Source: Geminocystis sp. M7585_C2015_104 | GTDB lineage: Bacteria > Cyanobacteriota > Cyanobacteriia > Cyanobacteriales > Cyanobacteriaceae | Assembly: GCA_015295805.1 (NCBI GenBank) | Contig: DVEF01000052.1 | Coordinates: 1-60,585, forward strand | Direction of reading: 5' to 3' | DNA: 60,585 nucleotides | Shown: positions 1 through 60,585 of the stretch, piece by piece | Layout: the number at the start of each line of letters is the position of its first letter | Numbering within the stretch: the first letter of the stretch is position 1 | Position numbers and translations under genes: made by a program | Notes under the pieces: generated by a model | What the model saw: the letters and a program-made list of their open reading frames with translations, nothing else | Told to the model about the DNA's origin: nothing | The model's database searches: none

Positions 1-99
1 TACCCTTAAATCCAACCCCAATCTCCCCGCCACATCCCCCACCGTTACCCGATAATTCAAATCCTCTATTGACTCAATTAGTCTGGTGTTTACACTCAT
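1..99 (-). CDS. N-terminal 33 codons of a conserved cyanobacterial protein, cut by window edge
   Basis: Reading leftward from an ATG at 99-97 gives an uninterrupted 33-codon frame that begins MSVNTRLIESIEDLNYRV and runs off the window. The ATG is preceded by a good purine-rich ribosome site (AGGAGAGG) about 10 bases upstream. The peptide looks like a real, well-behaved N-terminus, possibly a winged-helix-like start, and resembles from memory a conserved hypothetical protein of cyanobacteria, but I cannot name the function. It is divergent from pheS, with a 267-base spacer (100-366) that holds a possible -35 box TTGACA at 173-178 with no strong -10 partner. The call as a gene is fairly sure; the family is not. 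Confidence 0.6.
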   Translation of the reverse strand, partial: MSVNTRLIESIEDLNYRVTVGDVAGRLGLDLRV

Positions 100-366
100 G
101 TTCTCTTTTTCCTCTCCTGCCCTTGTTTTTTTTTCTCCCATTTTAATTCAATACCTCATTTCCCAGAGTTTCTTGACAATAGCATTTTTTCTTTGTTAAA
201 GTGAGAGAGAGGGGTTGGACGGCGGGTGTGGAGACCGCCAGGACACTGGGGCTGAGAAGAAAATAAACAAGAATAATTGTCAAAAAGAGGGGAAAGAAAT
301 TGCGCAAGGAGCAGTTGTAAGAAATAATGGTCTATAAGTGGGAAGAGAGAAGAGGAAGAAAGATAT

Positions 367-1368
367 ATGACAGAAATAAGGGAATTAGAAAGTCAATTGA
401 AGAGTCTAGGAGAAAGGGCAGAGAGTGAAATAGAAGAAGCAGATAGCTTATCGAAGTTAGAGGGGATAAGGGTAAGCTACCTGGGGAAAAAGGGGAAAAT
501 ATCGGTGATAATGAAAGAAATGGGCAGACTGTCGCCGCCTCAGAGGCCTCTTTTGGGGGCAATAGCCAATGAAATAAAGGAGAGAATACAAGAGAAACTG
601 AAAAAACAACAGGAGAAAATCCAAGAGAGGGAAATAGAAAAGAAAATAAAGGAAGAAACCCTGGATGTGACAATGCCGGGGGTAGGGAGACGACTGGGAA
701 GAATACACCCCATCCAAAGTACAATAGACCGGATTGTAGACATATTTGTAGGGATGGGGTACACAGTAGCGGAGGGGCCTCAAATAGAAACGGACTATTA
801 CAATTTTACGGCCCTAAACACTCCCGAAGACCACCCGGCAAGGGATATGCAAGACACCTTCTATTTTGAGGATGGGACTTTGTTACGCACCCACACATCT
901 TCAGTACAAATACGCTACATGGAGAAGCATAAACCCCCCATTAGAATTGTAGCACCGGGGAGAGTGTACAGAAGGGATACAGTAGATGCCACCCATTCGG
1001 CGGTATTTCACCAGGTAGAAATCTTAGCAGTGGGGGAAGGGTTGACCTTTACCGACTTGAAGGGTACTATTAAAGAGTTCCTCAGGAGGATGTTTGGGGA
1101 GGATTTGCCTACCGTCTTTCGCGCCAGTTATTTCCCGTTTACTGAACCTTCTGCGGAAGTAGATGTACAATGGCAAGGGAAATGGCTTGAGGTCCTCGGT
1201 TGTGGTATGGTAGATCCTAATGTGTTAAAGGCGGTAGGATACGACCCGGAAAAATACACCGGTTTTGCTGCAGGATTGGGGGTAGAGCGTTTTGCTATGA
1301 TACTCCACAAAATAGATGATATTCGTCGCCTCTATCAAAGTGACCTCCGTTTCCTGCGACAATTCTAG
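367..1368 (+). CDS. pheS: Phenylalanyl-tRNA synthetase alpha subunit
   Basis: This is the catalytic alpha chain of the heterotetrameric PheRS that charges tRNA-Phe in the cytoplasm. It has 333 residues, the normal length for bacterial PheS. Residues 1 to about 95 form the charged N-terminal coiled-coil arm. The class II core follows, with motif 2 [18 protein letters not shown] from residue 199 and motif 3 [10 protein letters not shown] from residue 303. The partner pheT is not in the window, as is common in cyanobacteria where the two genes are separate. The ATG at 367 follows an AGAGGAAG stretch. The cognate tRNA-Phe gene lies about 11 kb downstream. Identification is secure. Confidence 0.97.
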
Positions 1369-1491
1369 AGTCTACTAGTTTGCGGATTTATCATTATTTC
1401 CGCCATTTTGCTTCCCATAGCTTCCCCCTGGCAACGGTCCCATTTTCTTCTATCATTCTTTCCAGGATTAACTGCCATAAGGGGGGAGTCT

Positions 1492-2430
1492 GTGTTTCTA
1501 AGTGTGATTATACCTACATACAACCGCCTTAAAATCCTCAAAAAATGTATCCAAGCCCTAGAGAATCAGGATTTCGACCCGGACTTGATTACTGGATATG
1601 AAATAATAGTGGTAGACGATGGGTCCACTGACGAGACAGTATCCTGGTTAAACGCCCAAAAAGCCTCGTTGCCACATGTGCGTCTTTTGTGTCAGAATCA
1701 TCTGGGGCCTGCTGCAGCCAGAAACCTAGGTGTGGTAAATGCTAAAGGGGATTGGATTGTTTTTATAGATAGTGACTTGGTGGTAACCCCCTCTTTTCTC
1801 CAGAGTCATGCTCAAACCCTCCTTTCCGCCCAGAAAAAACTAGGACACGATCGCATTTTCACCTATGGCTTGGTTATAAACACCTGCAACTTTGATAATC
1901 CTACCAGTGAACCTTTTAAAATTACAGACTTTTCTGCCGCCTATTTTGCTACCGGCAATGTAGCAATTGCCAAGAAGTGGCTAATCCAGGCAGGTTTGTT
2001 CGATACCAGCTTCAGGGAATATGGTTGGGAAGACTTGGAATTGGGGGTAAGATTAAAGAAGCTAGGCTTGAAATTGATTAAATGTCCTTCAGCAGTTGGT
2101 TATCATTGGCATCCCCCCTTTACTCTCCAACAAATTCCCCGGTTGATCGAAAAAGAAAAACAAAGGGGCAAAATGGCAGTACTATTCTACCAAAAACATC
2201 CCACCCTTGAAGTACGCCTTATGATTCAGATGACTTGGTTTCACCTCCTTTTGTGGGGGTTTCTCTCTTTTGGCGGCCTACTCAACGAAAATACCCTTAA
2301 ACCCCTCCTCCAATGGCTTATCCACATTGGTAAACCACAACTGGCTTTAGAGATTGCCAGAATCTTCCTCAACTGGTATCAAGTCTGTGAAGTATATCGT
2401 AATTATAAAATTATTCAGGTAAAACACTGA
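1492..2430 (+). CDS. Family 2 (GT-A fold) glycosyltransferase
   Basis: This is a nucleotide-sugar-dependent glycosyl transferase of the GT2 fold, probably acting on surface polysaccharide or glycolipid at the membrane face; the substrate is unknown. From the start chosen here it has 312 residues. The N-terminus shows SVIIPTYNR, then VVDDGSTDE and the DxD-like metal site FIDSDLVV. A C-terminal galactosyltransferase-like segment has EYGWEDLELGVRL. The frame is open back to an ATG at 1408, but those extra 28 residues are unlike the family. The GTG at 1492 has the ribosome site GGGGGGAG directly upstream and places the first beta strand at the N-terminus, so I prefer it. Neighbours give no substrate clue. 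Confidence 0.85.
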   Translation: MFLSVIIPTYNRLKILKKCIQALENQDFDPDLITGYEIIVVDDGSTDETVSWLNAQKASLPHVRLLCQNHLGPAAARNLGVVNAKGDWIVFIDSDLVVTPSFLQSHAQTLLSAQKKLGHDRIFTYGLVINTCNFDNPTSEPFKITDFSAAYFATGNVAIAKKWLIQAGLFDTSFREYGWEDLELGVRLKKLGLKLIKCPSAVGYHWHPPFTLQQIPRLIEKEKQRGKMAVLFYQKHPTLEVRLMIQMTWFHLLLWGFLSFGGLLNENTLKPLLQWLIHIGKPQLALEIARIFLNWYQVCEVYRNYKIIQVKH

Positions 2431-2538
2431 AACTGCAAAAAAAAATAAGCAAACAGAATTTGTCCCTATAATACTCTTAGACGAAAATAAGCAAACTCAA
2501 ATAACAAACATAGATAAAACAATAGGGAGGAAACCTTA

Positions 2539-3867
2539 ATGATAGTAGTCGGTTTTATTATTGGTTTTGTGCTGGGCGCCGCCATATTATGGTTTATCAA
2601 CAGGGAGAAAAAGTCTTTGCAGGAGGTAGAGGCGGAAAAACAAAAAGCCCTAAATGAGGCTGAACAAAATTTTGAAGCCCGAAAACAAGAATTAATCGCC
2701 TCTTTACGGGAAGAATACGCCGCCGAGGCCAATCAACAATTAGCTGAAGTCCAAAGGCAACTAGAAGAATATCAGAGTCAGCTTAGTGAATTGCAAGCCA
2801 ATAAAACATATTTGGAATCACAAATAGAGCAGCTCCCTCAATTACAGAGTCGTATTGCCGAATTAGAAGCCCAACTTGCCAACGCCCACAATCAGTTGAC
2901 TGAAAGTAATAACCGTTGTGCTTTTTTGGAGAATACCATAGCACAATTACAACAACAACTGCAAATACAACAAGAACAATTCCAACTACAAATCACCCAA
3001 CTACAAGAATCCTTCCAAGCAGAGAGGGAAGAATACGAGCTACAAATTCAAAACCTAAGGGAAACCATTGCTGCCTCTAGTAACCCTCCTGTAGAAGAAA
3101 TTGCTACAATGCCACCAACACCGCCGCCGATGGATGAGGAACAATATGCATCTCAGGCTACAGAAGAGATACTAGAGGAAACAGCGGAGGAAGATGCCCC
3201 CAGTTTTGCTATAGAAGCTAGTGAAGAGTCAGCCTCCGATTTCTCCCTCGAATCTCTTCCTACACCCACACAGGCAGAAGAGTCTGCTTTTGAAGAATTT
3301 GAGTCTCCTACACCCCCACCCCAGGTAGAAGAGTCTGCTTTTGAAGAATTTGAGTCTCCTCCTCAGCAGGAAGCAGAGGAATTATTGGATTTTGGCGAAG
3401 CAGAGAGTGAAAGCGAGTTTGAATTATTTACCCCAGAATCAGGGGTATCTGCCACGGCGGCTGAGGAAAGGCTGGAGGATGAATTGGATGAGGAAGACAT
3501 TTTTTCCCAGCAAGCAACAACTCCCCCCACCGAAGACGAATCTGACGACTGGCCTTCCGCATCCCAACCCTCTACTTCTTCCCAAGACGATGAATTACTA
3601 CTAGAGGAAACTGCTGATGAGGAGGAATTATATTTTGACTTTGAACAATCCCCCGAATCGTCTACTAGTTCGTCTAGTTCGTCTGCAGGAGAAATACCCC
3701 CCGATTTGATATTAGAAGAAGAGTCGGACGATAATGACGAGTTTGAGTTTTCCTTTGATGTAGGTGAGGGCCAAAATGATAACAATGGACACTCAGAGGA
3801 GGATTTGGACTTGGACAATCTCTTAGAAGATAAAGAAGAAAAAGAAGACAAGGAAGAGGGGGAATAA
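2539..3867 (+). CDS. Membrane-anchored coiled-coil protein with long acidic tail
   Basis: 442 residues of unknown function. One N-terminal hydrophobic helix (about residues 2-20, VVGFIIGFVLGAAILWF) is followed by basic residues, so the rest should be cytoplasmic. Residues from about 22 to 190 are a Glu/Gln/Leu-rich coiled coil. From about 195 to the end the chain is low-complexity and strongly acidic, rich in Glu, Asp, Ser and Pro, and probably disordered; it contains a 17-residue tandem duplication. The ATG at 2539 has a good GGGAGGAAACC ribosome site. The layout is that of a scaffold or membrane-tethered adaptor, but that is inference. It converges on the RsbW-like gene, with 11 bases between stops. 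Confidence 0.8.
   Translation: MIVVGFIIGFVLGAAILWFINREKKSLQEVEAEKQKALNEAEQNFEARKQELIASLREEYAAEANQQLAEVQRQLEEYQSQLSELQANKTYLESQIEQLPQLQSRIAELEAQLANAHNQLTESNNRCAFLENTIAQLQQQLQIQQEQFQLQITQLQESFQAEREEYELQIQNLRETIAASSNPPVEEIATMPPTPPPMDEEQYASQATEEILEETAEEDAPSFAIEASEESASDFSLESLPTPTQAEESAFEEFESPTPPPQVEESAFEEFESPPQQEAEELLDFGEAESESEFELFTPESGVSATAAEERLEDELDEEDIFSQQATTPPTEDESDDWPSASQPSTSSQDDELLLEETADEEELYFDFEQSPESSTSSSSSSAGEIPPDLILEEESDDNDEFEFSFDVGEGQNDNNGHSEEDLDLDNLLEDKEEKEDKEEGE
3277..3360 (+). repeat. 33-bp perfect direct repeat inside coding sequence, 51-bp period
   Basis: Bases 3277-3309 and 3328-3360 are identical over 33 bp and offset by 51 bp (17 codons). They encode two copies of the block EESAFEEFESP in the acidic tail. 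This is a recent in-frame tandem duplication, likely to vary in number between strains. Confidence 0.9.
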
Positions 3868-3878
3868 AGGGGGGTTTT

Positions 3879-4316
3879 TTAGGGAGACGAGTCGACAGTT
3901 GACAATTTTTTCCTGATTTTTAAACGGTTGCGACTGTCTGGGAGACGCTCATAACTCAAATCGTCTGCTATTTTCTTTAAAATCTCAATGCCTCTCCCAC
4001 TATCCCTCCACTCCTCCTCCGACTCCTGCCTTATTCTAATGGATTTAAGATCAAAAGGGGAACCACAATCCCATATACTGATGGTAATTTCCTCTTGGTT
4101 TAAGTCTATTTCTATCTCTATTGGCGTGTCGGCGGGTTTATCCTTATGAGCGTGTTTCACCGCATTGGTAAACCCCTCAGCTAATGCTAGTTGACACTCC
4201 AGCCAGTCTCTCTGATCAATCCAGTTTTGCCTCATTTTGTCAAATTGAGACAAAACCTCCTCCAGACAATTTAAATCACTCCTAACCTCGAAGAAAGCCT
4301 TGTAACGAACCTTCAA
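3879..4316 (-). CDS. RsbW-like anti-sigma-type serine kinase / HATPase
   Basis: A 145-residue single-domain GHKL ATPase of the RsbW/SpoIIAB type. Such proteins bind ATP and act in partner-switching with anti-sigma-factor antagonists. Visible ATP-site motifs are the N box EGFTNAVKHAH (residues 47-57), the G1 box WDCGSPFD (82-89) and the G2 box SGRGIEIL (106-113). The whole protein is the kinase domain, the usual RsbW length. No STAS antagonist, sigma factor or PP2C phosphatase lies nearby, so the partners are encoded elsewhere. It converges with the preceding coiled-coil gene. The family call is strong; the target is unknown. Confidence 0.88.
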   Translation of the reverse strand: MKVRYKAFFEVRSDLNCLEEVLSQFDKMRQNWIDQRDWLECQLALAEGFTNAVKHAHKDKPADTPIEIEIDLNQEEITISIWDCGSPFDLKSIRIRQESEEEWRDSGRGIEILKKIADDLSYERLPDSRNRLKIRKKLSTVDSSP

Positions 4317-4432
4317 AGCCAGCCAATCCCCTATTGCTCCTGTTAGTGTCTACTTCTAATTTACACCAATTTATGATAGAATCATCCCCCCTACTATCCC
4401 AGTACCTGTCCCCGTTTATTGGCTTGTGATTG

Positions 4433-4462
4433 TTGTACAGGTTATGAGTGAGGGTTTATAAT
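4433..4462 (+). promoter_or_regulatory. Sigma-70 type promoter for the alpha/beta hydrolase gene
   Basis: TTGTAC at 4433-4438 and TATAAT at 4457-4462 are 18 bases apart. Transcription should start near 4469, leaving a 5' leader of about 20 bases without a clear ribosome site before the ATG at 4489. Confidence 0.6.
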
Positions 4463-4488
4463 TGTAAACCCCTACCCCTAGTACCAAT

Positions 4489-5400
4489 ATGACTTACAAT
4501 TCCCCCTCTCTATTCTATAACTGGCTCAATTATAAGTGTGCTTATACCTGTTATAATCCTGATTCCTCTTCCAGTCACGCCTTGGTTTTGATTCATCCGA
4601 TAGGCGTAGGATTGTCCGGTGTGTTCTGGAGAAAATTTATCCAGAAACTACAAGAATACTCCTGCTCTTTTCCCATTTATAATCCAGACTTGTTAGGCTG
4701 TGGGAATAGTGACTTGCCTCGTGCTGCTTATGACCCCAAGGATTGGGCTTCTCAGCTCAATTATTTTATTAAAAATGTTGTCAAAAAACCAGTTATTTTG
4801 GTTGTACAAGGGGGCTCTTTTCCTATTGCTATTTATCTTTGTGCCGGGGATTTAAAGTGTGAGCAAGTTGAGGGGCTAATCCTCTCCGGCCCCCCCGCTT
4901 GGAATGTCATCACCACTGCGGGAAACCCAAGAATTAGCAAATTGGTTTGGAATCTATTTTTTGACAGTCCTTTTGGTTTTCTTTTTTATCAATATGCCAA
5001 GACGAGAGGCTTTATAAAGTCCTTTTCCGAAAAACAACTATTCGCTATCCCAGAAACCGTTGATGACCAGTGGATTTCTATGTTAGAGCAGGGCGCCAAA
5101 AACGATAAAAAACGTTATGCAGTCTTCTCTTTTCTGGCTGGTTTCTGGCGGAAAAATTACGAATATTTAATCAAGCAGATTGAGAAAAAAACCTGGATTT
5201 TAATAGGGGAAAATGCTACAATAATAAGTAAGAATGCCCTTCAGGAAAGTCCGGAGGAGAAGCTAAAGATGTACACACAAAATATGAAAAACGCCGGGGG
5301 GAGAATAATAAGAGGGAAAAATGTGCTCCCCTACGAGTCTGCAGAAGATTTTGCCAAAGAAGTTATAAATTTCTACCAGGAAAACTGGGGGAAAGCATAA
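4489..5400 (+). CDS. Alpha/beta-hydrolase-fold protein, catalytic residues atypical
   Basis: 303 residues with the alpha/beta hydrolase layout: an oxyanion-side loop LIHPIGVGLSG near residue 34, a DLLGCGNSD strand-loop near residue 68, and a nucleophile-elbow-like VVQGGSFPIAIYL. The elbow has G-G-S-F-P, not the usual G-x-S-x-G. Near the C-terminus, where the catalytic His is expected, the sequence reads RGKNVLPYESAEDF, with no His. The protein may therefore be an inactive or divergent member, or the His may lie elsewhere. A good promoter sits just upstream. It stands alone between two unrelated genes. The fold is likely; activity and substrate are unknown. Confidence 0.8.
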   Translation: MTYNSPSLFYNWLNYKCAYTCYNPDSSSSHALVLIHPIGVGLSGVFWRKFIQKLQEYSCSFPIYNPDLLGCGNSDLPRAAYDPKDWASQLNYFIKNVVKKPVILVVQGGSFPIAIYLCAGDLKCEQVEGLILSGPPAWNVITTAGNPRISKLVWNLFFDSPFGFLFYQYAKTRGFIKSFSEKQLFAIPETVDDQWISMLEQGAKNDKKRYAVFSFLAGFWRKNYEYLIKQIEKKTWILIGENATIISKNALQESPEEKLKMYTQNMKNAGGRIIRGKNVLPYESAEDFAKEVINFYQENWGKA

Positions 5401-5557
5401 CAAAAAATCAGAGTAGTGTGGGGCGAAAAATAAAAAAAGAAAAGGGAAAAAATGGAGTTTAAAAAGAGAGAACTGAGCAAACCCCCACCAAAGCCCCCCA
5501 GAACACTGCTATGATAAAACAAATAGTTCAAGATCTACTGAGTTCAACAGAATCTAA

Positions 5558-6868
5558 ATGTTGCGGATAATCACGGACTACGGGGAAGCACGACAAGAAT
5601 TACAAAGGATTAGCGATCGCAATTATCATGAGCACATAGAAGAAAAATGGGCTTTGGTAAGAGAAATTATCGCTACAGTGAGAAAAGAAGGCGATCGGGC
5701 TGTTCTGGCTTATACCCAAAAATTTGACGGACAACTAATCCCCCCCGAGAAATTAAAGGTAAGTGGTTCGGAAATAGATGCCGCTTATCAACAAATCTCC
5801 CCCGACTTGCTCCAAGCCATCAAACTGGCAGCCAAGAGAATTGAAGCCTTTCACCAACAAAGGGTGCCAAAGTCCTGGGTGCAATTTGCCGAGGATAATG
5901 TGGTACTAGGACGACGTTATACCCCCGTGGATAGGGCGGGATTATACGTGCCCGGGGGTAGAGCCTCTTATCCCAGTACCGTCCTAATGAACGCTATCCC
6001 GGCTAAGGTAGCACAAGTGCCTAGGATTGTTATGGTAACACCCCCTGGTACAGATGGTAAAATCAATCCTGCCGTCTTGGTGGCTGCAAGTGAGGCGGGA
6101 GTGACAGAAATATACCGAGTAGGCGGCGCTCAGGCCATTGCCGCCCTGGCCTATGGCACCGAAACTATTCCCCGGGTGGATGTGATTACTGGCCCAGGTA
6201 ACATCTATGTCACCCTGGCTAAAAAGGAAGTCTATGGCCGGGTGGGCATTGACTCCTTGGCAGGACCCAGTGAAGTACTGGTAATTGCAGACCATACTGC
6301 TAATCCGGTGTATGTGGCGGCAGATTTACTGGCACAAGCGGAACATGACCCCATGGCGGCCGCAATTCTCATAACTACCTCCCCCAACCTGGCTCAACAA
6401 GTCCAGTCAGAGGTGGAAAAACAATTGGAACACCACCCCCGTCGCACCCTCACGGAAAAGGCCATTGCCCACTACGGGGTGATAATTGTTACAGAAAGTT
6501 TACAACAAGCTGCTGAATTGTCCAACCTGTTTGCCCCTGAACATCTCCAACTGGAAGTAGAATCCCCTTGGGAACTGTTGGAACATATTCGTCACGCGGG
6601 GGCAATATTCATGGGCAGTTCCTCCCCTGAGGCGGTGGGGGACTATCTGGCTGGCCCCAACCACACCCTCCCCACCTCTGGTGCCGCCCGTTATGCCTCC
6701 GCCCTGGGGGTTGAAACTTTTATGAAGTATTCAACTGTTATAGAATATAGTCCCGTAGCCCTCCAAAAGGTGTCCAAGGCAATTATAGACTTGGCTACGG
6801 CAGAGGGACTGCCCTCCCATGCAGACTCTGTGAGATACAGGCTCAAACCCTTAGAAACGGGCAATTAG
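5558..6868 (+). CDS. hisD: Histidinol dehydrogenase
   Basis: This zinc enzyme oxidises L-histidinol to L-histidine using two NAD+ in the last two steps of histidine synthesis. It has 436 residues, the usual length. Family blocks are GPGNIYVTLAKKEV, AGPSEVLVIAD, the zinc/substrate segment LLAQAEHDP, FAPEHLQLEVE, and AGPNHTLPTSGAARY near the end. It is followed after 4 bases by the SDR gene, so the two are probably co-transcribed. hisC is about 3 kb away on the other strand and not part of the same unit, which fits the scattered his genes of cyanobacteria. A HIP1 octamer lies inside the gene at 5613-5620. Identification is secure. Confidence 0.97.
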   Translation: MLRIITDYGEARQELQRISDRNYHEHIEEKWALVREIIATVRKEGDRAVLAYTQKFDGQLIPPEKLKVSGSEIDAAYQQISPDLLQAIKLAAKRIEAFHQQRVPKSWVQFAEDNVVLGRRYTPVDRAGLYVPGGRASYPSTVLMNAIPAKVAQVPRIVMVTPPGTDGKINPAVLVAASEAGVTEIYRVGGAQAIAALAYGTETIPRVDVITGPGNIYVTLAKKEVYGRVGIDSLAGPSEVLVIADHTANPVYVAADLLAQAEHDPMAAAILITTSPNLAQQVQSEVEKQLEHHPRRTLTEKAIAHYGVIIVTESLQQAAELSNLFAPEHLQLEVESPWELLEHIRHAGAIFMGSSSPEAVGDYLAGPNHTLPTSGAARYASALGVETFMKYSTVIEYSPVALQKVSKAIIDLATAEGLPSHADSVRYRLKPLETGN

Positions 6869-6872
6869 AAAC

Positions 6873-7628
6873 ATGTATGACAAGAATATTTTGATTATCG
6901 GAGCCAGTGGGGGCATTGGCTCGGGTTTTGTCTCCCAACTACTCCCTAGAGAGGATACTGGGCTGTTATTTGCCACCCATCGCTCCTTTTCTGTTACACC
7001 TTCCAATTTGTCCCAACTGTTGCAACAATTCCCGGAAAAGTTGAATCTGATACCGGTAGACGTCACCAGGGAAGAAGATATAAAAAACTCTGTAGCATTA
7101 ATAAAAACAAAAGTAGATAAACTTCACTTGGTAATAAACTGCGTGGGTATCCTCCATGAGGAAAAGCTGCAGCCGGAAAAAAGTCTAAAACATATCAACC
7201 CCCAAAACCTCATGCGCTATTTTGAGGTGAATACCATCCCTACTGTGTTGTGGGCAAAGCATCTACTCCCCCTGTTTAAACACCCCGAAAGAACCGTTTT
7301 TGCCGTCCTATCCGCCAAGGTGGGGAGTATTGAGGACAATAGGCTGGGGGGATGGTATGGCTATCGCGCCTCCAAGGCTGCCCTGAATATGCTGGTCAAA
7401 AATATTGCCATAGAATACAACCGAGTGACTCAAAACACCATCGTCGTCGCCCTCCACCCGGGCACCACTAATACCCGTCTATCTGCACCCTTTCAACACA
7501 GTGTGCCTCCGGAAAAACTGTTTTCCGTGGAATTGTGCACCAAACAACTACTGTCTGTCATCGAAAAACTCACCCCCTCCGCCAATGGTCACTTTCTAAG
7601 CTGGGATGGTAGTATTATCCCCTGGTGA
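6873..7628 (+). CDS. Short-chain dehydrogenase/reductase (C-factor-like)
   Basis: A 251-residue Rossmann-fold NAD(P)-dependent oxidoreductase. The cofactor motif is GASGGIG at residues 10-16, NCVGIL takes the place of the NNAG motif, and the catalytic pair is Tyr164-x3-Lys168 in YGYRASK. The dense Ser/Lys active site and overall pattern resemble the CsgA/C-factor-like SDRs, but the substrate is unknown. The start is only 4 bases after the hisD stop, so it is translated from the same message. Its stop abuts that of the malic enzyme gene on the other strand with no gap between them, leaving no room for an intergenic terminator. Confidence 0.88.
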   Translation: MYDKNILIIGASGGIGSGFVSQLLPREDTGLLFATHRSFSVTPSNLSQLLQQFPEKLNLIPVDVTREEDIKNSVALIKTKVDKLHLVINCVGILHEEKLQPEKSLKHINPQNLMRYFEVNTIPTVLWAKHLLPLFKHPERTVFAVLSAKVGSIEDNRLGGWYGYRASKAALNMLVKNIAIEYNRVTQNTIVVALHPGTTNTRLSAPFQHSVPPEKLFSVELCTKQLLSVIEKLTPSANGHFLSWDGSIIPW

Positions 7629-9026
7629 CTAGATTCTTGCCACCCCTGTCTCCCTTGCCGCTTGTTGCACGGCAGCCGCCACAGTGGGTACCACACGCGG
7701 GTCAAAAACAGAGGGGATAATATGTTCCTTGTCTAAAACACTGGGTGGCACAAGTCCAGCAATGGCCTTAGCCGCCTGCAAATACATGTCGGTGGTAAAG
7801 GCAATGGCACGACAATCCAATGCCCCTCTGAACACCCCCGGAAAAGCCAAGACGTTGTTAATCTGGTTAGGATAATCACTCCTGCCAGTAGCCACCACTG
7901 CCGCTATGTCTCGGATTAATTCCGGTTGAATCTCGGGGATGGGGTTGGCCATGGCAAACACTATTGGCTGCGCTGCCATGGTTTTAACCATCTCCGGGGT
8001 TAGAACCCCAGCAGTGCTAACACCAATGAATACATCTGCCCCTACCAAGGCGTCTGCTAGGGTGCCCTCCTGAGCCACGGCAAATAGGCGTTTTTCTTCA
8101 TTCAAATCTGGGCGCCCTTTGCTGACAATCCCTCTAGAATCACATAGGATAATATTCTCACAGTGAGCCTGTTGCAGGAGACGGGCAATGGCGATGCCAG
8201 CAGCACCAGCACCGTTGATTACCACCTTCACCTTCGTCATCTCTTTGTCTACCAGTTTAAGGGAATTAATCAATGCCGCCATGGTCACAATGGCAGTACC
8301 ATGTTGATCGTCGTGGAAGATGGGCACATCTAACTCCTCTTGCAGCTTTCTTTCAATCTCAAAACACTTCGGCGCGGCAATATCCTCCAAATTTACACCC
8401 CCAAAGGCAGGGATAATATTTTTCACCGTTCGGATAATCTCTTCCGCATCCTGGGTAGCAAGACATATGGGAAAAGCGTCAATATCCGCAAACTGTTTGA
8501 ACAACATGGCCTTGCCTTCCATTACTGGCAACGCCGCCTCTGGCCCTAAATTCCCCAGTCCTAATACCGCACTACCGTCAGTCACAATAGCAACACTATT
8601 ACCCTTGATGGTAAGGGAGAATACCTTTTCAGGAGCCTCCTCAATAGCCTTACAGATGCGTCCCACCCCTGGGGTATAAGCCATGGCCAAGTCGGCACTG
8701 GAGTTGATGGGGATGCGATTTTGAATATGAATTTTGCCCCCTCTATGAAGGTCAAAGGTGCGATCGCTTACATGCAAAACCTCTACATCCTTCAAGGCTT
8801 TAATGGCCCTAACGATCTGTTCGGCGTGTTCAGTACTAGAGGCGTCAATTTGTAACTCCCTTTTGACGGTTTTCAGGTTTCTCTCAATTAGGGATATTTG
8901 TCCTAAATTGCCCCCCGCCTCCGCTATTGCCTTGGTTACCTCCGCTAATGCCCCAGTGCGGTTTTTTAACTCCAAGCGAACTGTTAAACTAAAACTGGGA
9001 CTAGGACTTAGATTCCAATCAGTCAT
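7629..9026 (-). CDS. NAD(P)-dependent malic enzyme with N-terminal ACT domain
   Basis: This enzyme decarboxylates malate to pyruvate with reduction of NAD(P). It has 465 residues. An ACT regulatory domain occupies roughly residues 8-85 (SLTVRLELKNRTGALAEVTK), suggesting allosteric control by a small ligand, possibly an amino acid. The malic domain has MAYTPGVGRIC and FHDDQHGTAIVTMAAL (about 236-251), and the cofactor domain has INGAGAAGIAIARLL (about 268-284). This architecture is typical of cyanobacterial malic enzymes. The region upstream of its start is shared with the divergent cysH gene. The enzyme call is sure; cofactor preference cannot be read from the sequence. Confidence 0.95.
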   Translation of the reverse strand: MTDWNLSPSPSFSLTVRLELKNRTGALAEVTKAIAEAGGNLGQISLIERNLKTVKRELQIDASSTEHAEQIVRAIKALKDVEVLHVSDRTFDLHRGGKIHIQNRIPINSSADLAMAYTPGVGRICKAIEEAPEKVFSLTIKGNSVAIVTDGSAVLGLGNLGPEAALPVMEGKAMLFKQFADIDAFPICLATQDAEEIIRTVKNIIPAFGGVNLEDIAAPKCFEIERKLQEELDVPIFHDDQHGTAIVTMAALINSLKLVDKEMTKVKVVINGAGAAGIAIARLLQQAHCENIILCDSRGIVSKGRPDLNEEKRLFAVAQEGTLADALVGADVFIGVSTAGVLTPEMVKTMAAQPIVFAMANPIPEIQPELIRDIAAVVATGRSDYPNQINNVLAFPGVFRGALDCRAIAFTTDMYLQAAKAIAGLVPPSVLDKEHIIPSVFDPRVVPTVAAAVQQAARETGVARI

Positions 9027-9181
9027 CTTCTATTCCCCCTTTTTGTTAGCAACACGTCTCTTGAATTTTACAACTATATGCCCCCTCCGGAGCAAATGGA
9101 CTGTATGTTATATAATATTCAGAGGAACCCTCCTCGAAGAGTTTTTTCCATCGGATTACGAGCAAACACAAGGAAAAGCCT

Positions 9182-9943
9182 GTGTATCAAATATCTGAAA
9201 CCAACAACTGCCAATTGGACTTAGACGCCATCAACCAAAAACTCGCCAACGCCACCGCCAGTGAGATAGTCATCTGGGCAAAGGAAGAATTTGGCAAACA
9301 CCTGGTGTTGAGCACCAGTTTTGGTATTCAATCGGCGGTGATGTTGCACCTTGTCACCCAAATCATACCAGACATCCCCGTTATCTGGATAGACACTGGT
9401 TATTTACCCAAGGAAACCTATCTGTTTGCCGAGGAATTAACCAAGAGACTCAACCTCAATCTGAAGGTATACCAGTCCGAGTTGAGCCCTGCACGGATGG
9501 AGGCCCTCTATGGTAGACTATGGGAGAAGAAAGACCTAGAATCCCTCAATCTCTACGATCGTATTAGAAAAATAGAGCCCATGCAGCGGGCCTTGAGGGA
9601 GTTGAACGCCAAAGCCTGGTTGGCAGGTTTAAGACAAAGCCAAACGGAATTCAGACAAACCCTCAATTTCGTCAACAAACAGGGTGAGCGTTATAAGATT
9701 CTACCCATCCTCCGCTGGACTTCTAAGGATGTCTACGAGTATCTGAAGAAGCACGATCTACCCTACCATCCCTACTTTGAGAGGGGATATGTTACAGTGG
9801 GGGATTGGCATTCCAGTCGTCCCCTCAGCCCCACTGATGCCCATGAGAGAGATACCCGTTTTCATGGTATCAAACAAGAATGCGGTCTACACTTGCCCAC
9901 CAGCTTTGAGGAGGCTCAAAGTCTCGATTCTAGTCAGTTGTAG
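9182..9943 (+). CDS. cysH: Phosphoadenylyl-sulfate reductase (thioredoxin-type)
   Basis: Reduces PAPS to sulfite in assimilatory sulfate reduction, using thioredoxin. It has 253 residues. The nucleotide-binding segment [14 protein letters not shown] starts at residue 44, [12 protein letters not shown] follows, and the catalytic cysteine is Cys234 in the C-terminal ECGLH motif. The two extra Cys pairs that mark iron-sulfur APS reductases are absent, which points to PAPS rather than APS. The start is GTG at 9182, with AAGGAAAAG about 5 bases before it. A TATAAT at 9111-9116 could be the -10 box, but no good -35 is present. cysK, acting later in cysteine synthesis, is far away at 58.4 kb. Confidence 0.95.
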
Positions 9944-9945
9944 TC

Positions 9946-11070
9946 CTACAGGTGTAATTTAGATAGGGCCTGCAAAAAGGCGTCATTCTCCCTTTGATGG
10001 CCAATAGAAATCCTCAAGCCGCCACCAGTGTGTCTAATATGGATTTTATCCCTTTTTAGCCGTTCCATGACTAGTTGGTGTTTTTCTGGGTTATCCTCTC
10101 CCTGCCAACGGAGATATAGGAAATTAGCACAACTAGGCCATACCCTAAACTGTTTATACTCCCCATGACTAGTCAGAATTTGGTATACTCTTTCTCTCTC
10201 CCCTATTATTTCCCTCACCGATGGAAGTAGCAAATGACGATTTTCCATCACCAACTGAGCGGCCAATTGGGAAAATGCAGGTAGATTATAGGGAAGTCTA
10301 ATTTTTTCCAACACCGCGATGACTTCAGGATGAGCGATGGCATATCCCACCCGGTGAGACGCCAGACGGAAGGCTTTGGAAAAGGTACGTAATATTAACC
10401 AGTTGGGGTGGAATGGTAGTTGTGACACCAGACTTTGTCCACTAAACTCGTAATAAGCCTCGTCTACTACTACCAGAATATCCTCGGGTAGCCCTTTCAG
10501 CCACTTGATTTCCTCCCCTGTTAAACAATTGCCAGTTGGAGAGTTGGGATGCACCACAAAAACCACCCTTACTGGTGGATAATCCCCCCCATAAACGGCT
10601 CTATTTGCCCTGTCCAAATTTATAGAAAAATCCTCCTCATTTCTCTCAACAAAAACCACATTTATTCCTAGACTTTTGGCCAGAATAGCATACATGGAAA
10701 AGGTGGGATTGGCCACTAAAACAGATCCCCTGTTGTTCAAACAGGTGGCAATCAAAACCGAGCGGATTAATTCATCAGAGCCATTGCCTACAGAAATGTT
10801 ATTAGCATCAAATAATCCGGGATTACTATTCCCCTCATTTACATACTCTGCCAGAAGATTTTTTAGGGTTAAATGACCGCCGTCAGGATAACGATTAGTC
10901 TCAATATAATCCTCATAGTACTCTGCTAATTTTTCTTTTAATTCCTGGGGCAAATCATAGGGGCTCTCATTAGCATCTAAACGCACCGAATCTCTGGCGG
11001 TTTGACTGGGAGCATAGGCGGAAAGGGAAAACAAATCGTCTCTCAAAAATGACAGTTTATATTCTCTCAT
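9946..11070 (-). CDS. hisC: Histidinol-phosphate aminotransferase
   Basis: A PLP-dependent class I/II aminotransferase that converts imidazole-acetol phosphate to histidinol phosphate. It has 374 residues. Visible family blocks are RLDANESPYDLP near the start, VGNGSDELI, VVHPNSPTGN, VVDEAYYEFS, and the PLP lysine in TFSKAFRLASHRVGY around residue 231, followed by the substrate-phosphate Arg region GGGLRISIG near the end. It converges with cysH, with 2 bases between stop codons. Upstream lies glyQ on the same strand after 37 bases, so glyQ-hisC may share a transcript. HisC is the best match; closely related aromatic aminotransferases share the motifs. Confidence 0.93.
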   Translation of the reverse strand: MREYKLSFLRDDLFSLSAYAPSQTARDSVRLDANESPYDLPQELKEKLAEYYEDYIETNRYPDGGHLTLKNLLAEYVNEGNSNPGLFDANNISVGNGSDELIRSVLIATCLNNRGSVLVANPTFSMYAILAKSLGINVVFVERNEEDFSINLDRANRAVYGGDYPPVRVVFVVHPNSPTGNCLTGEEIKWLKGLPEDILVVVDEAYYEFSGQSLVSQLPFHPNWLILRTFSKAFRLASHRVGYAIAHPEVIAVLEKIRLPYNLPAFSQLAAQLVMENRHLLLPSVREIIGERERVYQILTSHGEYKQFRVWPSCANFLYLRWQGEDNPEKHQLVMERLKRDKIHIRHTGGGLRISIGHQRENDAFLQALSKLHL

Positions 11071-11107
11071 ATTTTATCATCATTGGGGATTCCCAACAGT
11101 GGCATTC

Positions 11108-12016
11108 CTAACAAACAACTGAAGAAGAAACAGTGACCTTATCACGGTTTAGAAGAGGAAAATTTAAAGACTCTCTTTGGGCCAAATACAACTCGGCAAC
11201 CTGGCGTGCCAAATGACGAATACGGGCAATATAACGAGTCCTTTCGGCAACAGAAATAACCCCCCTTGCATCCAACAAATTAAAACAGTGAGAGCACTTG
11301 AGTATATAGTCTAAACTGGGAACAACAAGATTCTTTTCTATCAGCTGCTTTGCCTCCTCCTCATACAAAGCAAAAAGTTTGAACAACAAGTCGGGATTGG
11401 AAGCCTCAAAATTGTAAGTGCACTGTTCAATCTCCGCCTGAAGAAAAAGGTCACCATAAGTGATTTTATCATTCCACTTAATGTCATAAATGCTGTCTAC
11501 ATCTTGCAAATACATAGCCAGTCTTTCTAAACCATAGGTGATTTCTATGGATACCGGCTTACAGTCAACCCCCCCACACTGCTGGAAGTAGGTAAACTGA
11601 GTAATCTCCATCCCGTCCAGCCATACTTCCCAACCCACCCCCCAGGCGCCCAAAGTGGGAGACTCCCAGTTATCCTCCACAAATCGAATATCATGCTCCT
11701 CAGGATGGATACCCAACGCCTTCAACGATTCCAGGTAAATGTCCTGAATATTGTCTGGAGAAGGCTTAATCAACACCTGATACTGGTAATAGTGTTGTAC
11801 CCTATTAGGATTCTCCCCGTAACGGCCATCAGTCGGTCTTCTACAAGGTTCTATGTATGCTACAGCCCAGGGTTCAGGCCCAATGGCCCTTAGGAAAGTA
11901 TGAGGGCTCATAGTGGCCGCCCCTTTTTCCGTATCATAGGGTTGGGCTATCAGACAATTCCTCCTACTCCAAAAATCATTCAAACAGGCTACGAGCTCCT
12001 GAAAAGTAATAGTCAT
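11108..12016 (-). CDS. glyQ: Glycyl-tRNA synthetase alpha subunit
   Basis: The catalytic alpha chain of the alpha2-beta2 bacterial GlyRS. It has 302 residues, normal for the family. Typical blocks are [14 protein letters not shown] at the N-terminus, [17 protein letters not shown] (motif 2 region), [18 protein letters not shown], and the active-site segment [12 protein letters not shown]. The beta chain glyS is not adjacent, so the subunits are encoded apart. tRNA-Phe diverges from this gene across a 124-base spacer that carries the tRNA promoter. Identification is secure. Confidence 0.97.
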
Positions 12017-12093
12017 GAACTCAATAAGATAACAGCGGGGCAGTTCCGATTATACTATCCCTCAGGGGCAAAATCAATCCGCCTCCCCCCCCC

Positions 12094-12122
12094 TTGTCAG
12101 TGTCGGGAAAATGTGTTATAAT
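12094..12122 (+). promoter_or_regulatory. Sigma-70 promoter of tRNA-Phe
   Basis: TTGTCA at 12094-12099 and a perfect TATAAT at 12117-12122 are separated by 17 bases. The predicted start is about 12 bases ahead of the mature tRNA 5' end. Confidence 0.8.
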
Positions 12123-12140
12123 CCCTAAATGTCATGGTTA

Positions 12141-12213
<73 letters not shown>

Positions 12214-13165
12214 TTTTTCATCTCGTATCATTTTTTGTATTGTACCAGGGGATTCGACCCTCTGACCTTTGACTGAAGAGGTAGTCTATAGGCGGGGTTT
12301 CGGCATTGCACTAGACTGTAACGCTACATATAGAGATTCGCCGAGGGGGGTATTATATTTCTAATAATGGTCCAATAAGGGGGGCGGGTTAGGGGATTCG
12401 ACAGCTGTTTGTTGAATTGTTGAAACACAACCCTTGGGGCATAGGGGCTATGTTGTGTGTGATATTGTGTATATGGTTTCCGACACTTACCCCGCCAGGC
12501 AAATGTCCCCCGCCAGTGATTCCCTAGCATGAAGTTTACACCTTGTCAAGAGGGCGGGTGTCCATTAGAAGCAAAAAAGGGGCCATGGCGGTTTTTTCCC
12601 TTTTAGCCATGCATGGGGTATTCTTACACAATCCTCTCTTCCCCTTCCCTCCTCCTTTGTTTCCTCTTTGCCATTTTTTTCTTCAATGCTAATTTCTTCA
12701 TTAATACCCCCATTTTCAACCGAGACTGTTAATAAATATTATCATTTTGTTTGTGAAGGCACGCTGTGGAGGCACACCTAGGGGCCTTTGGGAGGGAAAA
12801 AGACAAGGCAAAATCTCACCCGCCCCGCTTTTCCCTTGAAATCTATCTCCTCTCGTTCCCTTAACTACACTACAAATCGGGGGTATTTTATTCGCCTTCT
12901 ATTTGCCAAGGATACCCCCTATCGTCTCAACTTTTAAACCATATAATTGAAAAATTTTTTTAAAAAACCTGAGTGGCGGTATGCCAGACAGGTGCAAAAC
13001 CAGGATGCCAATATAACAGGCTATTGCCTCGGGTTTCAGGACGGGAAAAAAACAAAAGTTGGAAAAAGGCGGAAACCACGCTGAGGGAAAGGGAAATCTG
13101 TTGTCTCGTCGTCAGAGAAGGCTTTATAATCTCAAGTTGGGGAGTAAAGCTGTCGAAAAAGGAAA
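12214..13165 (+). other. Gene-free spacer after tRNA-Phe
   Basis: About 950 bases without a convincing coding frame. Two short blocks share GGGGATTCGAC (near 12249 and 12394), which recalls the 5' end of tmRNA, but no tag reading frame or tRNA-like 3' half follows. The right part is AT-rich and leads into the small membrane-protein gene. I see no recognisable RNA gene here. Confidence 0.5.
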
Positions 13166-13522
13166 ATGATTTTCTGGGAAGAGTGGCTAAACCAACACCC
13201 CATTGTGAGTTTTTTTTTAAGTCATCCCGTTATGGGGATAATTCTTCTCATTATCCTTGTCTATTTAATAAGCTATTTGCTTCAGCAAATACCCAGGATT
13301 ATTATAAATTTATTGTGGAGAATAATAAAACTGCCCTTTTGGCTTTTGGGGTTATATTTTGACGGGGAAAAGGGTGATAAACAAGTGGTAGAAAGAATAG
13401 GAGAAATATCAGCAAAGGAGGAAATACAGGGAGAATTAATGAAAACTATAATAAAGAAGCTGGAGGATATTGAGGAAAAGCAGACGAAAATCTTGGAAGC
13501 TTTACTGAAGGAAAAAAAATAA
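13166..13522 (+). CDS. Small membrane protein with C-terminal coiled coil, unknown function
   Basis: 118 residues. A hydrophobic stretch around residues 21-42 (VMGIILLIILVYLISYLL) and a second amphipathic or hydrophobic stretch around 45-63 (IIINLLWRIIKLPFWLLGLY) are followed by a charged helix (about 75-118, ending KLEDIEEKQTKILEALLKEKK). The ATG at 13166 has AAAGGAAA just upstream. Lys/Glu use and spacing look like genuine protein. I do not recognise the family. It could be a small membrane-tethered assembly factor, but nothing in the flanks supports a specific role. A longer overlapping frame beginning at 12973 is not favoured, because it lacks such structure. Confidence 0.65.
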   Translation: MIFWEEWLNQHPIVSFFLSHPVMGIILLIILVYLISYLLQQIPRIIINLLWRIIKLPFWLLGLYFDGEKGDKQVVERIGEISAKEEIQGELMKTIIKKLEDIEEKQTKILEALLKEKK

Positions 13523-13846
13523 CCAAAGGCTGGTAGAAAAGACAAATAGAGATATAATCAAGCAACGATATGGGGAAGGTAGAGAAAGGGCAATATAAGA
13601 GAAAAATATAGGTGTTCACAGAAATGCCTCCAGAGAAAAAAATCTCCCTCTGCCGGCAACTGTGATTACAGACGTGGGTGAAAATAGACAAGTTGTGGGT
13701 TGGATTACAGTTAGAGGGATTTTGTGGGCAAAAAAATGTCTTAAGTTTATCTATGCTGATGTATAGGCTTCTGACAACTGCCACTATCACCTCACACCAC
13801 TACCTCCCCAAGGCAACCCTATCCCATTTGGTGGCGGGATTTAGGT

Positions 13847-13965
13847 AGATAAATCCCTAAATCCTATCCCCCTATATCCTATATCCTCTGTCGGTTTCTG
13901 ATAAAATTAATAACAACGGGGAAATTAAGTCTATGAAGCCTAGCAACGAAGTTATTGTGGATGGC
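13847..13965 (+). repeat. Duplicate of thiO upstream region and first 9 codons (copy 1)
   Basis: Aligns base by base with 20304-20413. The shared stretch includes TATCCCCCTATATC, CTGTCGGTTTCTGATAAAAT, GGGAAATTAAGTCTATGAA and AGCAACGAAGTTATTGT. I count about 90 percent identity over roughly 110 bases, with a small insertion in this copy. Orientation is the same as at thiO. The shared GATAAAAT stretch may be a -10 region. It looks like a segmental copy made when the thiO leader was duplicated. Confidence 0.88.
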
Positions 13966-14025
13966 ATGCTGATGGTAAAAATACCACCCCAAGAGGCAGA
14001 GGCTGGAGAGAATAAAAGAAAGTGA
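13933..14025 (+). pseudogene. Orphan 5' stub of thiO
   Basis: An ATG at 13933 opens a 30-codon frame starting MKPSNEVIV, matching the ThiO N-terminus MKASNEVIV, and then diverges before the FAD-binding GxGxxG motif. It ends at TGA 14023-14025. It cannot encode glycine oxidase; it may be translated as a short peptide but is best seen as a duplication remnant. Confidence 0.65.
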
Positions 14026-14226
14026 GGGGGGTAAAAATCTCTGATAAAGACTACCACAACTTAGCCAATGCTGCCATATACAAAAGGAGGAAATGGGGAA
14101 ACTAGTTAGTGACAATAAGGTAAATTCTAGCAAATGCAGGCATACTGGGATGTGTCTGGAAGTGGCAATAGTGTGGGTGAAAAGAAAGATATTCTCGGGG
14201 GTGTGAAGAATAAAGAGGAAGTGGTA

Positions 14227-16029
14227 TTAAGCCGCTTCTGGAAATTGTGGGATGGAGGCTATTAGTTGACGGGTGTATTGTTTTTGTGGATTGTTAACAA
14301 TTTGGTCAGCTGTAGAGATTTCCTCTATTTTACCCCTATTCATGACCATGATTCTATCACTGAGGAATTTTACCACGCTCAAATCATGGGAGATAAAGAT
14401 ATATGTCAAGCCGAATTCCACCTGCAATTGTTTAAGAAGATTCAAAACCTGTGCTTGAATGGAAACATCTAAGGCAGAGACACACTCATCACAGATAATC
14501 AACTGGGGATTTAAGGCTAATGCCCTAGCGATACAAACCCTCTGCCTCTCGCCACCCGACAGCTGATGGGGATAACGGTTATACCAGTCGGGGTTTAAAC
14601 CCACTCTCTCCAATAAGTATCTTACCCGCTCTTTTCGTTTTTGACTATTACCACCGACACGATGAATTATCATTGGTTCGATTATTGTATCACCAATAGT
14701 CATCCGCGGGTTGAGAGAATTGTAGGGATTCTGAAAAATAACCTGCATTTCCCGTCTAAGTCGACGACAAGTCTTACTTGCAGGCGGTATAGCTGTCAAA
14801 TCGACTCCTAAAAACTCAATTTTTCCCTCCACAGAGGGAATAAGACGTAAGATACTTCTTGCCAGGGTAGACTTACCACAACCAGACTCCCCCACCAAAC
14901 CGAGAGTCTCCCCGGGAAATAGTTGAAAACTTACACCATCCACTGCCCAAAAATACTCTTTCTGCCAAAAAGGGGTATGCTTTTTCCTATAGCCTACCCT
15001 CAAATTCTCTACAACCAAGAGAGGCTGGCTCAATTTTACTTCCTTAGGTTTAACATCAGCTGTGGAGTAAAAAGACACAGTATTCCTGTTTGCCAAAAAA
15101 TCATCAACGGTGGGGAGGTAAACACGAGTTTCGTTTAAACGGGGACGACAGGCTAATAACCCCTTAGTATAGGGATGAGTGGGATGGAAAAGAATCTCCC
15201 TGCTATTACCATATTCTACTATTTCCCCCCCACGCATCACAGCGAGACTGTCTGCCATATTAGCAACGACGGCTAAATCATGGGTGATAAAAATCAAAGA
15301 CATCTGCCGTCGCCTACACAATTCCTTTAACAAAGACAAAATCGTAGCTTGAACTGTAACATCAAGCGCTGTAGTAGGTTCATCGGCAATGAGGATTTGG
15401 GGATGACAGGCAATTGCCATTGCTATCATCACCCTTTGTAACTGACCACCACTCATTTCATGGGGATACCTGGCCAGTATAGCACGTTTTCTCTGATTGA
15501 TGTATCTTTGAACCTGTTTAGGGGTAGGAGGCGTTTTGTGGGGTTGGCTTAAAAATTCCACCGCCAATTCCTCATCACTAGGCAATAGTTGGACTTCTTG
15601 TAACAGACTAATTGCTTGTCTTTTTGCTTCCCTGACACTAACCGACTGGTGAAACAAAATTGCCTCTGTGATTTGAAACCCAATGTTGTATACTGGGTTC
15701 AGGGAGCTCATGGGCTCTTGAAAGATAATAGCAATCTTACCACCATTTAGCTCCCTTCTTTTGCGGGGGGGTAGATTAAGTAAATTCAGTGGTGGGTTTT
15801 CCTCTGACTCTGACTGGTAAAATAAAATCTCCCCTGTCACTTTGGCGTTGGGGGGCAGCAACCCCATTATAGCCAATGCTGTAACTGATTTTCCTGACCC
15901 GGACTCCCCTACTATTCCCAGTATTTCCCCTTTTTTGAGGGAAAAACTAATTCCCTTCAAAGCCAAATCCCCTTCCCCACCCCTTTTTGGGAAAGCCACC
16001 CGCAAGTTGTTCACCTGGAGGACAGTCAT
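14227..16029 (-). CDS. Fused double ATP-binding protein of a peptide/nickel-type ABC importer
   Basis: 600 residues with two complete ABC ATPase domains in one chain, equivalent to DppD fused to DppF (as in YejF or GsiA). Domain 1 has Walker A GESGSGKS (41-48), signature MSGGQLQRV and Walker B ILIADEPTTALD. Domain 2, from about residue 345, has Walker A GESGCGKS (about 378), signature LSGGERQRV and Walker B LIICDECVSALD, where Cys replaces the usual Pro. Each ATPase should power uptake of a peptide or similar solute through permeases. No permease or binding protein is adjacent, so the rest of the importer is encoded elsewhere. The substrate is unknown. Confidence 0.93.
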   Translation of the reverse strand: MTVLQVNNLRVAFPKRGGEGDLALKGISFSLKKGEILGIVGESGSGKSVTALAIMGLLPPNAKVTGEILFYQSESEENPPLNLLNLPPRKRRELNGGKIAIIFQEPMSSLNPVYNIGFQITEAILFHQSVSVREAKRQAISLLQEVQLLPSDEELAVEFLSQPHKTPPTPKQVQRYINQRKRAILARYPHEMSGGQLQRVMIAMAIACHPQILIADEPTTALDVTVQATILSLLKELCRRRQMSLIFITHDLAVVANMADSLAVMRGGEIVEYGNSREILFHPTHPYTKGLLACRPRLNETRVYLPTVDDFLANRNTVSFYSTADVKPKEVKLSQPLLVVENLRVGYRKKHTPFWQKEYFWAVDGVSFQLFPGETLGLVGESGCGKSTLARSILRLIPSVEGKIEFLGVDLTAIPPASKTCRRLRREMQVIFQNPYNSLNPRMTIGDTIIEPMIIHRVGGNSQKRKERVRYLLERVGLNPDWYNRYPHQLSGGERQRVCIARALALNPQLIICDECVSALDVSIQAQVLNLLKQLQVEFGLTYIFISHDLSVVKFLSDRIMVMNRGKIEEISTADQIVNNPQKQYTRQLIASIPQFPEAA

Positions 16030-16324
16030 TTGTTTTCTTTCCCTCTCCTTACAACAATGAGGGGCTACTCACCCTATAACCCCATATAGGAATTCTATTC
16101 TAGGAATTTTACAACGCCACATGGGCCCACCTATAAGGGGTAGAGACAACTAACGGACTGCGCCATACCGTCCCCCCCAAATTGTTATTATAAGGCCTAT
16201 AATCCTCTGGCCTTAGCACACACCCACCATTGGCCACCATGATAGCAAAAAAACTAAAAAAAGCAAGCCCCCCAGATATGGACGGCAAGGGCCACCATTA
16301 TAGCCTCCATTGTTACAGAAAAAG
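16030..16324 (+). other. Spacer upstream of the ABC ATPase gene
   Basis: About 300 bases between the start of the ABC gene and the chlD terminator region. It presumably holds the leftward promoter of the ABC gene, but I see no clear -35/-10 pair and no RNA gene. Confidence 0.4.
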
Positions 16325-16364
16325 GAGAAAAAAGCAAGGGGGGTATGGGGGCTTGTCCCTACCC
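16325..16364 (-). terminator. Possible Rho-independent terminator of chlD
   Basis: On the minus strand, GGGTAGGG overlapping the chlD stop can pair with CCCATACCC across an 8-base loop, with one bulge. A CTTGCTTTTTT tract follows about 5 bases later. Stem quality is moderate. Confidence 0.4.
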
Positions 16365-18383
16365 TGAGAGGGAAGAGATTGCATTTTTGGCCATGTTGGC
16401 GATGGCCTGGTCAGTAGCTTGAGGTAGTTGATAGTAGTTTCCGCCGGCGTGTTTAGCGATTTCCTTGCCGAAGCCGGTGGAGACAAATTTCTTCTCCGTG
16501 TCGATAACCAAGAGTTTGAAGCCGAGGGCGCGAATTTTAGAGGCAATTTCCAGTAATTCCGCCTTAATATCCGGTTTTTCACCTTCAGGGATAGTCTCCC
16601 CCAAAGAGCGTGCCAAGGGGACATTACCACGGCCGTCGGTGATGGCGACGATTACCACCTGGCCGATGTCACCGGACATTTTCGCATTTAGGCCTACATG
16701 TACTGCCTGGGTGAGGGCATGGGATAAGGGAGAACCCCCTCCACAAGGCAGGGTTTCCAGACGGGAACGAGCCATTGTAATAGAGCGTGTCGGTGGCAGC
16801 AACACTTCTGCCTTTTCCCCACGGAAGGAGATGAGAGCCACTTGATCCCGGTTTTCATAGGCGGAGGTCAACAGACGCATGACTGCCCCTTTTGCTGACT
16901 GCATGCGGTTTAGAGCCATAGATCCGGACGCGTCCACTACAAATATAATCAGAGCCCCGGCTTTGCGAGCGAGACGTTTTGCCCTCAAATCCTGCTCTTC
17001 GATGATTACACGGCGGCCTGGATGGCGCAGACGACGGCTTTTTTGGTAGGGGGCAGCGGCTCTTAAAGTTGCATCTACAGCGATTCTTTTCACCTTCCCC
17101 TTGGGCAGAATTGGTTTGACATAGCGTCCTCTGTCATCGGTGAGGATGATATTGCGGCTGCCCGACTTCCCTTGTCTTTGTAACTGTTGGGCAAACTGTA
17201 GTATTTTAGGGTCTAGGATTACCCCTTCCACATCAAAGATAAACTCCTGGGGTATACTTGGGGCTTGTTGAGATTCATTCTCATCTTCTCGATTCTTGTC
17301 CTCCTCCTGCTGGTTGTCGTCTTCTCCCTGAGGTGGGGGAGGTGGCGGCGGGGTAGGGGGTTGTTCTAGGGGATTTTGTATTACTGTACTACGAGGTACT
17401 ATAACCAATTCCACGGCCAGACGCAAATCGTCGGCATTGACGACATCACGTCCAGCCAAGGCGGCAGCTGCTTTTGCCACCTTAACGGCAAAAATTTCCG
17501 CCCGATGTCCTTCTACTTGTCCTCTGATAGCCTCTTGAACCAGGTATTGTAATTGTTCTCGGGAAATGAGGACATCTTTAAGCCATTCCCGTGCTAGGAT
17601 TATATCAGTCTTCAGATTTTCCAGTTCCTCTTGGTATTGAGCTAGGAATTGTTGGGGATTGGTGGAATAGTCAATTGCCCTTAAGACTGCCTTTACCCTT
17701 TCCTCGAGGGGTAGACTGTCATCTGCCACTTCCCAGATTGCTATTCTATCGAGAAGATGTGGACGCAGGGGGCCTTCTTCCGGGTTGTAGGTAGCGATAA
17801 GGATAGGCTTGCAGGGGTGACAGAAGCTAATGCCCTCCCTTTCCAGTTGGTTTTTCCCCTCTGTTAGGACAGTTAATAGTTGGTTAGCGATTTGGTCATC
17901 CAGCAGATTTATCTCATCTACGTATAACACTCCCCGATGAGCCTTTGCCAACAATCCCGGTTGGAATACAGGATAGCCCTTTTTCACCGACTCTTCCACA
18001 TCTATCGAGCCTAACAGACGGTCTTCCGTGATTCCCAGGGGTATTTGGACGAAGGGCGCTTGTATCACCTCAGTAGGTATTTCTTCTGGGCTTACATGGC
18101 CATACTGCTGCCAGGTATCATCATCCCATTCTTCCGGCTTGTGGGGGCTACAATTGAAGGGATTACCCTTAATCACCTCGATGGGTGGCAGTAGGGAGTG
18201 GATACCCCTAGCCAATACGGATTTGGCAGTTCCCCTCCTTCCTGCGATAGCCACTCCCCCTATTCCTGGGTCTACCGCCGCTATTAGCAAGGCCGTTTTT
18301 AATCTCTCATGCCCCACCACCGCCGTGAAGGGGAAATTCAGATTCAGGTTTGCGTTTTTTGCCGTTGCCGTTGATGACACCAT
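16359..18383 (-). CDS. chlD: Magnesium chelatase subunit D
   Basis: Part of the ChlH-ChlI-ChlD complex that inserts Mg2+ into protoporphyrin IX at the first committed step of chlorophyll synthesis. 674 residues from the start chosen. An N-terminal AAA+ domain related to ChlI has a Walker-A-like GRRGTAKS near residue 47. A linker around residues 340-372 is a run of Pro followed by Asp/Glu/Gln. The C-terminal von Willebrand A domain carries the MIDAS motif DASGSMA near 482. The frame extends 19 codons upstream to 18440, but the ATG at 18381-18383 ([10 protein letters not shown]) fits the family start better. Upstream on the same strand is leuB. Confidence 0.96.
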
Positions 18384-18568
18384 GTTTTTCTTCTTCCGTC
18401 TATTCCCTCCTATTATCTTATGCCAACATTCCCTTGACAATGGGAGGGCAGGCCTGCTAGGATGGGGGAGAGGATGGGGTCTTCGGGCCTAAAACTATAG
18501 GCCCGCCTTTTGTCTGGCCTGAGGTTTAGTGAAAATGATTGTTGACAAGAAGGGGGGAAACCAGGTAG

Positions 18569-19651
18569 TTAACCAAGGGCCTGGAGAAGGGCATCGCCCA
18601 TTTGTTTACAGCCGACGAGACGACAACCAGGAGACATAATATCGGCAGTGCGATAGCCTTGAGAGAGGACAGTGGATACGGCCTGTTCCATGAGGGAGGC
18701 GGCAGAATCTTCTTGAAGGCCATAGCGAAGCATCATAGCGGCACTGAGGACTTGGGCAAGGGGGTTAGCCTTGTCTTGTCCAGCGATGTCAGGGGCAGAG
18801 CCATGGACAGGTTCAAATAGGCCCGGGGGATTGCTCCCTAGACTAGCGGAGGGCAACATACCGATACTGCCGGTGAGCATAGCCGCCTCATCGGAGAGAA
18901 TGTCCCCAAAGAGGTTGCTAGTGAGTATAGTGTCGAATTGTCGGGGATGACGGATTAACTGCATGGCGGCGTTGTCCACATACATGTGGGTTAGTTCCAC
19001 TTGAGGGTATTTTTCCGCCATAGCTGTAACCCTATCTCGCCACAGTTGGGATACGTCTAACACATTGGCCTTATCCACTGAACAGAGTTTATTACGACGT
19101 TTGCTGGCAATCTCAAAAGCTACTTTAGCGATTCGGTCAATTTCCGACTCAGTGTAGGCCATGGTATTAACACCACGTTTTTCGCCGGTTTCGGTGGTAA
19201 AAATGCCCTTAGGTTGACCAAAATAGATCCCGCCAGTCAATTCCCTTACCACCATGATGTCAACCCCTTCTACCACTTCTCTTTTTAGGGGGGAGGCGTC
19301 AATGAGTTGAGGGAAGACAGTAGCCGGGCGAAGGTTGGCAAATAATCCCAAGGCAGCACGGATTCCCAACAGGCCGGTTTCTGGGCGTTTTTCCCGGGGC
19401 AAGTTATCCCATTTGTAACCGCCAATGGCTGCCAGTAATACGGCATCGGACTTGCGACACATCTCAATGGTTTGGGGGGGGAGAGGGTTTCCCGTAGCAT
19501 CAATAGCTGCACCACCAATTAACGCCTCCTGGAAGTTAAACTCCAAATCGCACTTGTTTGCCACTGCCTTCAACACCTCCACTGCCACGGCCATGATTTC
19601 TGGTCCAATCCCATCTCCCGGCAGTAGGGTTATAGTGTACCTTCTCTTCAT
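18569..19651 (-). CDS. leuB: 3-isopropylmalate dehydrogenase
   Basis: Oxidatively decarboxylates 3-isopropylmalate in leucine synthesis, using NAD+. 360 residues, the normal size. It starts [12 protein letters not shown] and has the substrate-binding [14 protein letters not shown] block, the metal-binding segment [11 protein letters not shown], and the NAD site [14 protein letters not shown]. No other leu gene is nearby. It lies upstream of chlD on the same strand with a 185-base spacer, so separate transcription is likely. Identification is secure. Confidence 0.97.
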
Positions 19652-19730
19652 CAGTCCATCCCACTAATTTTGAACAACCATAACATAATACTGGCAAACC
19701 CCACACCCCAAAAATATGTTTCAATCCAAT

Positions 19731-19850
19731 AAGGACTATTACAATATCTTCACAATAACCCCTCAAAATCCCCCGGGGGGGCATCTGAAAATCCATTCTT
19801 CGTGCTACCCTAGGGGAGAATGGTCCGTTTCCGTGTTTATTGTGTAGCTC
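19731..19850 (+). repeat. Dispersed 110-bp repeat family, copy A
   Basis: Starts near AAGGACTATTACAAT and includes CCCCCGGGGGGGCATCTG, ATTCTTCGTGCTA and AGAATGGTCCG, ending near TTGTGTAGCTC. CCATTCT and AGAATGG can pair as a 7-bp stem. Same orientation as copies B, C and D. Confidence 0.8.
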
Positions 19851-19864
19851 TAAATATATAAATA

Positions 19865-19940
19865 GTGTTACAATTTTTTTTAAAAGGGGGGCATCTGAGA
19901 ATCTATTCTTCGTGCTAGCCAGAAGAATGGTGTCTTTCCG
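19865..19940 (+). repeat. Dispersed 110-bp repeat family, copy B (shorter)
   Basis: GTTACAATTTTT, then GGGGGGCATCTGAGAATC, ATTCTTCGTGCTAGCC and GAAGAATGGTG. ATTCTTC and GAAGAAT form a clean 7-bp stem with a 10-base loop. The CCCCC half of the palindrome is lost here. Confidence 0.8.
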
Positions 19941-20303
19941 TCCAAATTGGATTGTGAAGACACACTGGTATATCGGTTTGGAAGGACAGAAAAATAGAGG
20001 CAAGGGAACATATAGAGGATGTAGGGCCTCTAGTAAGGAGCCCAGTACCCCCGTGGGAAGCCATGGACTGGAAAAAAAGTGGTGTTGGGATTGGCAGCAT
20101 TGACTGGTATTGTCCCAGTGCAGGATTGCAACCGGCCGACAACGGCCCATCCCCTGAGTCGTTATCCCATCAGGGGGCCCGGGTTAAACAACCCAAACCG
20201 CCGACGGGGCACCAGCCACAGATTTGATGGCAACAACAGACTACTCGTTGGGGGCTTGTACATGGGGTTTTAGTTGTGAGACACACTGCAGTAAGTAGAG
20301 ACA

Positions 20304-20413
20304 AGATAAATCCCTACATGCTATCCCCCTATATCCCCTGTCGGTTTCTGATAAAATCAATAACAACAGGGAAATTAAGTCTATGAAAGCTAGCAACGAA
20401 GTTATTGTAGTAG
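20304..20413 (+). repeat. thiO upstream region, copy 2 of the duplicated segment
   Basis: The functional copy of the segment duplicated at 13847-13965: it runs through the presumed promoter region and the first codons of thiO. Confidence 0.85.
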
Positions 20414-22290
20414 GTGGGGGAATAATAGGCCTTGCCATTGCCATTGAGTTGCGACTAAAGGGCATTGGTGTAACGGTTTTAAGCAGAAACTATGAAGAGG
20501 CAGCCACAAACGCCGCCGCGGGGATGTTGGCTCCAAGGGCAGAAGGGCTAACGGGAGCTATGTTAGAATTGGCCCTAACTAGCCTTAACCTGTACCCCGA
20601 ATGGATTAGAAAACTAGAACATCTTGGTGGGGAGAGTGCAGAATATAACCCCTGTGGTATTATAGCCCCAGTAAAACACCACCCCCACAAACCAGTGGAA
20701 AGCAGTCACAGTATATGGTTGGATAGATGTGCCCTGGAGTTTTATCAACCGGGGCTGAGCAAGGAGATAGTAGGGGCTTGGTGGTATCCAGAAGAAGGAC
20801 AGGTGGCACCCCGTCGTCTTGGCAAAGTCCTGCATCAGGCGGCTCAGTCCCTGGGGGTGGACATCAAAAAGGGGGTAGAAGCCGTAGCCTTTAGTAGAGA
20901 AGGGGGGAAAATCAAAAGTATTCTCACCAAATCCGGGATATTTGCCGCTGATACCTACATTGTAGCTGGTGGCGTCTGGTCAGGAAAACTGCTACCTCTG
21001 CCGGTAACCCCTGTCAAAGGGGAAATGTTAAGTCTAAAGATGCCCCCCTCTCAACCCCTTAGCAGGGTTATTTTTGGCGAAAACACCTATCTAGTGCCAA
21101 AACAAGATGGTACCCTCATAATAGGCGCTACCTCCGTCAACACCTGGCAAGAAGGCAATACCGCTCAGGGGGTTAACGAACTTTTACAAAGAGCTATACA
21201 GTTATACCCACCCCTAGCCCAATGGGAACTGTTGGCAACATGGTATGGGTATCGCCCTAATACCCCCGACAGTATGCCTATTCTAGGCTATGGTGACGCG
21301 GCCAACTTAATCCTGGCCACAGGGCACCACCGTAATGGCATCCTCCTGGCACCTGTTACCGCCCAACTTATTGCCGAATTGGTTGCTACTGGTCAACAAC
21401 CCGAGCTACTAAAACACTTCAGTTATAGACGTTTCCACTCCCCCATAACCTATGCCACCCCTGTCGCCAATAGTGCCAACTGTCGGCAAGAAGAGGAAGA
21501 AGAAGACTATCTGGTTATTGCCGGGAGGAAGTTTCGCTCTCGCCTTTTAACGGGTACTGGAAAATACAAAAGTATTGAATTGATGCAGAAAAGTGTGGAA
21601 GCCAGTGGCTGTGAAATCGTTACCGTGGCGGTGAGGAGAGTCCAAGCAAGGGAAAAGGGACATGAAGGCCTAGCAGAAGCCTTGGACTGGTCTAAAATTT
21701 GGATGTTACCAAATACAGCGGGTTGTAATACAGCAGAAGAGGCAGTAAGAGTGGCCCGTCTGGGGAGAGAAATGGCCAAAATGCTAGGACAGGAAGACAA
21801 CAACTTTGTCAAATTGGAAGTCATCGCTGACCCGAAATATCTACTACCAGATCCTATTGGCACACTACAAGCAGCAGAACAACTGGTAAAAGAGGGTTTT
21901 GCCGTCCTACCCTATGTTAACGCCGATCCCCTTCTCTGTAAACGGTTGGAAGAAGTGGGATGTGTTACGGTTATGCCGCTAGGATCCCCCATAGGTTCAG
22001 GACAGGGAATTAGGAATCTAGACAACATCAGAATAATTATTGAACAGTCTAAAGTGCCAGTAATTATAGATGCGGGAATAGGCACCCCCAGTGATGCCGC
22101 TTTGGGTATGGAAATGGGGGCAGACGCCCTTCTCATAAACACCGCCATAGCCTGTGCAGACAACCCGGTGAAAATGGCAAAAGCCTTCCGTCTGGCCACC
22201 GAATCCGGCAGACTGGCCTATAAGGCAGGACGTATCCCAGTCAAATCCTATGCCCAGGCCAGTTCCCCCACTACCGGTCTGGTAAAATAA
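20383..22290 (+). CDS. thiOG: Bifunctional glycine oxidase ThiO - thiazole synthase ThiG
   Basis: A 635-residue fusion that joins two steps of thiamine-thiazole synthesis. ThiO (about 1-365) is a FAD enzyme making dehydroglycine from glycine; its dinucleotide site is GGGIIG at residues 11-16, and [12 protein letters not shown] with [13 protein letters not shown] close the domain. ThiG starts near residue 376 ([20 protein letters not shown]) and forms the thiazole ring; the Schiff-base lysine is Lys477 in VKLEVI, with [18 protein letters not shown] and DAGIGTPSD downstream. The fusion is known in cyanobacteria and should channel an unstable imine. thiS and thiF/thiE are not nearby. The leader is unusually long and repeat-bearing, with no visible TPP riboswitch. 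Confidence 0.96.
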
Positions 22291-22321
22291 GTAACACAAA
22301 CGCCATAATACAGCAAAAACA

Positions 22322-23326
22322 ATGGACTTAAACCTAGTACAGCTACAAAACTTCCTGGACAATCTCTCTTTTGTACTACTTTTTATCTCCATGTTGTGTT
22401 ACTGGACAGGGGTGGCCTTCCCCCCTCTGCAACTGTTGCCAAAACTGGGTAGTATTACCACCACCGTCGCCAATATTACCATAGCCTTTTTACTACTGGC
22501 CCGGTGGATAGAAGGAGGTTATTTCCCCATCAGCAACCTATATGAGTCTCTTTTCTTCCTGGCATGGGGTTTAACTGCAGTACACCTAATGGCAGAGAGG
22601 ATGTTGGCCAAAGAATATAGTCTATTGCCAGGAGTGGTGACAGCACCAGTGGGAATGGCCATCACCGCCTTTGCCACCCTGTCTTTACCCCCAGAAATGC
22701 AAAACAGTCAGCCGTTAGTGCCTGCCCTTAAATCCAATTGGCTGATGATGCATGTAAGTGTTATGATGTTGAGCTATGCTGCCTTAATGGTAGGCTCCCT
22801 TCTGGCCCTCACCTTTCTCATCCTCACCCACGGCAAGGAAGTGCCCCTGAGAGGCAGCTCAGTAGGGACAGGTGCTTACAGAAGTGTTAAAAAAAAATCT
22901 AGCCCCCATTCTGTAACGTTAGAAAACACAGAAGAAGTCACGGGAAATGGCCCTGTCACCAAAGTAGTATTAAGAGAGAAAACAGAAACACTATCCCCCG
23001 AGAGGTTGAGCCTGGCGGAGACTTTGGACAATATCAGTTATCGCATTATCGGTTTAGGATTCCCCCTACTAACCATTGGCATTATTTCCGGGGCGGTATG
23101 GGCCAATGAAGCATGGGGGTCATACTGGAGTTGGGACCCAAAAGAAACCTGGGCCTTAATCACATGGTTGGTGTTTGCCGCCTATCTACACGCCCGTATT
23201 ACTAGGGGATGGCAGGGGAAAAAACCCGCTATCATCGCTTCCTGTGGTTTTTTTGTAGTTTGGATTTGTTACTTAGGAGTAAATCTGCTAGGAAGGGGAT
23301 TACACTCCTACGGTTGGTTTTTCTAG
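22322..23326 (+). CDS. ccsA: System II cytochrome c biogenesis protein (CcsA/ycf5 type; called CcsB in some databases)
   Basis: A polytopic thylakoid/plasma-membrane protein that handles haem for attachment to apocytochromes c on the lumenal side, such as cytochrome f and c6. 334 residues with several hydrophobic helices. The WWD haem-handling motif is visible as [18 protein letters not shown] around residues 264-281, and His residues flank it ([10 protein letters not shown] upstream, LHSYGWFF at the end). A charged, poorly hydrophobic loop of about 70 residues (about 175-245) interrupts the membrane region. It starts 31 bases after thiO-thiG and may be read from that transcript. The partner Ccs1/ResB is not in the window. 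Confidence 0.93.
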
Positions 23327-23342
23327 GCAGGGGAAAAGGAAA

Positions 23343-24458
23343 ATGGGCAAGCAGTTGAAAGTAGCCATCATAGGCACAGGATTTGGACAACAGGTGCATA
23401 TTCCGGCCTTCAATGAGCACCCCCGCACTAGGGTGGTGGCTGTGTACAATCGTAGCCTAGAGGTAGCCAGACAAATAGCCGCCAAACACAATATCCCCTA
23501 CGCCTTTGATGACATTGAAGCTATCTGCGGCTGTCCAGAGGTGGACATAGTAAGCATTGCCACCCCTCCCTTCCTCCGTTATGAGATAGCCAAAACCGCC
23601 CTCCACCATGACAAGCACCTTTTTTTAGAAAAGCCAGTTAACCTGAATGCCTATGAAACACGGGAGATATACCACATAGCCAACAGCAAGGGCAAAGCCG
23701 CAGTGGTAGACTTTGAATTCCGATTTGTGCCCCATTGGCAGTTGCTCCACCAATACCTGGAAATGGGGTATGTGGGGGATATTAGAATGGTGAAGGTGGA
23801 TTGGTTAGTTCCTTCCCGTGCTAACCCACAAAGGCCTTGGGACTGGTATTCTGTTAAGGAGAAGGGGGGAGGGGTACTAGGAGCCATTGGTTCTCATGCC
23901 TTTGATTATATATACTGGCTATTTGGGGAAATTGCCACTATTAGCGCCTATTTAGGCAATGCTATCAAAAAAAGACCAGATCCGTTGGCCAACAACCAGT
24001 ACAAGCCTGTCACCGCCGACGATATCTGTCTTATAACCTTGGAATTAAAATCCGGCACCCCTGTACAAGTCAACCTCAGTTCAGTAACATATCAAGGAAG
24101 GGGCCACTGGGTTGAAATATACGGCGACAAGGGCACACTGGTTCTAGGTAGTAGTAATCTTAAAGACTACATTCACGGGTTTAAACTTTTTGCCTCCCAG
24201 AATAACCAACCTCTAACTGAGATACCATTGCCCCCCTCCCTCGCCTTCTCTAAAACCTACGAGGATGGTAGAATTGCCCCTGTCATCAAAGTTATTGACC
24301 AGTTGGTAAAAAACATTGACAATCATCAGTCTTTCCCCCCCACCCTCAAAGAAGGCGTTTACTCCCAACTGCTTATGGATTTAACTCACCAGTCTCACAA
24401 TCAAAAGGCTAGACTAAAAGTGCCCTCCCTAGAAGATTTTCTCTCTGGCAGGGAGTAA
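23343..24458 (+). CDS. Gfo/Idh/MocA-family oxidoreductase
   Basis: 371 residues. The N-terminal Rossmann domain starts VAIIGTGFGQQVHIPAF, followed by the family motif LFLEKPVN near residue 100, where the lysine is part of the nucleotide/substrate site. The C-terminal domain is the alpha/beta dimerisation fold with GGGVLGAIGSHAFDYIYWLF, whose Gly-His segment is typical. These enzymes oxidise or reduce sugars, inositols or bilins with NAD(P). Biliverdin reductase belongs to the same superfamily, but I see no specific mark of it. It is 16 bases after ccsA, so the two genes may form an operon. The substrate is unknown. Confidence 0.88.
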   Translation: MGKQLKVAIIGTGFGQQVHIPAFNEHPRTRVVAVYNRSLEVARQIAAKHNIPYAFDDIEAICGCPEVDIVSIATPPFLRYEIAKTALHHDKHLFLEKPVNLNAYETREIYHIANSKGKAAVVDFEFRFVPHWQLLHQYLEMGYVGDIRMVKVDWLVPSRANPQRPWDWYSVKEKGGGVLGAIGSHAFDYIYWLFGEIATISAYLGNAIKKRPDPLANNQYKPVTADDICLITLELKSGTPVQVNLSSVTYQGRGHWVEIYGDKGTLVLGSSNLKDYIHGFKLFASQNNQPLTEIPLPPSLAFSKTYEDGRIAPVIKVIDQLVKNIDNHQSFPPTLKEGVYSQLLMDLTHQSHNQKARLKVPSLEDFLSGRE

Positions 24459-24473
24459 AATGTCGCCCACCCC

Positions 24474-24503
24474 TTGTCAACCCAACCTCAGATCCGTTAT
24501 AAT
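24474..24503 (+). promoter_or_regulatory. Sigma-70 promoter of tRNA-fMet
   Basis: TTGTCA at 24474-24479 and TATAAT at 24498-24503 are 18 bases apart, 11 bases ahead of the mature tRNA. Confidence 0.75.
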
Positions 24504-24514
24504 TGTAAACGCGC

Positions 24515-24588
<74 letters not shown>

Positions 24589-25403
24589 TGGCCAGTTTCC
24601 CTTCTTCAACAGCTCCGCCTGTCTAACGTTATTGCAACATAATTTTAAATCGCTAAATCATCACCACTGTCCCCGTCTGTGGCGCATCATTTAGGGGATT
24701 GTCGGGGGGCGGAGGGACTTTTATGGCTGTTGTTATTGGGTGTTTTTAGAAGGAGTCTAAGGGCACGGGCATGGGGGGGATTCTGTCGGGGAGGATGTGA
24801 GATTTGTAACCCCAGGAGGGCCAGAAGATTCCAACGGTGTTACAGGTGGACAATTGTCAGCAGGGGGATAAAGGGAAAACAAAGAGGCTTCCTTTTATTT
24901 CATCTTGCCCAAAAAAAGGCCCAAAAAAAAATATGATGAATATAATCACTCCCCTTGTTTCAGCATTTCTAACCCCCCATATAGAATTCTATAAAAATTC
25001 TGGTTTTTATTGTTGGACCAATTGTACACTTTTAGTTCCCCCTGAAAGATTTGTGGTAAGTAAAAAACAATTCTAGTTGTTCAAGTAGAAAAGGCGAGAA
25101 GTTCAAAAATTCTAAAAATCCAAGAGTAAAATTTTTAGAAGAGAAGAAGCTAAGAGGTGAAAGCCGGCAAGCTAAGGCGGAAAAGAAGCTAAAAGTAGTA
25201 CAATCACGGCAAAAACCCTCTGAATCCCCCAATAGCGTTGTTTGTGTTGTTTAATAAAATAAACCCAACAAAAAAAGCAGACGAAACTGGAAGAAAACGT
25301 AAGGGACAGTAGGGAAAACCTAGTCAAAAAATTTAGATAAAATGGTAGAATATAATCGCGGCACTACCAGGACAACATTGGGAGAAGAAAAAAGAGAGAA
25401 ATA
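24589..25403 (+). other. Gene-free spacer before the S9 peptidase
   Basis: About 815 bases. Two overlapping frames (24679-24936 and 24837-25076) have no family resemblance and poor ribosome sites, so I do not call them. A TATAAT at 25351-25356 is a plausible -10 for the peptidase gene, with no good -35. The stretch at 25080-25250 is purine-rich. Confidence 0.5.
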
Positions 25404-27296
25404 ATGGTAGAATTGGCAGAATATGGGACGTGGTCCTCACCCATAACCTCCGATTTGATTGTAGCAGGGACTGTTGGTTTAAGTAGCCCATCTTTCCATG
25501 GGGAGAATATATACTGGTTGGAAAGTCGCCCCTTAGAAGGAGGCAGAAATGTCATTGTAAAATACTCCCCCGACGGCACAACAGAAGACGTGACACCATT
25601 CCCCTTCAATGTGCGCAGTCGAGTACATGAATACGGTGGAGGGGCATTTGTAGTATATAAGGACACTGTCTATTTTACCAATTTTCAAGACCAAAGGGTG
25701 TATGTACAAAAAATAGGGGAAAAACCACAACCCTTAACCCCAGAAAATAAATTGCGCTATGCCGACTTTTGTGTGGATACCCTCCGCAATAGGTTAATAT
25801 GTGTAGCAGAAGCCCATTTTTCCTCCCCACCGGAGAATACCATAGTGGCTATTAGTCTGGATACAGGAAAAATTACCACCCTGAGTAGGGGCGCAGATTT
25901 TTACTCCTCCCCCCGTGTTTCCCCAGATGGTAGTAAATTGGCTTGGCTACAATGGAATCACCCCCATATGCCCTGGGATAGTACCTTTTTATGCCAAGGA
26001 GAATTCAATGGGCAAGGAGAGATTGAAAACATCAGGGTAATCGCCGGTGGAGACAACGAGTCTATATGTCAACCAGAATTTAGCCCCCAGGGTGTATTAT
26101 ACTTTAGCAGTGACCGTAGCCAGTGGTGGAATCTTTACCGTTGGCAAGGAGAGACAGTCAAAGCAGTTTACCCCCTGGAAGCAGAAATCGGCTACCCTCA
26201 CTGGGTATTTGGGGAATCCGTATATGGGTTTAGTCACCAAGAGGAGATTATTTGTGCCTATACTCAAAGGGGATGTTGGTATCTGGCAAAAATCGACCTG
26301 TCTAGACAGCAATTCTACCCCATTAGTCTCCCCTTTACCACCATTAATTACCTAAGAGTAAAGGATAAGGAAATACTATTCATCGGCAGTGCCCCCCATC
26401 AACCATCAGCAGTTGTTAAAATGAACTTGGCACAAGGGGAGTACCATATACTAAAACAGTCTAGCAACCTGGACATAGACGAAGGATATATCTCTACCCC
26501 CCAAGCAATAGAATTCCCCACCAGTAACGGTAAGACTGCCCATGCTTGGTATTATCCCCCAAGGAACAAAGACTTTCAAGCCCCCGAAGGCACAAAACCC
26601 CCCCTGTTGGTAAAAAGCCATGGTGGACCCACAGCTATGACCTCCCCCGCCTATAATCTAAGAATACAATACTGGACTAGTCGCGGTTTTGCCCTGGTAG
26701 ACGTTAACTATGGAGGTAGCACGGGGTATGGGCGACAATATAGGGAAAGACTATACGGGCAATGGGGTATAACAGATGTGGAAGACTGTGTCAATGCCGC
26801 CAAGTATCTGGTAGAAAAGGGATTGGTAGACGGCAACAAACTGGCCATTTCTGGTAGTAGTGCAGGGGGTTACACCACCCTTGCCGCCCTAACATTCCAT
26901 GACACATTCAAAGCGGGCGCCAGCTACTACGGGGTAAGCGATTTAGAAATCCTAGCCCAGGATACCCACAAATTCGAGTCTCACTATCTGGATAAGCTGA
27001 TAGGCAACTATCCCGAAGCCAAAGAAGTCTACAGGGCTAGATCCCCCTTATACCACATAGACAGACTATCCTGTCCTGTCATTTTCTTTCAGGGTTTAGA
27101 AGATAAAATTGTACCCCCCTCTCAAGCAGAGAGAATGTATCAGGCATTGAAACAAAAGGGGATTGACACTGAGTATATCACCTTCCCCGACGAACAACAT
27201 GGTTTCAGAAAAGCAGAAAATATCAAAAAAGCCCTAGACAGTGAGTACTTTTTCTATATGAGGGTATTCGGGTTGCGGCCAACAGGAGTAAGATAA
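25404..27296 (+). CDS. S9-family serine peptidase (acylaminoacyl/dipeptidyl peptidase type)
   Basis: 630 residues: an N-terminal beta-propeller region (to about 370) with repeats such as YSSPRVSPDGSKLAWLQW, followed by an alpha/beta hydrolase domain. The catalytic triad reads clearly as Ser486 in GSSAGGY, Asp567 in GLEDKIV and His599 in EQHGF. The propeller limits access to oligopeptides, so this enzyme should trim short peptides in the cytoplasm; no signal peptide is present. The ATG at 25404 is preceded by AAGAGAGAAATA. The next gene starts 31 bases downstream on the same strand. Confidence 0.95.
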   Translation: MVELAEYGTWSSPITSDLIVAGTVGLSSPSFHGENIYWLESRPLEGGRNVIVKYSPDGTTEDVTPFPFNVRSRVHEYGGGAFVVYKDTVYFTNFQDQRVYVQKIGEKPQPLTPENKLRYADFCVDTLRNRLICVAEAHFSSPPENTIVAISLDTGKITTLSRGADFYSSPRVSPDGSKLAWLQWNHPHMPWDSTFLCQGEFNGQGEIENIRVIAGGDNESICQPEFSPQGVLYFSSDRSQWWNLYRWQGETVKAVYPLEAEIGYPHWVFGESVYGFSHQEEIICAYTQRGCWYLAKIDLSRQQFYPISLPFTTINYLRVKDKEILFIGSAPHQPSAVVKMNLAQGEYHILKQSSNLDIDEGYISTPQAIEFPTSNGKTAHAWYYPPRNKDFQAPEGTKPPLLVKSHGGPTAMTSPAYNLRIQYWTSRGFALVDVNYGGSTGYGRQYRERLYGQWGITDVEDCVNAAKYLVEKGLVDGNKLAISGSSAGGYTTLAALTFHDTFKAGASYYGVSDLEILAQDTHKFESHYLDKLIGNYPEAKEVYRARSPLYHIDRLSCPVIFFQGLEDKIVPPSQAERMYQALKQKGIDTEYITFPDEQHGFRKAENIKKALDSEYFFYMRVFGLRPTGVR

Positions 27297-27327
27297 GAAT
27301 AACTGTAATAATGGCACTGATGGGAAA

Positions 27328-27834
27328 ATGAGTGGACTATTAGTGCGTGCTACATTTGTGTTATTAACGTTTCTGCCACCAACACTGCCAGTAAAGGCAG
27401 AGGGAGAAAATCCATTCCGGGTATGTATGCGACAACTGCAAGAAAGCGGGGTGACAGGTGAAAAAGCTCAAGTGGGATGTGCCACCTCCCTATCCCCCCA
27501 AGAATTCTCTGGTTGTGTGTCTAAAATCGTAGCTACCGGTATCCCCCCAGAAACCGCCCTAACCAGCTGTTATCAGGTTAGACGCCCTCTAGAAATGGCC
27601 AATTGTGTAGTTGATATAGATAAAAAAGTGCTACAGATAAGGGAGAGTGCAAAAGGGGGAGAAACACCATTACAACTAGCACTAAAAACCTGTCAGAGGA
27701 GTCTGTTGCCCAAAAGGCAGGCAGAATGCGTAATTGGCCTTGCAATCAGTGGTAGCAACCCCATGACGGCTATGGAAACCTGTATTAAAGCCCAAGATTT
27801 CCCAGATGCCCTTTTCCCCAGCGAAAAGCCTTAA
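27328..27834 (+). CDS. Secreted protein with four evenly spaced cysteine pairs
   Basis: 168 residues of unknown function. A signal peptide is visible (LLVRATFVLLTFLPPTLPVKA, cut after about residue 24), so the mature chain should lie in the periplasm or lumen. Eight Cys occur at 33/51, 63/81, 93/122 and 134/152. Three pairs are C-x17-C and the third has an 11-residue insert; the gap between pairs is always 11 residues, giving a 30-residue repeat. Gly-x-Pro-Pro-Glu-x-Ala turns lie between the cysteines. Each repeat is probably a disulfide-pinned helical hairpin. It follows the peptidase gene and overlaps the plsY stop by 4 bases, tail to tail. I do not recognise a named family. Confidence 0.8.
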   Translation: MSGLLVRATFVLLTFLPPTLPVKAEGENPFRVCMRQLQESGVTGEKAQVGCATSLSPQEFSGCVSKIVATGIPPETALTSCYQVRRPLEMANCVVDIDKKVLQIRESAKGGETPLQLALKTCQRSLLPKRQAECVIGLAISGSNPMTAMETCIKAQDFPDALFPSEKP

Positions 27835-28475
27835 TGCACCGGGTGAGACTCTCCAATTCTAGGCTCTGTACCTGCTAAAATCCTCTCTATGTTACTACGG
27901 TGTCTAAGGATAACATACACACCGGCGAGTAAGGCAAAAGTTACATAGGGGGGGGAGGGTATAACAATCCAAGTAAGGATATTAACAGCAATGGCGGCAG
28001 CAATGGAACTTAGGGAAACTATACGGGAAATAGCTACCACTACCAGGAAAACAGAAAACGAGCCTAACCCCAACAGGGGATTGATGGACAACAGAATCCC
28101 AAAGCCAGTGGCTACCGACTTACCCCCCGTGAAATTCAACCAAATGGACTTACTATGCCCCACTACAGCTAGTAAGGCACATGTGACAGTTAACCAGTCT
28201 TGCCAAGAGGAGGGAATGGATTCTGGGTAAAACCGATACAATAACCTAACGGCTAATACCGCCAAGACTCCTTTCATTACGTCTACTACAAATACTACTA
28301 ATGCCGGCCATTTGCCCAAATTCCTAAGTACATTTGTAGCACCAGTAGAACCCGAGCCGTATTGTCGGATGTCAATGCCTTTCAACCAACGGGCAATAAG
28401 ATAACCGGTAGGGATGCTACCCAAAAGATAGGCCACCAGAAACAGCAGTAGACAAAGCAAAAAAGAAACAGTCAT
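27831..28475 (-). CDS. plsY: Acyl-phosphate glycerol-3-phosphate acyltransferase
   Basis: A membrane enzyme that moves an acyl group from acyl-phosphate to glycerol-3-phosphate, the first step of phospholipid and glycolipid assembly. 214 residues with several hydrophobic helices. The three conserved loops are visible: GSIPTGYLIARWLKGIDIRQ with GSGSTGATNVLR, then VVGHSKSIWLNFTGGKSVATG, and the C-terminal LLRHRSNIERILAGTE-like segment (ILRHRSNIERIL). It diverges from the LpxB-like gene over 62 bases, where ATTATA at 28508-28513 (TATAAT on the minus strand) may be its -10 box. Identification is secure. Confidence 0.95.
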   Translation of the reverse strand: MTVSFLLCLLLFLVAYLLGSIPTGYLIARWLKGIDIRQYGSGSTGATNVLRNLGKWPALVVFVVDVMKGVLAVLAVRLLYRFYPESIPSSWQDWLTVTCALLAVVGHSKSIWLNFTGGKSVATGFGILLSINPLLGLGSFSVFLVVVAISRIVSLSSIAAAIAVNILTWIVIPSPPYVTFALLAGVYVILRHRSNIERILAGTEPRIGESHPVH

Positions 28476-28537
28476 GGGCTAGAATACTAAGGGCGCACTT
28501 CCTCTGATTATATCCTATTGTTCCACTTCTATCTCCC

Positions 28538-29770
28538 ATGGAGTTACTGGTTATAAGTAACGGGCATGGTGAAGATGCCATTGCCATAAGAATAATCCAG
28601 GCCCTGCAAAAAATCTCCCCTGACGCCCGGGTGTGGGGGTTGGCGATGGTTGGAGAGGGTTTTGCCTATGGACAAGCCCATATCCCCCTCATTGCTAGGG
28701 TTAAGTCTATGCCTTCCGGGGGATTCATCTACATGGATAAAAAGCACTTGTGGCAAGACATCCGTCAGGGATTATTAGCCTTGATTATATCCCAGTATAG
28801 GGCCACCAGGAAATGGGTACAAAAACACCCAGGGGGTATAATCCTGGCCGTCGGTGACATTCTTCCTCTTCTATTTGCCTGGCTTAGTGGTGCTAAGTAC
28901 TACTTTGTTGGTACAGCCAAATCCGAGTATTACCTCAAAGACGAGGAGGGGTGGTTAGAAGAAACCCCTTGCTGGGAGAGGTGGTTTGACTCTGTTTACT
29001 ACCCCTGGGAGCGTTGCCTTTTGAAGCATCCCCGTTGTATGGGGGCGTTTCCCCGTGATTCCTTCACTGCCTCTTCCCTTCGTCGCTATGGAATTAGGGT
29101 GTATGACTGTGGTAACCCTATGATGGATGGTCTAGATACAACAATACCCCATTATGACGACAATCTCCTTAAAATTCTACTATTACCCGGCTCTAGATTT
29201 CCCGAATCCCTCCATAATTGGCGTTTAATTCTCCTGGCCATCGACTCCCTCCTCCCCGACTTCCCCGTAGACTTACTATTTGTTGCGGCTATTGCCCCCT
29301 ATTTACCCCTAAAGGATTTTACTGATATTCTTAAGGGATTTCAATGGTCGGAAGACGAAAAAACAGTAAATGTACCGCTTAACCCTGACGACAAAATAGT
29401 TTTTACTAAGAGAGGTAGACAACTGGTGGTAAGTCAAAACAGTTACACTCAGTGTCTACAATATTGTGACATGGCGATAGCAATGGCTGGCACTGCCACT
29501 GAACAATTTGTGGGTTTGGGCAAACCCGTAATTGCCTTCCCTGGCCGAGGTCCGCAATACAACTTGCAATTTGCCCGTAATCAGCGTCGACTTTTGGGTA
29601 TCTCTCTCCAATTGGTAGATAATCCCCAACAAGTGAGGGAAAAAATATTACAATTATTGTCAGCACCAGACTTGTGGGAAATGATTGCTGCCAATGGCAA
29701 AAAAAGACTCGGACAGGGCGGTGCCTCCCAAAAAATTGCCACCATTTTATGTCAACATAGTGATTCTTAG
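28538..29770 (+). CDS. Lipid-A-disaccharide-synthase-related protein of cyanobacteria
   Basis: 410 residues with a GT-B-like two-domain layout. It begins LLVISNGHGEDAIAIRIIQAL and, in the C-terminal half, has LLLPGSRFPES and the UDP-sugar/pyrophosphate site MAIAMAGTATEQFVGLGKPVIAFPG. This pattern resembles LpxB, but cyanobacteria that lack the rest of the lipid A pathway carry this related family, whose function is not settled. It could be a glycosyltransferase acting on a membrane lipid. It is read divergently from plsY, which fits a lipid role but does not prove it. Confidence 0.85.
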   Translation: MELLVISNGHGEDAIAIRIIQALQKISPDARVWGLAMVGEGFAYGQAHIPLIARVKSMPSGGFIYMDKKHLWQDIRQGLLALIISQYRATRKWVQKHPGGIILAVGDILPLLFAWLSGAKYYFVGTAKSEYYLKDEEGWLEETPCWERWFDSVYYPWERCLLKHPRCMGAFPRDSFTASSLRRYGIRVYDCGNPMMDGLDTTIPHYDDNLLKILLLPGSRFPESLHNWRLILLAIDSLLPDFPVDLLFVAAIAPYLPLKDFTDILKGFQWSEDEKTVNVPLNPDDKIVFTKRGRQLVVSQNSYTQCLQYCDMAIAMAGTATEQFVGLGKPVIAFPGRGPQYNLQFARNQRRLLGISLQLVDNPQQVREKILQLLSAPDLWEMIAANGKKRLGQGGASQKIATILCQHSDS

Positions 29771-29798
29771 GACCACTTGTAACTAGCTTCCAAAGACA

Positions 29799-30617
29799 AT
29801 GGATGTACAAGAATTGATAGAAAGATATAACAGGGGGGAGACAGACTTTCAGAAGATTGAGCTAAGGGGGCAATTTATGGGTAATATTGATCTTCAGAGA
29901 ATTAATCTGAAAGAAGCAGATTTGAGTGGTGTAACTTTCGTCGACTGTAAATTGATTGAGGCCAACCTAAAAGAAGCAAATTTGACTAAGGCAGTTGTAA
30001 AGGGAGACTTACAGGGGATAAACCTAATTCAGTCTCAACTGGTGGGAAGTGATTTTGAGGGTAGTAACTTAAGCGATGCCAGTTTGAGGAATGCTAATCT
30101 GAGTGAGGCTAACTTTAGTAATACCAGGCTAGTGTGCACCTTGTTACACGATGCAATTCTAAAAAAGGCTAATTTTAGCAATGCCACGATGATTAATTGT
30201 CTCCTCAGTCGTGCCAATCTGACAGATGCCAATTTACAAGGCGCCAATTTACAGGGTAGCAACCTTACTAATGCCATCTTGATCAATACTAACCTAGAGG
30301 GAGCTAACTTGTCCCTCTGTCAACTAAATGGGGTGAATGCTGTGGGAGTAAAGGCAGAAGGCGCCAACTTCAGCCATGCCAGTCTGGCAGGCGCCAATTT
30401 TGCTGGCGGGGTATTTCGTCGTGCCAATTTTTATGGCGCGCACATGGCTTGGTGTAGTCTAAGAATGGCGGATTTTTCCGAGGCAAATCTTGAAGAAGCC
30501 AACCTTTTGTGGTCTAATTTAACTCGTGCTAATTTAACAAAGGCTAGTCTCATTCGTGCTAATATCAGCCAGACTAATTTTGAAGGCGCCAATATCACTG
30601 ATTTAATATTCAAATAA
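29799..30617 (+). CDS. Pentapeptide-repeat protein
   Basis: 272 residues. A short N-terminal helix (DVQELIERYNRGETDF) is followed from about residue 35 to 265 by tandem A(D/N)LxX pentapeptides such as LKEANL, LSDASL, LTDANL, LQGANL, LEEANLL and LTRANL. These form a right-handed quadrilateral beta helix. The family is abundant in cyanobacteria and mostly of unknown role; some members mimic DNA. No membrane segment or signal peptide is seen. It starts 28 bases after the LpxB-like gene and may be co-transcribed. Confidence 0.93.
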   Translation: MDVQELIERYNRGETDFQKIELRGQFMGNIDLQRINLKEADLSGVTFVDCKLIEANLKEANLTKAVVKGDLQGINLIQSQLVGSDFEGSNLSDASLRNANLSEANFSNTRLVCTLLHDAILKKANFSNATMINCLLSRANLTDANLQGANLQGSNLTNAILINTNLEGANLSLCQLNGVNAVGVKAEGANFSHASLAGANFAGGVFRRANFYGAHMAWCSLRMADFSEANLEEANLLWSNLTRANLTKASLIRANISQTNFEGANITDLIFK

Positions 30618-30941
30618 TACAAGCGAGGGCTCATGACTGTAAGTCTTCCCCCCACTATCCCCCCTTTCACTGGAATGCCTGTTTTGTTATACCATACACC
30701 AGCTAAGTTGACTCCCCATTACTGGAAAACCTGTTTGACGATAATACAATACTCCCCCTCACAGTCTACATAAATTGACTTCCTTTTCCATAAGTTTGAT
30801 TCCCTCAATAATTTTTTTGCCGGAAATCTACTACGTGAATTGGGCTATTTTCTGGAGACATTATAATATTACAGACTTAAACTCTAGAAAGTAAATTTCC
30901 CCCTGCAAAAACTCATTGCATAATGCATAAATTGATTCCCT
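30618..30941 (+). other. AT-rich spacer with short direct repeats
   Basis: Contains two related blocks, AAATTGACTTCC at about 30772 and AAATTGATTCCC at about 30930, and TTTGCCGG twice. No gene or RNA is recognised. Confidence 0.4.
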
Positions 30942-31724
30942 TTGCCGGATGTATATAGTGAGCTCAAACAGTTTACCTTTTGTATTATGCTACACCCATC
31001 TGGTTTAGATATCTACCCCCCCTTCATTTTGCCTAACAGTAAAGAGTCTCCTCTGGTGTTACTCAAATTCCTTCTGTTTTTACACAAAGAAAACCTAATA
31101 CCTCTTTTCCTATTAGATGGGGTTAAATTTCCCATAAATCCCCTAGTTTATACTCGTAAAGGTAAGGTTATTTCCGCTGTTGATGTTATAAAGCATTTTC
31201 AGCATAATCCTCCTGCTGTGCTGTTTTTCGGCTCCCATTTTCTGGTAAACATTTCCGGGGATTTTATTTTTGAATTTGGGGAGAAGGAATTGGAAACATT
31301 TTTACTGTTTACTCTTCATGGATTAATATTGGAAAACCAACGAGAAGAATACGAGTTTATCCCCTGGAAAAGTTGGCAGGGTTTAGACTTATACTTTTAC
31401 GATGGGGGAGCATTATTTACAATAGTTTTGAAAGATGAACTACATGGTAAAATAATGACTATAACCTCTAGAATTTACAATTCTACTTCTGCGACTCTAG
31501 AGAACAACTTGCCCCTATTGTTGGGATATTTTGTCTTAAAAAAAATCTGGCATAGCACAAAAATGGGTGAGAGTTGGATGGGGGTTTTGGGAAACAACAT
31601 TCTCTTTTTGAATAGCAAAATACTGTTATATATAGTAAACAATATCCTTCCCGACATTCAGCTTGGCAAGGAAGAATTGGGAATACTCATAGATTCGGTT
31701 TCAAGCTGGGGTGAAGGAGAATAA
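30942..31724 (+). CDS. Protein of unknown function, 260 residues
   Basis: A long open frame with good codon periodicity but no recognised motif. The sequence is rich in Phe, Leu and Ile (for example LLKFLLFLHKENLIPLFLL) without a clear transmembrane helix, so it may be a compact globular protein or a peripheral membrane protein. Ends SVSSWGEGE. The start is uncertain: the frame opens at TTG 30942, and the first ATG is at 30987; neither has a good ribosome site. No near neighbour suggests a function. Confidence 0.6.
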   Translation: MPDVYSELKQFTFCIMLHPSGLDIYPPFILPNSKESPLVLLKFLLFLHKENLIPLFLLDGVKFPINPLVYTRKGKVISAVDVIKHFQHNPPAVLFFGSHFLVNISGDFIFEFGEKELETFLLFTLHGLILENQREEYEFIPWKSWQGLDLYFYDGGALFTIVLKDELHGKIMTITSRIYNSTSATLENNLPLLLGYFVLKKIWHSTKMGESWMGVLGNNILFLNSKILLYIVNNILPDIQLGKEELGILIDSVSSWGEGE

Positions 31725-31933
31725 AATCCCCTTGACAGATAGACAAAAATAGAGGACAGTATAATTCCCAAATCCCTCGGCGGAGTAGAGAAACTTTCTG
31801 TTTTTTCCGTTTATTTTTGCAGCAACATACTAAGGTAGTACTTTTCTAGGCATTTCCTAAAATTGTGCCCGGCAATTATTGTTAACTCCGCCGGCCATTG
31901 TTTAAAAAGTTGTCTCGAAACCCCTATTATTAA

Positions 31934-34462
31934 TCATGAGGGTAGAAGAGTTTTAAATTGATGGAAAGTCCACCATAAGCCGATAAAATCCCCCTGCATA
32001 AAATTGCTAATTGCCTTTAGATACCAAAACTCTTTTACCCCTGGTTGAATTGCTATCGCCTTGTCAATAGCCTTCTCCCCTTGTTTTCCACGCCAATCGT
32101 ATAGGTAGAGGAAACTTAAATAGGCATGGTTGTAGGGGTTATCGGGATTTTCCTTTACCAACAAAAAGGCGGTTTTTATAGCTTGATTGACTTTTTGTTG
32201 TAATACTTGGGAGAGAAGAAGAGTGTAGAGATAATCCAGATTATTTTCCCGGGAAAGACGGTATGTTATTGTCTTTTCTGCCACAGACAGGTAATCTTGG
32301 ATAGGGTCATATTGATTAATTCTACCTATTTCACTGAAAAGATGGCCAAACTCGTCAATACCCCTAGGCAAAATGGCTGCCAAAAGTCTTAACTGACTGA
32401 CTAAGTCCAACTCTCTGTCGTGGGGGATAGTAGTTGAATTCTGCTTTATGCTAACTTTAATTTCCGGGATAGCAACGGGGTGTGTTTCTCCAGTCTTCTG
32501 GTGTAAATAGGTAACCCTTAGGGTATAATCCCCTTCCGGCATATTTTCGGGGATATACATTGCCATATTTTCTGTCAAAGAGAAGTCTTGACCAGGAGGC
32601 AAATTGCGGCTATTTTTATCATATAACTCCCCACAACCTAACCTGTGATCATGTATCCATTTTTTTTCGGGATTATCTACGGAAACCCAGTCTATAATCA
32701 GGATGCCATTTATAAGTTTATCCCAACTGCCAACCCACTGATAATTAACAGGAATAACCTCCCCTTTTCCAAACTCTCTTGGCAATAATACTCCTTCTAG
32801 TCTTAGCTGGCTTCCCCTAGTATCCAACATTTTTACCTCATTTTTTGGTTCAATACTGTGAAACAATCTTAACTCACTTCCATCCGGCAGATTCCAGGTA
32901 TTTACCACCCGAAATTTTTCGCTTTTTTCTACTTTTTTAATCATTTCCCTTTGACTATCAGAAATTGGGCCTTGATAACCAGTCTTAGTAAGGAACCAAT
33001 CCAGGGATTTAATGTCTTCGGAAATATATTTTTTCTTCACGCCCACCTCCCTCCCAAAAACCCGAAAGCCGGAAATAGCCCCATAGAAAGATATGTTATA
33101 CTGATTGACCTCAGGAGTGGAAGGCAAAACACCTATATTTGTTTTCAAATAAGGGTTGTGGTTTATAACAGTTTCAACCACTTCTCGAGTCGCCCAAGGT
33201 TTGCCTCTGTAGGGGAAACGTTGCATTTTTGGACTCAATTTAGCAGTAACAAAACTCCATCCTATGGGGAAACTATTTAGAGTCATTAACACGATTAATA
33301 CAACAGTTGTTAAAATCCTAATAGTCAGTTTACCCCGGCCTTTGTAACTATATATCAACGCTGAAATTACCAGACATCCTGCGGGTAACAGGGGTAATAT
33401 GTAACGTATGTCCTTGTTGACATTTAGGGAGGATAGAAGGTAGCCACCCAGGAAAAACATCAACATCCATCCAAAAACCATTCCCTGTTTTTTGTTACAA
33501 TATCCAGTGGTAATACTAATAATATTTCTAGAGTTGATGAGGCATTTTAAAAGCCAGTATGCTCCAAAGCCAAGGGAAATTATAAATAGAAATGATGAGA
33601 GAATATACGGTATACTTTCAGCATACAAGGTCCAGGCTTTTAAGGTGTTTAATGGTGGCTCATTTTCGACAATTGCTGAGTCAATGGTGGCCCTTTTGCC
33701 GGCGGTAAAAATAGTCAACCAATTGGTGCGATACCAGGGACAAAAAAATACAGCTGCCACAAGTAAACTAACAGTAAATTGGCACAGTTTAAGCCAAAGT
33801 TTGCAGATTATAGTGGAAAGAAAAACATAAATCATGGGGAAGAGGAGGAAGAAAAGAGAAGTCTGTTTCAGCAACAAGCATAAGCCAAGGGAGATGCCGA
33901 GAATAATACCCCAAAAGGCAGAATTCCCCACAGAGAAATACCAGTAACTGAGGGAGGTAAAGGCAAAAGTGACAAGAGATGCTAGAGGGAAATCTAGTAA
34001 AAACTCGCGTCGGTAATAGTATAAACCGGGGATAAGTTGGGAGAGGATGCAGGCAAATAAAGCCACTCTTTGGTTGAAAAACAATTTACCCAAAAAAAAG
34101 AGACTCACCAATAAGACAAAATTGAAAAGTGATAATACCAGACTGCCAGTATCAACACTTGCCCCAAATACAAAAAAGAAAAATGCCGTGATAATATACA
34201 TACCAGGGGGCACTTTTTTAGAAAGAAGCCAAAAATCGCGCCACCAATCCCCATCCAGCCAGCGGGGGTTTTTCAATGCCTCCTGATACAACATGACACC
34301 ATTAAGATATTCTGACTGATCCCATGCTGGTATGCTATTATCCAAGGCAAACCAGACTTGATCAAACAAAAAACTAAATCCCCATATGCCTACAAGACAC
34401 ACAAAAGTCCTAAGGTTGGGGGGGAAAGAGAAGGGAAATTTCATGTTGATAAAGGCAGGCAT
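31934..34462 (-). CDS. Large membrane glycosyltransferase (PMT/ArnT-like GT-C fold) with C-terminal extension
   Basis: 842 residues. The first 415 or so hold about ten hydrophobic helices. The early periplasmic loop has WDQSEYLNGVMLY, with an acidic residue in the position used by GT-C enzymes, followed by WWRDFWLL and RREFLLDFPLA. These features fit dolichol/undecaprenyl-phosphate sugar transferases of the GT39/ArnT type. The remaining 430 residues are soluble, with a beta-rich segment (about 560-690) and a helical TPR-like end (about 720-842). The acceptor may be lipid, protein or glycan. The gene start faces the large repeat field, so its promoter should lie in the first repeat units near 34.5 kb. 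Confidence 0.8.
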   Translation of the reverse strand: MPAFINMKFPFSFPPNLRTFVCLVGIWGFSFLFDQVWFALDNSIPAWDQSEYLNGVMLYQEALKNPRWLDGDWWRDFWLLSKKVPPGMYIITAFFFFVFGASVDTGSLVLSLFNFVLLVSLFFLGKLFFNQRVALFACILSQLIPGLYYYRREFLLDFPLASLVTFAFTSLSYWYFSVGNSAFWGIILGISLGLCLLLKQTSLFFLLFPMIYVFLSTIICKLWLKLCQFTVSLLVAAVFFCPWYRTNWLTIFTAGKRATIDSAIVENEPPLNTLKAWTLYAESIPYILSSFLFIISLGFGAYWLLKCLINSRNIISITTGYCNKKQGMVFGWMLMFFLGGYLLSSLNVNKDIRYILPLLPAGCLVISALIYSYKGRGKLTIRILTTVVLIVLMTLNSFPIGWSFVTAKLSPKMQRFPYRGKPWATREVVETVINHNPYLKTNIGVLPSTPEVNQYNISFYGAISGFRVFGREVGVKKKYISEDIKSLDWFLTKTGYQGPISDSQREMIKKVEKSEKFRVVNTWNLPDGSELRLFHSIEPKNEVKMLDTRGSQLRLEGVLLPREFGKGEVIPVNYQWVGSWDKLINGILIIDWVSVDNPEKKWIHDHRLGCGELYDKNSRNLPPGQDFSLTENMAMYIPENMPEGDYTLRVTYLHQKTGETHPVAIPEIKVSIKQNSTTIPHDRELDLVSQLRLLAAILPRGIDEFGHLFSEIGRINQYDPIQDYLSVAEKTITYRLSRENNLDYLYTLLLSQVLQQKVNQAIKTAFLLVKENPDNPYNHAYLSFLYLYDWRGKQGEKAIDKAIAIQPGVKEFWYLKAISNFMQGDFIGLWWTFHQFKTLLPS

Positions 34463-34477
34463 ATTCAGTCAAATATC

Positions 34478-35330
34478 TAAAACATCCAGTAGCCATCAAA
34501 GACGTCTGGAAAAAGACATATCCTACTAGACACCTGGCATCAATAGAGTATTTTTGGAAAAAGAGTATATACCGTCAGACACCAGGTGGTAATGAAGGGT
34601 GTCTGTGGGAAGCAACATATCTTGTTAGACACTTAGTAGCCATCAGGAATGTCTAGGAAGAAAAGTATATACTGTTAGACGGCTAGCAGTAATCGAAGAC
34701 GTCTGGGATAAAAGGTATACACTACTAGACACCCAGCCGCCGTCAAGGGTATATGACACCCAGTCAGCTGCCAGTGTATATCACCTGAAGACACCTTGCC
34801 GCCGCCAGGAGTATCCGGAGGAGTATACTGCCAGACACTTGATAGCAGTCAAATCCATTTAGATGCCTAGTCGCTGTCAGGAGTGTCTGGGAAGGAGAAG
34901 TTAATAACAAATCAAGGGTGTCCATGAGAATAAGATGTATACTGTTAGACAGCTAGTAGCCAATATACAGAGTAAACAGCATACCCTGTAATGGAGCTAT
35001 TAAACAACTAGTAGCCATCAAGACTGTCTGGGAAGAGAGTATATACTGTTAGACAAGACAGCTAAAAGTCAGGGAGGCAACGGAAGGGGGTATACCCTAT
35101 CAGACAACTTATAGTTGTTAGGGGTATCTGGAAAAAAGTCTATACTGTTTAGACATGGGATAAGTCAAGTCTTTTTAGAGAAAAAACTATATCTCCTCCC
35201 CCCGGTGGCAATCAAACATGTCTAGGGGAGAAAGTATATGCCACTAGACACCCTGCTGCCGTCGGGGGTGTGTGGAAAAAAGCATGTCTTGTCAGACAAC
35301 ATCCGGCAATAAAACTGGCGCAAAAAATGG
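34478..35330 (+). repeat. Degenerate tandem array, about 16 units of 50 bp
   Basis: An imperfect tandem array. The landmark AGAC recurs at 34527, 34576, 34626, 34676 and 34726, a spacing of 49-50 bp, and continues with more irregular spacing to about 35330. By eye the unit reads AGACACCTAGTAGCCATCAA then GGGTGTCTGGGAAAAAAG then TATATACTGTT. AGACACC and GGTGTCT within one unit can pair, so each unit could fold into a hairpin. Units differ at many positions, so it is neither a fresh VNTR nor a CRISPR array. No open frame of note crosses it. Confidence 0.8.
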
Positions 35331-35459
35331 AATCCCCCAGATAGGCAAAAAGGGTTAAGGCAAAAGTAGAAAAGAGGCAGTATTAATTCAGAAACCCCAA
35401 CAAGGAGGAAAATATGAGAAGAAGATAAACACTTAAAGGGGTTTAACAGAAGGAAAGTT

Positions 35460-36620
35460 AACAGGCAGAATATAAGTCAATTTCCTCACATACATACTCC
35501 CTCTTGTCATTCCTTGTCATTATCCCCAATTTAACTACTCTGCCAGTCTATCCATCCCACACAAACTAACCATATGGATTTACAAACACTTCTATTACTC
35601 ATCTCCCTCTGGTTGCATTATGCCAGTCTACTGTATTCAATAACTGACTATTGTCTTTTTACAATTTAGTTGTCTCGTATTGTCTACAATTACCCTTTTC
35701 CCCCTCTTTTAACCCAGTCTACTGTATGGAAATCTATCTCCCCCTCATCCCATTTCAATTGACTATCTGGATTTACTCCTTCCCCTTCCCCTTAGTTACC
35801 TTTCTTCTTCTGTTTTATCCTATCCCATCAACATACTAACTCCCTATATTCACACCATCTAATGACTCCATGTGATAGACTAGCTGTTCAGGTTGACAAT
35901 GACTATTTTTGTATTCTTCTAGTCTGGTTGTCTCATATATACAATTATCCTCTTAGCCTTCTCCAATCCAGTTAATTCATACCTCTATCATTGTTGATAC
36001 TTTTTTTTTATCGAGTTGTTTCATCTAATCCAACTAATCCCGCCATCAAGTCGTCACCCCCAGTCACACGTAAGCCTGTTGTCTGCATCCTCTTTTTTTC
36101 CTTCTTCTCCCCTCATTTATCTGGATTAATATCCTCCCCTTCTTTTCCCATCCTCTCACCCATGACTGTCTGATGGATATTTTCTCCTTGTATACTCCTA
36201 TGTCTGGGTTGACAATTACTCCTTCTATCCCCCCACCAGTGGCTAGATATGTATTCTTTCCCTCTATTGAATCCAAAATCAAGCCACCAACTAAACTAAC
36301 ATTTCTATCTCCCTTTAACCAACTGTCTTAGGTATACACTCCTTCCTCTTTGTTTTCCCCCACAATAAACACCCCCTTTTTACTTTTCTGCTTTTCTGCT
36401 TTTCTGCTTTTCTGCTTTTCTACAACCGCACTAACATTTACCCCTTTATTCTACTCCCCCATAACCCATTATTGACCATCTGAATAGAAACTTCCCTTCT
36501 GTCTTCCCATTAACCAACTATCTGAATTAATAATCTCTCTTTTTGTCTACCCAACCATGTCTATTCTCCCTTTGTTTTCCTTACCACAGCCTCTGGATTG
36601 AAATTTCCCTTCTCAATATA
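35460..36620 (-). repeat. Pyrimidine-rich arm of the repeat field (units reversed)
   Basis: About 1.15 kb very rich in C and T and poor in G on the plus strand. Recurrent words are CCAGTCTACTGTAT, TATCTGGATTTACTCC and TGTCTGGGTTGACAATTACTCC. The reverse complement of the last, with GTATAC nearby, matches the words seen after 36.63 kb, so this arm carries units of the same kind in opposite orientation. No gene is recognised. Confidence 0.65.
36383..36422 (+). repeat. 8-bp microsatellite, CTTTTCTG x 5
   Basis: Four perfect copies of CTTTTCTG and a fifth with its last base changed. It sits in the pyrimidine-rich arm, near the composition switch. Confidence 0.95.
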
Positions 36621-36629
36621 AACCCCTCT

Positions 36630-39235
36630 AAATATAGAAAAGGTAAGTATAAATCCAAAAGTGGTATTGGAGGATAATTGTATTCAATAGGAGAATATGA
36701 AGTAATAGTGCCAATAAACTAACTAGCCTGAATAAGCCAAAAAAATATAAATCCAGAAGGCAGAATTATTTAAAAGTGGCAACTGGATTTGGGAGGGGAA
36801 TAGAAATAATGAGATAAGTAGAGGAAATAGACTGGGGAGAGATAACAACAGAAGTGACCATAAGTGATTGACAGGAAATAGCAGGTGATAGTGTCAATCC
36901 AGAAGAAATTAGCTGGGTGGAATAACCCCAATAGGGTAGGTAAAAAAAGGAGTATAACAAAACAACTAGTCAAGCCGCCAGACTGCCGCGGGGAGAAAGG
37001 GGATATGAATCCAGAGGGTGAGTGGATTGAGAAAAGTCAGAAAGGCAACTGTTAATTCCAAACAACCTACAAATCTGCTTAAATAGACTTAGGCGTTGTG
37101 GAAAAAGGGATTTTTATATAGATAATCAAACTGGGGATTAGGAAGAGTCATCAATGTAAACCAATGAGTCGTATAAACAACTGGATTAGAGTATTAATAG
37201 GATTAAATATAAGCTCAAATAGACTATCAAAGTGGGGCAAAAAAGAGGAATAAATAAAGTATAATTTGTCGAATCGAGTGGTCAAAAGGGGGAAGGGTAT
37301 ATTGAAGAGAATTGGGAGTCTAGATGGTTGGTTTACATGAGACAGGGGAAGATGGCAAGAGGAAGTGTCAATCCAAGGGGTTGATTTGTGGAAAGCAACT
37401 GGATGAAAAGGGAGGTAAGAGGGGTGGTTGTATTATATAAAATGGAGTAACCGCCTTGGGAGTATATAACAAGAAAATTAGTGTTAATCCAGACTACAGG
37501 TTTATCAGGAGTGAATACATGAAAGGAGGTAACGGGAGTAGTTATAAGTCTAGGAGACTGATTTCTAGAAACCAACCATAAGAGGATAGATAAAATAGAT
37601 AAACAGGAGTAATTGTAAAGGCAGGCTGCCGGTTTACAGGATAAATAATCAGACTGAGAGGAAACAACAACAGAGGTATACATCTACACGGAAAATATAG
37701 ATGGTTGGGCAAGACAGAAAAAAGATAGAATACAGACAATCAAATGTCAGCTATACCAGCTAAGGTAGTCGGTTTAGAGAAATAAGAATAGGTTTACAGC
37801 AAAACGGCTGATTTATAGGAAGTGACTTCCTTTGGAAAAAGCAACAGCCGTAGGAAGGTAACAAGACTTAAAGAGTATAAATAGAGTGAGAAGCGGTATA
37901 AAAAAAGACAGTCAAAAAACAAAGGCAATCAAGTGGGGTAGACAGATACATGTGGAAGAAACAATGTAAATCTAGACGGCTGACTAATATAAGGAAAGGT
38001 ATGATGCTAATTCAGACGTCTAATAAGACAATGGCAGTGGAGGCAGGCAAAAACAGTCGTTGTTATTTATAGCCAGTGTAGGTGGGGTGGTTAGACTGGG
38101 GGAATATACAAAGGGGGAATACAAGTCTAGACAAAAGGGTATAACTATTCCACACAGAAGGATATGGGGTGGAGTGACAACACTAGAGAAAACAAGAAGG
38201 GAAAATACTAATTTAGGCAGCTGATTTATGAAACTAGACAATTAGGCTTAAACCAGATTGGAATAGTTAGCGGGGGTGGTTTTAAATTCAGACGACTGGC
38301 TTTGGGAAGATATAAAGGATAAGTATCAGTTTAGACAAGAGGATACGACTATCAATAAATTGATTGGCTTAGGAAAAAAAGAATAATACAAACAACTTAA
38401 ATTTGAGTGGGAGAAAAGTATATGGGGTAAAACAAGAGCTTATAAACCAAGACAACTGAGTCATATAATTTTACTAGGCTAAAAAGAATAAAAGAAATGG
38501 TTATCAATCCATATAGCCGGTTGAAGGGTAACTAGGGGAGAAAAAGACTGACATAGACGCATACACTACCAGCAATAAAACCGAAGTAGAAAATGAATAC
38601 AGAAAAATGTGGAAATACAATCAGCAGAAGAAGGTGTCAACCCAAACCACCGGATATGTATGGGATAACCCTATTGGCGAGGAATAAAGATAACTAGAGT
38701 AGTTTTAAATTCGGACAATAGTTTATATGACATAACTGGGAGGGGAGAGGGATTAGACTGACGGGAAGGAAATTAGAGTGGTTGCAAACCCAGACGGCTA
38801 GTTTAGACGTGTCAATTATACTCAAAAAAGATGACAAGAGAAACTATAAATTGACTGGTCAGCTGGGGAAGAGATGGTAATAAACAATATAGACAGTTAA
38901 AGATGGGGCAAGATAATCAGACTTAAGAAGACAAAAAGAGAGAATATAAATCTAGGCTTTTGACTCACATAGAGTAATAGAGTAACTGGGAGAAAAGAGG
39001 TAAAAAAAGTAATTTTTTAAATACAAACGGCCAGTTTATATGAGATATGAATTGGGGAAGGCAACCAGATTAATCAGACTGGGGTAGAAAGAGAAAATAC
39101 AAAAAGTGAGATAAATTGGAGGGAGTAAGGAAAGACGAAAAGGCGGGGTGTAAAAGCCACCAAGGGGTGGGGAATGAGAAAGAAAACAATCAGTAGTTGA
39201 TGGGGGTAGTTGTTTAGAGAAGTTGTTTACAGTCA
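36630..39235 (+). repeat. Purine-rich arm of the repeat field (units forward)
   Basis: About 2.6 kb, G/A-rich and C-poor on the plus strand. Variants of AATCCAGACGGCTGGTTTA followed by GGGAGAAAAGAG recur at 36751, 36897, 37008, 37318, 37369, 37486, 37546, 37970, 38285, 38639, 38787, 38949 and 39015, 50 to 150 bp apart. A common skeleton (AGAC..CT.G, then GGG..AAAAG, then TATA) links it to the 50-bp array at 34.5-35.3 kb. No frame longer than about 115 codons exists and none looks like protein. Confidence 0.65.
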
Positions 39236-39243
39236 GTGGCAGC

Positions 39244-39777
39244 TTAACAAGAGGATTGGGGGGAAGATGAAGGGGGAGGAGGGGGAGAAAAAGAGGTGGA
39301 TTGAGACTGAGACTGAGATTGAGACTGAGATTGAGACTGTAGGAGGGATTTAAGTCTCTCCTTCTCCCATAATAAACTTTGTTCTAATTGTTGCAACTCC
39401 TCCCTTCTAGTCTCAATTTCCAAACGCATCCTAGTTAAATCCTGACTTTGGGAAGTCAACTCCTGTCGCCATTTTTCCAGACGGGCTTGTTCCTCTGGAA
39501 TGTTAATGTTATGATTACAATGGCCTTCCACTAGAAACTCCTTCAAGATACTCAAAACCCAGTCTCTTGCCGACTGACAACGCAAAATCTGATAATCCCT
39601 ATTCAACTCCACCAGTAACAACAAACCCTCAGTAAAATTATCATCCTTTTCTAGGGGAAGATACTTGTTATCACATAAGGTCCATTGTAAACGAGACTCC
39701 TCCACTGCTAAAAGATGTAATTGTAACTTTCCCGTTTCTTTGTTTTTCACCACTTCAGCCAAATATAACATCGTCAT
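39244..39777 (-). CDS. Coiled-coil protein with Ser-Gln repeat tail, unknown function
   Basis: 177 residues. The N-terminal half (MLYLAEVVKNKETGKLQLHLLAVEE...) looks like a compact beta-rich domain of a type found in cyanobacterial hypothetical proteins. About residues 105-150 are a Glu/Gln/Leu coiled coil, followed by an (SQ)n run and a Ser/Pro-rich tail ending SSC. The nucleotide basis of the SQ run is a GACTGAGATTGA-type repeat at about 39300-39340. The frame opens at TTG 39783, but the ATG at 39777 has the GGTGGGGGG ribosome site at proper distance, so I use it. It lies downstream of valS and may be co-transcribed. Confidence 0.7.
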   Translation of the reverse strand: MTMLYLAEVVKNKETGKLQLHLLAVEESRLQWTLCDNKYLPLEKDDNFTEGLLLLVELNRDYQILRCQSARDWVLSILKEFLVEGHCNHNINIPEEQARLEKWRQELTSQSQDLTRMRLEIETRREELQQLEQSLLWEKERLKSLLQSQSQSQSQSQSQSTSFSPPPPPSSSPQSSC

Positions 39778-39832
39778 AGGCAACCCCCCACAGGTGGGAG
39801 TAACGACAAATAGCCGTTACCCGCCATAAACA

Positions 39833-42800
39833 CTATTTCAAAAGCTGTAGACGTTTTCGAAGAATCTCCCTTTGTTTTTGGCTTTCCTCCAAGGCGTGAC
39901 GTGTAGTTTCAACTACCAACGTCGGCGCCTTTTCTGTAAAATTGGGATTATTAAGACGCCCCTGTAAGGAATTTATTTCCGATTCAATTTTAGCCAGTTT
40001 TTTCTCCAACTTGGCGGTGAATTTTTCTACATCTATAACCCCCTGTAGGGGTATCAAGACTTGAATTGTACCAACAACAGAGGCAATGGTTTTAGCAGTA
40101 TCCTCTTCCTCCAAACGGGAGACAATGCGGATGTTTTCCACCTTGGCTAAATCCCGGATAAACAGGTGGGTTTTCTGGAGGATTTCCCTCTCCCTAGGGT
40201 TTTCCGACTGAAGTATAACGTTTACTTTAACCGCCGGTTTGATTTCCGCCTCCGCCCGAAGATTACGTATTACTCTAATAGTTTCAAATAGCAATTGAAA
40301 TTCACTTTCCAAATCCTCGTCAATGAGACTGTTGGGAATAAGGGAGGGAGGAGATGATATTTCTGGTTGCTTTGTGGAAGTAATCGTCTCTTTCATTCTG
40401 GGGTGAGATTGACGCCGGCTGGGTATCTGTTTCAGAAAACTGGCAAAAGAGGCAACAGTAGCCTTTCTCTTGTCGGCAAAGAGAAGACTGTTATAGGAAA
40501 ACTGGAGAATGTAAAACAAACCAACCAGACGGAAGAAAGAGGGGAAAAGGGGTATACTGTCAACGGCAGAAACCACTGCTGCAGCAAGTCGGAAGACGAC
40601 TAGCAAGACAACCAGCAGAATGACTACTAATAGGGGTTGTTGGTATTCTGCCAGTGTTTTGGGAATTTGATTTAATAAACCAACAACCGACTTAAGGTAT
40701 AAAGACTTGGAGTGGGGAGGAGTGTCATCGGCAAAAGAGGTTTTATTATCCCTGGCAACTGTAAAGAAAGAATTATTCTTGGTTATTGTAATCAACTCAT
40801 CCACCACGGGGAAAGACTGTAAGGCTAAACTGTCGTCTTGTTTTTGGGTAAGGGTATGCCAAATCTCTTCAGTGATGTGAGGCATAAAAGGATGCAGCAG
40901 TTTTAATATCCCCTCCAATACATAGGCAAGGGTTTGTTGTGCTACTTTACGAGAGGTAGGATTGGCATCTTGTTGTAGACGGGGTTTTACTAACTCAATA
41001 TACCAATCACAAAAATCCCCCCAGATGAAATCATACAACCCCTTGGCCGCCTCCCCTAAACCATAATTTTCCAAGTAGTCAGTGGTTTGTTTTACCACCC
41101 GGTTAAATCGAGATAGAATCCAACGATCACTCAATTCCAGTTCGGTTAAACTAGGATAACCCAATTGTGCCGGGGTTTGCCCATCCAAATTCATCAAGAC
41201 AAATCTTGCAGCATTCCACAGCTTGTTGGCAAAATTCCTAGATGCCTCTACTGATTTCGATTCATCCGTTTTACGATCGTACTGTAAAGATATATCTTGT
41301 CCCGCACCGGCTACTTCTCTTATCAGGGTATATCTTAAAGCATCTGTACCATATTTGTCGCACAGCAGTAGAGGGTCAATACCATTATTGGCAGATTTAG
41401 ACATTTTCTTGCCATTTTCATCCCTAACCAAGCCATGGATATAGACATCCCGGAAGGGGATTTTGCCGGTAAAGTGACAAGACATCATAGTCATTCTTGC
41501 CACCCAGAAGAAGATGATGTCAAACCCTGTTACCATGGTGGTGGTAGGGAAGTAGACAGAGAAATCCTCGGTATTCTTTGGCCATCCCAGGGTAGAAAAT
41601 GGCCACAATGCGGAGGAAAACCAGGTATCCAACACATCAGGATCCTGTTGTAGGATTATATCATTTCCATAGATGGCAGTGGCCTTCTTCTTAGCCTCTT
41701 CTTCGTCGAAAGCCACCACGAAGGGGGTGTCATCAGTAATTTCCCCATTAGTTTTGCTAACCACATACCAAGCGGGGATTTGATGTCCCCACCAAAGTTG
41801 ACGGGAGATACACCAGTCTTGTATTCTGAGCAACCAATCCCGATAGACTTTGGCCCATCTTTCTGGTATAAAACGGGGGGATTGGTTATTTTCTAATTCA
41901 TACAAAGCCTTCTCTGCCAGGGGTTTTATTTTCACAAACCATTGGGTGGAGACAAGAGGCTCAACAGGCACTTTCCCCCGGTCACTATATGGTACACTAT
42001 GACGATAGGGTTCTACTTTTACCAGATACCCCTCCGCCTCCAGACGTTTTACTATATTCTGTCTAGCCACAAACCTGTCTTGTCCTGCAAATTCCCCCCC
42101 CTCTTGATTAATGGAACCATCTTTGTTTAGAATGTTGATCATGGGGAGATTGTGACGTTGACCTATTTGAAAGTCGTTAGGATCATGAGCTGGAGTTACT
42201 TTAACACAGCCAGTGCCAAAATTGGGGTCAACGAAGTCATCAGCAATGATGGGGATTTCGCGGCCGACGAGGGGGAGGGTAACACTTTTGCCAATTAGAG
42301 ACTGATAACGGGTATCATGGGGATTGACGGCAACGGCGGTATCCCCCAACATGGTTTCTGGGCGAGTGGTAGCAACCTGGATATAGCCACTACCATCAGT
42401 GAGTGGGTAACGGATGTGCCAGAGAAAGCCGTCGACTTCTTTGTTTTCTACCTCCAAGTCAGAGACAGCAGACTGGGATTCCGGACACCAGTTTACCATG
42501 TATTTACCCCGGTAGATCAAGCCTTCTTCATACAGACGGATAAAGGCAGTTTTGACAGCAAAAGACAAGTCTTCATCGAGGGTGAATTTTTCCCTACTCC
42601 AGTCTGCGGATAAACCCAGTCTTTTCAGTTGCTTAACGATGGTATCACCTGACTGTTGTTTCCACTGCCATGCCCTTTCCAAAAATTTTTCCCTACCTAA
42701 GTCGTAGCGGGTTTTGCCTTCTGCCTTTAGTTGTTTTTCGATGAGGGTTTGTACGGCTATACTAGCATGGTCGGTGCCGGGGAGACAAAGAGTATTTTTT

Positions 42801-43030
42801 CCCTTCATGCGGTGATAACGCACGAGGGTGTCAATGAGGGATATATTAAAAGCATGCCCCATGTGTAAGTTACCTGTGACGTTTGGCGGAGGTATGACGA
42901 TGGAATAGACTTCGTCGCCGGCATGGGGGTTAGCTTTAAAGACTTCACGGGATAACCAAAATTCCTGCCACTTGGCTTCCGTCTTGTGGGGGTCATATTG
43001 AGGGGGTAAAATAAACTCGGGCATAGTCAT
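39833..43030 (-). CDS. valS: Valyl-tRNA synthetase with inserted CAAD membrane domain
   Basis: Class I synthetase that charges tRNA-Val and edits misactivated Thr. 1065 residues, longer than the usual 880-950. HMGH (the HIGH motif) is at residues 56-59 and KMSKS at 542-546; the anticodon-binding domain and a C-terminal coiled-coil arm (about 990-1065) are present. The extra length is a segment at about 774-867 between the anticodon domain and C-terminal arm, with two hydrophobic helices (for example [20 protein letters not shown]). This is the CAAD module known from cyanobacterial aminoacyl-tRNA synthetases, which anchors them to thylakoid membranes. Flanking Ser/Thr/Pro-rich linkers fit a domain insertion. 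Confidence 0.96.
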
Positions 43031-43158
43031 ACAATGGGCTTAGTCTTCTCAAAATTAACTGACAGTGGGGAATCCTGTTTGATTATCAAGTTAGAGGATA
43101 ACAAATTTTGTCGTTTCGCCAGGGGGGGTGTAAAAGGGGCATATTTACAGACTATAGC

Positions 43159-43443
43159 TTAGTTTTCTTCCTTTTGTCTTTGACTGTTGGCCAACAAGTC
43201 TAATTTTATTTCGTCGATGGCACGATTGAGTTGGTTAATCTTCTCCTCCAGGGTTAGACGAGTATCCCCCTCCCGGGATTCATCTAGGGGTTTGTCAGAC
43301 TGTTTTTTGCGCACAAAGTCACCGGTGTTGGCGTTGGTAGACTGACTCTTGCTGGCAACAATACTGCCGATAACACCTCCTAGTATACCACCAACAATAG
43401 TGCCGAGGATGAATCCAGTTCCAAAGTTACTCTTATCACTCAT
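43159..43443 (-). CDS. Small glycine-zipper membrane protein (YtxH-like)
   Basis: 94 residues. After MSDKSNFG comes one hydrophobic helix full of Gly (FILGTIVGGILGGVIGSIVA, about residues 9-28), the small-residue pattern of YtxH-like proteins. A polar linker follows and then a helix LEEKINQLNRAIDEIKLDLLA that can form a coiled coil. Such proteins are often tied to envelope stress; the role here is unknown. The frame extends to 43596, inside mreD, but the ATG at 43441-43443 begins the recognisable part and avoids the overlap. It lies between mreD and valS on the same strand. Confidence 0.75.
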   Translation of the reverse strand: MSDKSNFGTGFILGTIVGGILGGVIGSIVASKSQSTNANTGDFVRKKQSDKPLDESREGDTRLTLEEKINQLNRAIDEIKLDLLANSQRQKEEN

Positions 43444-43520
43444 TATAATACTGACGATTAGTCTTTCCCCAATTATATTGTTACCCATTTTCCCCTGTTT
43501 AACAATCAGACTGGTTGGAA

Positions 43521-44081
43521 TTAGGGAAGACGAGGTTTGCGACTTGTGGGGGGATGAAGCAGAGGGCTTAGCGGGAAGTATACAAGTGGTGCCCACAAAC
43601 TACTAACAACAGCAGAGGCGAGGGAGTTTTTTTGGTAGTTAAGCCAGATGTCTAGTTGGGGGATAGAAGAAAGAAGGCTGTACTGTAGGGCGATAACAGT
43701 CTCATTAATAATCACCATGCCGAAGACGATTAACATTATGGAAATGGCATCTTCCTTCACATATTCATCCCTATAGACATTAGTAGTTAACAACGCCACA
43801 GCCAACAATCCCAACAGGTGGGAAGGGAAGACACCAGTAAGACTATCCCATAGCAAACCCAAATTAACGGCGGCAATTATACTATGCCACAAGTTGCGTT
43901 TGACACTCCATGTTACCAGCCAAATCAATAGCCAGTTAGGAGTAACTCCCACTAATTCTAATCCCGGGATACGCACCATCAATAGGATACAACAGAAAAT
44001 GACTGATATGACAACAACCAGTCGTCTTCCCCAGGGGGTGTCTCGCCAAAAGGAGGGGGGAGTATTTTTTCTCAAGTACAT
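43521..44081 (-). CDS. mreD: Rod-shape-determining protein MreD
   Basis: A polytopic inner-membrane component of the elongasome that links MreC and MreB to wall synthesis. 186 residues with several hydrophobic helices and the family-like blocks GVTPNWLLIWLVTWS and GLLWDSLTGVFPSHLLGLLAVALLT. In many cyanobacteria mreD follows mreB and mreC; here no mreB or mreC is upstream, only a kilobase-long gene-free spacer, so mreD appears separated from them. The start lacks a good ribosome site. The call rests on overall pattern and the GLLxDxLTG motif. Confidence 0.82.
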   Translation of the reverse strand: MYLRKNTPPSFWRDTPWGRRLVVVISVIFCCILLMVRIPGLELVGVTPNWLLIWLVTWSVKRNLWHSIIAAVNLGLLWDSLTGVFPSHLLGLLAVALLTTNVYRDEYVKEDAISIMLIVFGMVIINETVIALQYSLLSSIPQLDIWLNYQKNSLASAVVSSLWAPLVYFPLSPLLHPPTSRKPRLP

Positions 44082-45160
44082 ATACCAACAGAAAGGGGTA
44101 AATAGTTATTGATTGTGCCACGAATGAGAGAAAGGGTTTTAGGGCACTGACTCCTGCAGAGGGGGGTTTGTGTCTGTTTTGCCGCCATATTTATTCGTTC
44201 ATCACAGGAGGCTGCTGGGGGTTTAGATGTGGGATTTAGTCTTTTTTTTGGCTGCGGGAAGACTAATAATTGCCTCCCTAACTTTTCCCCCAGATTATAC
44301 CAGTCTTATGTCATTTTGGCCAAGTAGAAATGGGCAGGGGTTTTTTGCCATTAAACTTCGCCTGTGGGACAACCTCTTTGGCCTATAACTCCTCGGAGGT
44401 TTCTGGGAGTTTTGTTACTAGTGAGTCTCTGTGGGTTACCTTATTTTCATGATGATATTATGGCAAATTCCCTTTTCCTGAGACAACAACTGGTGTTATA
44501 CCAGCCACAGGAGGGAGTGCACTGATTGCCCGGAAAAAAAAGGGGGGAGGGGAGAAAGGAAGCTGCTTTAACCCTGGTTGCCAGTTGGTTTGGGAGTGAT
44601 TATATTTTTCTGGGAAATTTAGTACAAAAAAGGGTTTAAACTACACTGAATATATGTTTTTTTTACTGCCTAACTGCTGCTATTCTTCAACTCCCTTTTC
44701 CCTGGTTTTTTGGTGGTGGGCATTCAGGCTATCCCCTCGCATTTTACATATACCCAATTCTCATGGCACTTTCTCCGCAAATTGTGGGTAATATTTGCAT
44801 AAGTAGGTGTTTTAGGACCTTTTGTTCCCTTATTTATTCTACCATATCCCCTCATTGCCGTTCTTGCCTGAGTATTATTTCAGGAGATTCTGGCAATTTA
44901 AGTCTGGGTTGGGGCGTTTTTTCTCCTGGTAGTAGTTTCTTTCTGTCTAGCGAAAAAAATCTCATTAATTGGAGAGGGGGAAGTCGGAAATTTTTCCACA
45001 AGCCCCACTTGCTGGAAAAGAGTCACCATGTGCCTGGGGGTAGGTACTTATAATTACAGGCCCCTGGGCCACCTATTATGAAATAACAAAGAGGAGGGGA
45101 GACGGGATAAATTTCTAACTGGCTGGGAGGATGTGGAAGGGGATAATTATAAGAGTTTTA
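44082..45160 (+). other. One-kilobase gene-free spacer
   Basis: No convincing gene. A frame at 44763-45053 has low-complexity product and no ribosome site. TTTTCCACA at 44992-45000 matches a DnaA box, as a single isolated copy. Poly-T and poly-A tracts are common. The mreD promoter should lie at the left end, but I cannot place it. Confidence 0.5.
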
Positions 45161-45379
45161 TTAACTGCCTATTTGGGCACGAAGTTGTTTTAAAATCTGG
45201 TCGATTTTATTAATCTCAGGATGTTCGTTGATATTCTGCTCCACCTTCTTGTGAGACAACTTAATCTTCTTGCCCATATTGATAATATCATTGATCAGTC
45301 TTTGACGATACTGTTCTAACTCTACAATTACAGCTTCAATTTCAGCTTGGCTGACAGGTTGATTGACAACTTCATTCAT
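45161..45379 (-). CDS. Small conserved alpha-helical protein
   Basis: 72 residues from the chosen start, MNEVVNQPVSQAEIE. It is helical and charged (VIVELEQYRQRLINDI, then ...KIDQILKQLRAQIGS), without membrane segment. It resembles from memory a short conserved protein of cyanobacteria, and I do not know its function. The frame extends 10 codons to an ATG at 45409, but the ATG at 45377-45379 starts the recognisable pattern. It is divergent from the HEAT-repeat gene. Confidence 0.6.
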   Translation of the reverse strand: MNEVVNQPVSQAEIEAVIVELEQYRQRLINDIINMGKKIKLSHKKVEQNINEHPEINKIDQILKQLRAQIGS

Positions 45380-45472
45380 GGCAAATCCACAGTGTAAATT
45401 CAACCTCATATCTTGCCAAAGGGACTGGTGTGGCGTAAAGTAAACTTAAAAAAACTTTAAGCTGGAGGGGAT

Positions 45473-46144
45473 ATGGATCTTGAAAAGATTGAATTACAAC
45501 TAAATTCTGAGGATATACAAGAGAGAATAAGGGCAGTGACGGCATTACAAAATTATACTCCAGAGGTAGCAGTGCCACTTTTGTTAAAGGCAAAGGAGGA
45601 TGAACAATTTTTGGTACGCTCGTTAGTAGCCATGGGATTAGGGAGACAAAAGACGGCAGAGTCTTTCGCTACCCTATTGGAAATGTTAAAATTCGACAGA
45701 GACACCAATGTAAGGGCAGAAGCCTCTAATTCCCTTTCCCTATTTGGGGAAGTATCAATACCCCACCTACAACAGGCTTTCCATCAGGATGACAGTTGGC
45801 TGGTGCGTCTGAGTATACTAGGGGCAATGATGGAATTAAACTGCCCTAATGAGTTGTTAGATGTATGTATTTGTGGGATACGAGGGGATGACTATACGGT
45901 AAAGGAGACATGTGTGAGTTGTCTAGGGGCATTAGCAGGGACGGAGAAGGAAGAGGAGGCACTACAACAATTACTGCAGCTAGTGGATGACGAGTCTTGG
46001 CGAATTCGTGCTAAAGTGGCTATCGCCCTCAGTAGATACAATAACCCCCGTGCCACTGAGGCTCTAAATAAATTAAAACAGGATTCAGATCATCGTGTGG
46101 TGGCGGCGGCGTTAGAAAAGGAATTTAAAATGGGGGATGGTTGA
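45473..46144 (+). CDS. HEAT-repeat protein
   Basis: 223 residues composed of about six HEAT/PBS-lyase-type helical repeats, for example DDSWLVRLSILGAMMEL, DDYTVKETCVSCLGAL and DDESWRIRAKVAIALSR. Such repeats bind proteins or, in phycobilin lyases, help attach bilins. It is distinct in length and sequence from cpeY and cpeZ at the other end of the window, so a lyase role is only one option. The ATG has a good GGAGGGGAT ribosome site. The TRAP permease gene begins 6 bases after the stop, so the two form an operon. Confidence 0.85.
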   Translation: MDLEKIELQLNSEDIQERIRAVTALQNYTPEVAVPLLLKAKEDEQFLVRSLVAMGLGRQKTAESFATLLEMLKFDRDTNVRAEASNSLSLFGEVSIPHLQQAFHQDDSWLVRLSILGAMMELNCPNELLDVCICGIRGDDYTVKETCVSCLGALAGTEKEEEALQQLLQLVDDESWRIRAKVAIALSRYNNPRATEALNKLKQDSDHRVVAAALEKEFKMGDG

Positions 46145-46150
46145 AAGTCT

Positions 46151-47488
46151 ATGTCTGTTGACTGGTTGGGATTATTAATGTTTGCCGGGGCGTTATTATT
46201 TCTTGCTACCGGCTATCCTGTGGCATTTTCCTTGGGAGGGGTAGGGCTGATTTTTGCCCTAATAGGCTGGGGTTTGGGGATTTTTGACCCAATGCTGTTA
46301 GCGGCTATTCCCTCCCGCATCTTTGGGATTATGTCAAATTATACCCTTTTGGCTATCCCCTACTTTATCTTTTTGGGGGCAATACTGGAAAACACGGGGA
46401 TTGCCGAAAGACTATTAGAAACAATGGGGATATTATTTGGGCGTCTGCGAGGGGGATTAGCCCTGGCAGTGGTAGTGGTGGGGGCGTTGTTGGCGGCTAC
46501 CACGGGGGTAGTAGCGGCAACAGTAGTGGCAATGGGGTTGATTTCCCTGCCAATAATGCTGCGGTATGGTTACGACAAGCGATTAGCCACAGGAGTGATT
46601 GCCGCCAGTGGCACCCTTGGGCAAATTATACCCCCCAGTGTAGTGTTAGTGGTATTGGCAGACCAATTAGGTATACCGGTGGGAGACTTATTCATTGCCT
46701 CAGTAATCCCAGGATTGTTGATGGCGGCTGCCTTTGCCATTCACGTGTTGATGGTTGCCTGGTTACGTCCGGATATTGCCCCCGCCTTACCTGCAGAGGT
46801 GAGGAAGATAGATGGGAAACAGTTGTGGATTAGAGTTAGCGAAGCCCTAGTGCCGCCGGTTTTACTGATTTTTCTCGTTTTGGGAAGCATATTTTTTGGC
46901 GTGGCAACCCCGACGGAAGCTGGGGCGTTGGGAGCCATTGGAGCCATGGCATTAGCAGGTAGGGCTGGCCGTTTGAATTGGCAAACCCTCCGAAAAGCTT
47001 GTGAATCTACCATGGTAATCACCACTATAGTTTTATTTATTCTCCTGGGCTCAACCGTCTTCAGTCTGGTATTCAGGGGCATAGGTGGCGATAGATTTAT
47101 TGAGGACTTATTGGTGAATTTGCCGGGGGGAAAATGGGGTTTTTTGACGGTAAACATGACTGTTATTTTTCTCCTAGGCTTTTTTATTGACTTCTTTGAA
47201 ATTGCCTTTATTGTTGTCCCCTTATTTGCCCCTGTTGCCAAAACTATGGGAATAGATTTATTATGGTACGGAGTCCTTTTAGGCGCTAACTTGCAGACAT
47301 CCTTCCTCACGCCTCCCTTTGGTTTTGCCTTATTTTACCTAAGAGGAGTCGCCCCTAAGGAAGTTACTACTCAGGATATATATCTTGGTGTCATCCCCTT
47401 CATACTCCTACAATTACTAGTTTTAATTTTGATTATTATCTTCCCGCCATTGGCAACTTTTTTACCCTCCATCTCTGCTACTACTTAA
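46151..47488 (+). CDS. dctM: TRAP transporter large permease (DctM type)
   Basis: The large membrane subunit of a tripartite ATP-independent importer for organic acids or similar anions, driven by an ion gradient. 445 residues, the usual length, with many hydrophobic helices. Family blocks are GIMSNYTLLAIPYFIFLGAIL, ASGTLGQIIPPSVVLVVLAD and FFIDFFEIAFIVVPLFAP with ANLQTSFLTPPFGFALFYLRG near the end. The small permease DctQ and the binding protein DctP, which usually flank it, are absent; its only operon partner is the HEAT protein. The missing parts may be elsewhere. Confidence 0.92.
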   Translation: MSVDWLGLLMFAGALLFLATGYPVAFSLGGVGLIFALIGWGLGIFDPMLLAAIPSRIFGIMSNYTLLAIPYFIFLGAILENTGIAERLLETMGILFGRLRGGLALAVVVVGALLAATTGVVAATVVAMGLISLPIMLRYGYDKRLATGVIAASGTLGQIIPPSVVLVVLADQLGIPVGDLFIASVIPGLLMAAAFAIHVLMVAWLRPDIAPALPAEVRKIDGKQLWIRVSEALVPPVLLIFLVLGSIFFGVATPTEAGALGAIGAMALAGRAGRLNWQTLRKACESTMVITTIVLFILLGSTVFSLVFRGIGGDRFIEDLLVNLPGGKWGFLTVNMTVIFLLGFFIDFFEIAFIVVPLFAPVAKTMGIDLLWYGVLLGANLQTSFLTPPFGFALFYLRGVAPKEVTTQDIYLGVIPFILLQLLVLILIIIFPPLATFLPSISATT

Positions 47489-47568
47489 TAAGCAGTCAAG
47501 TGCCCCAACTTTTCCACCTTAAAATAGTCCAAAATGCCATTGGTAGAATTTTTTTGTTTCCGATTACT

Positions 47569-47676
47569 AAGGATTATTACAATTTCTTCAAGATTAAGCC
47601 CAAATATCCCCCCGGGGGGCATCTGAAAATACAATGTTGGTGCTACCATCGTAGAGAATGGCCCTTTCCCGTCTGA
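47569..47676 (+). repeat. Dispersed 110-bp repeat family, copy C
   Basis: Starts AAGGATTATTACAATTTCTTCAAG-like, then CCCCCCGGGGGGCATCTG and TTGGTGCTACC, AGAGAATGGCCCTTTCCCG. The left half matches copy A closely (AAGGAxTATTACAAT, TCTTCA); the hairpin region has diverged. Confidence 0.78.
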
Positions 47677-47861
47677 TTTTTAGAACATACGAAGTACAAT
47701 AGTACAGGGGATTTGAGAAAAAGGGTGAGATGTTTTCTTCTACTGTGGGAAGTTATAACAATTAGAGTTTCTACTCTCCAATAACTGCAGGGGTGAAAAA
47801 AATTTTTCTATCTCTGTCACTTCTCAGTTGCTATTACTTTTCCGAGTATAAACAAATGTTA

Positions 47862-47976
47862 CAGTTTCTTCAAGAAATACGCCTAACATACCCCCGGGGG
47901 GCGTCTAAATATCTGTTCTTCGTGCTAGCCTAGAATAGAATGGTGCCCTCCCCATGTGTTTTTATGGTATAGCTCA
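47862..47976 (+). repeat. Dispersed 110-bp repeat family, copy D
   Basis: TGTTACAGTTTCTTCAAG, CCCCCGGGGGGCGTCT, GTTCTTCGTGCTAGCC, AGAATGGTGCC, ending near ATAGCTC as in copy A. The end near TAGCTC in A and D suggests that this is the true right boundary. Confidence 0.78.
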
Positions 47977-48039
47977 ATACAAAAGAGCCGCCCGGTTGAA
48001 AAGTAGTTAGGAGAGAAGAAGGAGGGGAAGAATAGAGCT

Positions 48040-49194
48040 TCAGGCGGTGACGATGGTCTGGCAGAGTTTGTCCTCCAATTCCTTCTCCTCCTGATAGACG
48101 GCATCGATGGCTTGTTGTATGATTTCCCTAATGGACATGCCCTGTTGATACTGTCGCAGCCACTGTTGAGCCTGGTTTCCATCCCGTAGGATGTTATAGA
48201 CGGGGCTAAGAAAACAGGCAAATCCCAATTGTTTTGCCAGGGGATACAACTCTGCCAGGAGGTTTTCTAGCCAGTGACGAGCGATAATCTCCCTGCCATC
48301 TTGCCAGTGGTATAGTTTTGCCTCTAAACTATCTCGGCTGGCGGCTTCCTCGTTGTGACGAATGATTTTCAACAATTCTGTTTCTAAATCCCCTTGACTA
48401 ATAGTACTCCGTTTTAAAGGATCAAGGGTGTCGTCGGCCAAAACCTGGGTGATTCTGGCTTCCAAAAGGGCAGTGATGGCTAATAGGTGGAGGGGATTAA
48501 GCACTAAATCACATATCCTTAATTCTAGACGATTTAAACTATAAGGGCGATTATCCCCATTTGGTCTCACGGAACACCACAGGTGTCTCACATTCTGCAT
48601 AGTGCCGCAACTGAGTTGTTTTTCCATCCATTGGATAAAATGGCTATGATTGTGAAACAGGGGCACATGTTTGGGTGTGTGGGGAAACAGATGCCAGCGG
48701 GTGGAATGGTAACCCGTAACCCTATTGTCTAGAAAGGGGGAAGACGCACTTAAAGCCAGCAAAAGTGGTGCTTCACAGCGAATAAGACGATATGCCTGGA
48801 TAAGTTTCTCTGTGTTACTAATGCCTATGTTAATATGGACACTGGCAGTTACAATGTTGGTGTGGTAGGTTTTTTCTATATACTCGTGATAGGGATTTTG
48901 GGGATCTGACCGGAAAAATGTGCTACTATCCCCCAAGGAGAGTGTACTTCCTGGCACTATGGTATAGTCCCCCAGTGTCTCCAGATACCGCCTTAATTGC
49001 TGACGCGGGCGCAGCAGGGCACACAGGAGTTTATCATAATTACAAAGAGGGGCAGTAGTATATTCCACATTACGACTGTCTGGTTCTCTTACAAATCCCC
49101 GCAAGTCTTGTACTATTCTATGGGAAAGTCCTACAATTTCTCCTTCCCTAGTTCCCGTATATACCTCTACCTCAGATCCTTTTGATAGTAGCAC
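48040..49194 (-). CDS. gshA: Glutamate-cysteine ligase, cyanobacterial type
   Basis: Makes gamma-glutamylcysteine from Glu, Cys and ATP, the first step of glutathione synthesis. 384 residues, the length of the cyanobacterial class. Characteristic blocks are KGSEVEVYTGTREGEIVGLS, FVREPDSRNVEYTTAPL, GDYTIVPGSTLSLGD and SVHINIGI near residue 120. The start is GTG at 49192-49194 with AAGGAAAG just upstream, and gives the expected N-terminus. It is divergent from the Mrp operon across about 140 bases. Identification is strong. Confidence 0.92.
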   Translation of the reverse strand: MLLSKGSEVEVYTGTREGEIVGLSHRIVQDLRGFVREPDSRNVEYTTAPLCNYDKLLCALLRPRQQLRRYLETLGDYTIVPGSTLSLGDSSTFFRSDPQNPYHEYIEKTYHTNIVTASVHINIGISNTEKLIQAYRLIRCEAPLLLALSASSPFLDNRVTGYHSTRWHLFPHTPKHVPLFHNHSHFIQWMEKQLSCGTMQNVRHLWCSVRPNGDNRPYSLNRLELRICDLVLNPLHLLAITALLEARITQVLADDTLDPLKRSTISQGDLETELLKIIRHNEEAASRDSLEAKLYHWQDGREIIARHWLENLLAELYPLAKQLGFACFLSPVYNILRDGNQAQQWLRQYQQGMSIREIIQQAIDAVYQEEKELEDKLCQTIVTA

Positions 49195-49334
49195 ATCTTT
49201 CCTTTTTTCTACTGCTACCCTCTATTATCCCGTAAACTCTGTCTCCCTGACAAGATTTTTTGTCTTCCCCCATTTCTCCCTGCCGCAGGTTATCATGGGG
49301 TACTAAACAACCCATCTTACTTCTCCCCTACCCC

Positions 49335-49733
49335 ATGATTTTACATCTTTTTTTTCGTTTAGGAATCTGGTTTCTTCTAACTTCTGATTTTAGCCCCGCT
49401 AATATTATGATCGGTATGGCTGTTGCTTTTGTTTTGCCTAAACCACGTATCTGTTTTCCTGTGAGGGAGTGGTTGCCGGTTTTCACCAAGAGTATTTTAA
49501 TACTCCCTCAGGCTTATAAGGAGGCAATAGAAATGATGATTTTCCCCCATCGTTATGAGGGCTTGCAACTGGAAAAGGTTAGGCCTGGTAGACCAGATTT
49601 TCTGATATTCTTAGACATATTTTTCATCACTTTTACCCCAAAAACTGTGGTGATAAAATACCACAAAGAGGGCTGGTATGAAGTCCATAAAATTCGGAGA
49701 ATTCAACCCCTTATTGATGAGAAACAAAAATGA
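49335..49733 (+). CDS. mrpE: Mrp-type Na+/H+ antiporter subunit E
   Basis: 132 residues from the ATG at 49335; first of five overlapping or closely spaced genes for a multisubunit cation/proton antiporter in the membrane. It begins MILHLFFRLGIWFLLTSDFS and has the family segment LPQAYKEAIEMM and FIT...TVVIKYHKEGWYEVHKI, all typical of MrpE/MnhE. The frame is open to 49260, but the 25 extra residues are unlike the family and lie close to gshA. Its stop overlaps the next start as ATGA. Confidence 0.85.
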   Translation: MILHLFFRLGIWFLLTSDFSPANIMIGMAVAFVLPKPRICFPVREWLPVFTKSILILPQAYKEAIEMMIFPHRYEGLQLEKVRPGRPDFLIFLDIFFITFTPKTVVIKYHKEGWYEVHKIRRIQPLIDEKQK

Positions 49734-49978
49734 GGTATATTATAATCTGCATGCTGCTACTGCTCTTAATTCCTATCTATCAGACGGCAAGGGAAGAAGA
49801 CATTTGGCAGAGGATGTTGGCAGCCAGCAGTGTCTCCACCAAGGCGGCTGTTATGACTTTGGCAATTGCTACTTTTAGGGATGATGAGATGATGACAGTG
49901 GTGGGGGTTTTAATCCTAACTGTTGGTAACGGGGGATTAATGCTTTTGGCCCATCTTCTAAGGAAAATTAGTAGTTAA
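49730..49978 (+). CDS. mrpF: Mrp-type antiporter subunit F
   Basis: 82 residues, three hydrophobic helices (IIICMLLLLLIPIY, a central STKAAVMTLAIATFRDD, and VVGVLILTVGNGGLMLLAHLL). Size and position between E and G fit MrpF/MnhF, the small channel-lining subunit. It starts inside the mrpE stop (4-base overlap), so translation is coupled. Sequence likeness to MrpF is modest; position carries part of the call. Confidence 0.75.
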   Translation: MRYIIICMLLLLLIPIYQTAREEDIWQRMLAASSVSTKAAVMTLAIATFRDDEMMTVVGVLILTVGNGGLMLLAHLLRKISS

Positions 49979-50100
49979 ATAGGGAGAAATAAATGAAAGG
50001 CAATGTGGCTTATAACTTAAGGGCAATCAGGGGAGATTAAATGAGGAAAAATCTTAACAGGCTTTTAGGTAGAATTACCAGCGGTTTTACAGGAGGGAAA

Positions 50101-50388
50101 ATGATGACAAATGCCAGTTACTTTCTATTAATTTTGGGCTTAATATTCTGGACATGGGGTACCATAACTATCCTAGAGAAAAGGTCAGTGTTGTATAAAC
50201 TACACGGTATCTCTGTATCGGATACCCTAGGTTCAATTTTGATAGTAATAGGGCTGGCACTGCAAGGGGGGCATAAATTATCCCTGCTAATTTTGGCAAT
50301 AATTTCTCTGGCTCTGTGGAATACAATGTTGGGTTACGTTTTAGCTTATTGTAGTAATGAACAGGGAGGTAAAAAACTAGATGGATGA
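50101..50388 (+). CDS. mrpG: Mrp-type antiporter subunit G
   Basis: 95 residues with three hydrophobic helices; LLILGLIFWTWGTITIL near the start and YKLHGISVSDTLGSILIVIGLAL match the MrpG pattern (the L-H-G/D-T-LG block). Two starts compete: ATG 50041 with AGGGGAG upstream gives 20 more residues, and ATG 50101 with AGGAGGG upstream gives the family start. I choose 50101. Its stop overlaps the next start by 8 bases. Confidence 0.8.
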   Translation: MMTNASYFLLILGLIFWTWGTITILEKRSVLYKLHGISVSDTLGSILIVIGLALQGGHKLSLLILAIISLALWNTMLGYVLAYCSNEQGGKKLDG

Positions 50389-50953
50389 GCTTTATGTTTA
50401 TTTGGTTGTAGCCTTGTTGCCCATCGCTTCTCTTCTCCAATTATTACAAGAAAACCCTTATCAGGCCCTGGTGGTAAGGGGAATTTTAGGGGCAATTGCA
50501 GTTTTAAGTTATATTGTTTTGGGGGCAGCTGATGTGGCCTTGACAGAGGCACTAGTGGGCACACTCTTGGGGATTATTTTATATATAGTAGCCGTCCGTT
50601 CCTCTTTTGTAATCCGTCTGGGAGTTGTTAAGGGGGAATATGGGGAAGAATTTAAAAACATCCTCGAGGAAACTAGGAAAATAATCAAGAAAATACATCT
50701 TCGTTTAGAATTAGTATACTCCCCAGATGAAGAGACATTACAGGAGGCATTTTGCCAAAAACAAATCCATGGGTTTTTAATATATAGTCCCGAAAAAAAA
50801 TACATACTCCATGTCAGAACAAAGGGAATACTTGAGTTAATTGGCAGGGAGATAAAAACAGAATATTTAATTCTAGGAGGAGAATATGATAAAAATTTTG
50901 TACGTAATGGCAGCAGTAGCCTTAATGATAAAAATTCTATTACTACCAAATGA
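50381..50953 (+). CDS. Mrp/Mbh-type subunit with DUF4040 domain and extra soluble tail
   Basis: 190 residues. The first 85 are hydrophobic and match the DUF4040 / MbhD-like module that corresponds to a piece of the C-terminal part of MrpA: NPYQALVVRGILGAIAVLSY followed by GAADVALTEALVGTLLG, the block with conserved acidic residue. The remaining 100 residues are soluble and charged (EEFKNILEETRKIIKKIHLRLELVYSP...) and I do not recognise them; they may be a docking or regulatory tail. It overlaps mrpG by 8 bases and mrpB by 68. Confidence 0.78.
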   Translation: MDELYVYLVVALLPIASLLQLLQENPYQALVVRGILGAIAVLSYIVLGAADVALTEALVGTLLGIILYIVAVRSSFVIRLGVVKGEYGEEFKNILEETRKIIKKIHLRLELVYSPDEETLQEAFCQKQIHGFLIYSPEKKYILHVRTKGILELIGREIKTEYLILGGEYDKNFVRNGSSSLNDKNSITTK

Positions 50954-51548
50954 AATGGCACAAGGGGAAGAATCATTTGTGGAAATGATAGTCAAAGACA
51001 CAGGAATACCTAATGCTGTGTCTGGGATTATTTTCGCCAATCGTCTCTACGATACTATCTTTGAGGTGATTGTATTCACCATCGCTATTGTGGGAGTTAA
51101 ACACCTATTAGCCAATGAAAAACCTACTCTCGTAGTACACCAATTTACAGATAAACCTTCAATAACCCTAGCAAGACTGGGGGCAACCATTGTAGCACTT
51201 GTAACCATTGAACTTTCAATAAGAGGACACTTAAGCCCCGGGGGGGGATTTGCGGCAGGGGTTGCAGGGGGCACAGCCATTGGTTTGATTGCTATAACTT
51301 CCTCTTCCCAGTGGATGGAAAAGATTTATAAACGCTGGCAGGCAGAAACAGTAGAAAAATTGTCCGTATTGGCCTTTATAATCCTAGCAATAGTCAATCT
51401 TATGGGACTAGAATTACCCCGTGGCGAATTTGGCAGTCTTCTCAGTGGTGGTATGATTCCTTTACTGAATATCATAGTAGCCTTAAAGGTAGCCTTGGGC
51501 TCATGGGCCGCCATTTTACTTTTTATCCGCTACAGGGGATTATTATAA
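50886..51548 (+). CDS. mrpB: Mrp-type antiporter subunit B
   Basis: 220 residues. The first 80 look like the MrpA C-terminal/MbhE-like segment (IIFANRLYDTIFEVIVFTIAIVG), and from about 95 on it is MrpB proper, with LSPGGGFAAGVAGGTAIGLIA near residue 116. The ATG at 50886 has the best ribosome site in the operon (TAGGAGGAG). It overlaps the previous gene by 68 bases, an unusually long overlap. The large ion-translocating subunits (A and D) and subunit C are not in this cluster. Confidence 0.88.
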   Translation: MIKILYVMAAVALMIKILLLPNEMAQGEESFVEMIVKDTGIPNAVSGIIFANRLYDTIFEVIVFTIAIVGVKHLLANEKPTLVVHQFTDKPSITLARLGATIVALVTIELSIRGHLSPGGGFAAGVAGGTAIGLIAITSSSQWMEKIYKRWQAETVEKLSVLAFIILAIVNLMGLELPRGEFGSLLSGGMIPLLNIIVALKVALGSWAAILLFIRYRGLL

Positions 51549-51560
51549 AACTGCCAGTTA

Positions 51561-51692
51561 ATGATTTTTCTTTCTTTAATTCATCCTCTGGCCTATCTTT
51601 TGGGATTTCAACTACTGTGGGGGGTTTTTACAACACTACCAATTAGTGACTTCCCCCTTTTTGTCATAATTGCCATGAACTGTATTTTGTAA
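51561..51692 (+). CDS. Possible 43-residue hydrophobic protein after mrpB
   Basis: An ATG 12 bases after the mrpB stop opens a 43-codon frame that is almost entirely hydrophobic (MIFLSLIHPLAYLLGFQLLW...). It could be a short membrane protein or the stump of a lost mrp subunit gene, since further mrp genes would be expected here. It has no ribosome site. Weakly supported. Confidence 0.3.
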   Translation: MIFLSLIHPLAYLLGFQLLWGVFTTLPISDFPLFVIIAMNCIL

Positions 51693-53818
51693 TTGTAATT
51701 TGTCTCCCTGCCTTGCCTACTGACATGACATTATAACAAAATAACTAACTTTTTATGGGGTAATTCCGGGATGCCTAGGATTTTTCTTTAATTCTTTGCT
51801 TTTTTCTTTGTCAAATTTCTTTTATCAAAACACTTGGCTGTTGAGGAAACACAATACCCCCTTGCCCAAATGATTCTTTCTAGTAAAGGAGGTTGTGGGG
51901 GAATTATATGGTCTTGTGATTACCCTTGCACAGACTACTATACGTGGCGGCGGTTGCCCTTTTAAATTTGACAATCAATGTCTATTTTCCCATATAATAC
52001 CGCTCAACTTTAAAGCTTATTTTATCCTCAGTCCCCTTGTTATCTTCTCCTAATCAGTTGTTGCTTTATCAATTATTGCTTTGGCGAGGAAGCAAAATTA
52101 TTAATAACAATGCTTGGAATATGATGGCCGTTTCGTCAACTTTTAGAGGCCAACAATTCCAACCATATCCCTCCTGTGATCAAACAGGTGTGTAGCCCCT
52201 ATTGAGAAAACTATTCTAAATAATAATGGCTCTGTTTTTTTAGGGTTTTCTCCTAGTTGTTGAACTGATTTTAACTCTTCGGTTACAATAACTACTAGAT
52301 ATTACTGACTCAAAAAATACAGTTATGATAGATAAACGGGTGTATAACACTCAGATAACAATAAAAGACGGGAAAGTTTTTTGAATTCCAACACGAAAGC
52401 AAGAAGTTATAGCATGAAGAAGTCAAGATATACATACAATAGAAATGTCAGTCGACGGTTATAAAATCCCGTGTAAAAGTGTAAGTAAAGCGTTAGTTGC
52501 TGGGCATCCACGTTTCAGAAAAACACTAATAGTCTCCAATAAAGACTGTAAAATATACTGAATTCCGGGAGGTATGGAGAATGTTTTAGAGGGGAATCTG
52601 AAGAGAATTCATCCACAAAAGCTAGCATAAATACCATAATATAAATTGCTTTTTAACAACAAAAAAGAAGTAAAATGGGGATGGCAATCATTGCCACACT
52701 GTTATGTCTTAAAAGGGAGATTTAATGAAAGAGTAAGAGGTGTACAATCGGCCAGATAAGAGTATTTTGGATTTATACTTCCCTAAGGGCAAATAATAGT
52801 TACTAAAAACAACCAAAAGACGAGACAAATAAAGGTGCAACAGCCAACTAGTTATTAACCAATATCTCGATTTACACTCTCTAGAAAACAAACAATACTG
52901 GCAATCAACAATGGATGAATATTTTCAATTTCTGCCCACAGTGATAATTACTCAAAACGAAAGAAAGCTCTATATTACCTAGGGGGAATAGATGCTTGCT
53001 ATTTCGCCAATAAAGGAGAGAAAAATATAAGTAAAACGTTTTGACAATAAATATGTTCAATGGGTAAAGCTGCCAGCAAAATGGGTAATATTGAAATATA
53101 ATTTGACGCAAATAAAACAGCGCTCTGATAATTATTGTGAAATTAAAATGGATATTATTTATCCCATAAGACTCTATAATAACGGAGCTAATGGAAGAAT
53201 ATTATGCTTAAATTTAATACATAAATGGAAATTAATAAATATATTTAAAAGTATAAGTTCTCTGGAAAAAGCAATAATATAGGAGGTGAAAGGTATGGGG
53301 GAATATTCTAAATTATTGTTCATTGAAGCAGCAGAAAGAAGAAGACAATTTTATAAAACAAAAAGGACAACCTTGTGAGGAAGTTAGGCAGGGAATACCG
53401 AGGATTCTAATTGTTGTCTAAAAAAAGAGGCATAGCATACAACTTGTGGAAAACAAATACTTGGCCCGGCAAATACAGGAAATGGTGGCACTACAAACCA
53501 AATGACACAAGGAGTTACTGAGGGAGGATAAGTATTTGTAATTTGGGGGGATAATTGTTTGTAAATGTTTGTGTAAACCTGTGAGTTACCAACACAAGAT
53601 AATACATCTAAATTTATTGTTACTATAGTTGAAAGGAAACCTATAAATCCATTAATAAGGTTAAATATTTCAAGTTGCTATTTTTATTGTTAAAGCAAAA
53701 CCATATAGCCCATGATAATATTTAATCTGTTAGTATGAGGGCCGGACATGAATTCCCTGGTATTTCTATTTATCAATATGTAAAATATCTGCAATTTAAT
53801 TTTGTAAATTAATAGGCC
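51693..53818 (+). other. 2.1-kb AT-rich gene desert between mrpB and flv1
   Basis: No frame in this stretch resembles protein; the longest are 60-68 codons with lysine-, isoleucine- or tyrosine-rich products. Base composition is clearly more AT-rich than in the neighbours, and stops are dense in all frames. I see no transposon ends, tRNA or repeat matching those elsewhere. It could be decayed coding DNA or a structural spacer. Confidence 0.55.
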
Positions 53819-53847
53819 TTGATAGTGAAGAGGTGTTATTGGATAAT
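53819..53847 (+). promoter_or_regulatory. Sigma-70 type promoter of flv1
   Basis: TTGATA at 53819-53824 and GATAAT at 53842-53847 are 17 bases apart. The start would be near 53854, giving a short leader with the strong ribosome site GGAGGGG before the ATG at 53881. Confidence 0.55.
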
Positions 53848-53880
53848 AGAAAAAAATGAAACGATAGGAGGGGAAAAATT

Positions 53881-55629
53881 ATGACACAGGGGAGGGATGT
53901 CCAAGTTTATACCATAGCGCCAGAGACAAAAGTATTACGTTCGAGGACATGGGAACGATTAAAGTTTGAAGTAGAATATGGGTTGTGTAGGGGCACCACA
54001 GCCAATTCCTTCTTGTTGGAGGGGGATAAAATTGCCGTAATTGACCCGCCGGGAGAGTCATTCACGGAAATTTACATGTCAGCCTTGGCCGAGAGGATAG
54101 ACCTAGGTAGGATAGACTATCTTATTCTAGGACATGTCAACCCCAATAGGGCAGTCACCATAAACCGATTACTACAACAAGCGCCACAGATAACTATTAT
54201 CGTCTCTAACACAGGGGCAAAATCCCTACAAGAGATTTTTAACCACAGTTATCCGGACACTATTGCTAATAAGCCCTTGGACATAGTAGCAGTAAAGGGT
54301 GACTATAGTCTAGACCTAGGGAAGGGGCATCAGTTAGTACTCTTCCCCACCCCCAACCCCCGTTACCCCGACGAATTACTTACTTATGACAGCAAGACGC
54401 AAATCCTCTACACCGACAAATTATTCGGAGCACACGTTTGTGGTGAACAGGTGTTAGATGAAGGTTGGCAGATTTATCTAGAAGATAGACGTTATTATTT
54501 TGACTGTGTGATTGCTCCTTGTGCAACCCAAGTCAGTAAGGCACTGGAAAAAATTCAGAATTTCCCTGCCACCATCTACGCCCCAGCCCATGGTCCTCTG
54601 GTAAAATATGGTCTAAGGGAGTTAGTCCATTCATACAGGCAGTGGTTAGCCAAACAGCAGGGTCAGGAGTTAAATGTAGCCCTGATTTACGCCTCAGCCT
54701 ACGGTAATACGGCCCAGATAGCCTCTGCCATTGCCCGGGGAATAACCAAGGCGGGGGTAAGGGTTGAGTCTATCAATGCCGAGTATGCCAGTGATGAAGA
54801 GATTAAGACAGCCATAGCCCAATGTGATGGATTTATATTTGGCTCCCCCACCCTAGGTGGACATGCCCCCTCCCAAATCCAAAAGGCCCTGGGGATAGCC
54901 CTAACCACTGCCGAGGGAAATAAACTGGTGGGGGTGTTTGGCTCCTATGGTTGGAGTGGGGAGGCTATTGATTTGCTAGAATCGAAATTGAGGGATGGGG
55001 GTTATCGTTTCGGTTTTGAGACTATTCGGGTAAAATTTAAGCCCACAGAGGAAGTGTTAAAAACCTGTGAAGAGGCTGGCACTGACTTTGCCCAGGCTTT
55101 GAGAAAATACAAGAAATCCCTAAAGGCCAAGGACAAGGGCATAGAAGAAACCACCACCCCAAGGGCATCTCAAGCCCTGGGAAGGATTGTTGGCTCCCTT
55201 TGTATAGTCACCACCAAGAGGGGGGATTTGAAGGGGGCCATGGTAGCTTCCTGGGTTTCTCAGGCCAGTTTTAATCCTCCCGGCATAACCGTGGCAGTGG
55301 CCAAAGAGAGGGCCATTGAATCCCTCTTACCCATTGGGGCTCATTTTGTTTTAAATATACTACAAGAGGGGGAACATGCCGACCTGATGAAACACTTTTT
55401 AAAACCCTTCGCCCCCGGGGAAGATCGTTTTGTTGGCATAGACTGGGAGGAAGGTAGTAACGGTTGTCCCATCTTGAAGTCTGCCCTAGCCTATTTAGAA
55501 TGTGAGGTGAAGAATCGTCTAGAGTGTGGGGATCATTGGGTATTATATGCCCTTGCCCACAAAGGGAAAGTCCTGTCAGAATCCGGCATTACTGCCGTGC
55601 ATCACCGCAAATCCGGCGCCCACTACTAG
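53881..55629 (+). CDS. flv1: Flavodiiron protein Flv1 (class C)
   Basis: 582 residues in three modules: a beta-lactamase-like diiron domain (1 to about 260), a flavodoxin domain (about 265-410, with ALIYASAYGNTAQIASAI) and a flavin reductase-like domain (about 445-582, with RIVGSLCIVTTKRGD). Flv1 pairs with Flv3 to pass electrons from photosystem I to O2, protecting against fluctuating light. The metal-ligand motif is H85-V-N87-P-N89-R90, in place of H-x-E-x-D-H; such substitution is typical of Flv1 and Flv2, with Flv3/Flv4 keeping the canonical set. The N-terminus (RDVQVYTIAPETKVLRSRTW) fits Flv1 better than Flv2. flv3 is not nearby. Confidence 0.88.
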   Translation: MTQGRDVQVYTIAPETKVLRSRTWERLKFEVEYGLCRGTTANSFLLEGDKIAVIDPPGESFTEIYMSALAERIDLGRIDYLILGHVNPNRAVTINRLLQQAPQITIIVSNTGAKSLQEIFNHSYPDTIANKPLDIVAVKGDYSLDLGKGHQLVLFPTPNPRYPDELLTYDSKTQILYTDKLFGAHVCGEQVLDEGWQIYLEDRRYYFDCVIAPCATQVSKALEKIQNFPATIYAPAHGPLVKYGLRELVHSYRQWLAKQQGQELNVALIYASAYGNTAQIASAIARGITKAGVRVESINAEYASDEEIKTAIAQCDGFIFGSPTLGGHAPSQIQKALGIALTTAEGNKLVGVFGSYGWSGEAIDLLESKLRDGGYRFGFETIRVKFKPTEEVLKTCEEAGTDFAQALRKYKKSLKAKDKGIEETTTPRASQALGRIVGSLCIVTTKRGDLKGAMVASWVSQASFNPPGITVAVAKERAIESLLPIGAHFVLNILQEGEHADLMKHFLKPFAPGEDRFVGIDWEEGSNGCPILKSALAYLECEVKNRLECGDHWVLYALAHKGKVLSESGITAVHHRKSGAHY

Positions 55630-55712
55630 GGTGTGGGGGGTAGGGGATAGGGGGTCCCTAAGGGCTCCAACATTCCCTAGTCTCTAATCCCTATTCCCCA
55701 ATACCCTCACCC
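55629..55712. terminator. Bidirectional terminator-like inverted repeat between flv1 and the phycobilisome gene
   Basis: GGGTGTGGGGGGTAGGGG... at 55629-55652 pairs imperfectly (about five mismatches in 24) with ...CCCCAATACCCTCACCC at 55689-55712. It lies exactly between two converging genes and would end both transcripts, although it lacks a strong T run. Confidence 0.5.
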
Positions 55713-56282
55713 TGATTTAAACTGTTTTAGGCGTTCAATTAAATGGTCAAAATAGGGGGAAAGGAACGATTTTTGTTCCTCAGAAAAATAGTACAAACTA
55801 TAGGTTTTCACCTTCTCCAGTCCCAATACCATTGCCGGCAGGGGGACTTTTAATTCTTGATAAAGCAACTCCATATTTGCTAAACCAAAATCGCTGGTGA
55901 ATTGTTCAATTTTCCCCGCGATGGCGTAACTTATACAGCGGAGAAAATGCCAGAGGTCGCGCCAACAGGCTTCTGCCCTATTGGGGGGATAAAGTTCCCC
56001 ACCTGGGCCGGTAATTTCCGGAAAAGCTTTTAATACTTCCTTTCTGGCTCCCTCTACAATTTCCTGGGCCTTGTCTCGGATTGTTTTGCTATTTTCCAGA
56101 CTTTCCCTGAGAAAAGGCACCAGATTTGCTATTTCTTCCATATCAGAATCGCTGAGGTATTTCCCCTCATCGTCTGCTTCTTGGAATATACTAATCACCC
56201 TCTCCGGATAGATATTTTTCACAGTTTCCAAACTAAAAATTCTGGCTTTTGGTATTAGTTCTTTTGCTCTTTCTGTTAACAT
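55707..56282 (-). CDS. Orphan phycobilisome-domain (allophycocyanin-like) protein
   Basis: 191 residues with the phycobiliprotein globin fold pattern. PNRAEACWRDLWHFLRCISYA (residues about 100-120) matches the bilin-binding helix of phycobiliproteins: Cys106 is at the site that holds the bilin, with Arg108-Asp109 next to it. The C-terminal helices also follow the family. It is more divergent than ApcA/CpcA-type subunits and has a long N-terminal helical part. It is last in the cpeZ-cpeY direction, 18 bases after cpeY, so it may be a dedicated antenna subunit or assembly factor. I cannot name it further. Confidence 0.75.
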   Translation of the reverse strand: MLTERAKELIPKARIFSLETVKNIYPERVISIFQEADDEGKYLSDSDMEEIANLVPFLRESLENSKTIRDKAQEIVEGARKEVLKAFPEITGPGGELYPPNRAEACWRDLWHFLRCISYAIAGKIEQFTSDFGLANMELLYQELKVPLPAMVLGLEKVKTYSLYYFSEEQKSFLSPYFDHLIERLKQFKSG

Positions 56283-56300
56283 AATAATTTCCGTAAATGT

Positions 56301-57581
56301 TTAAGATTTTTTCTGGAAAATGCTCTTAGCTTTTTCTCTAATTAAGAGGTCAGGGTCGTCACGAAATTGAGATATAGTCTCCCAGTCACCCAGCTGAGAA
56401 AGTGCTAACAAACAAGCGTATTTTAAATCGAAAATATCTGTGTGTATATTTTTTCTGAGTAAATGGAGGACATTATAGCCACCAAAATTGGCTAGGGCCA
56501 AGGCAGCAGCAGCACGGGATTTTTGAAATTGAGGGGCAGTGTTTTCCAAGGCTTCTACCAACAAGTCAAAAGCGGGTTGGTATTTAAGTCTCCCCCACAA
56601 TCTGATAACATGATAATGGGCTCCATAGTCGTTATGAGCCTCCCGTTGCCAAGTGTCCATTAGAATCTCCCCTAACCCCTGACGGTGGTATTGTTGGAGA
56701 GTCTTGACGGCAAGATAACAGCGGCCAAAGTCGGTGTGATACAATTCCTGGATGAGGAAATCGACACTAGGAGGGGCATCATATTCATGTACCAGTTCCA
56801 GGGTGTTGGGATCATCATAGATCACCTGATCTAAATAGGGCTCGACTTCTGAGAAGGATTTCACCCCTCCACGGATGGCATTTTCCCCAAGATGACGAAT
56901 ACCCCGCAACCGGAAGACAATGGAAACTGGACAAGAAGCAATGGCCGGTATGGCGGGATAATAATTTAAGTCCATCAAGTCCTGAATAACCCCCCGTCTG
57001 ACATTCACATTGGGAGACTGGAGAAAGTCCAACAGTCTGGAAACTTGACTATAATCCCCTTCTAGACGGGCAAGGGCACTAATGGCCGCACTTACCACAC
57101 AGTCGTCATTGTAGGCAAGAAAGGGACGAATAGAGTCGGCTGCTGGCTCATACTGCAAACGGGCTAGGGTTTGGATGATTACCCGATAATTTTGACCAGG
57201 TTTGGCCAAAAGGGCAGTAATTTCCTCCAACAAGGAGTCGTCGGTGGTCCCTATTTCCCCTATTGCCCATACGGCGTTTTCCACCGTGTAACAGTCATCG
57301 TCTGCCAGACACTTGCGAATGACGGGCAATGCCTCTTCCGCCTTAAACCTCCCCAGGGTTTCTATGGCCTTTCTCTTGGTAATCCTGTTGTACAATTGGT
57401 CATCACAATTTTCAATGGCCTCTATTAGCGCCCGGATAGTCCGAGGACTTTTGAAGTGTACTAGGTGACAGGCAGCAGCATACCTGGCACTGGGGTCATC
57501 TAATTTCTCCAGGGGGGTTTGTAAGAGGCGGAGGGCAGCTTCCTCAGTAATATTGAATAGTACGCTGAAACGCTTATCCAT
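56301..57581 (-). CDS. cpeY: Phycoerythrin bilin lyase CpeY
   Basis: A 426-residue HEAT-repeat lyase that, with CpeZ, attaches phycoerythrobilin to phycoerythrin alpha in known systems. The sequence begins MDKRFSVLFNITEEAALRLL and has VENAVWAIGEIGTTDDSLLE, CPVSIVFRLRGIRHLGENA and NDYGAHYHVIRLWGRL, all patterns I recall for CpeY. Its length matches CpeY (about 430), not CpcE (about 270). It follows cpeZ by 9 bases on the same strand. Its presence implies that this organism makes phycoerythrin or a related phycobiliprotein; the structural cpeBA genes are outside the window. Confidence 0.9.
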   Translation of the reverse strand: MDKRFSVLFNITEEAALRLLQTPLEKLDDPSARYAAACHLVHFKSPRTIRALIEAIENCDDQLYNRITKRKAIETLGRFKAEEALPVIRKCLADDDCYTVENAVWAIGEIGTTDDSLLEEITALLAKPGQNYRVIIQTLARLQYEPAADSIRPFLAYNDDCVVSAAISALARLEGDYSQVSRLLDFLQSPNVNVRRGVIQDLMDLNYYPAIPAIASCPVSIVFRLRGIRHLGENAIRGGVKSFSEVEPYLDQVIYDDPNTLELVHEYDAPPSVDFLIQELYHTDFGRCYLAVKTLQQYHRQGLGEILMDTWQREAHNDYGAHYHVIRLWGRLKYQPAFDLLVEALENTAPQFQKSRAAAALALANFGGYNVLHLLRKNIHTDIFDLKYACLLALSQLGDWETISQFRDDPDLLIREKAKSIFQKKS

Positions 57582-57590
57582 AATGCCACC

Positions 57591-58220
57591 CTAACGATTA
57601 AAACGAGCGTCGTTAACCTCCTTGAATTTGATAACCTGTTCTAAACGAGAGGTAGCACTCTTAGCAGCCTCCCTCAACATTTCATCCCTGGATTCGTCCT
57701 GGCAGACGGCGTTGAGGGCATCCATGGCCCTTGGATCGGGAATTGAGCCTAGGGCATTTATAACCGCCATGGCTACTGAGGGATTTTCTGTAGTTTGCAA
57801 GGATTCCGTCAATATCTCCAACCCCTGAGTGCCCATCTCCCCAAGTGCCATAATAGAAACTAAGTGTACCACGGGATTGGGGTCTTCAATACAGGCTTTC
57901 AAACCGGCTAAAGCCTCCTCGGGGAAGACGATGTCAGGATAGTTGACGGCTACCTGTGCCAAAGCTTTGCCACAACTGGCCCTAACTACGGGGTTATCAC
58001 TGGTAAGGAGAGTCTCCACTAGGGGGTTTACAGCAGGCAAGCCTATGGCACCAAGGGTTTTTACCGCCGCCCGTCGATATACCACATCCTCCTCCCCCAA
58101 TAAACTCATTAAGCGGGGAATAGTAGTCTCATCCCGGGATTCGGCAATTTGCCATATGGCCTCTTCTCGTAAATGGGGGTTAGGATGTCTTAACTGTTCA
58201 AATAGGGCATCCATACTCAT
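57591..58220 (-). CDS. cpeZ: Phycoerythrin bilin lyase subunit CpeZ
   Basis: 209 residues of HEAT repeats (ALFEQLRHPNPHLREEAIWQIAE, then DEDVVYRRAAVKTLGAIG-like and VVHLVSIMALGEMG). Size and pattern match CpeZ, which acts as chaperone-like partner of CpeY. CpcF is an alternative of similar length, but the pairing with a 426-residue CpeY favours CpeZ. It is the first gene of the cpeZ-cpeY-PBS unit, 164 bases from the divergent cysK. Confidence 0.88.
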   Translation of the reverse strand: MSMDALFEQLRHPNPHLREEAIWQIAESRDETTIPRLMSLLGEEDVVYRRAAVKTLGAIGLPAVNPLVETLLTSDNPVVRASCGKALAQVAVNYPDIVFPEEALAGLKACIEDPNPVVHLVSIMALGEMGTQGLEILTESLQTTENPSVAMAVINALGSIPDPRAMDALNAVCQDESRDEMLREAAKSATSRLEQVIKFKEVNDARFNR

Positions 58221-58384
58221 AGTCGGCCACCTGTCTGTGTCGGTTTAAGGATCAATTATTCCATTGTTGTTGATTAGGATGACCCCATTGTTAAACAAAT
58301 TAAAGATATATTGCACGCCGGAAATGGGGAGAGGCAGCAAAAGCCATTACAATAGAAGACTAGTAACTGAGGACACCTAATAGC

Positions 58385-59326
58385 ATGAAAATAGCCAATA
58401 ATATTACAGAACTAATAGGAAGGACACCTCTAGTAAGACTAAACAGGATTCCAAAAAGTGAAGGCTGTTTTGCAGAGATTGTGGTAAAGTTGGAGAGTAT
58501 GAATCCCACCGCCTCGGTAAAGGACAGGATTGGGGTGAACATGATAAACGAGGCGGAGAAGGCAGGTTTGATCCAACCCGGTAATACCATACTAGTAGAG
58601 CCTACATCCGGCAATACGGGCATTGCCCTAGCTATGGCGGCAGCAGCCAAGGGATACCAGCTAATTCTCACCATGCCGGAGACTATGAGTCTAGAAAGAA
58701 GGGCTCTTTTGCGCGCCTATGGGGCGAAACTAGAATTAACCCCCGGCATAGAAGGCATGGCTGGTGCTATTCGTCGCGCTCAGGAAATTGTTGAAACTAT
58801 ACCCAACACCTACATGCTACAACAGTTTGAAAATCCCGCTAACCCTGCAATCCACCGTCAAACCACTGCCGAAGAGATATGGCAGGATACAGAGGGGAAA
58901 GTGGACTTTTTAGTGGCAGGAGTCGGTACAGGAGGTACAATTACAGGAGTAGCAGAGGTAATTAAACCCAGAAAGCCCACTTTTAAAGCCATTGCCGTTG
59001 AACCAAAGGGTAGCCCTGTATTGTCGGGGGGTAAACCGGGGCCCCACAAAATCCAAGGCATTGGTGCTGGTTTTATCCCAAGAGTACTGAAATTAGACCT
59101 GATTGATGAAATTATAGCAGTCAGTGACGAGGACGCCATGAAATATAGTCGCCGTCTCGCCAGGGAGGAGGGAATCCTATCGGGTATTTCCACTGGTGCT
59201 GTCTTGGCAGCTGCTATTCAAATTGCCCAACGTCCCGAAAATGAGGGTAAACTAGTTGTCATGATTCAAGCCAGTTTTGGCGAACGTTATCTTAGCACAC
59301 CTCTGTTTCAGGATTTGTCGTGTTAG
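58385..59326 (+). CDS. cysK: Cysteine synthase A (O-acetylserine sulfhydrylase)
   Basis: PLP enzyme that makes cysteine from O-acetylserine and sulfide. 313 residues, as usual. The PLP lysine is Lys46 in ASVKDRIG; the substrate loop TSGNTG (about 75-80) and the phosphate-binding [11 protein letters not shown] are present. The J-domain gene follows 7 bases after its stop, so the two are co-transcribed. Together with cysH and gshA it covers sulfate-to-glutathione steps in this window, although the genes are far apart. Confidence 0.96.
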
Positions 59327-59333
59327 TACAAGG

Positions 59334-60023
59334 ATGAACTATTACGAGTTATTACAGGTAAAACCCAATGCCACCCCCCAGGAAATCAAACAAGCCTATC
59401 GGCGGCTGGTAAAAAAATACCACCCCGACAGTCAAAGTGACTCTGCCGACCATGAACTCATTGTTAAACTCAATTTAGCCTACGAAGTCCTAAAAGATCC
59501 AGAAAGTCGTCAACTTTACGATAAAACCCTACAAGATAACACCGTCAGCTGGCAAAAATCCCGTCAACAGAAACACAAACAAGCGGCTAAACAACACCAA
59601 AACACCACTCAACAAAGAAAGGCCAAACAGGAAAGTCAACTCAGGTGGTTAAGACAAGTCTATCTGCCTGTTAGTAGTCTTCTCCATTCTATCCTAGAAC
59701 CCCTGGAGGAGGAAATAGAGGCTCTGTCTGCAGATGTGTATGACGAGGAGTTGATGTCATTTTTCCTTGCCTATCTCGAGGATAGCACCCAAGCCTACGA
59801 AAAAGCCAAAAATCTCCTCTCTTCTCAACCCAATCCCAGTCTCTATGCCAATATTGCTGCCAATCTCTATTATTGTCTCAATCACATCCATGACGGCTTA
59901 GAAGAATTAACCCGATTCACCCAAACCTACGAAGAATACTACCTCCACCTGGGCAAAGAATTATTCAACCTGGCAAAGGAAGTCCACTCTCAAGCCTCTG
60001 CCATGGCCAAACGATTTCTCTGA
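59334..60023 (+). CDS. J-domain protein
   Basis: 229 residues. The N-terminal J domain (1-65) has the HPD tripeptide at 30-32 needed to stimulate Hsp70/DnaK, within YHPDSQSDSADHE. A Lys/Gln-rich linker (about 72-100) and a helical C-terminal domain of unknown type follow; the Gly/Phe and zinc-finger domains of full DnaJ are absent. It is a specialised co-chaperone. The frame is open to 59277 inside cysK, but the ATG at 59334 with ACAAGG upstream begins the J domain exactly, so I use it. Confidence 0.9.
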   Translation: MNYYELLQVKPNATPQEIKQAYRRLVKKYHPDSQSDSADHELIVKLNLAYEVLKDPESRQLYDKTLQDNTVSWQKSRQQKHKQAAKQHQNTTQQRKAKQESQLRWLRQVYLPVSSLLHSILEPLEEEIEALSADVYDEELMSFFLAYLEDSTQAYEKAKNLLSSQPNPSLYANIAANLYYCLNHIHDGLEELTRFTQTYEEYYLHLGKELFNLAKEVHSQASAMAKRFL

Positions 60024-60030
60024 TACCCCC

Positions 60031-60061
60031 TTGACGCTCACCCCTTTCTGTTTGTTATAAT
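60031..60061 (+). promoter_or_regulatory. Promoter of tRNA-Thr
   Basis: TTGACG at 60031-60036 and TATAAT at 60056-60061, spacer 19 bases, slightly long. It starts just after the J-domain gene stop. Confidence 0.6.
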
Positions 60062-60094
60062 ATTACCGCTGACCACTCCTCTTCACCTTCACCA

Positions 60095-60167
60095 GCCACC
60101 TTAGCTCAATTGGCAGAGCACTCGACTTGTAATCGAAAGGTTACCGGTTCAAGTCCGGTAGGTGGCT
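60095..60167 (+). tRNA. tRNA-Thr (anticodon TGT)
   Basis: 73 nt, no encoded CCA. Acceptor GCCACCT pairs with AGGTGGC, the anticodon stem CTCGA/TCGAA-type holds TGT at 60128-60130, and the T arm is ACCGG/CCGGT around TTCAAGT. Discriminator T. Confidence 0.96.
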
Positions 60168-60585
60168 TCTATACCCCCACAACAGGGCTAGAAATACCCT
60201 AGTACAGTCTCTCAAGGGAAGACTTCCCGCCCGTCTCCCCCCCCAGTGGTGGGCGGCCCCTTCTGTGTCTCCAGAAATTAAAGGCTTTGGCCCATCCCAC
60301 CAGCCGGGTTTAATTACTAACCCCATTCAGTATAGTCTTGACTGCCCCCTAAGACAAGGGCAGGCAAAAGCAAGGGGCCATAAAAACCTCAAAATTCCCA
60401 CTTGAACCCCTCTTGTTTTCCCCGCCGCAATGGCACAACAAGGCAAATATGTTAACTGCTGCTACTTTCCCTTACTTTCTCATTCCCTTTGGTTCCATAA
60501 AACAAGTCAATAGCACAAAATTTTTACTATTTTCAATTAATAGAAAAGATGATAAACGCCCAATATAAGTGATTAAAATCATCGA
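60168..60585 (+). other. Non-coding right end of the window
   Basis: About 420 bases. The short palindrome GGGAAGACTTCCC near 60216 is the only structure noted. No gene is recognised. Confidence 0.5.

Follow-up and report, generated by a model that had tools for sequence, protein, structure and literature searches.

What is a phycobilisome-domain protein doing at the end of a unit of bilin lyase genes? The window analysed here, 60,585 nt of contig DVEF01000052.1 of the cyanobacterium Geminocystis sp. M7585_C2015_104, raises this question through a gene behind cpeZ-cpeY, whose product a first-pass annotation had called an orphan and thought might be a minor subunit, a lyase substrate or a chaperone. 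The features concerned, with the gene already under the name argued for below, are:

55707..56282, minus strand: aplA, encoding a 191-aa allophycocyanin-like putative biliprotein (PF00502, AplA profile, tree and AlphaFold2 model)
55965..55967, minus strand: codon of Cys106, the bilin attachment site predicted by homology (aligned to ApcA Cys81), followed by those of Trp107, Arg108 and Asp109
56208..56282, minus strand: N-terminal extension of AplA, residues 1–25, missing in canonical subunits (from alignment row lengths)
56301..57581, minus strand: cpeY, for a phycoerythrobilin lyase, directly upstream of aplA and in one unit with it (NF058505)
57591..58220, minus strand: cpeZ, the unit's first gene (HEAT repeats of the HEAT_2/HEAT_PBS type, size and place)

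The aplA reading frame is intact, with 191 codons and an ATG start 18 nt downstream of the cpeY stop, and forms the third gene in the order cpeZ, cpeY, aplA. The call of CpeY is firm (632.7 bits to NF058505, cut-off 600); CpeZ reaches the cut-off of none of the NCBIfam models, so that only its place, its length and the HEAT repeats speak for the name. A cpeZ homologue adjoins cpeY in three of 21 named loci (L014–L016) and also on a Gloeothece plasmid treated below. Convergent with aplA, a gene on the plus strand (53881–55629) encodes a flavodiiron-type protein with ODP lactamase, flavodoxin and flavin reductase domains.

Residues 32–185 of the protein match PF00502 (158.7 bits, E 1.4e-46), and Cys106 is accompanied by Arg108-Asp109, as had been read from the sequence. 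Nevertheless, the protein stays under the cut-off of every NCBIfam subunit model, the best scores being 74 bits for ApcA (cut-off 270) and 73 bits for ApcB (cut-off 228). The genome holds 13 PF00502 matches, which include ApcA, ApcB, ApcD, ApcF, CpcA, CpcB, CpeA and CpeB together with an ApcE-type frame in two pieces and a pair of short, divergent globins. Of the eight canonical subunits thus labelled, seven exceed an NCBIfam cut-off; ApcD, which with 206 bits falls short of the 270 required for ApcA, was named from its solved relatives and its place in the tree. To seven of these eight single-domain subunits the window protein is 22–28% identical, and CpcA gave no match at the threshold used, bearing out the earlier remark that it is far from the standard subunits. 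The genome makes phycoerythrin, as judged from its CpeA (303 bits, cut-off 225) and full ordinary subunit set; its pebA and pebB lie on a contig other than that of aplA.

PMC2246261 describes AplA as an ApcA homologue, labels it a new photosensor class of unknown function, reports it as unlinked to the phycobilisome, and states that all PEII-containing Synechococcus have aplA, upstream of cpcGII. In PMC6363710, aplA is placed in pigment cluster type IIB, below cpcBA.

Matched against this published family description, the window gene is almost certainly aplA, because it agrees in its N-terminal extension, in a body like that of allophycocyanin, in its distribution and in its gene neighbours. 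‘Orphan’ is thus a misnomer: the protein is an ordinary member of an already named family whose function is still to be found. With AplA of Fremyella diplosiphon and PEII-type marine Synechococcus it shares a PF00502 body nearest allophycocyanin alpha, a bilin-type Cys with Arg-Asp and a place in phycoerythrin gene clusters; its extension has 25 residues as against a reported 28. AplA of Fremyella reportedly has this 28-residue extension and a covalent chromophore and is absent from phycobilisomes; it was in this organism that the family received its name in 2004 (Montgomery et al., J Bacteriol 186:7420). The one difference, and not one in kind, is that the window copy sits directly behind cpeZ-cpeY. 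In marine Synechococcus aplA directly precedes a cpcG-type gene, and so it does in one locus of our own (L082; few loci were inspected), where aplA (7540–8184) is followed by a CpcG-like linker gene (8181–9014; 149 bits to NF058511, under the cut-off of 430). The AplA of L082, whose genome would be that of a picocyanobacterium, falls into the same clade as the window protein.

To delimit the family, we ran an AplA profile built from 15 relatives against a single genome set that covers 386 species of the phylum. It recovered 53 of the 386 genomes at 141–323 bits, with alignments beginning at profile positions 1–8 and hence including the extension; the window protein scored 309 bits in this whole-genome search. 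The next match, at 114 bits, starts at position 30, and from this score downward come ordinary subunits, with alignments that begin near that position. The 21 named loci had been found by a pattern search in which CWRDLWHF was one of six peptides, so that Cys conservation is partly built into them; the profile search is not bound to the motif in the same way, though the profile derives from pattern-found loci. Named loci and genomes overlap (G151 is L014, G336 is L021, and G143 carries the Rippkaea plasmid discussed below). Among 50,697 phage records the search for AplA returned no match.

Across 69 distinct AplA relatives, Cys106-Trp107-Arg108-Asp109 is invariant (69/69), as are Phe113, Arg115, Tyr119, the equivalent of Gly133, Tyr141, Val146 and Pro147, the only gaps being at positions beyond the ends of an 88-residue fragment. 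The putative bilin-binding residues Cys106, Arg108, Asp109, Tyr119 and Tyr141 are accordingly kept throughout the 69. Cys106 aligns to ApcA Cys81, which we take to be Cys84 in consensus numbering. Homologues lacking the cysteine, which would have spoken against the earlier proposal of bilin binding, did not turn up, and a covalent bilin at Cys106 is very likely as far as conservation can tell. The Trp that directly follows the bilin Cys sets the family apart: it is present in 69/69 AplA sequences versus 0/61 canonical rows with CxRD. A further trait is the N-terminal extension, which spans 18–34 residues (median about 26) in 38 AplA rows; of 23 other rows, 21 have 0–7 extra residues and two have 15.

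Phylogenetic trees were computed from 38 of the 69 AplA rows and 23 rows of canonical subunits, at most five of each, with fragments and over-long frames left out. A single branch separated AplA from all canonical subunits tested (support 92/93 with BBAG, a group of phycobiliprotein-like globins, as outgroup). Because BBAG meets the AplA branch in this first tree, raising a long-branch warning, we rebuilt it after removing BBAG and two long AplA rows, whereupon support rose to 100/100. A place inside a canonical subunit clade, which would have counted against the earlier proposal, was thus not found, and an identity as ApcA/B/D/F, CpcA/B or CpeA/B was rejected on both the model cut-offs and the separate branch.

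Could AplA nonetheless be a divergent ApcA or ApcD that has a minor structural part in the phycobilisome? Allophycocyanin alpha and ApcD are its closest relatives among solved structures and sequences (from the best 60 of 192 sequence matches), a position as sister of ApcA or of ApcD is not rejected by the AU test (p 0.11 and 0.215), and Asp37, Arg115 and Tyr119, three residues of the alpha–beta contact, are retained in the window protein, although substitutions at such positions are reported to be an AplA trait. However, identity to the antenna proteins is only 22–28%, and AplA differs from ApcA and ApcD in its extra N-terminal helix, its 18–34 additional N-terminal residues, the Trp after the Cys and the loss of positions that are constant in all 23 canonical rows: ApcA Gly111 is lost in 38/38 AplA rows and Glu114 in 30/38. 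Together with the published absence of a link to the phycobilisome (PMC2246261), these differences make the first-pass proposal of a minor subunit very improbable and a place outside the antenna likely.

BBAG, the cyanobacterial bilin biosynthesis-associated globins of the slr0149 type, resemble AplA in being phycobiliprotein-like yet outside the antenna, and some members carry CxRD (PMC10151467). They belong to a different lineage, whose genes cluster with those of V4R and Fe-S proteins, and the genome's own two BBAG candidates, set as outgroup, fall outside AplA plus antenna subunits; with BBAG-like rows across the branch from both (99/93), a BBAG identity for AplA was discarded. Among the neighbours listed, no V4R or Fe-S gene was seen beside aplA. 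Such a neighbourhood does occur elsewhere in the genome, where two divergent phycobilisome-domain globins, one with CKRD, accompany a 2Fe-2S-like protein and two V4R-like proteins, the latter named by eye (C101:23122–25255; L011, L013, L114). This cluster resembles the cyanobacterial BBAG clusters of PMC10151467.

An AlphaFold2 model of AplA (19 sequences; pLDDT 94.2, pTM 0.91) shows the phycobiliprotein globin preceded by an ordered N-terminal helix at residues 4–12 (pLDDT of the block 83–96). Its best solved relative by sequence is ApcD (E 1e-19, among the best 60 of 192 matches listed) and by structure ApcA (1all_A, Z 15.9, rmsd 3.5 over 142 residues). The part that starts at residue 57 superposes on smURFP with an rmsd of 1.9 over 131 residues. 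In Foldseek comparisons, the whole model deviates by 8.2–9.1 Å from solved subunits and by 1.9–2.1 Å from smURFP (without the N-terminal helical part). We had considered that displaced N-terminal helices block dimer formation and dropped this idea, as a control model of an ordinary CpeA shows the shift too, deviating by 5.5–5.7 Å from its own close crystal structures; this control is weak (five sequences, pLDDT 81.7, the other four of five models at 46–56).

We then asked with which pigment genes AplA travels. CpeA exceeds its cut-off in 48 of the 53 AplA genomes versus three of 27 AplA-negative genomes, the latter picked by hand to complete a set of 80 (Fisher 1.6e-12, which for related genomes is not a probability of independent events). 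CpeY exceeds its cut-off in 31 of the 386 genomes, 29 of them with AplA; the two exceptions, G300 and G091, also have CpeA without AplA, as does G274 with a CpeY homologue. In family f25, seemingly picocyanobacteria from the layout of the cluster, a CpeY homologue scoring under the cut-off (214–333 bits) occurs in 30 genomes, 19 with and 11 without AplA; 10 of these 11 gave no AplA-profile match at E 1e-20 and therefore lack an allophycocyanin-alpha-type protein as well. Conversely, five AplA genomes have neither CpeA nor CpeY at cut-off—four of genus g24 (G235, G237, G312 and G253; L101–L104) plus G036 (L081)—and their PebA searches returned only PcyA-level matches (57–72 bits), while CWRD is intact. 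Because of these five, phycoerythrobilin cannot be the sole ligand of AplA; if loaded, their AplA would bind another bilin, most simply phycocyanobilin. Instead of pigment genes, aplA at L101 has neighbours that encode an M50 peptidase and a PAP/fibrillin protein. The tie between AplA and phycoerythrin is thus strong, not absolute, and that to CpeY/CpeZ looser still.

This looseness bears on the view that AplA is dedicated to the CpeY/CpeZ lyase, as its substrate, its subunit or its chaperone, which is suggested by the shared transcription unit here, in G145 and in G151, and at L014–L016. In G145 (L105), which belongs to the window's own family, cpeB-cpeA-cpeZ-cpeY-aplA stand in a row on one strand. 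But cpeY lies within 1.1 kb of aplA in just three of 29 AplA genomes, all from that same family (f1), and a limit of 10.5 kb raises the number to 12; 11 of the 29 have the two on different contigs, where distance is undefined. Moreover, CpeY or a homologue (at least 214 bits) occurs without AplA in 13 genomes, and AplA without CpeY, CpeA or PebA in five. A dedicated role is therefore quite improbable, which weakens the first-pass notions of a chaperone or an obligate CpeYZ substrate; as a lyase substrate in the loose sense, without dedication to CpeYZ, AplA remains a likely candidate.

The earlier contrast between lyase unit and antenna genes applies to the window and breaks down in G145 and in phycoerythrin islands on plasmids. 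Relatives of the window protein at 50–56% identity are encoded on plasmids of Gloeothece citriformis PCC 7424 (pP742401), Rippkaea orientalis PCC 8801 (pP880102) and Pseudanabaena sp. PCC 7367 (pPSE7367.01); matches in three more plasmid records are at the level of ordinary subunits (25–29%). On the Gloeothece plasmid, about 14 kb hold a cpeB-cpeA-like pair, genes for CpeY (744 bits, cut-off 600) and a CpeZ-like protein, pebB, pebA, the HEAT-repeat gene HEAT-A, aplA, linkers and lyases, the cpeB-cpeA pair being called by size and order from genes annotated ‘bleomycin hydrolase’. It is this stretch that implies that AplA and its companions form a phycoerythrin island able to sit on plasmids. 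For the three aplA plasmids (L131, L130 and L132, respectively), PLSDB types one as mobilizable and one as conjugative. Their RefSeq labels for aplA read only ‘phycobilisome protein’ or ‘phycocyanin’, making the gene easy to overlook. Elsewhere, pebA-pebB-aplA are consecutive in two genomes (G143, on the Rippkaea plasmid, and G211), and L092 and L096 show cpcB-cpcA-aplA, the layout published for cluster type IIB.

The most frequent close neighbour of aplA among those examined is a gene that, in the window, lies at some distance:

45473..46144, plus strand: HEAT-A, encoding an NblB-like HEAT-repeat protein of 223 aa (HEAT_2), 9.6 kb from aplA

HEAT-A reaches the cut-off of no NCBIfam model (106 bits to the NblB model NF045915, cut-off 300). 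It forms its own group, with copies of at least 44% identity in 32 of the 80 genomes, followed by one borderline copy at 39% (G296) and then by NblB-like proteins near 30–34%. With G296 counted, 28 AplA genomes have HEAT-A, and in 19 of them no more than 1.1 kb separates it from aplA; over the same 28, the distance is at most 15 kb in 23, the contig is another one in four, and one copy is far away. The 19 close cases come from seven families and comprise convergent, divergent and same-strand layouts. Among the named loci, a set that overlaps with these genomes, 15 of 21 have HEAT-A within 0.5 kb of aplA, or 14 of the 17 with at least 1.2 kb on both sides. The best NblB-like match per genome (29–34%), by comparison, is in none of 30 cases found 15 kb or less from aplA; in 21 of the 30 it is on another contig. 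A published statement linking AplA to a HEAT or NblB protein was not found in our search, whose scope did not extend to the 2004 description and most subscription journals.

These positions prompt the reading that AplA and HEAT-A are a bilin-handling pair, in which AplA would carry phycoerythrobilin, buffer it or gauge its quality, and HEAT-A would load or strip it. Bilin lyases and NblB are among the HEAT-repeat proteins, and both G255 and the Gloeothece PCC 7424 plasmid have HEAT-A, pebA and pebB consecutively next to aplA, the plasmid's HEAT-A being 52% identical to that of the window. Yet HEAT-A, searched at 136 bits or more, was not found in 25 of the 53 AplA genomes (19 of f25, four of g24, G143 and G211) and is present in five of the 27 chosen AplA-negative ones, of which G300 and G091 have phycoerythrin and the other three do not. 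The association outside f25 has a Fisher value of 1.9e-4, again for related genomes and so not a probability of independent events. Both genes may merely share a phycoerythrin island: in G382, HEAT-A is 6 kb off, among linker and lyase genes. In addition, the G296 copy counted above is borderline, and in G024, G340 and the plasmid of Pseudanabaena PCC 7367, the gene that touches aplA encodes another NblB-like HEAT protein (in the last case 30% identical to the window's HEAT-A). We hold such a pair to be unlikely. A narrower version is somewhat less likely still, namely that the two are dedicated to each other within a mobile phycoerythrin island, HEAT-A loading or unloading phycoerythrobilin and loaded AplA reporting pigment supply or light colour. 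On this narrower version, phycoerythrin would be built only when phycoerythrobilin is at hand. An AplA-less genome, G099, carries pebA and pebB fragments beside an intact HEAT-A (C1:1934402–1936204; L125) and has no CpeA; these fragments are a relic of a lost phycoerythrin cluster.

The reading we favour, at a probability of roughly 60%, is that AplA is an independent covalent biliprotein, not part of the antenna, that probably reads the colour of light or the supply of bilin. Its globin body would take up one bilin, covalently at Cys106, in a pocket lined by Arg108, Asp109, Tyr119 and Tyr141, and the added N-terminal helix and the loss of antenna-constant residues would exclude AplA from the phycobilisome. 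As a free chromoprotein, it may then sense light colour or the supply of phycoerythrobilin in cells that make phycoerythrin. Attachment could be by CpeY/CpeZ where these are co-transcribed, by S-type lyases, by HEAT-A or unaided; neither CpeY nor HEAT-A is present in every AplA genome. That AplA is a sensor, as opposed to a carrier or store, falls a little short of an even bet: we found no output domain, conserved signalling partner or adjacent regulator, so that the term rests on the published label and on exclusion. Further observations run against the favoured reading, namely the five AplA genomes without CpeA, CpeY or PebA, the kept Asp37, Arg115 and Tyr119, and the phycoerythrin genomes without AplA (G300, G091 and G274).

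AplA has been a name without a function since 2004. Our analysis ties its gene to those for the synthesis (pebA, pebB) and attachment (cpeY, cpeZ) of phycoerythrobilin, gives its product an invariant pocket, and finds that it can persist without phycoerythrin. The recurrence of HEAT-A beside it is a new, testable lead that turns the function of AplA into a two-gene experiment.

Finally, an ApcD-like protein with a 15-residue N-terminal extension is encoded in two further genomes (G332, C11:13688–14158, L107; G177, C1:199117–199587, L108). In both, its gene lies 40–53 nt from, and convergent with, an NblB-like HEAT gene whose product is 30% identical to the window's HEAT-A, which adds a second pairing of a HEAT protein with a relative of the phycobiliproteins.
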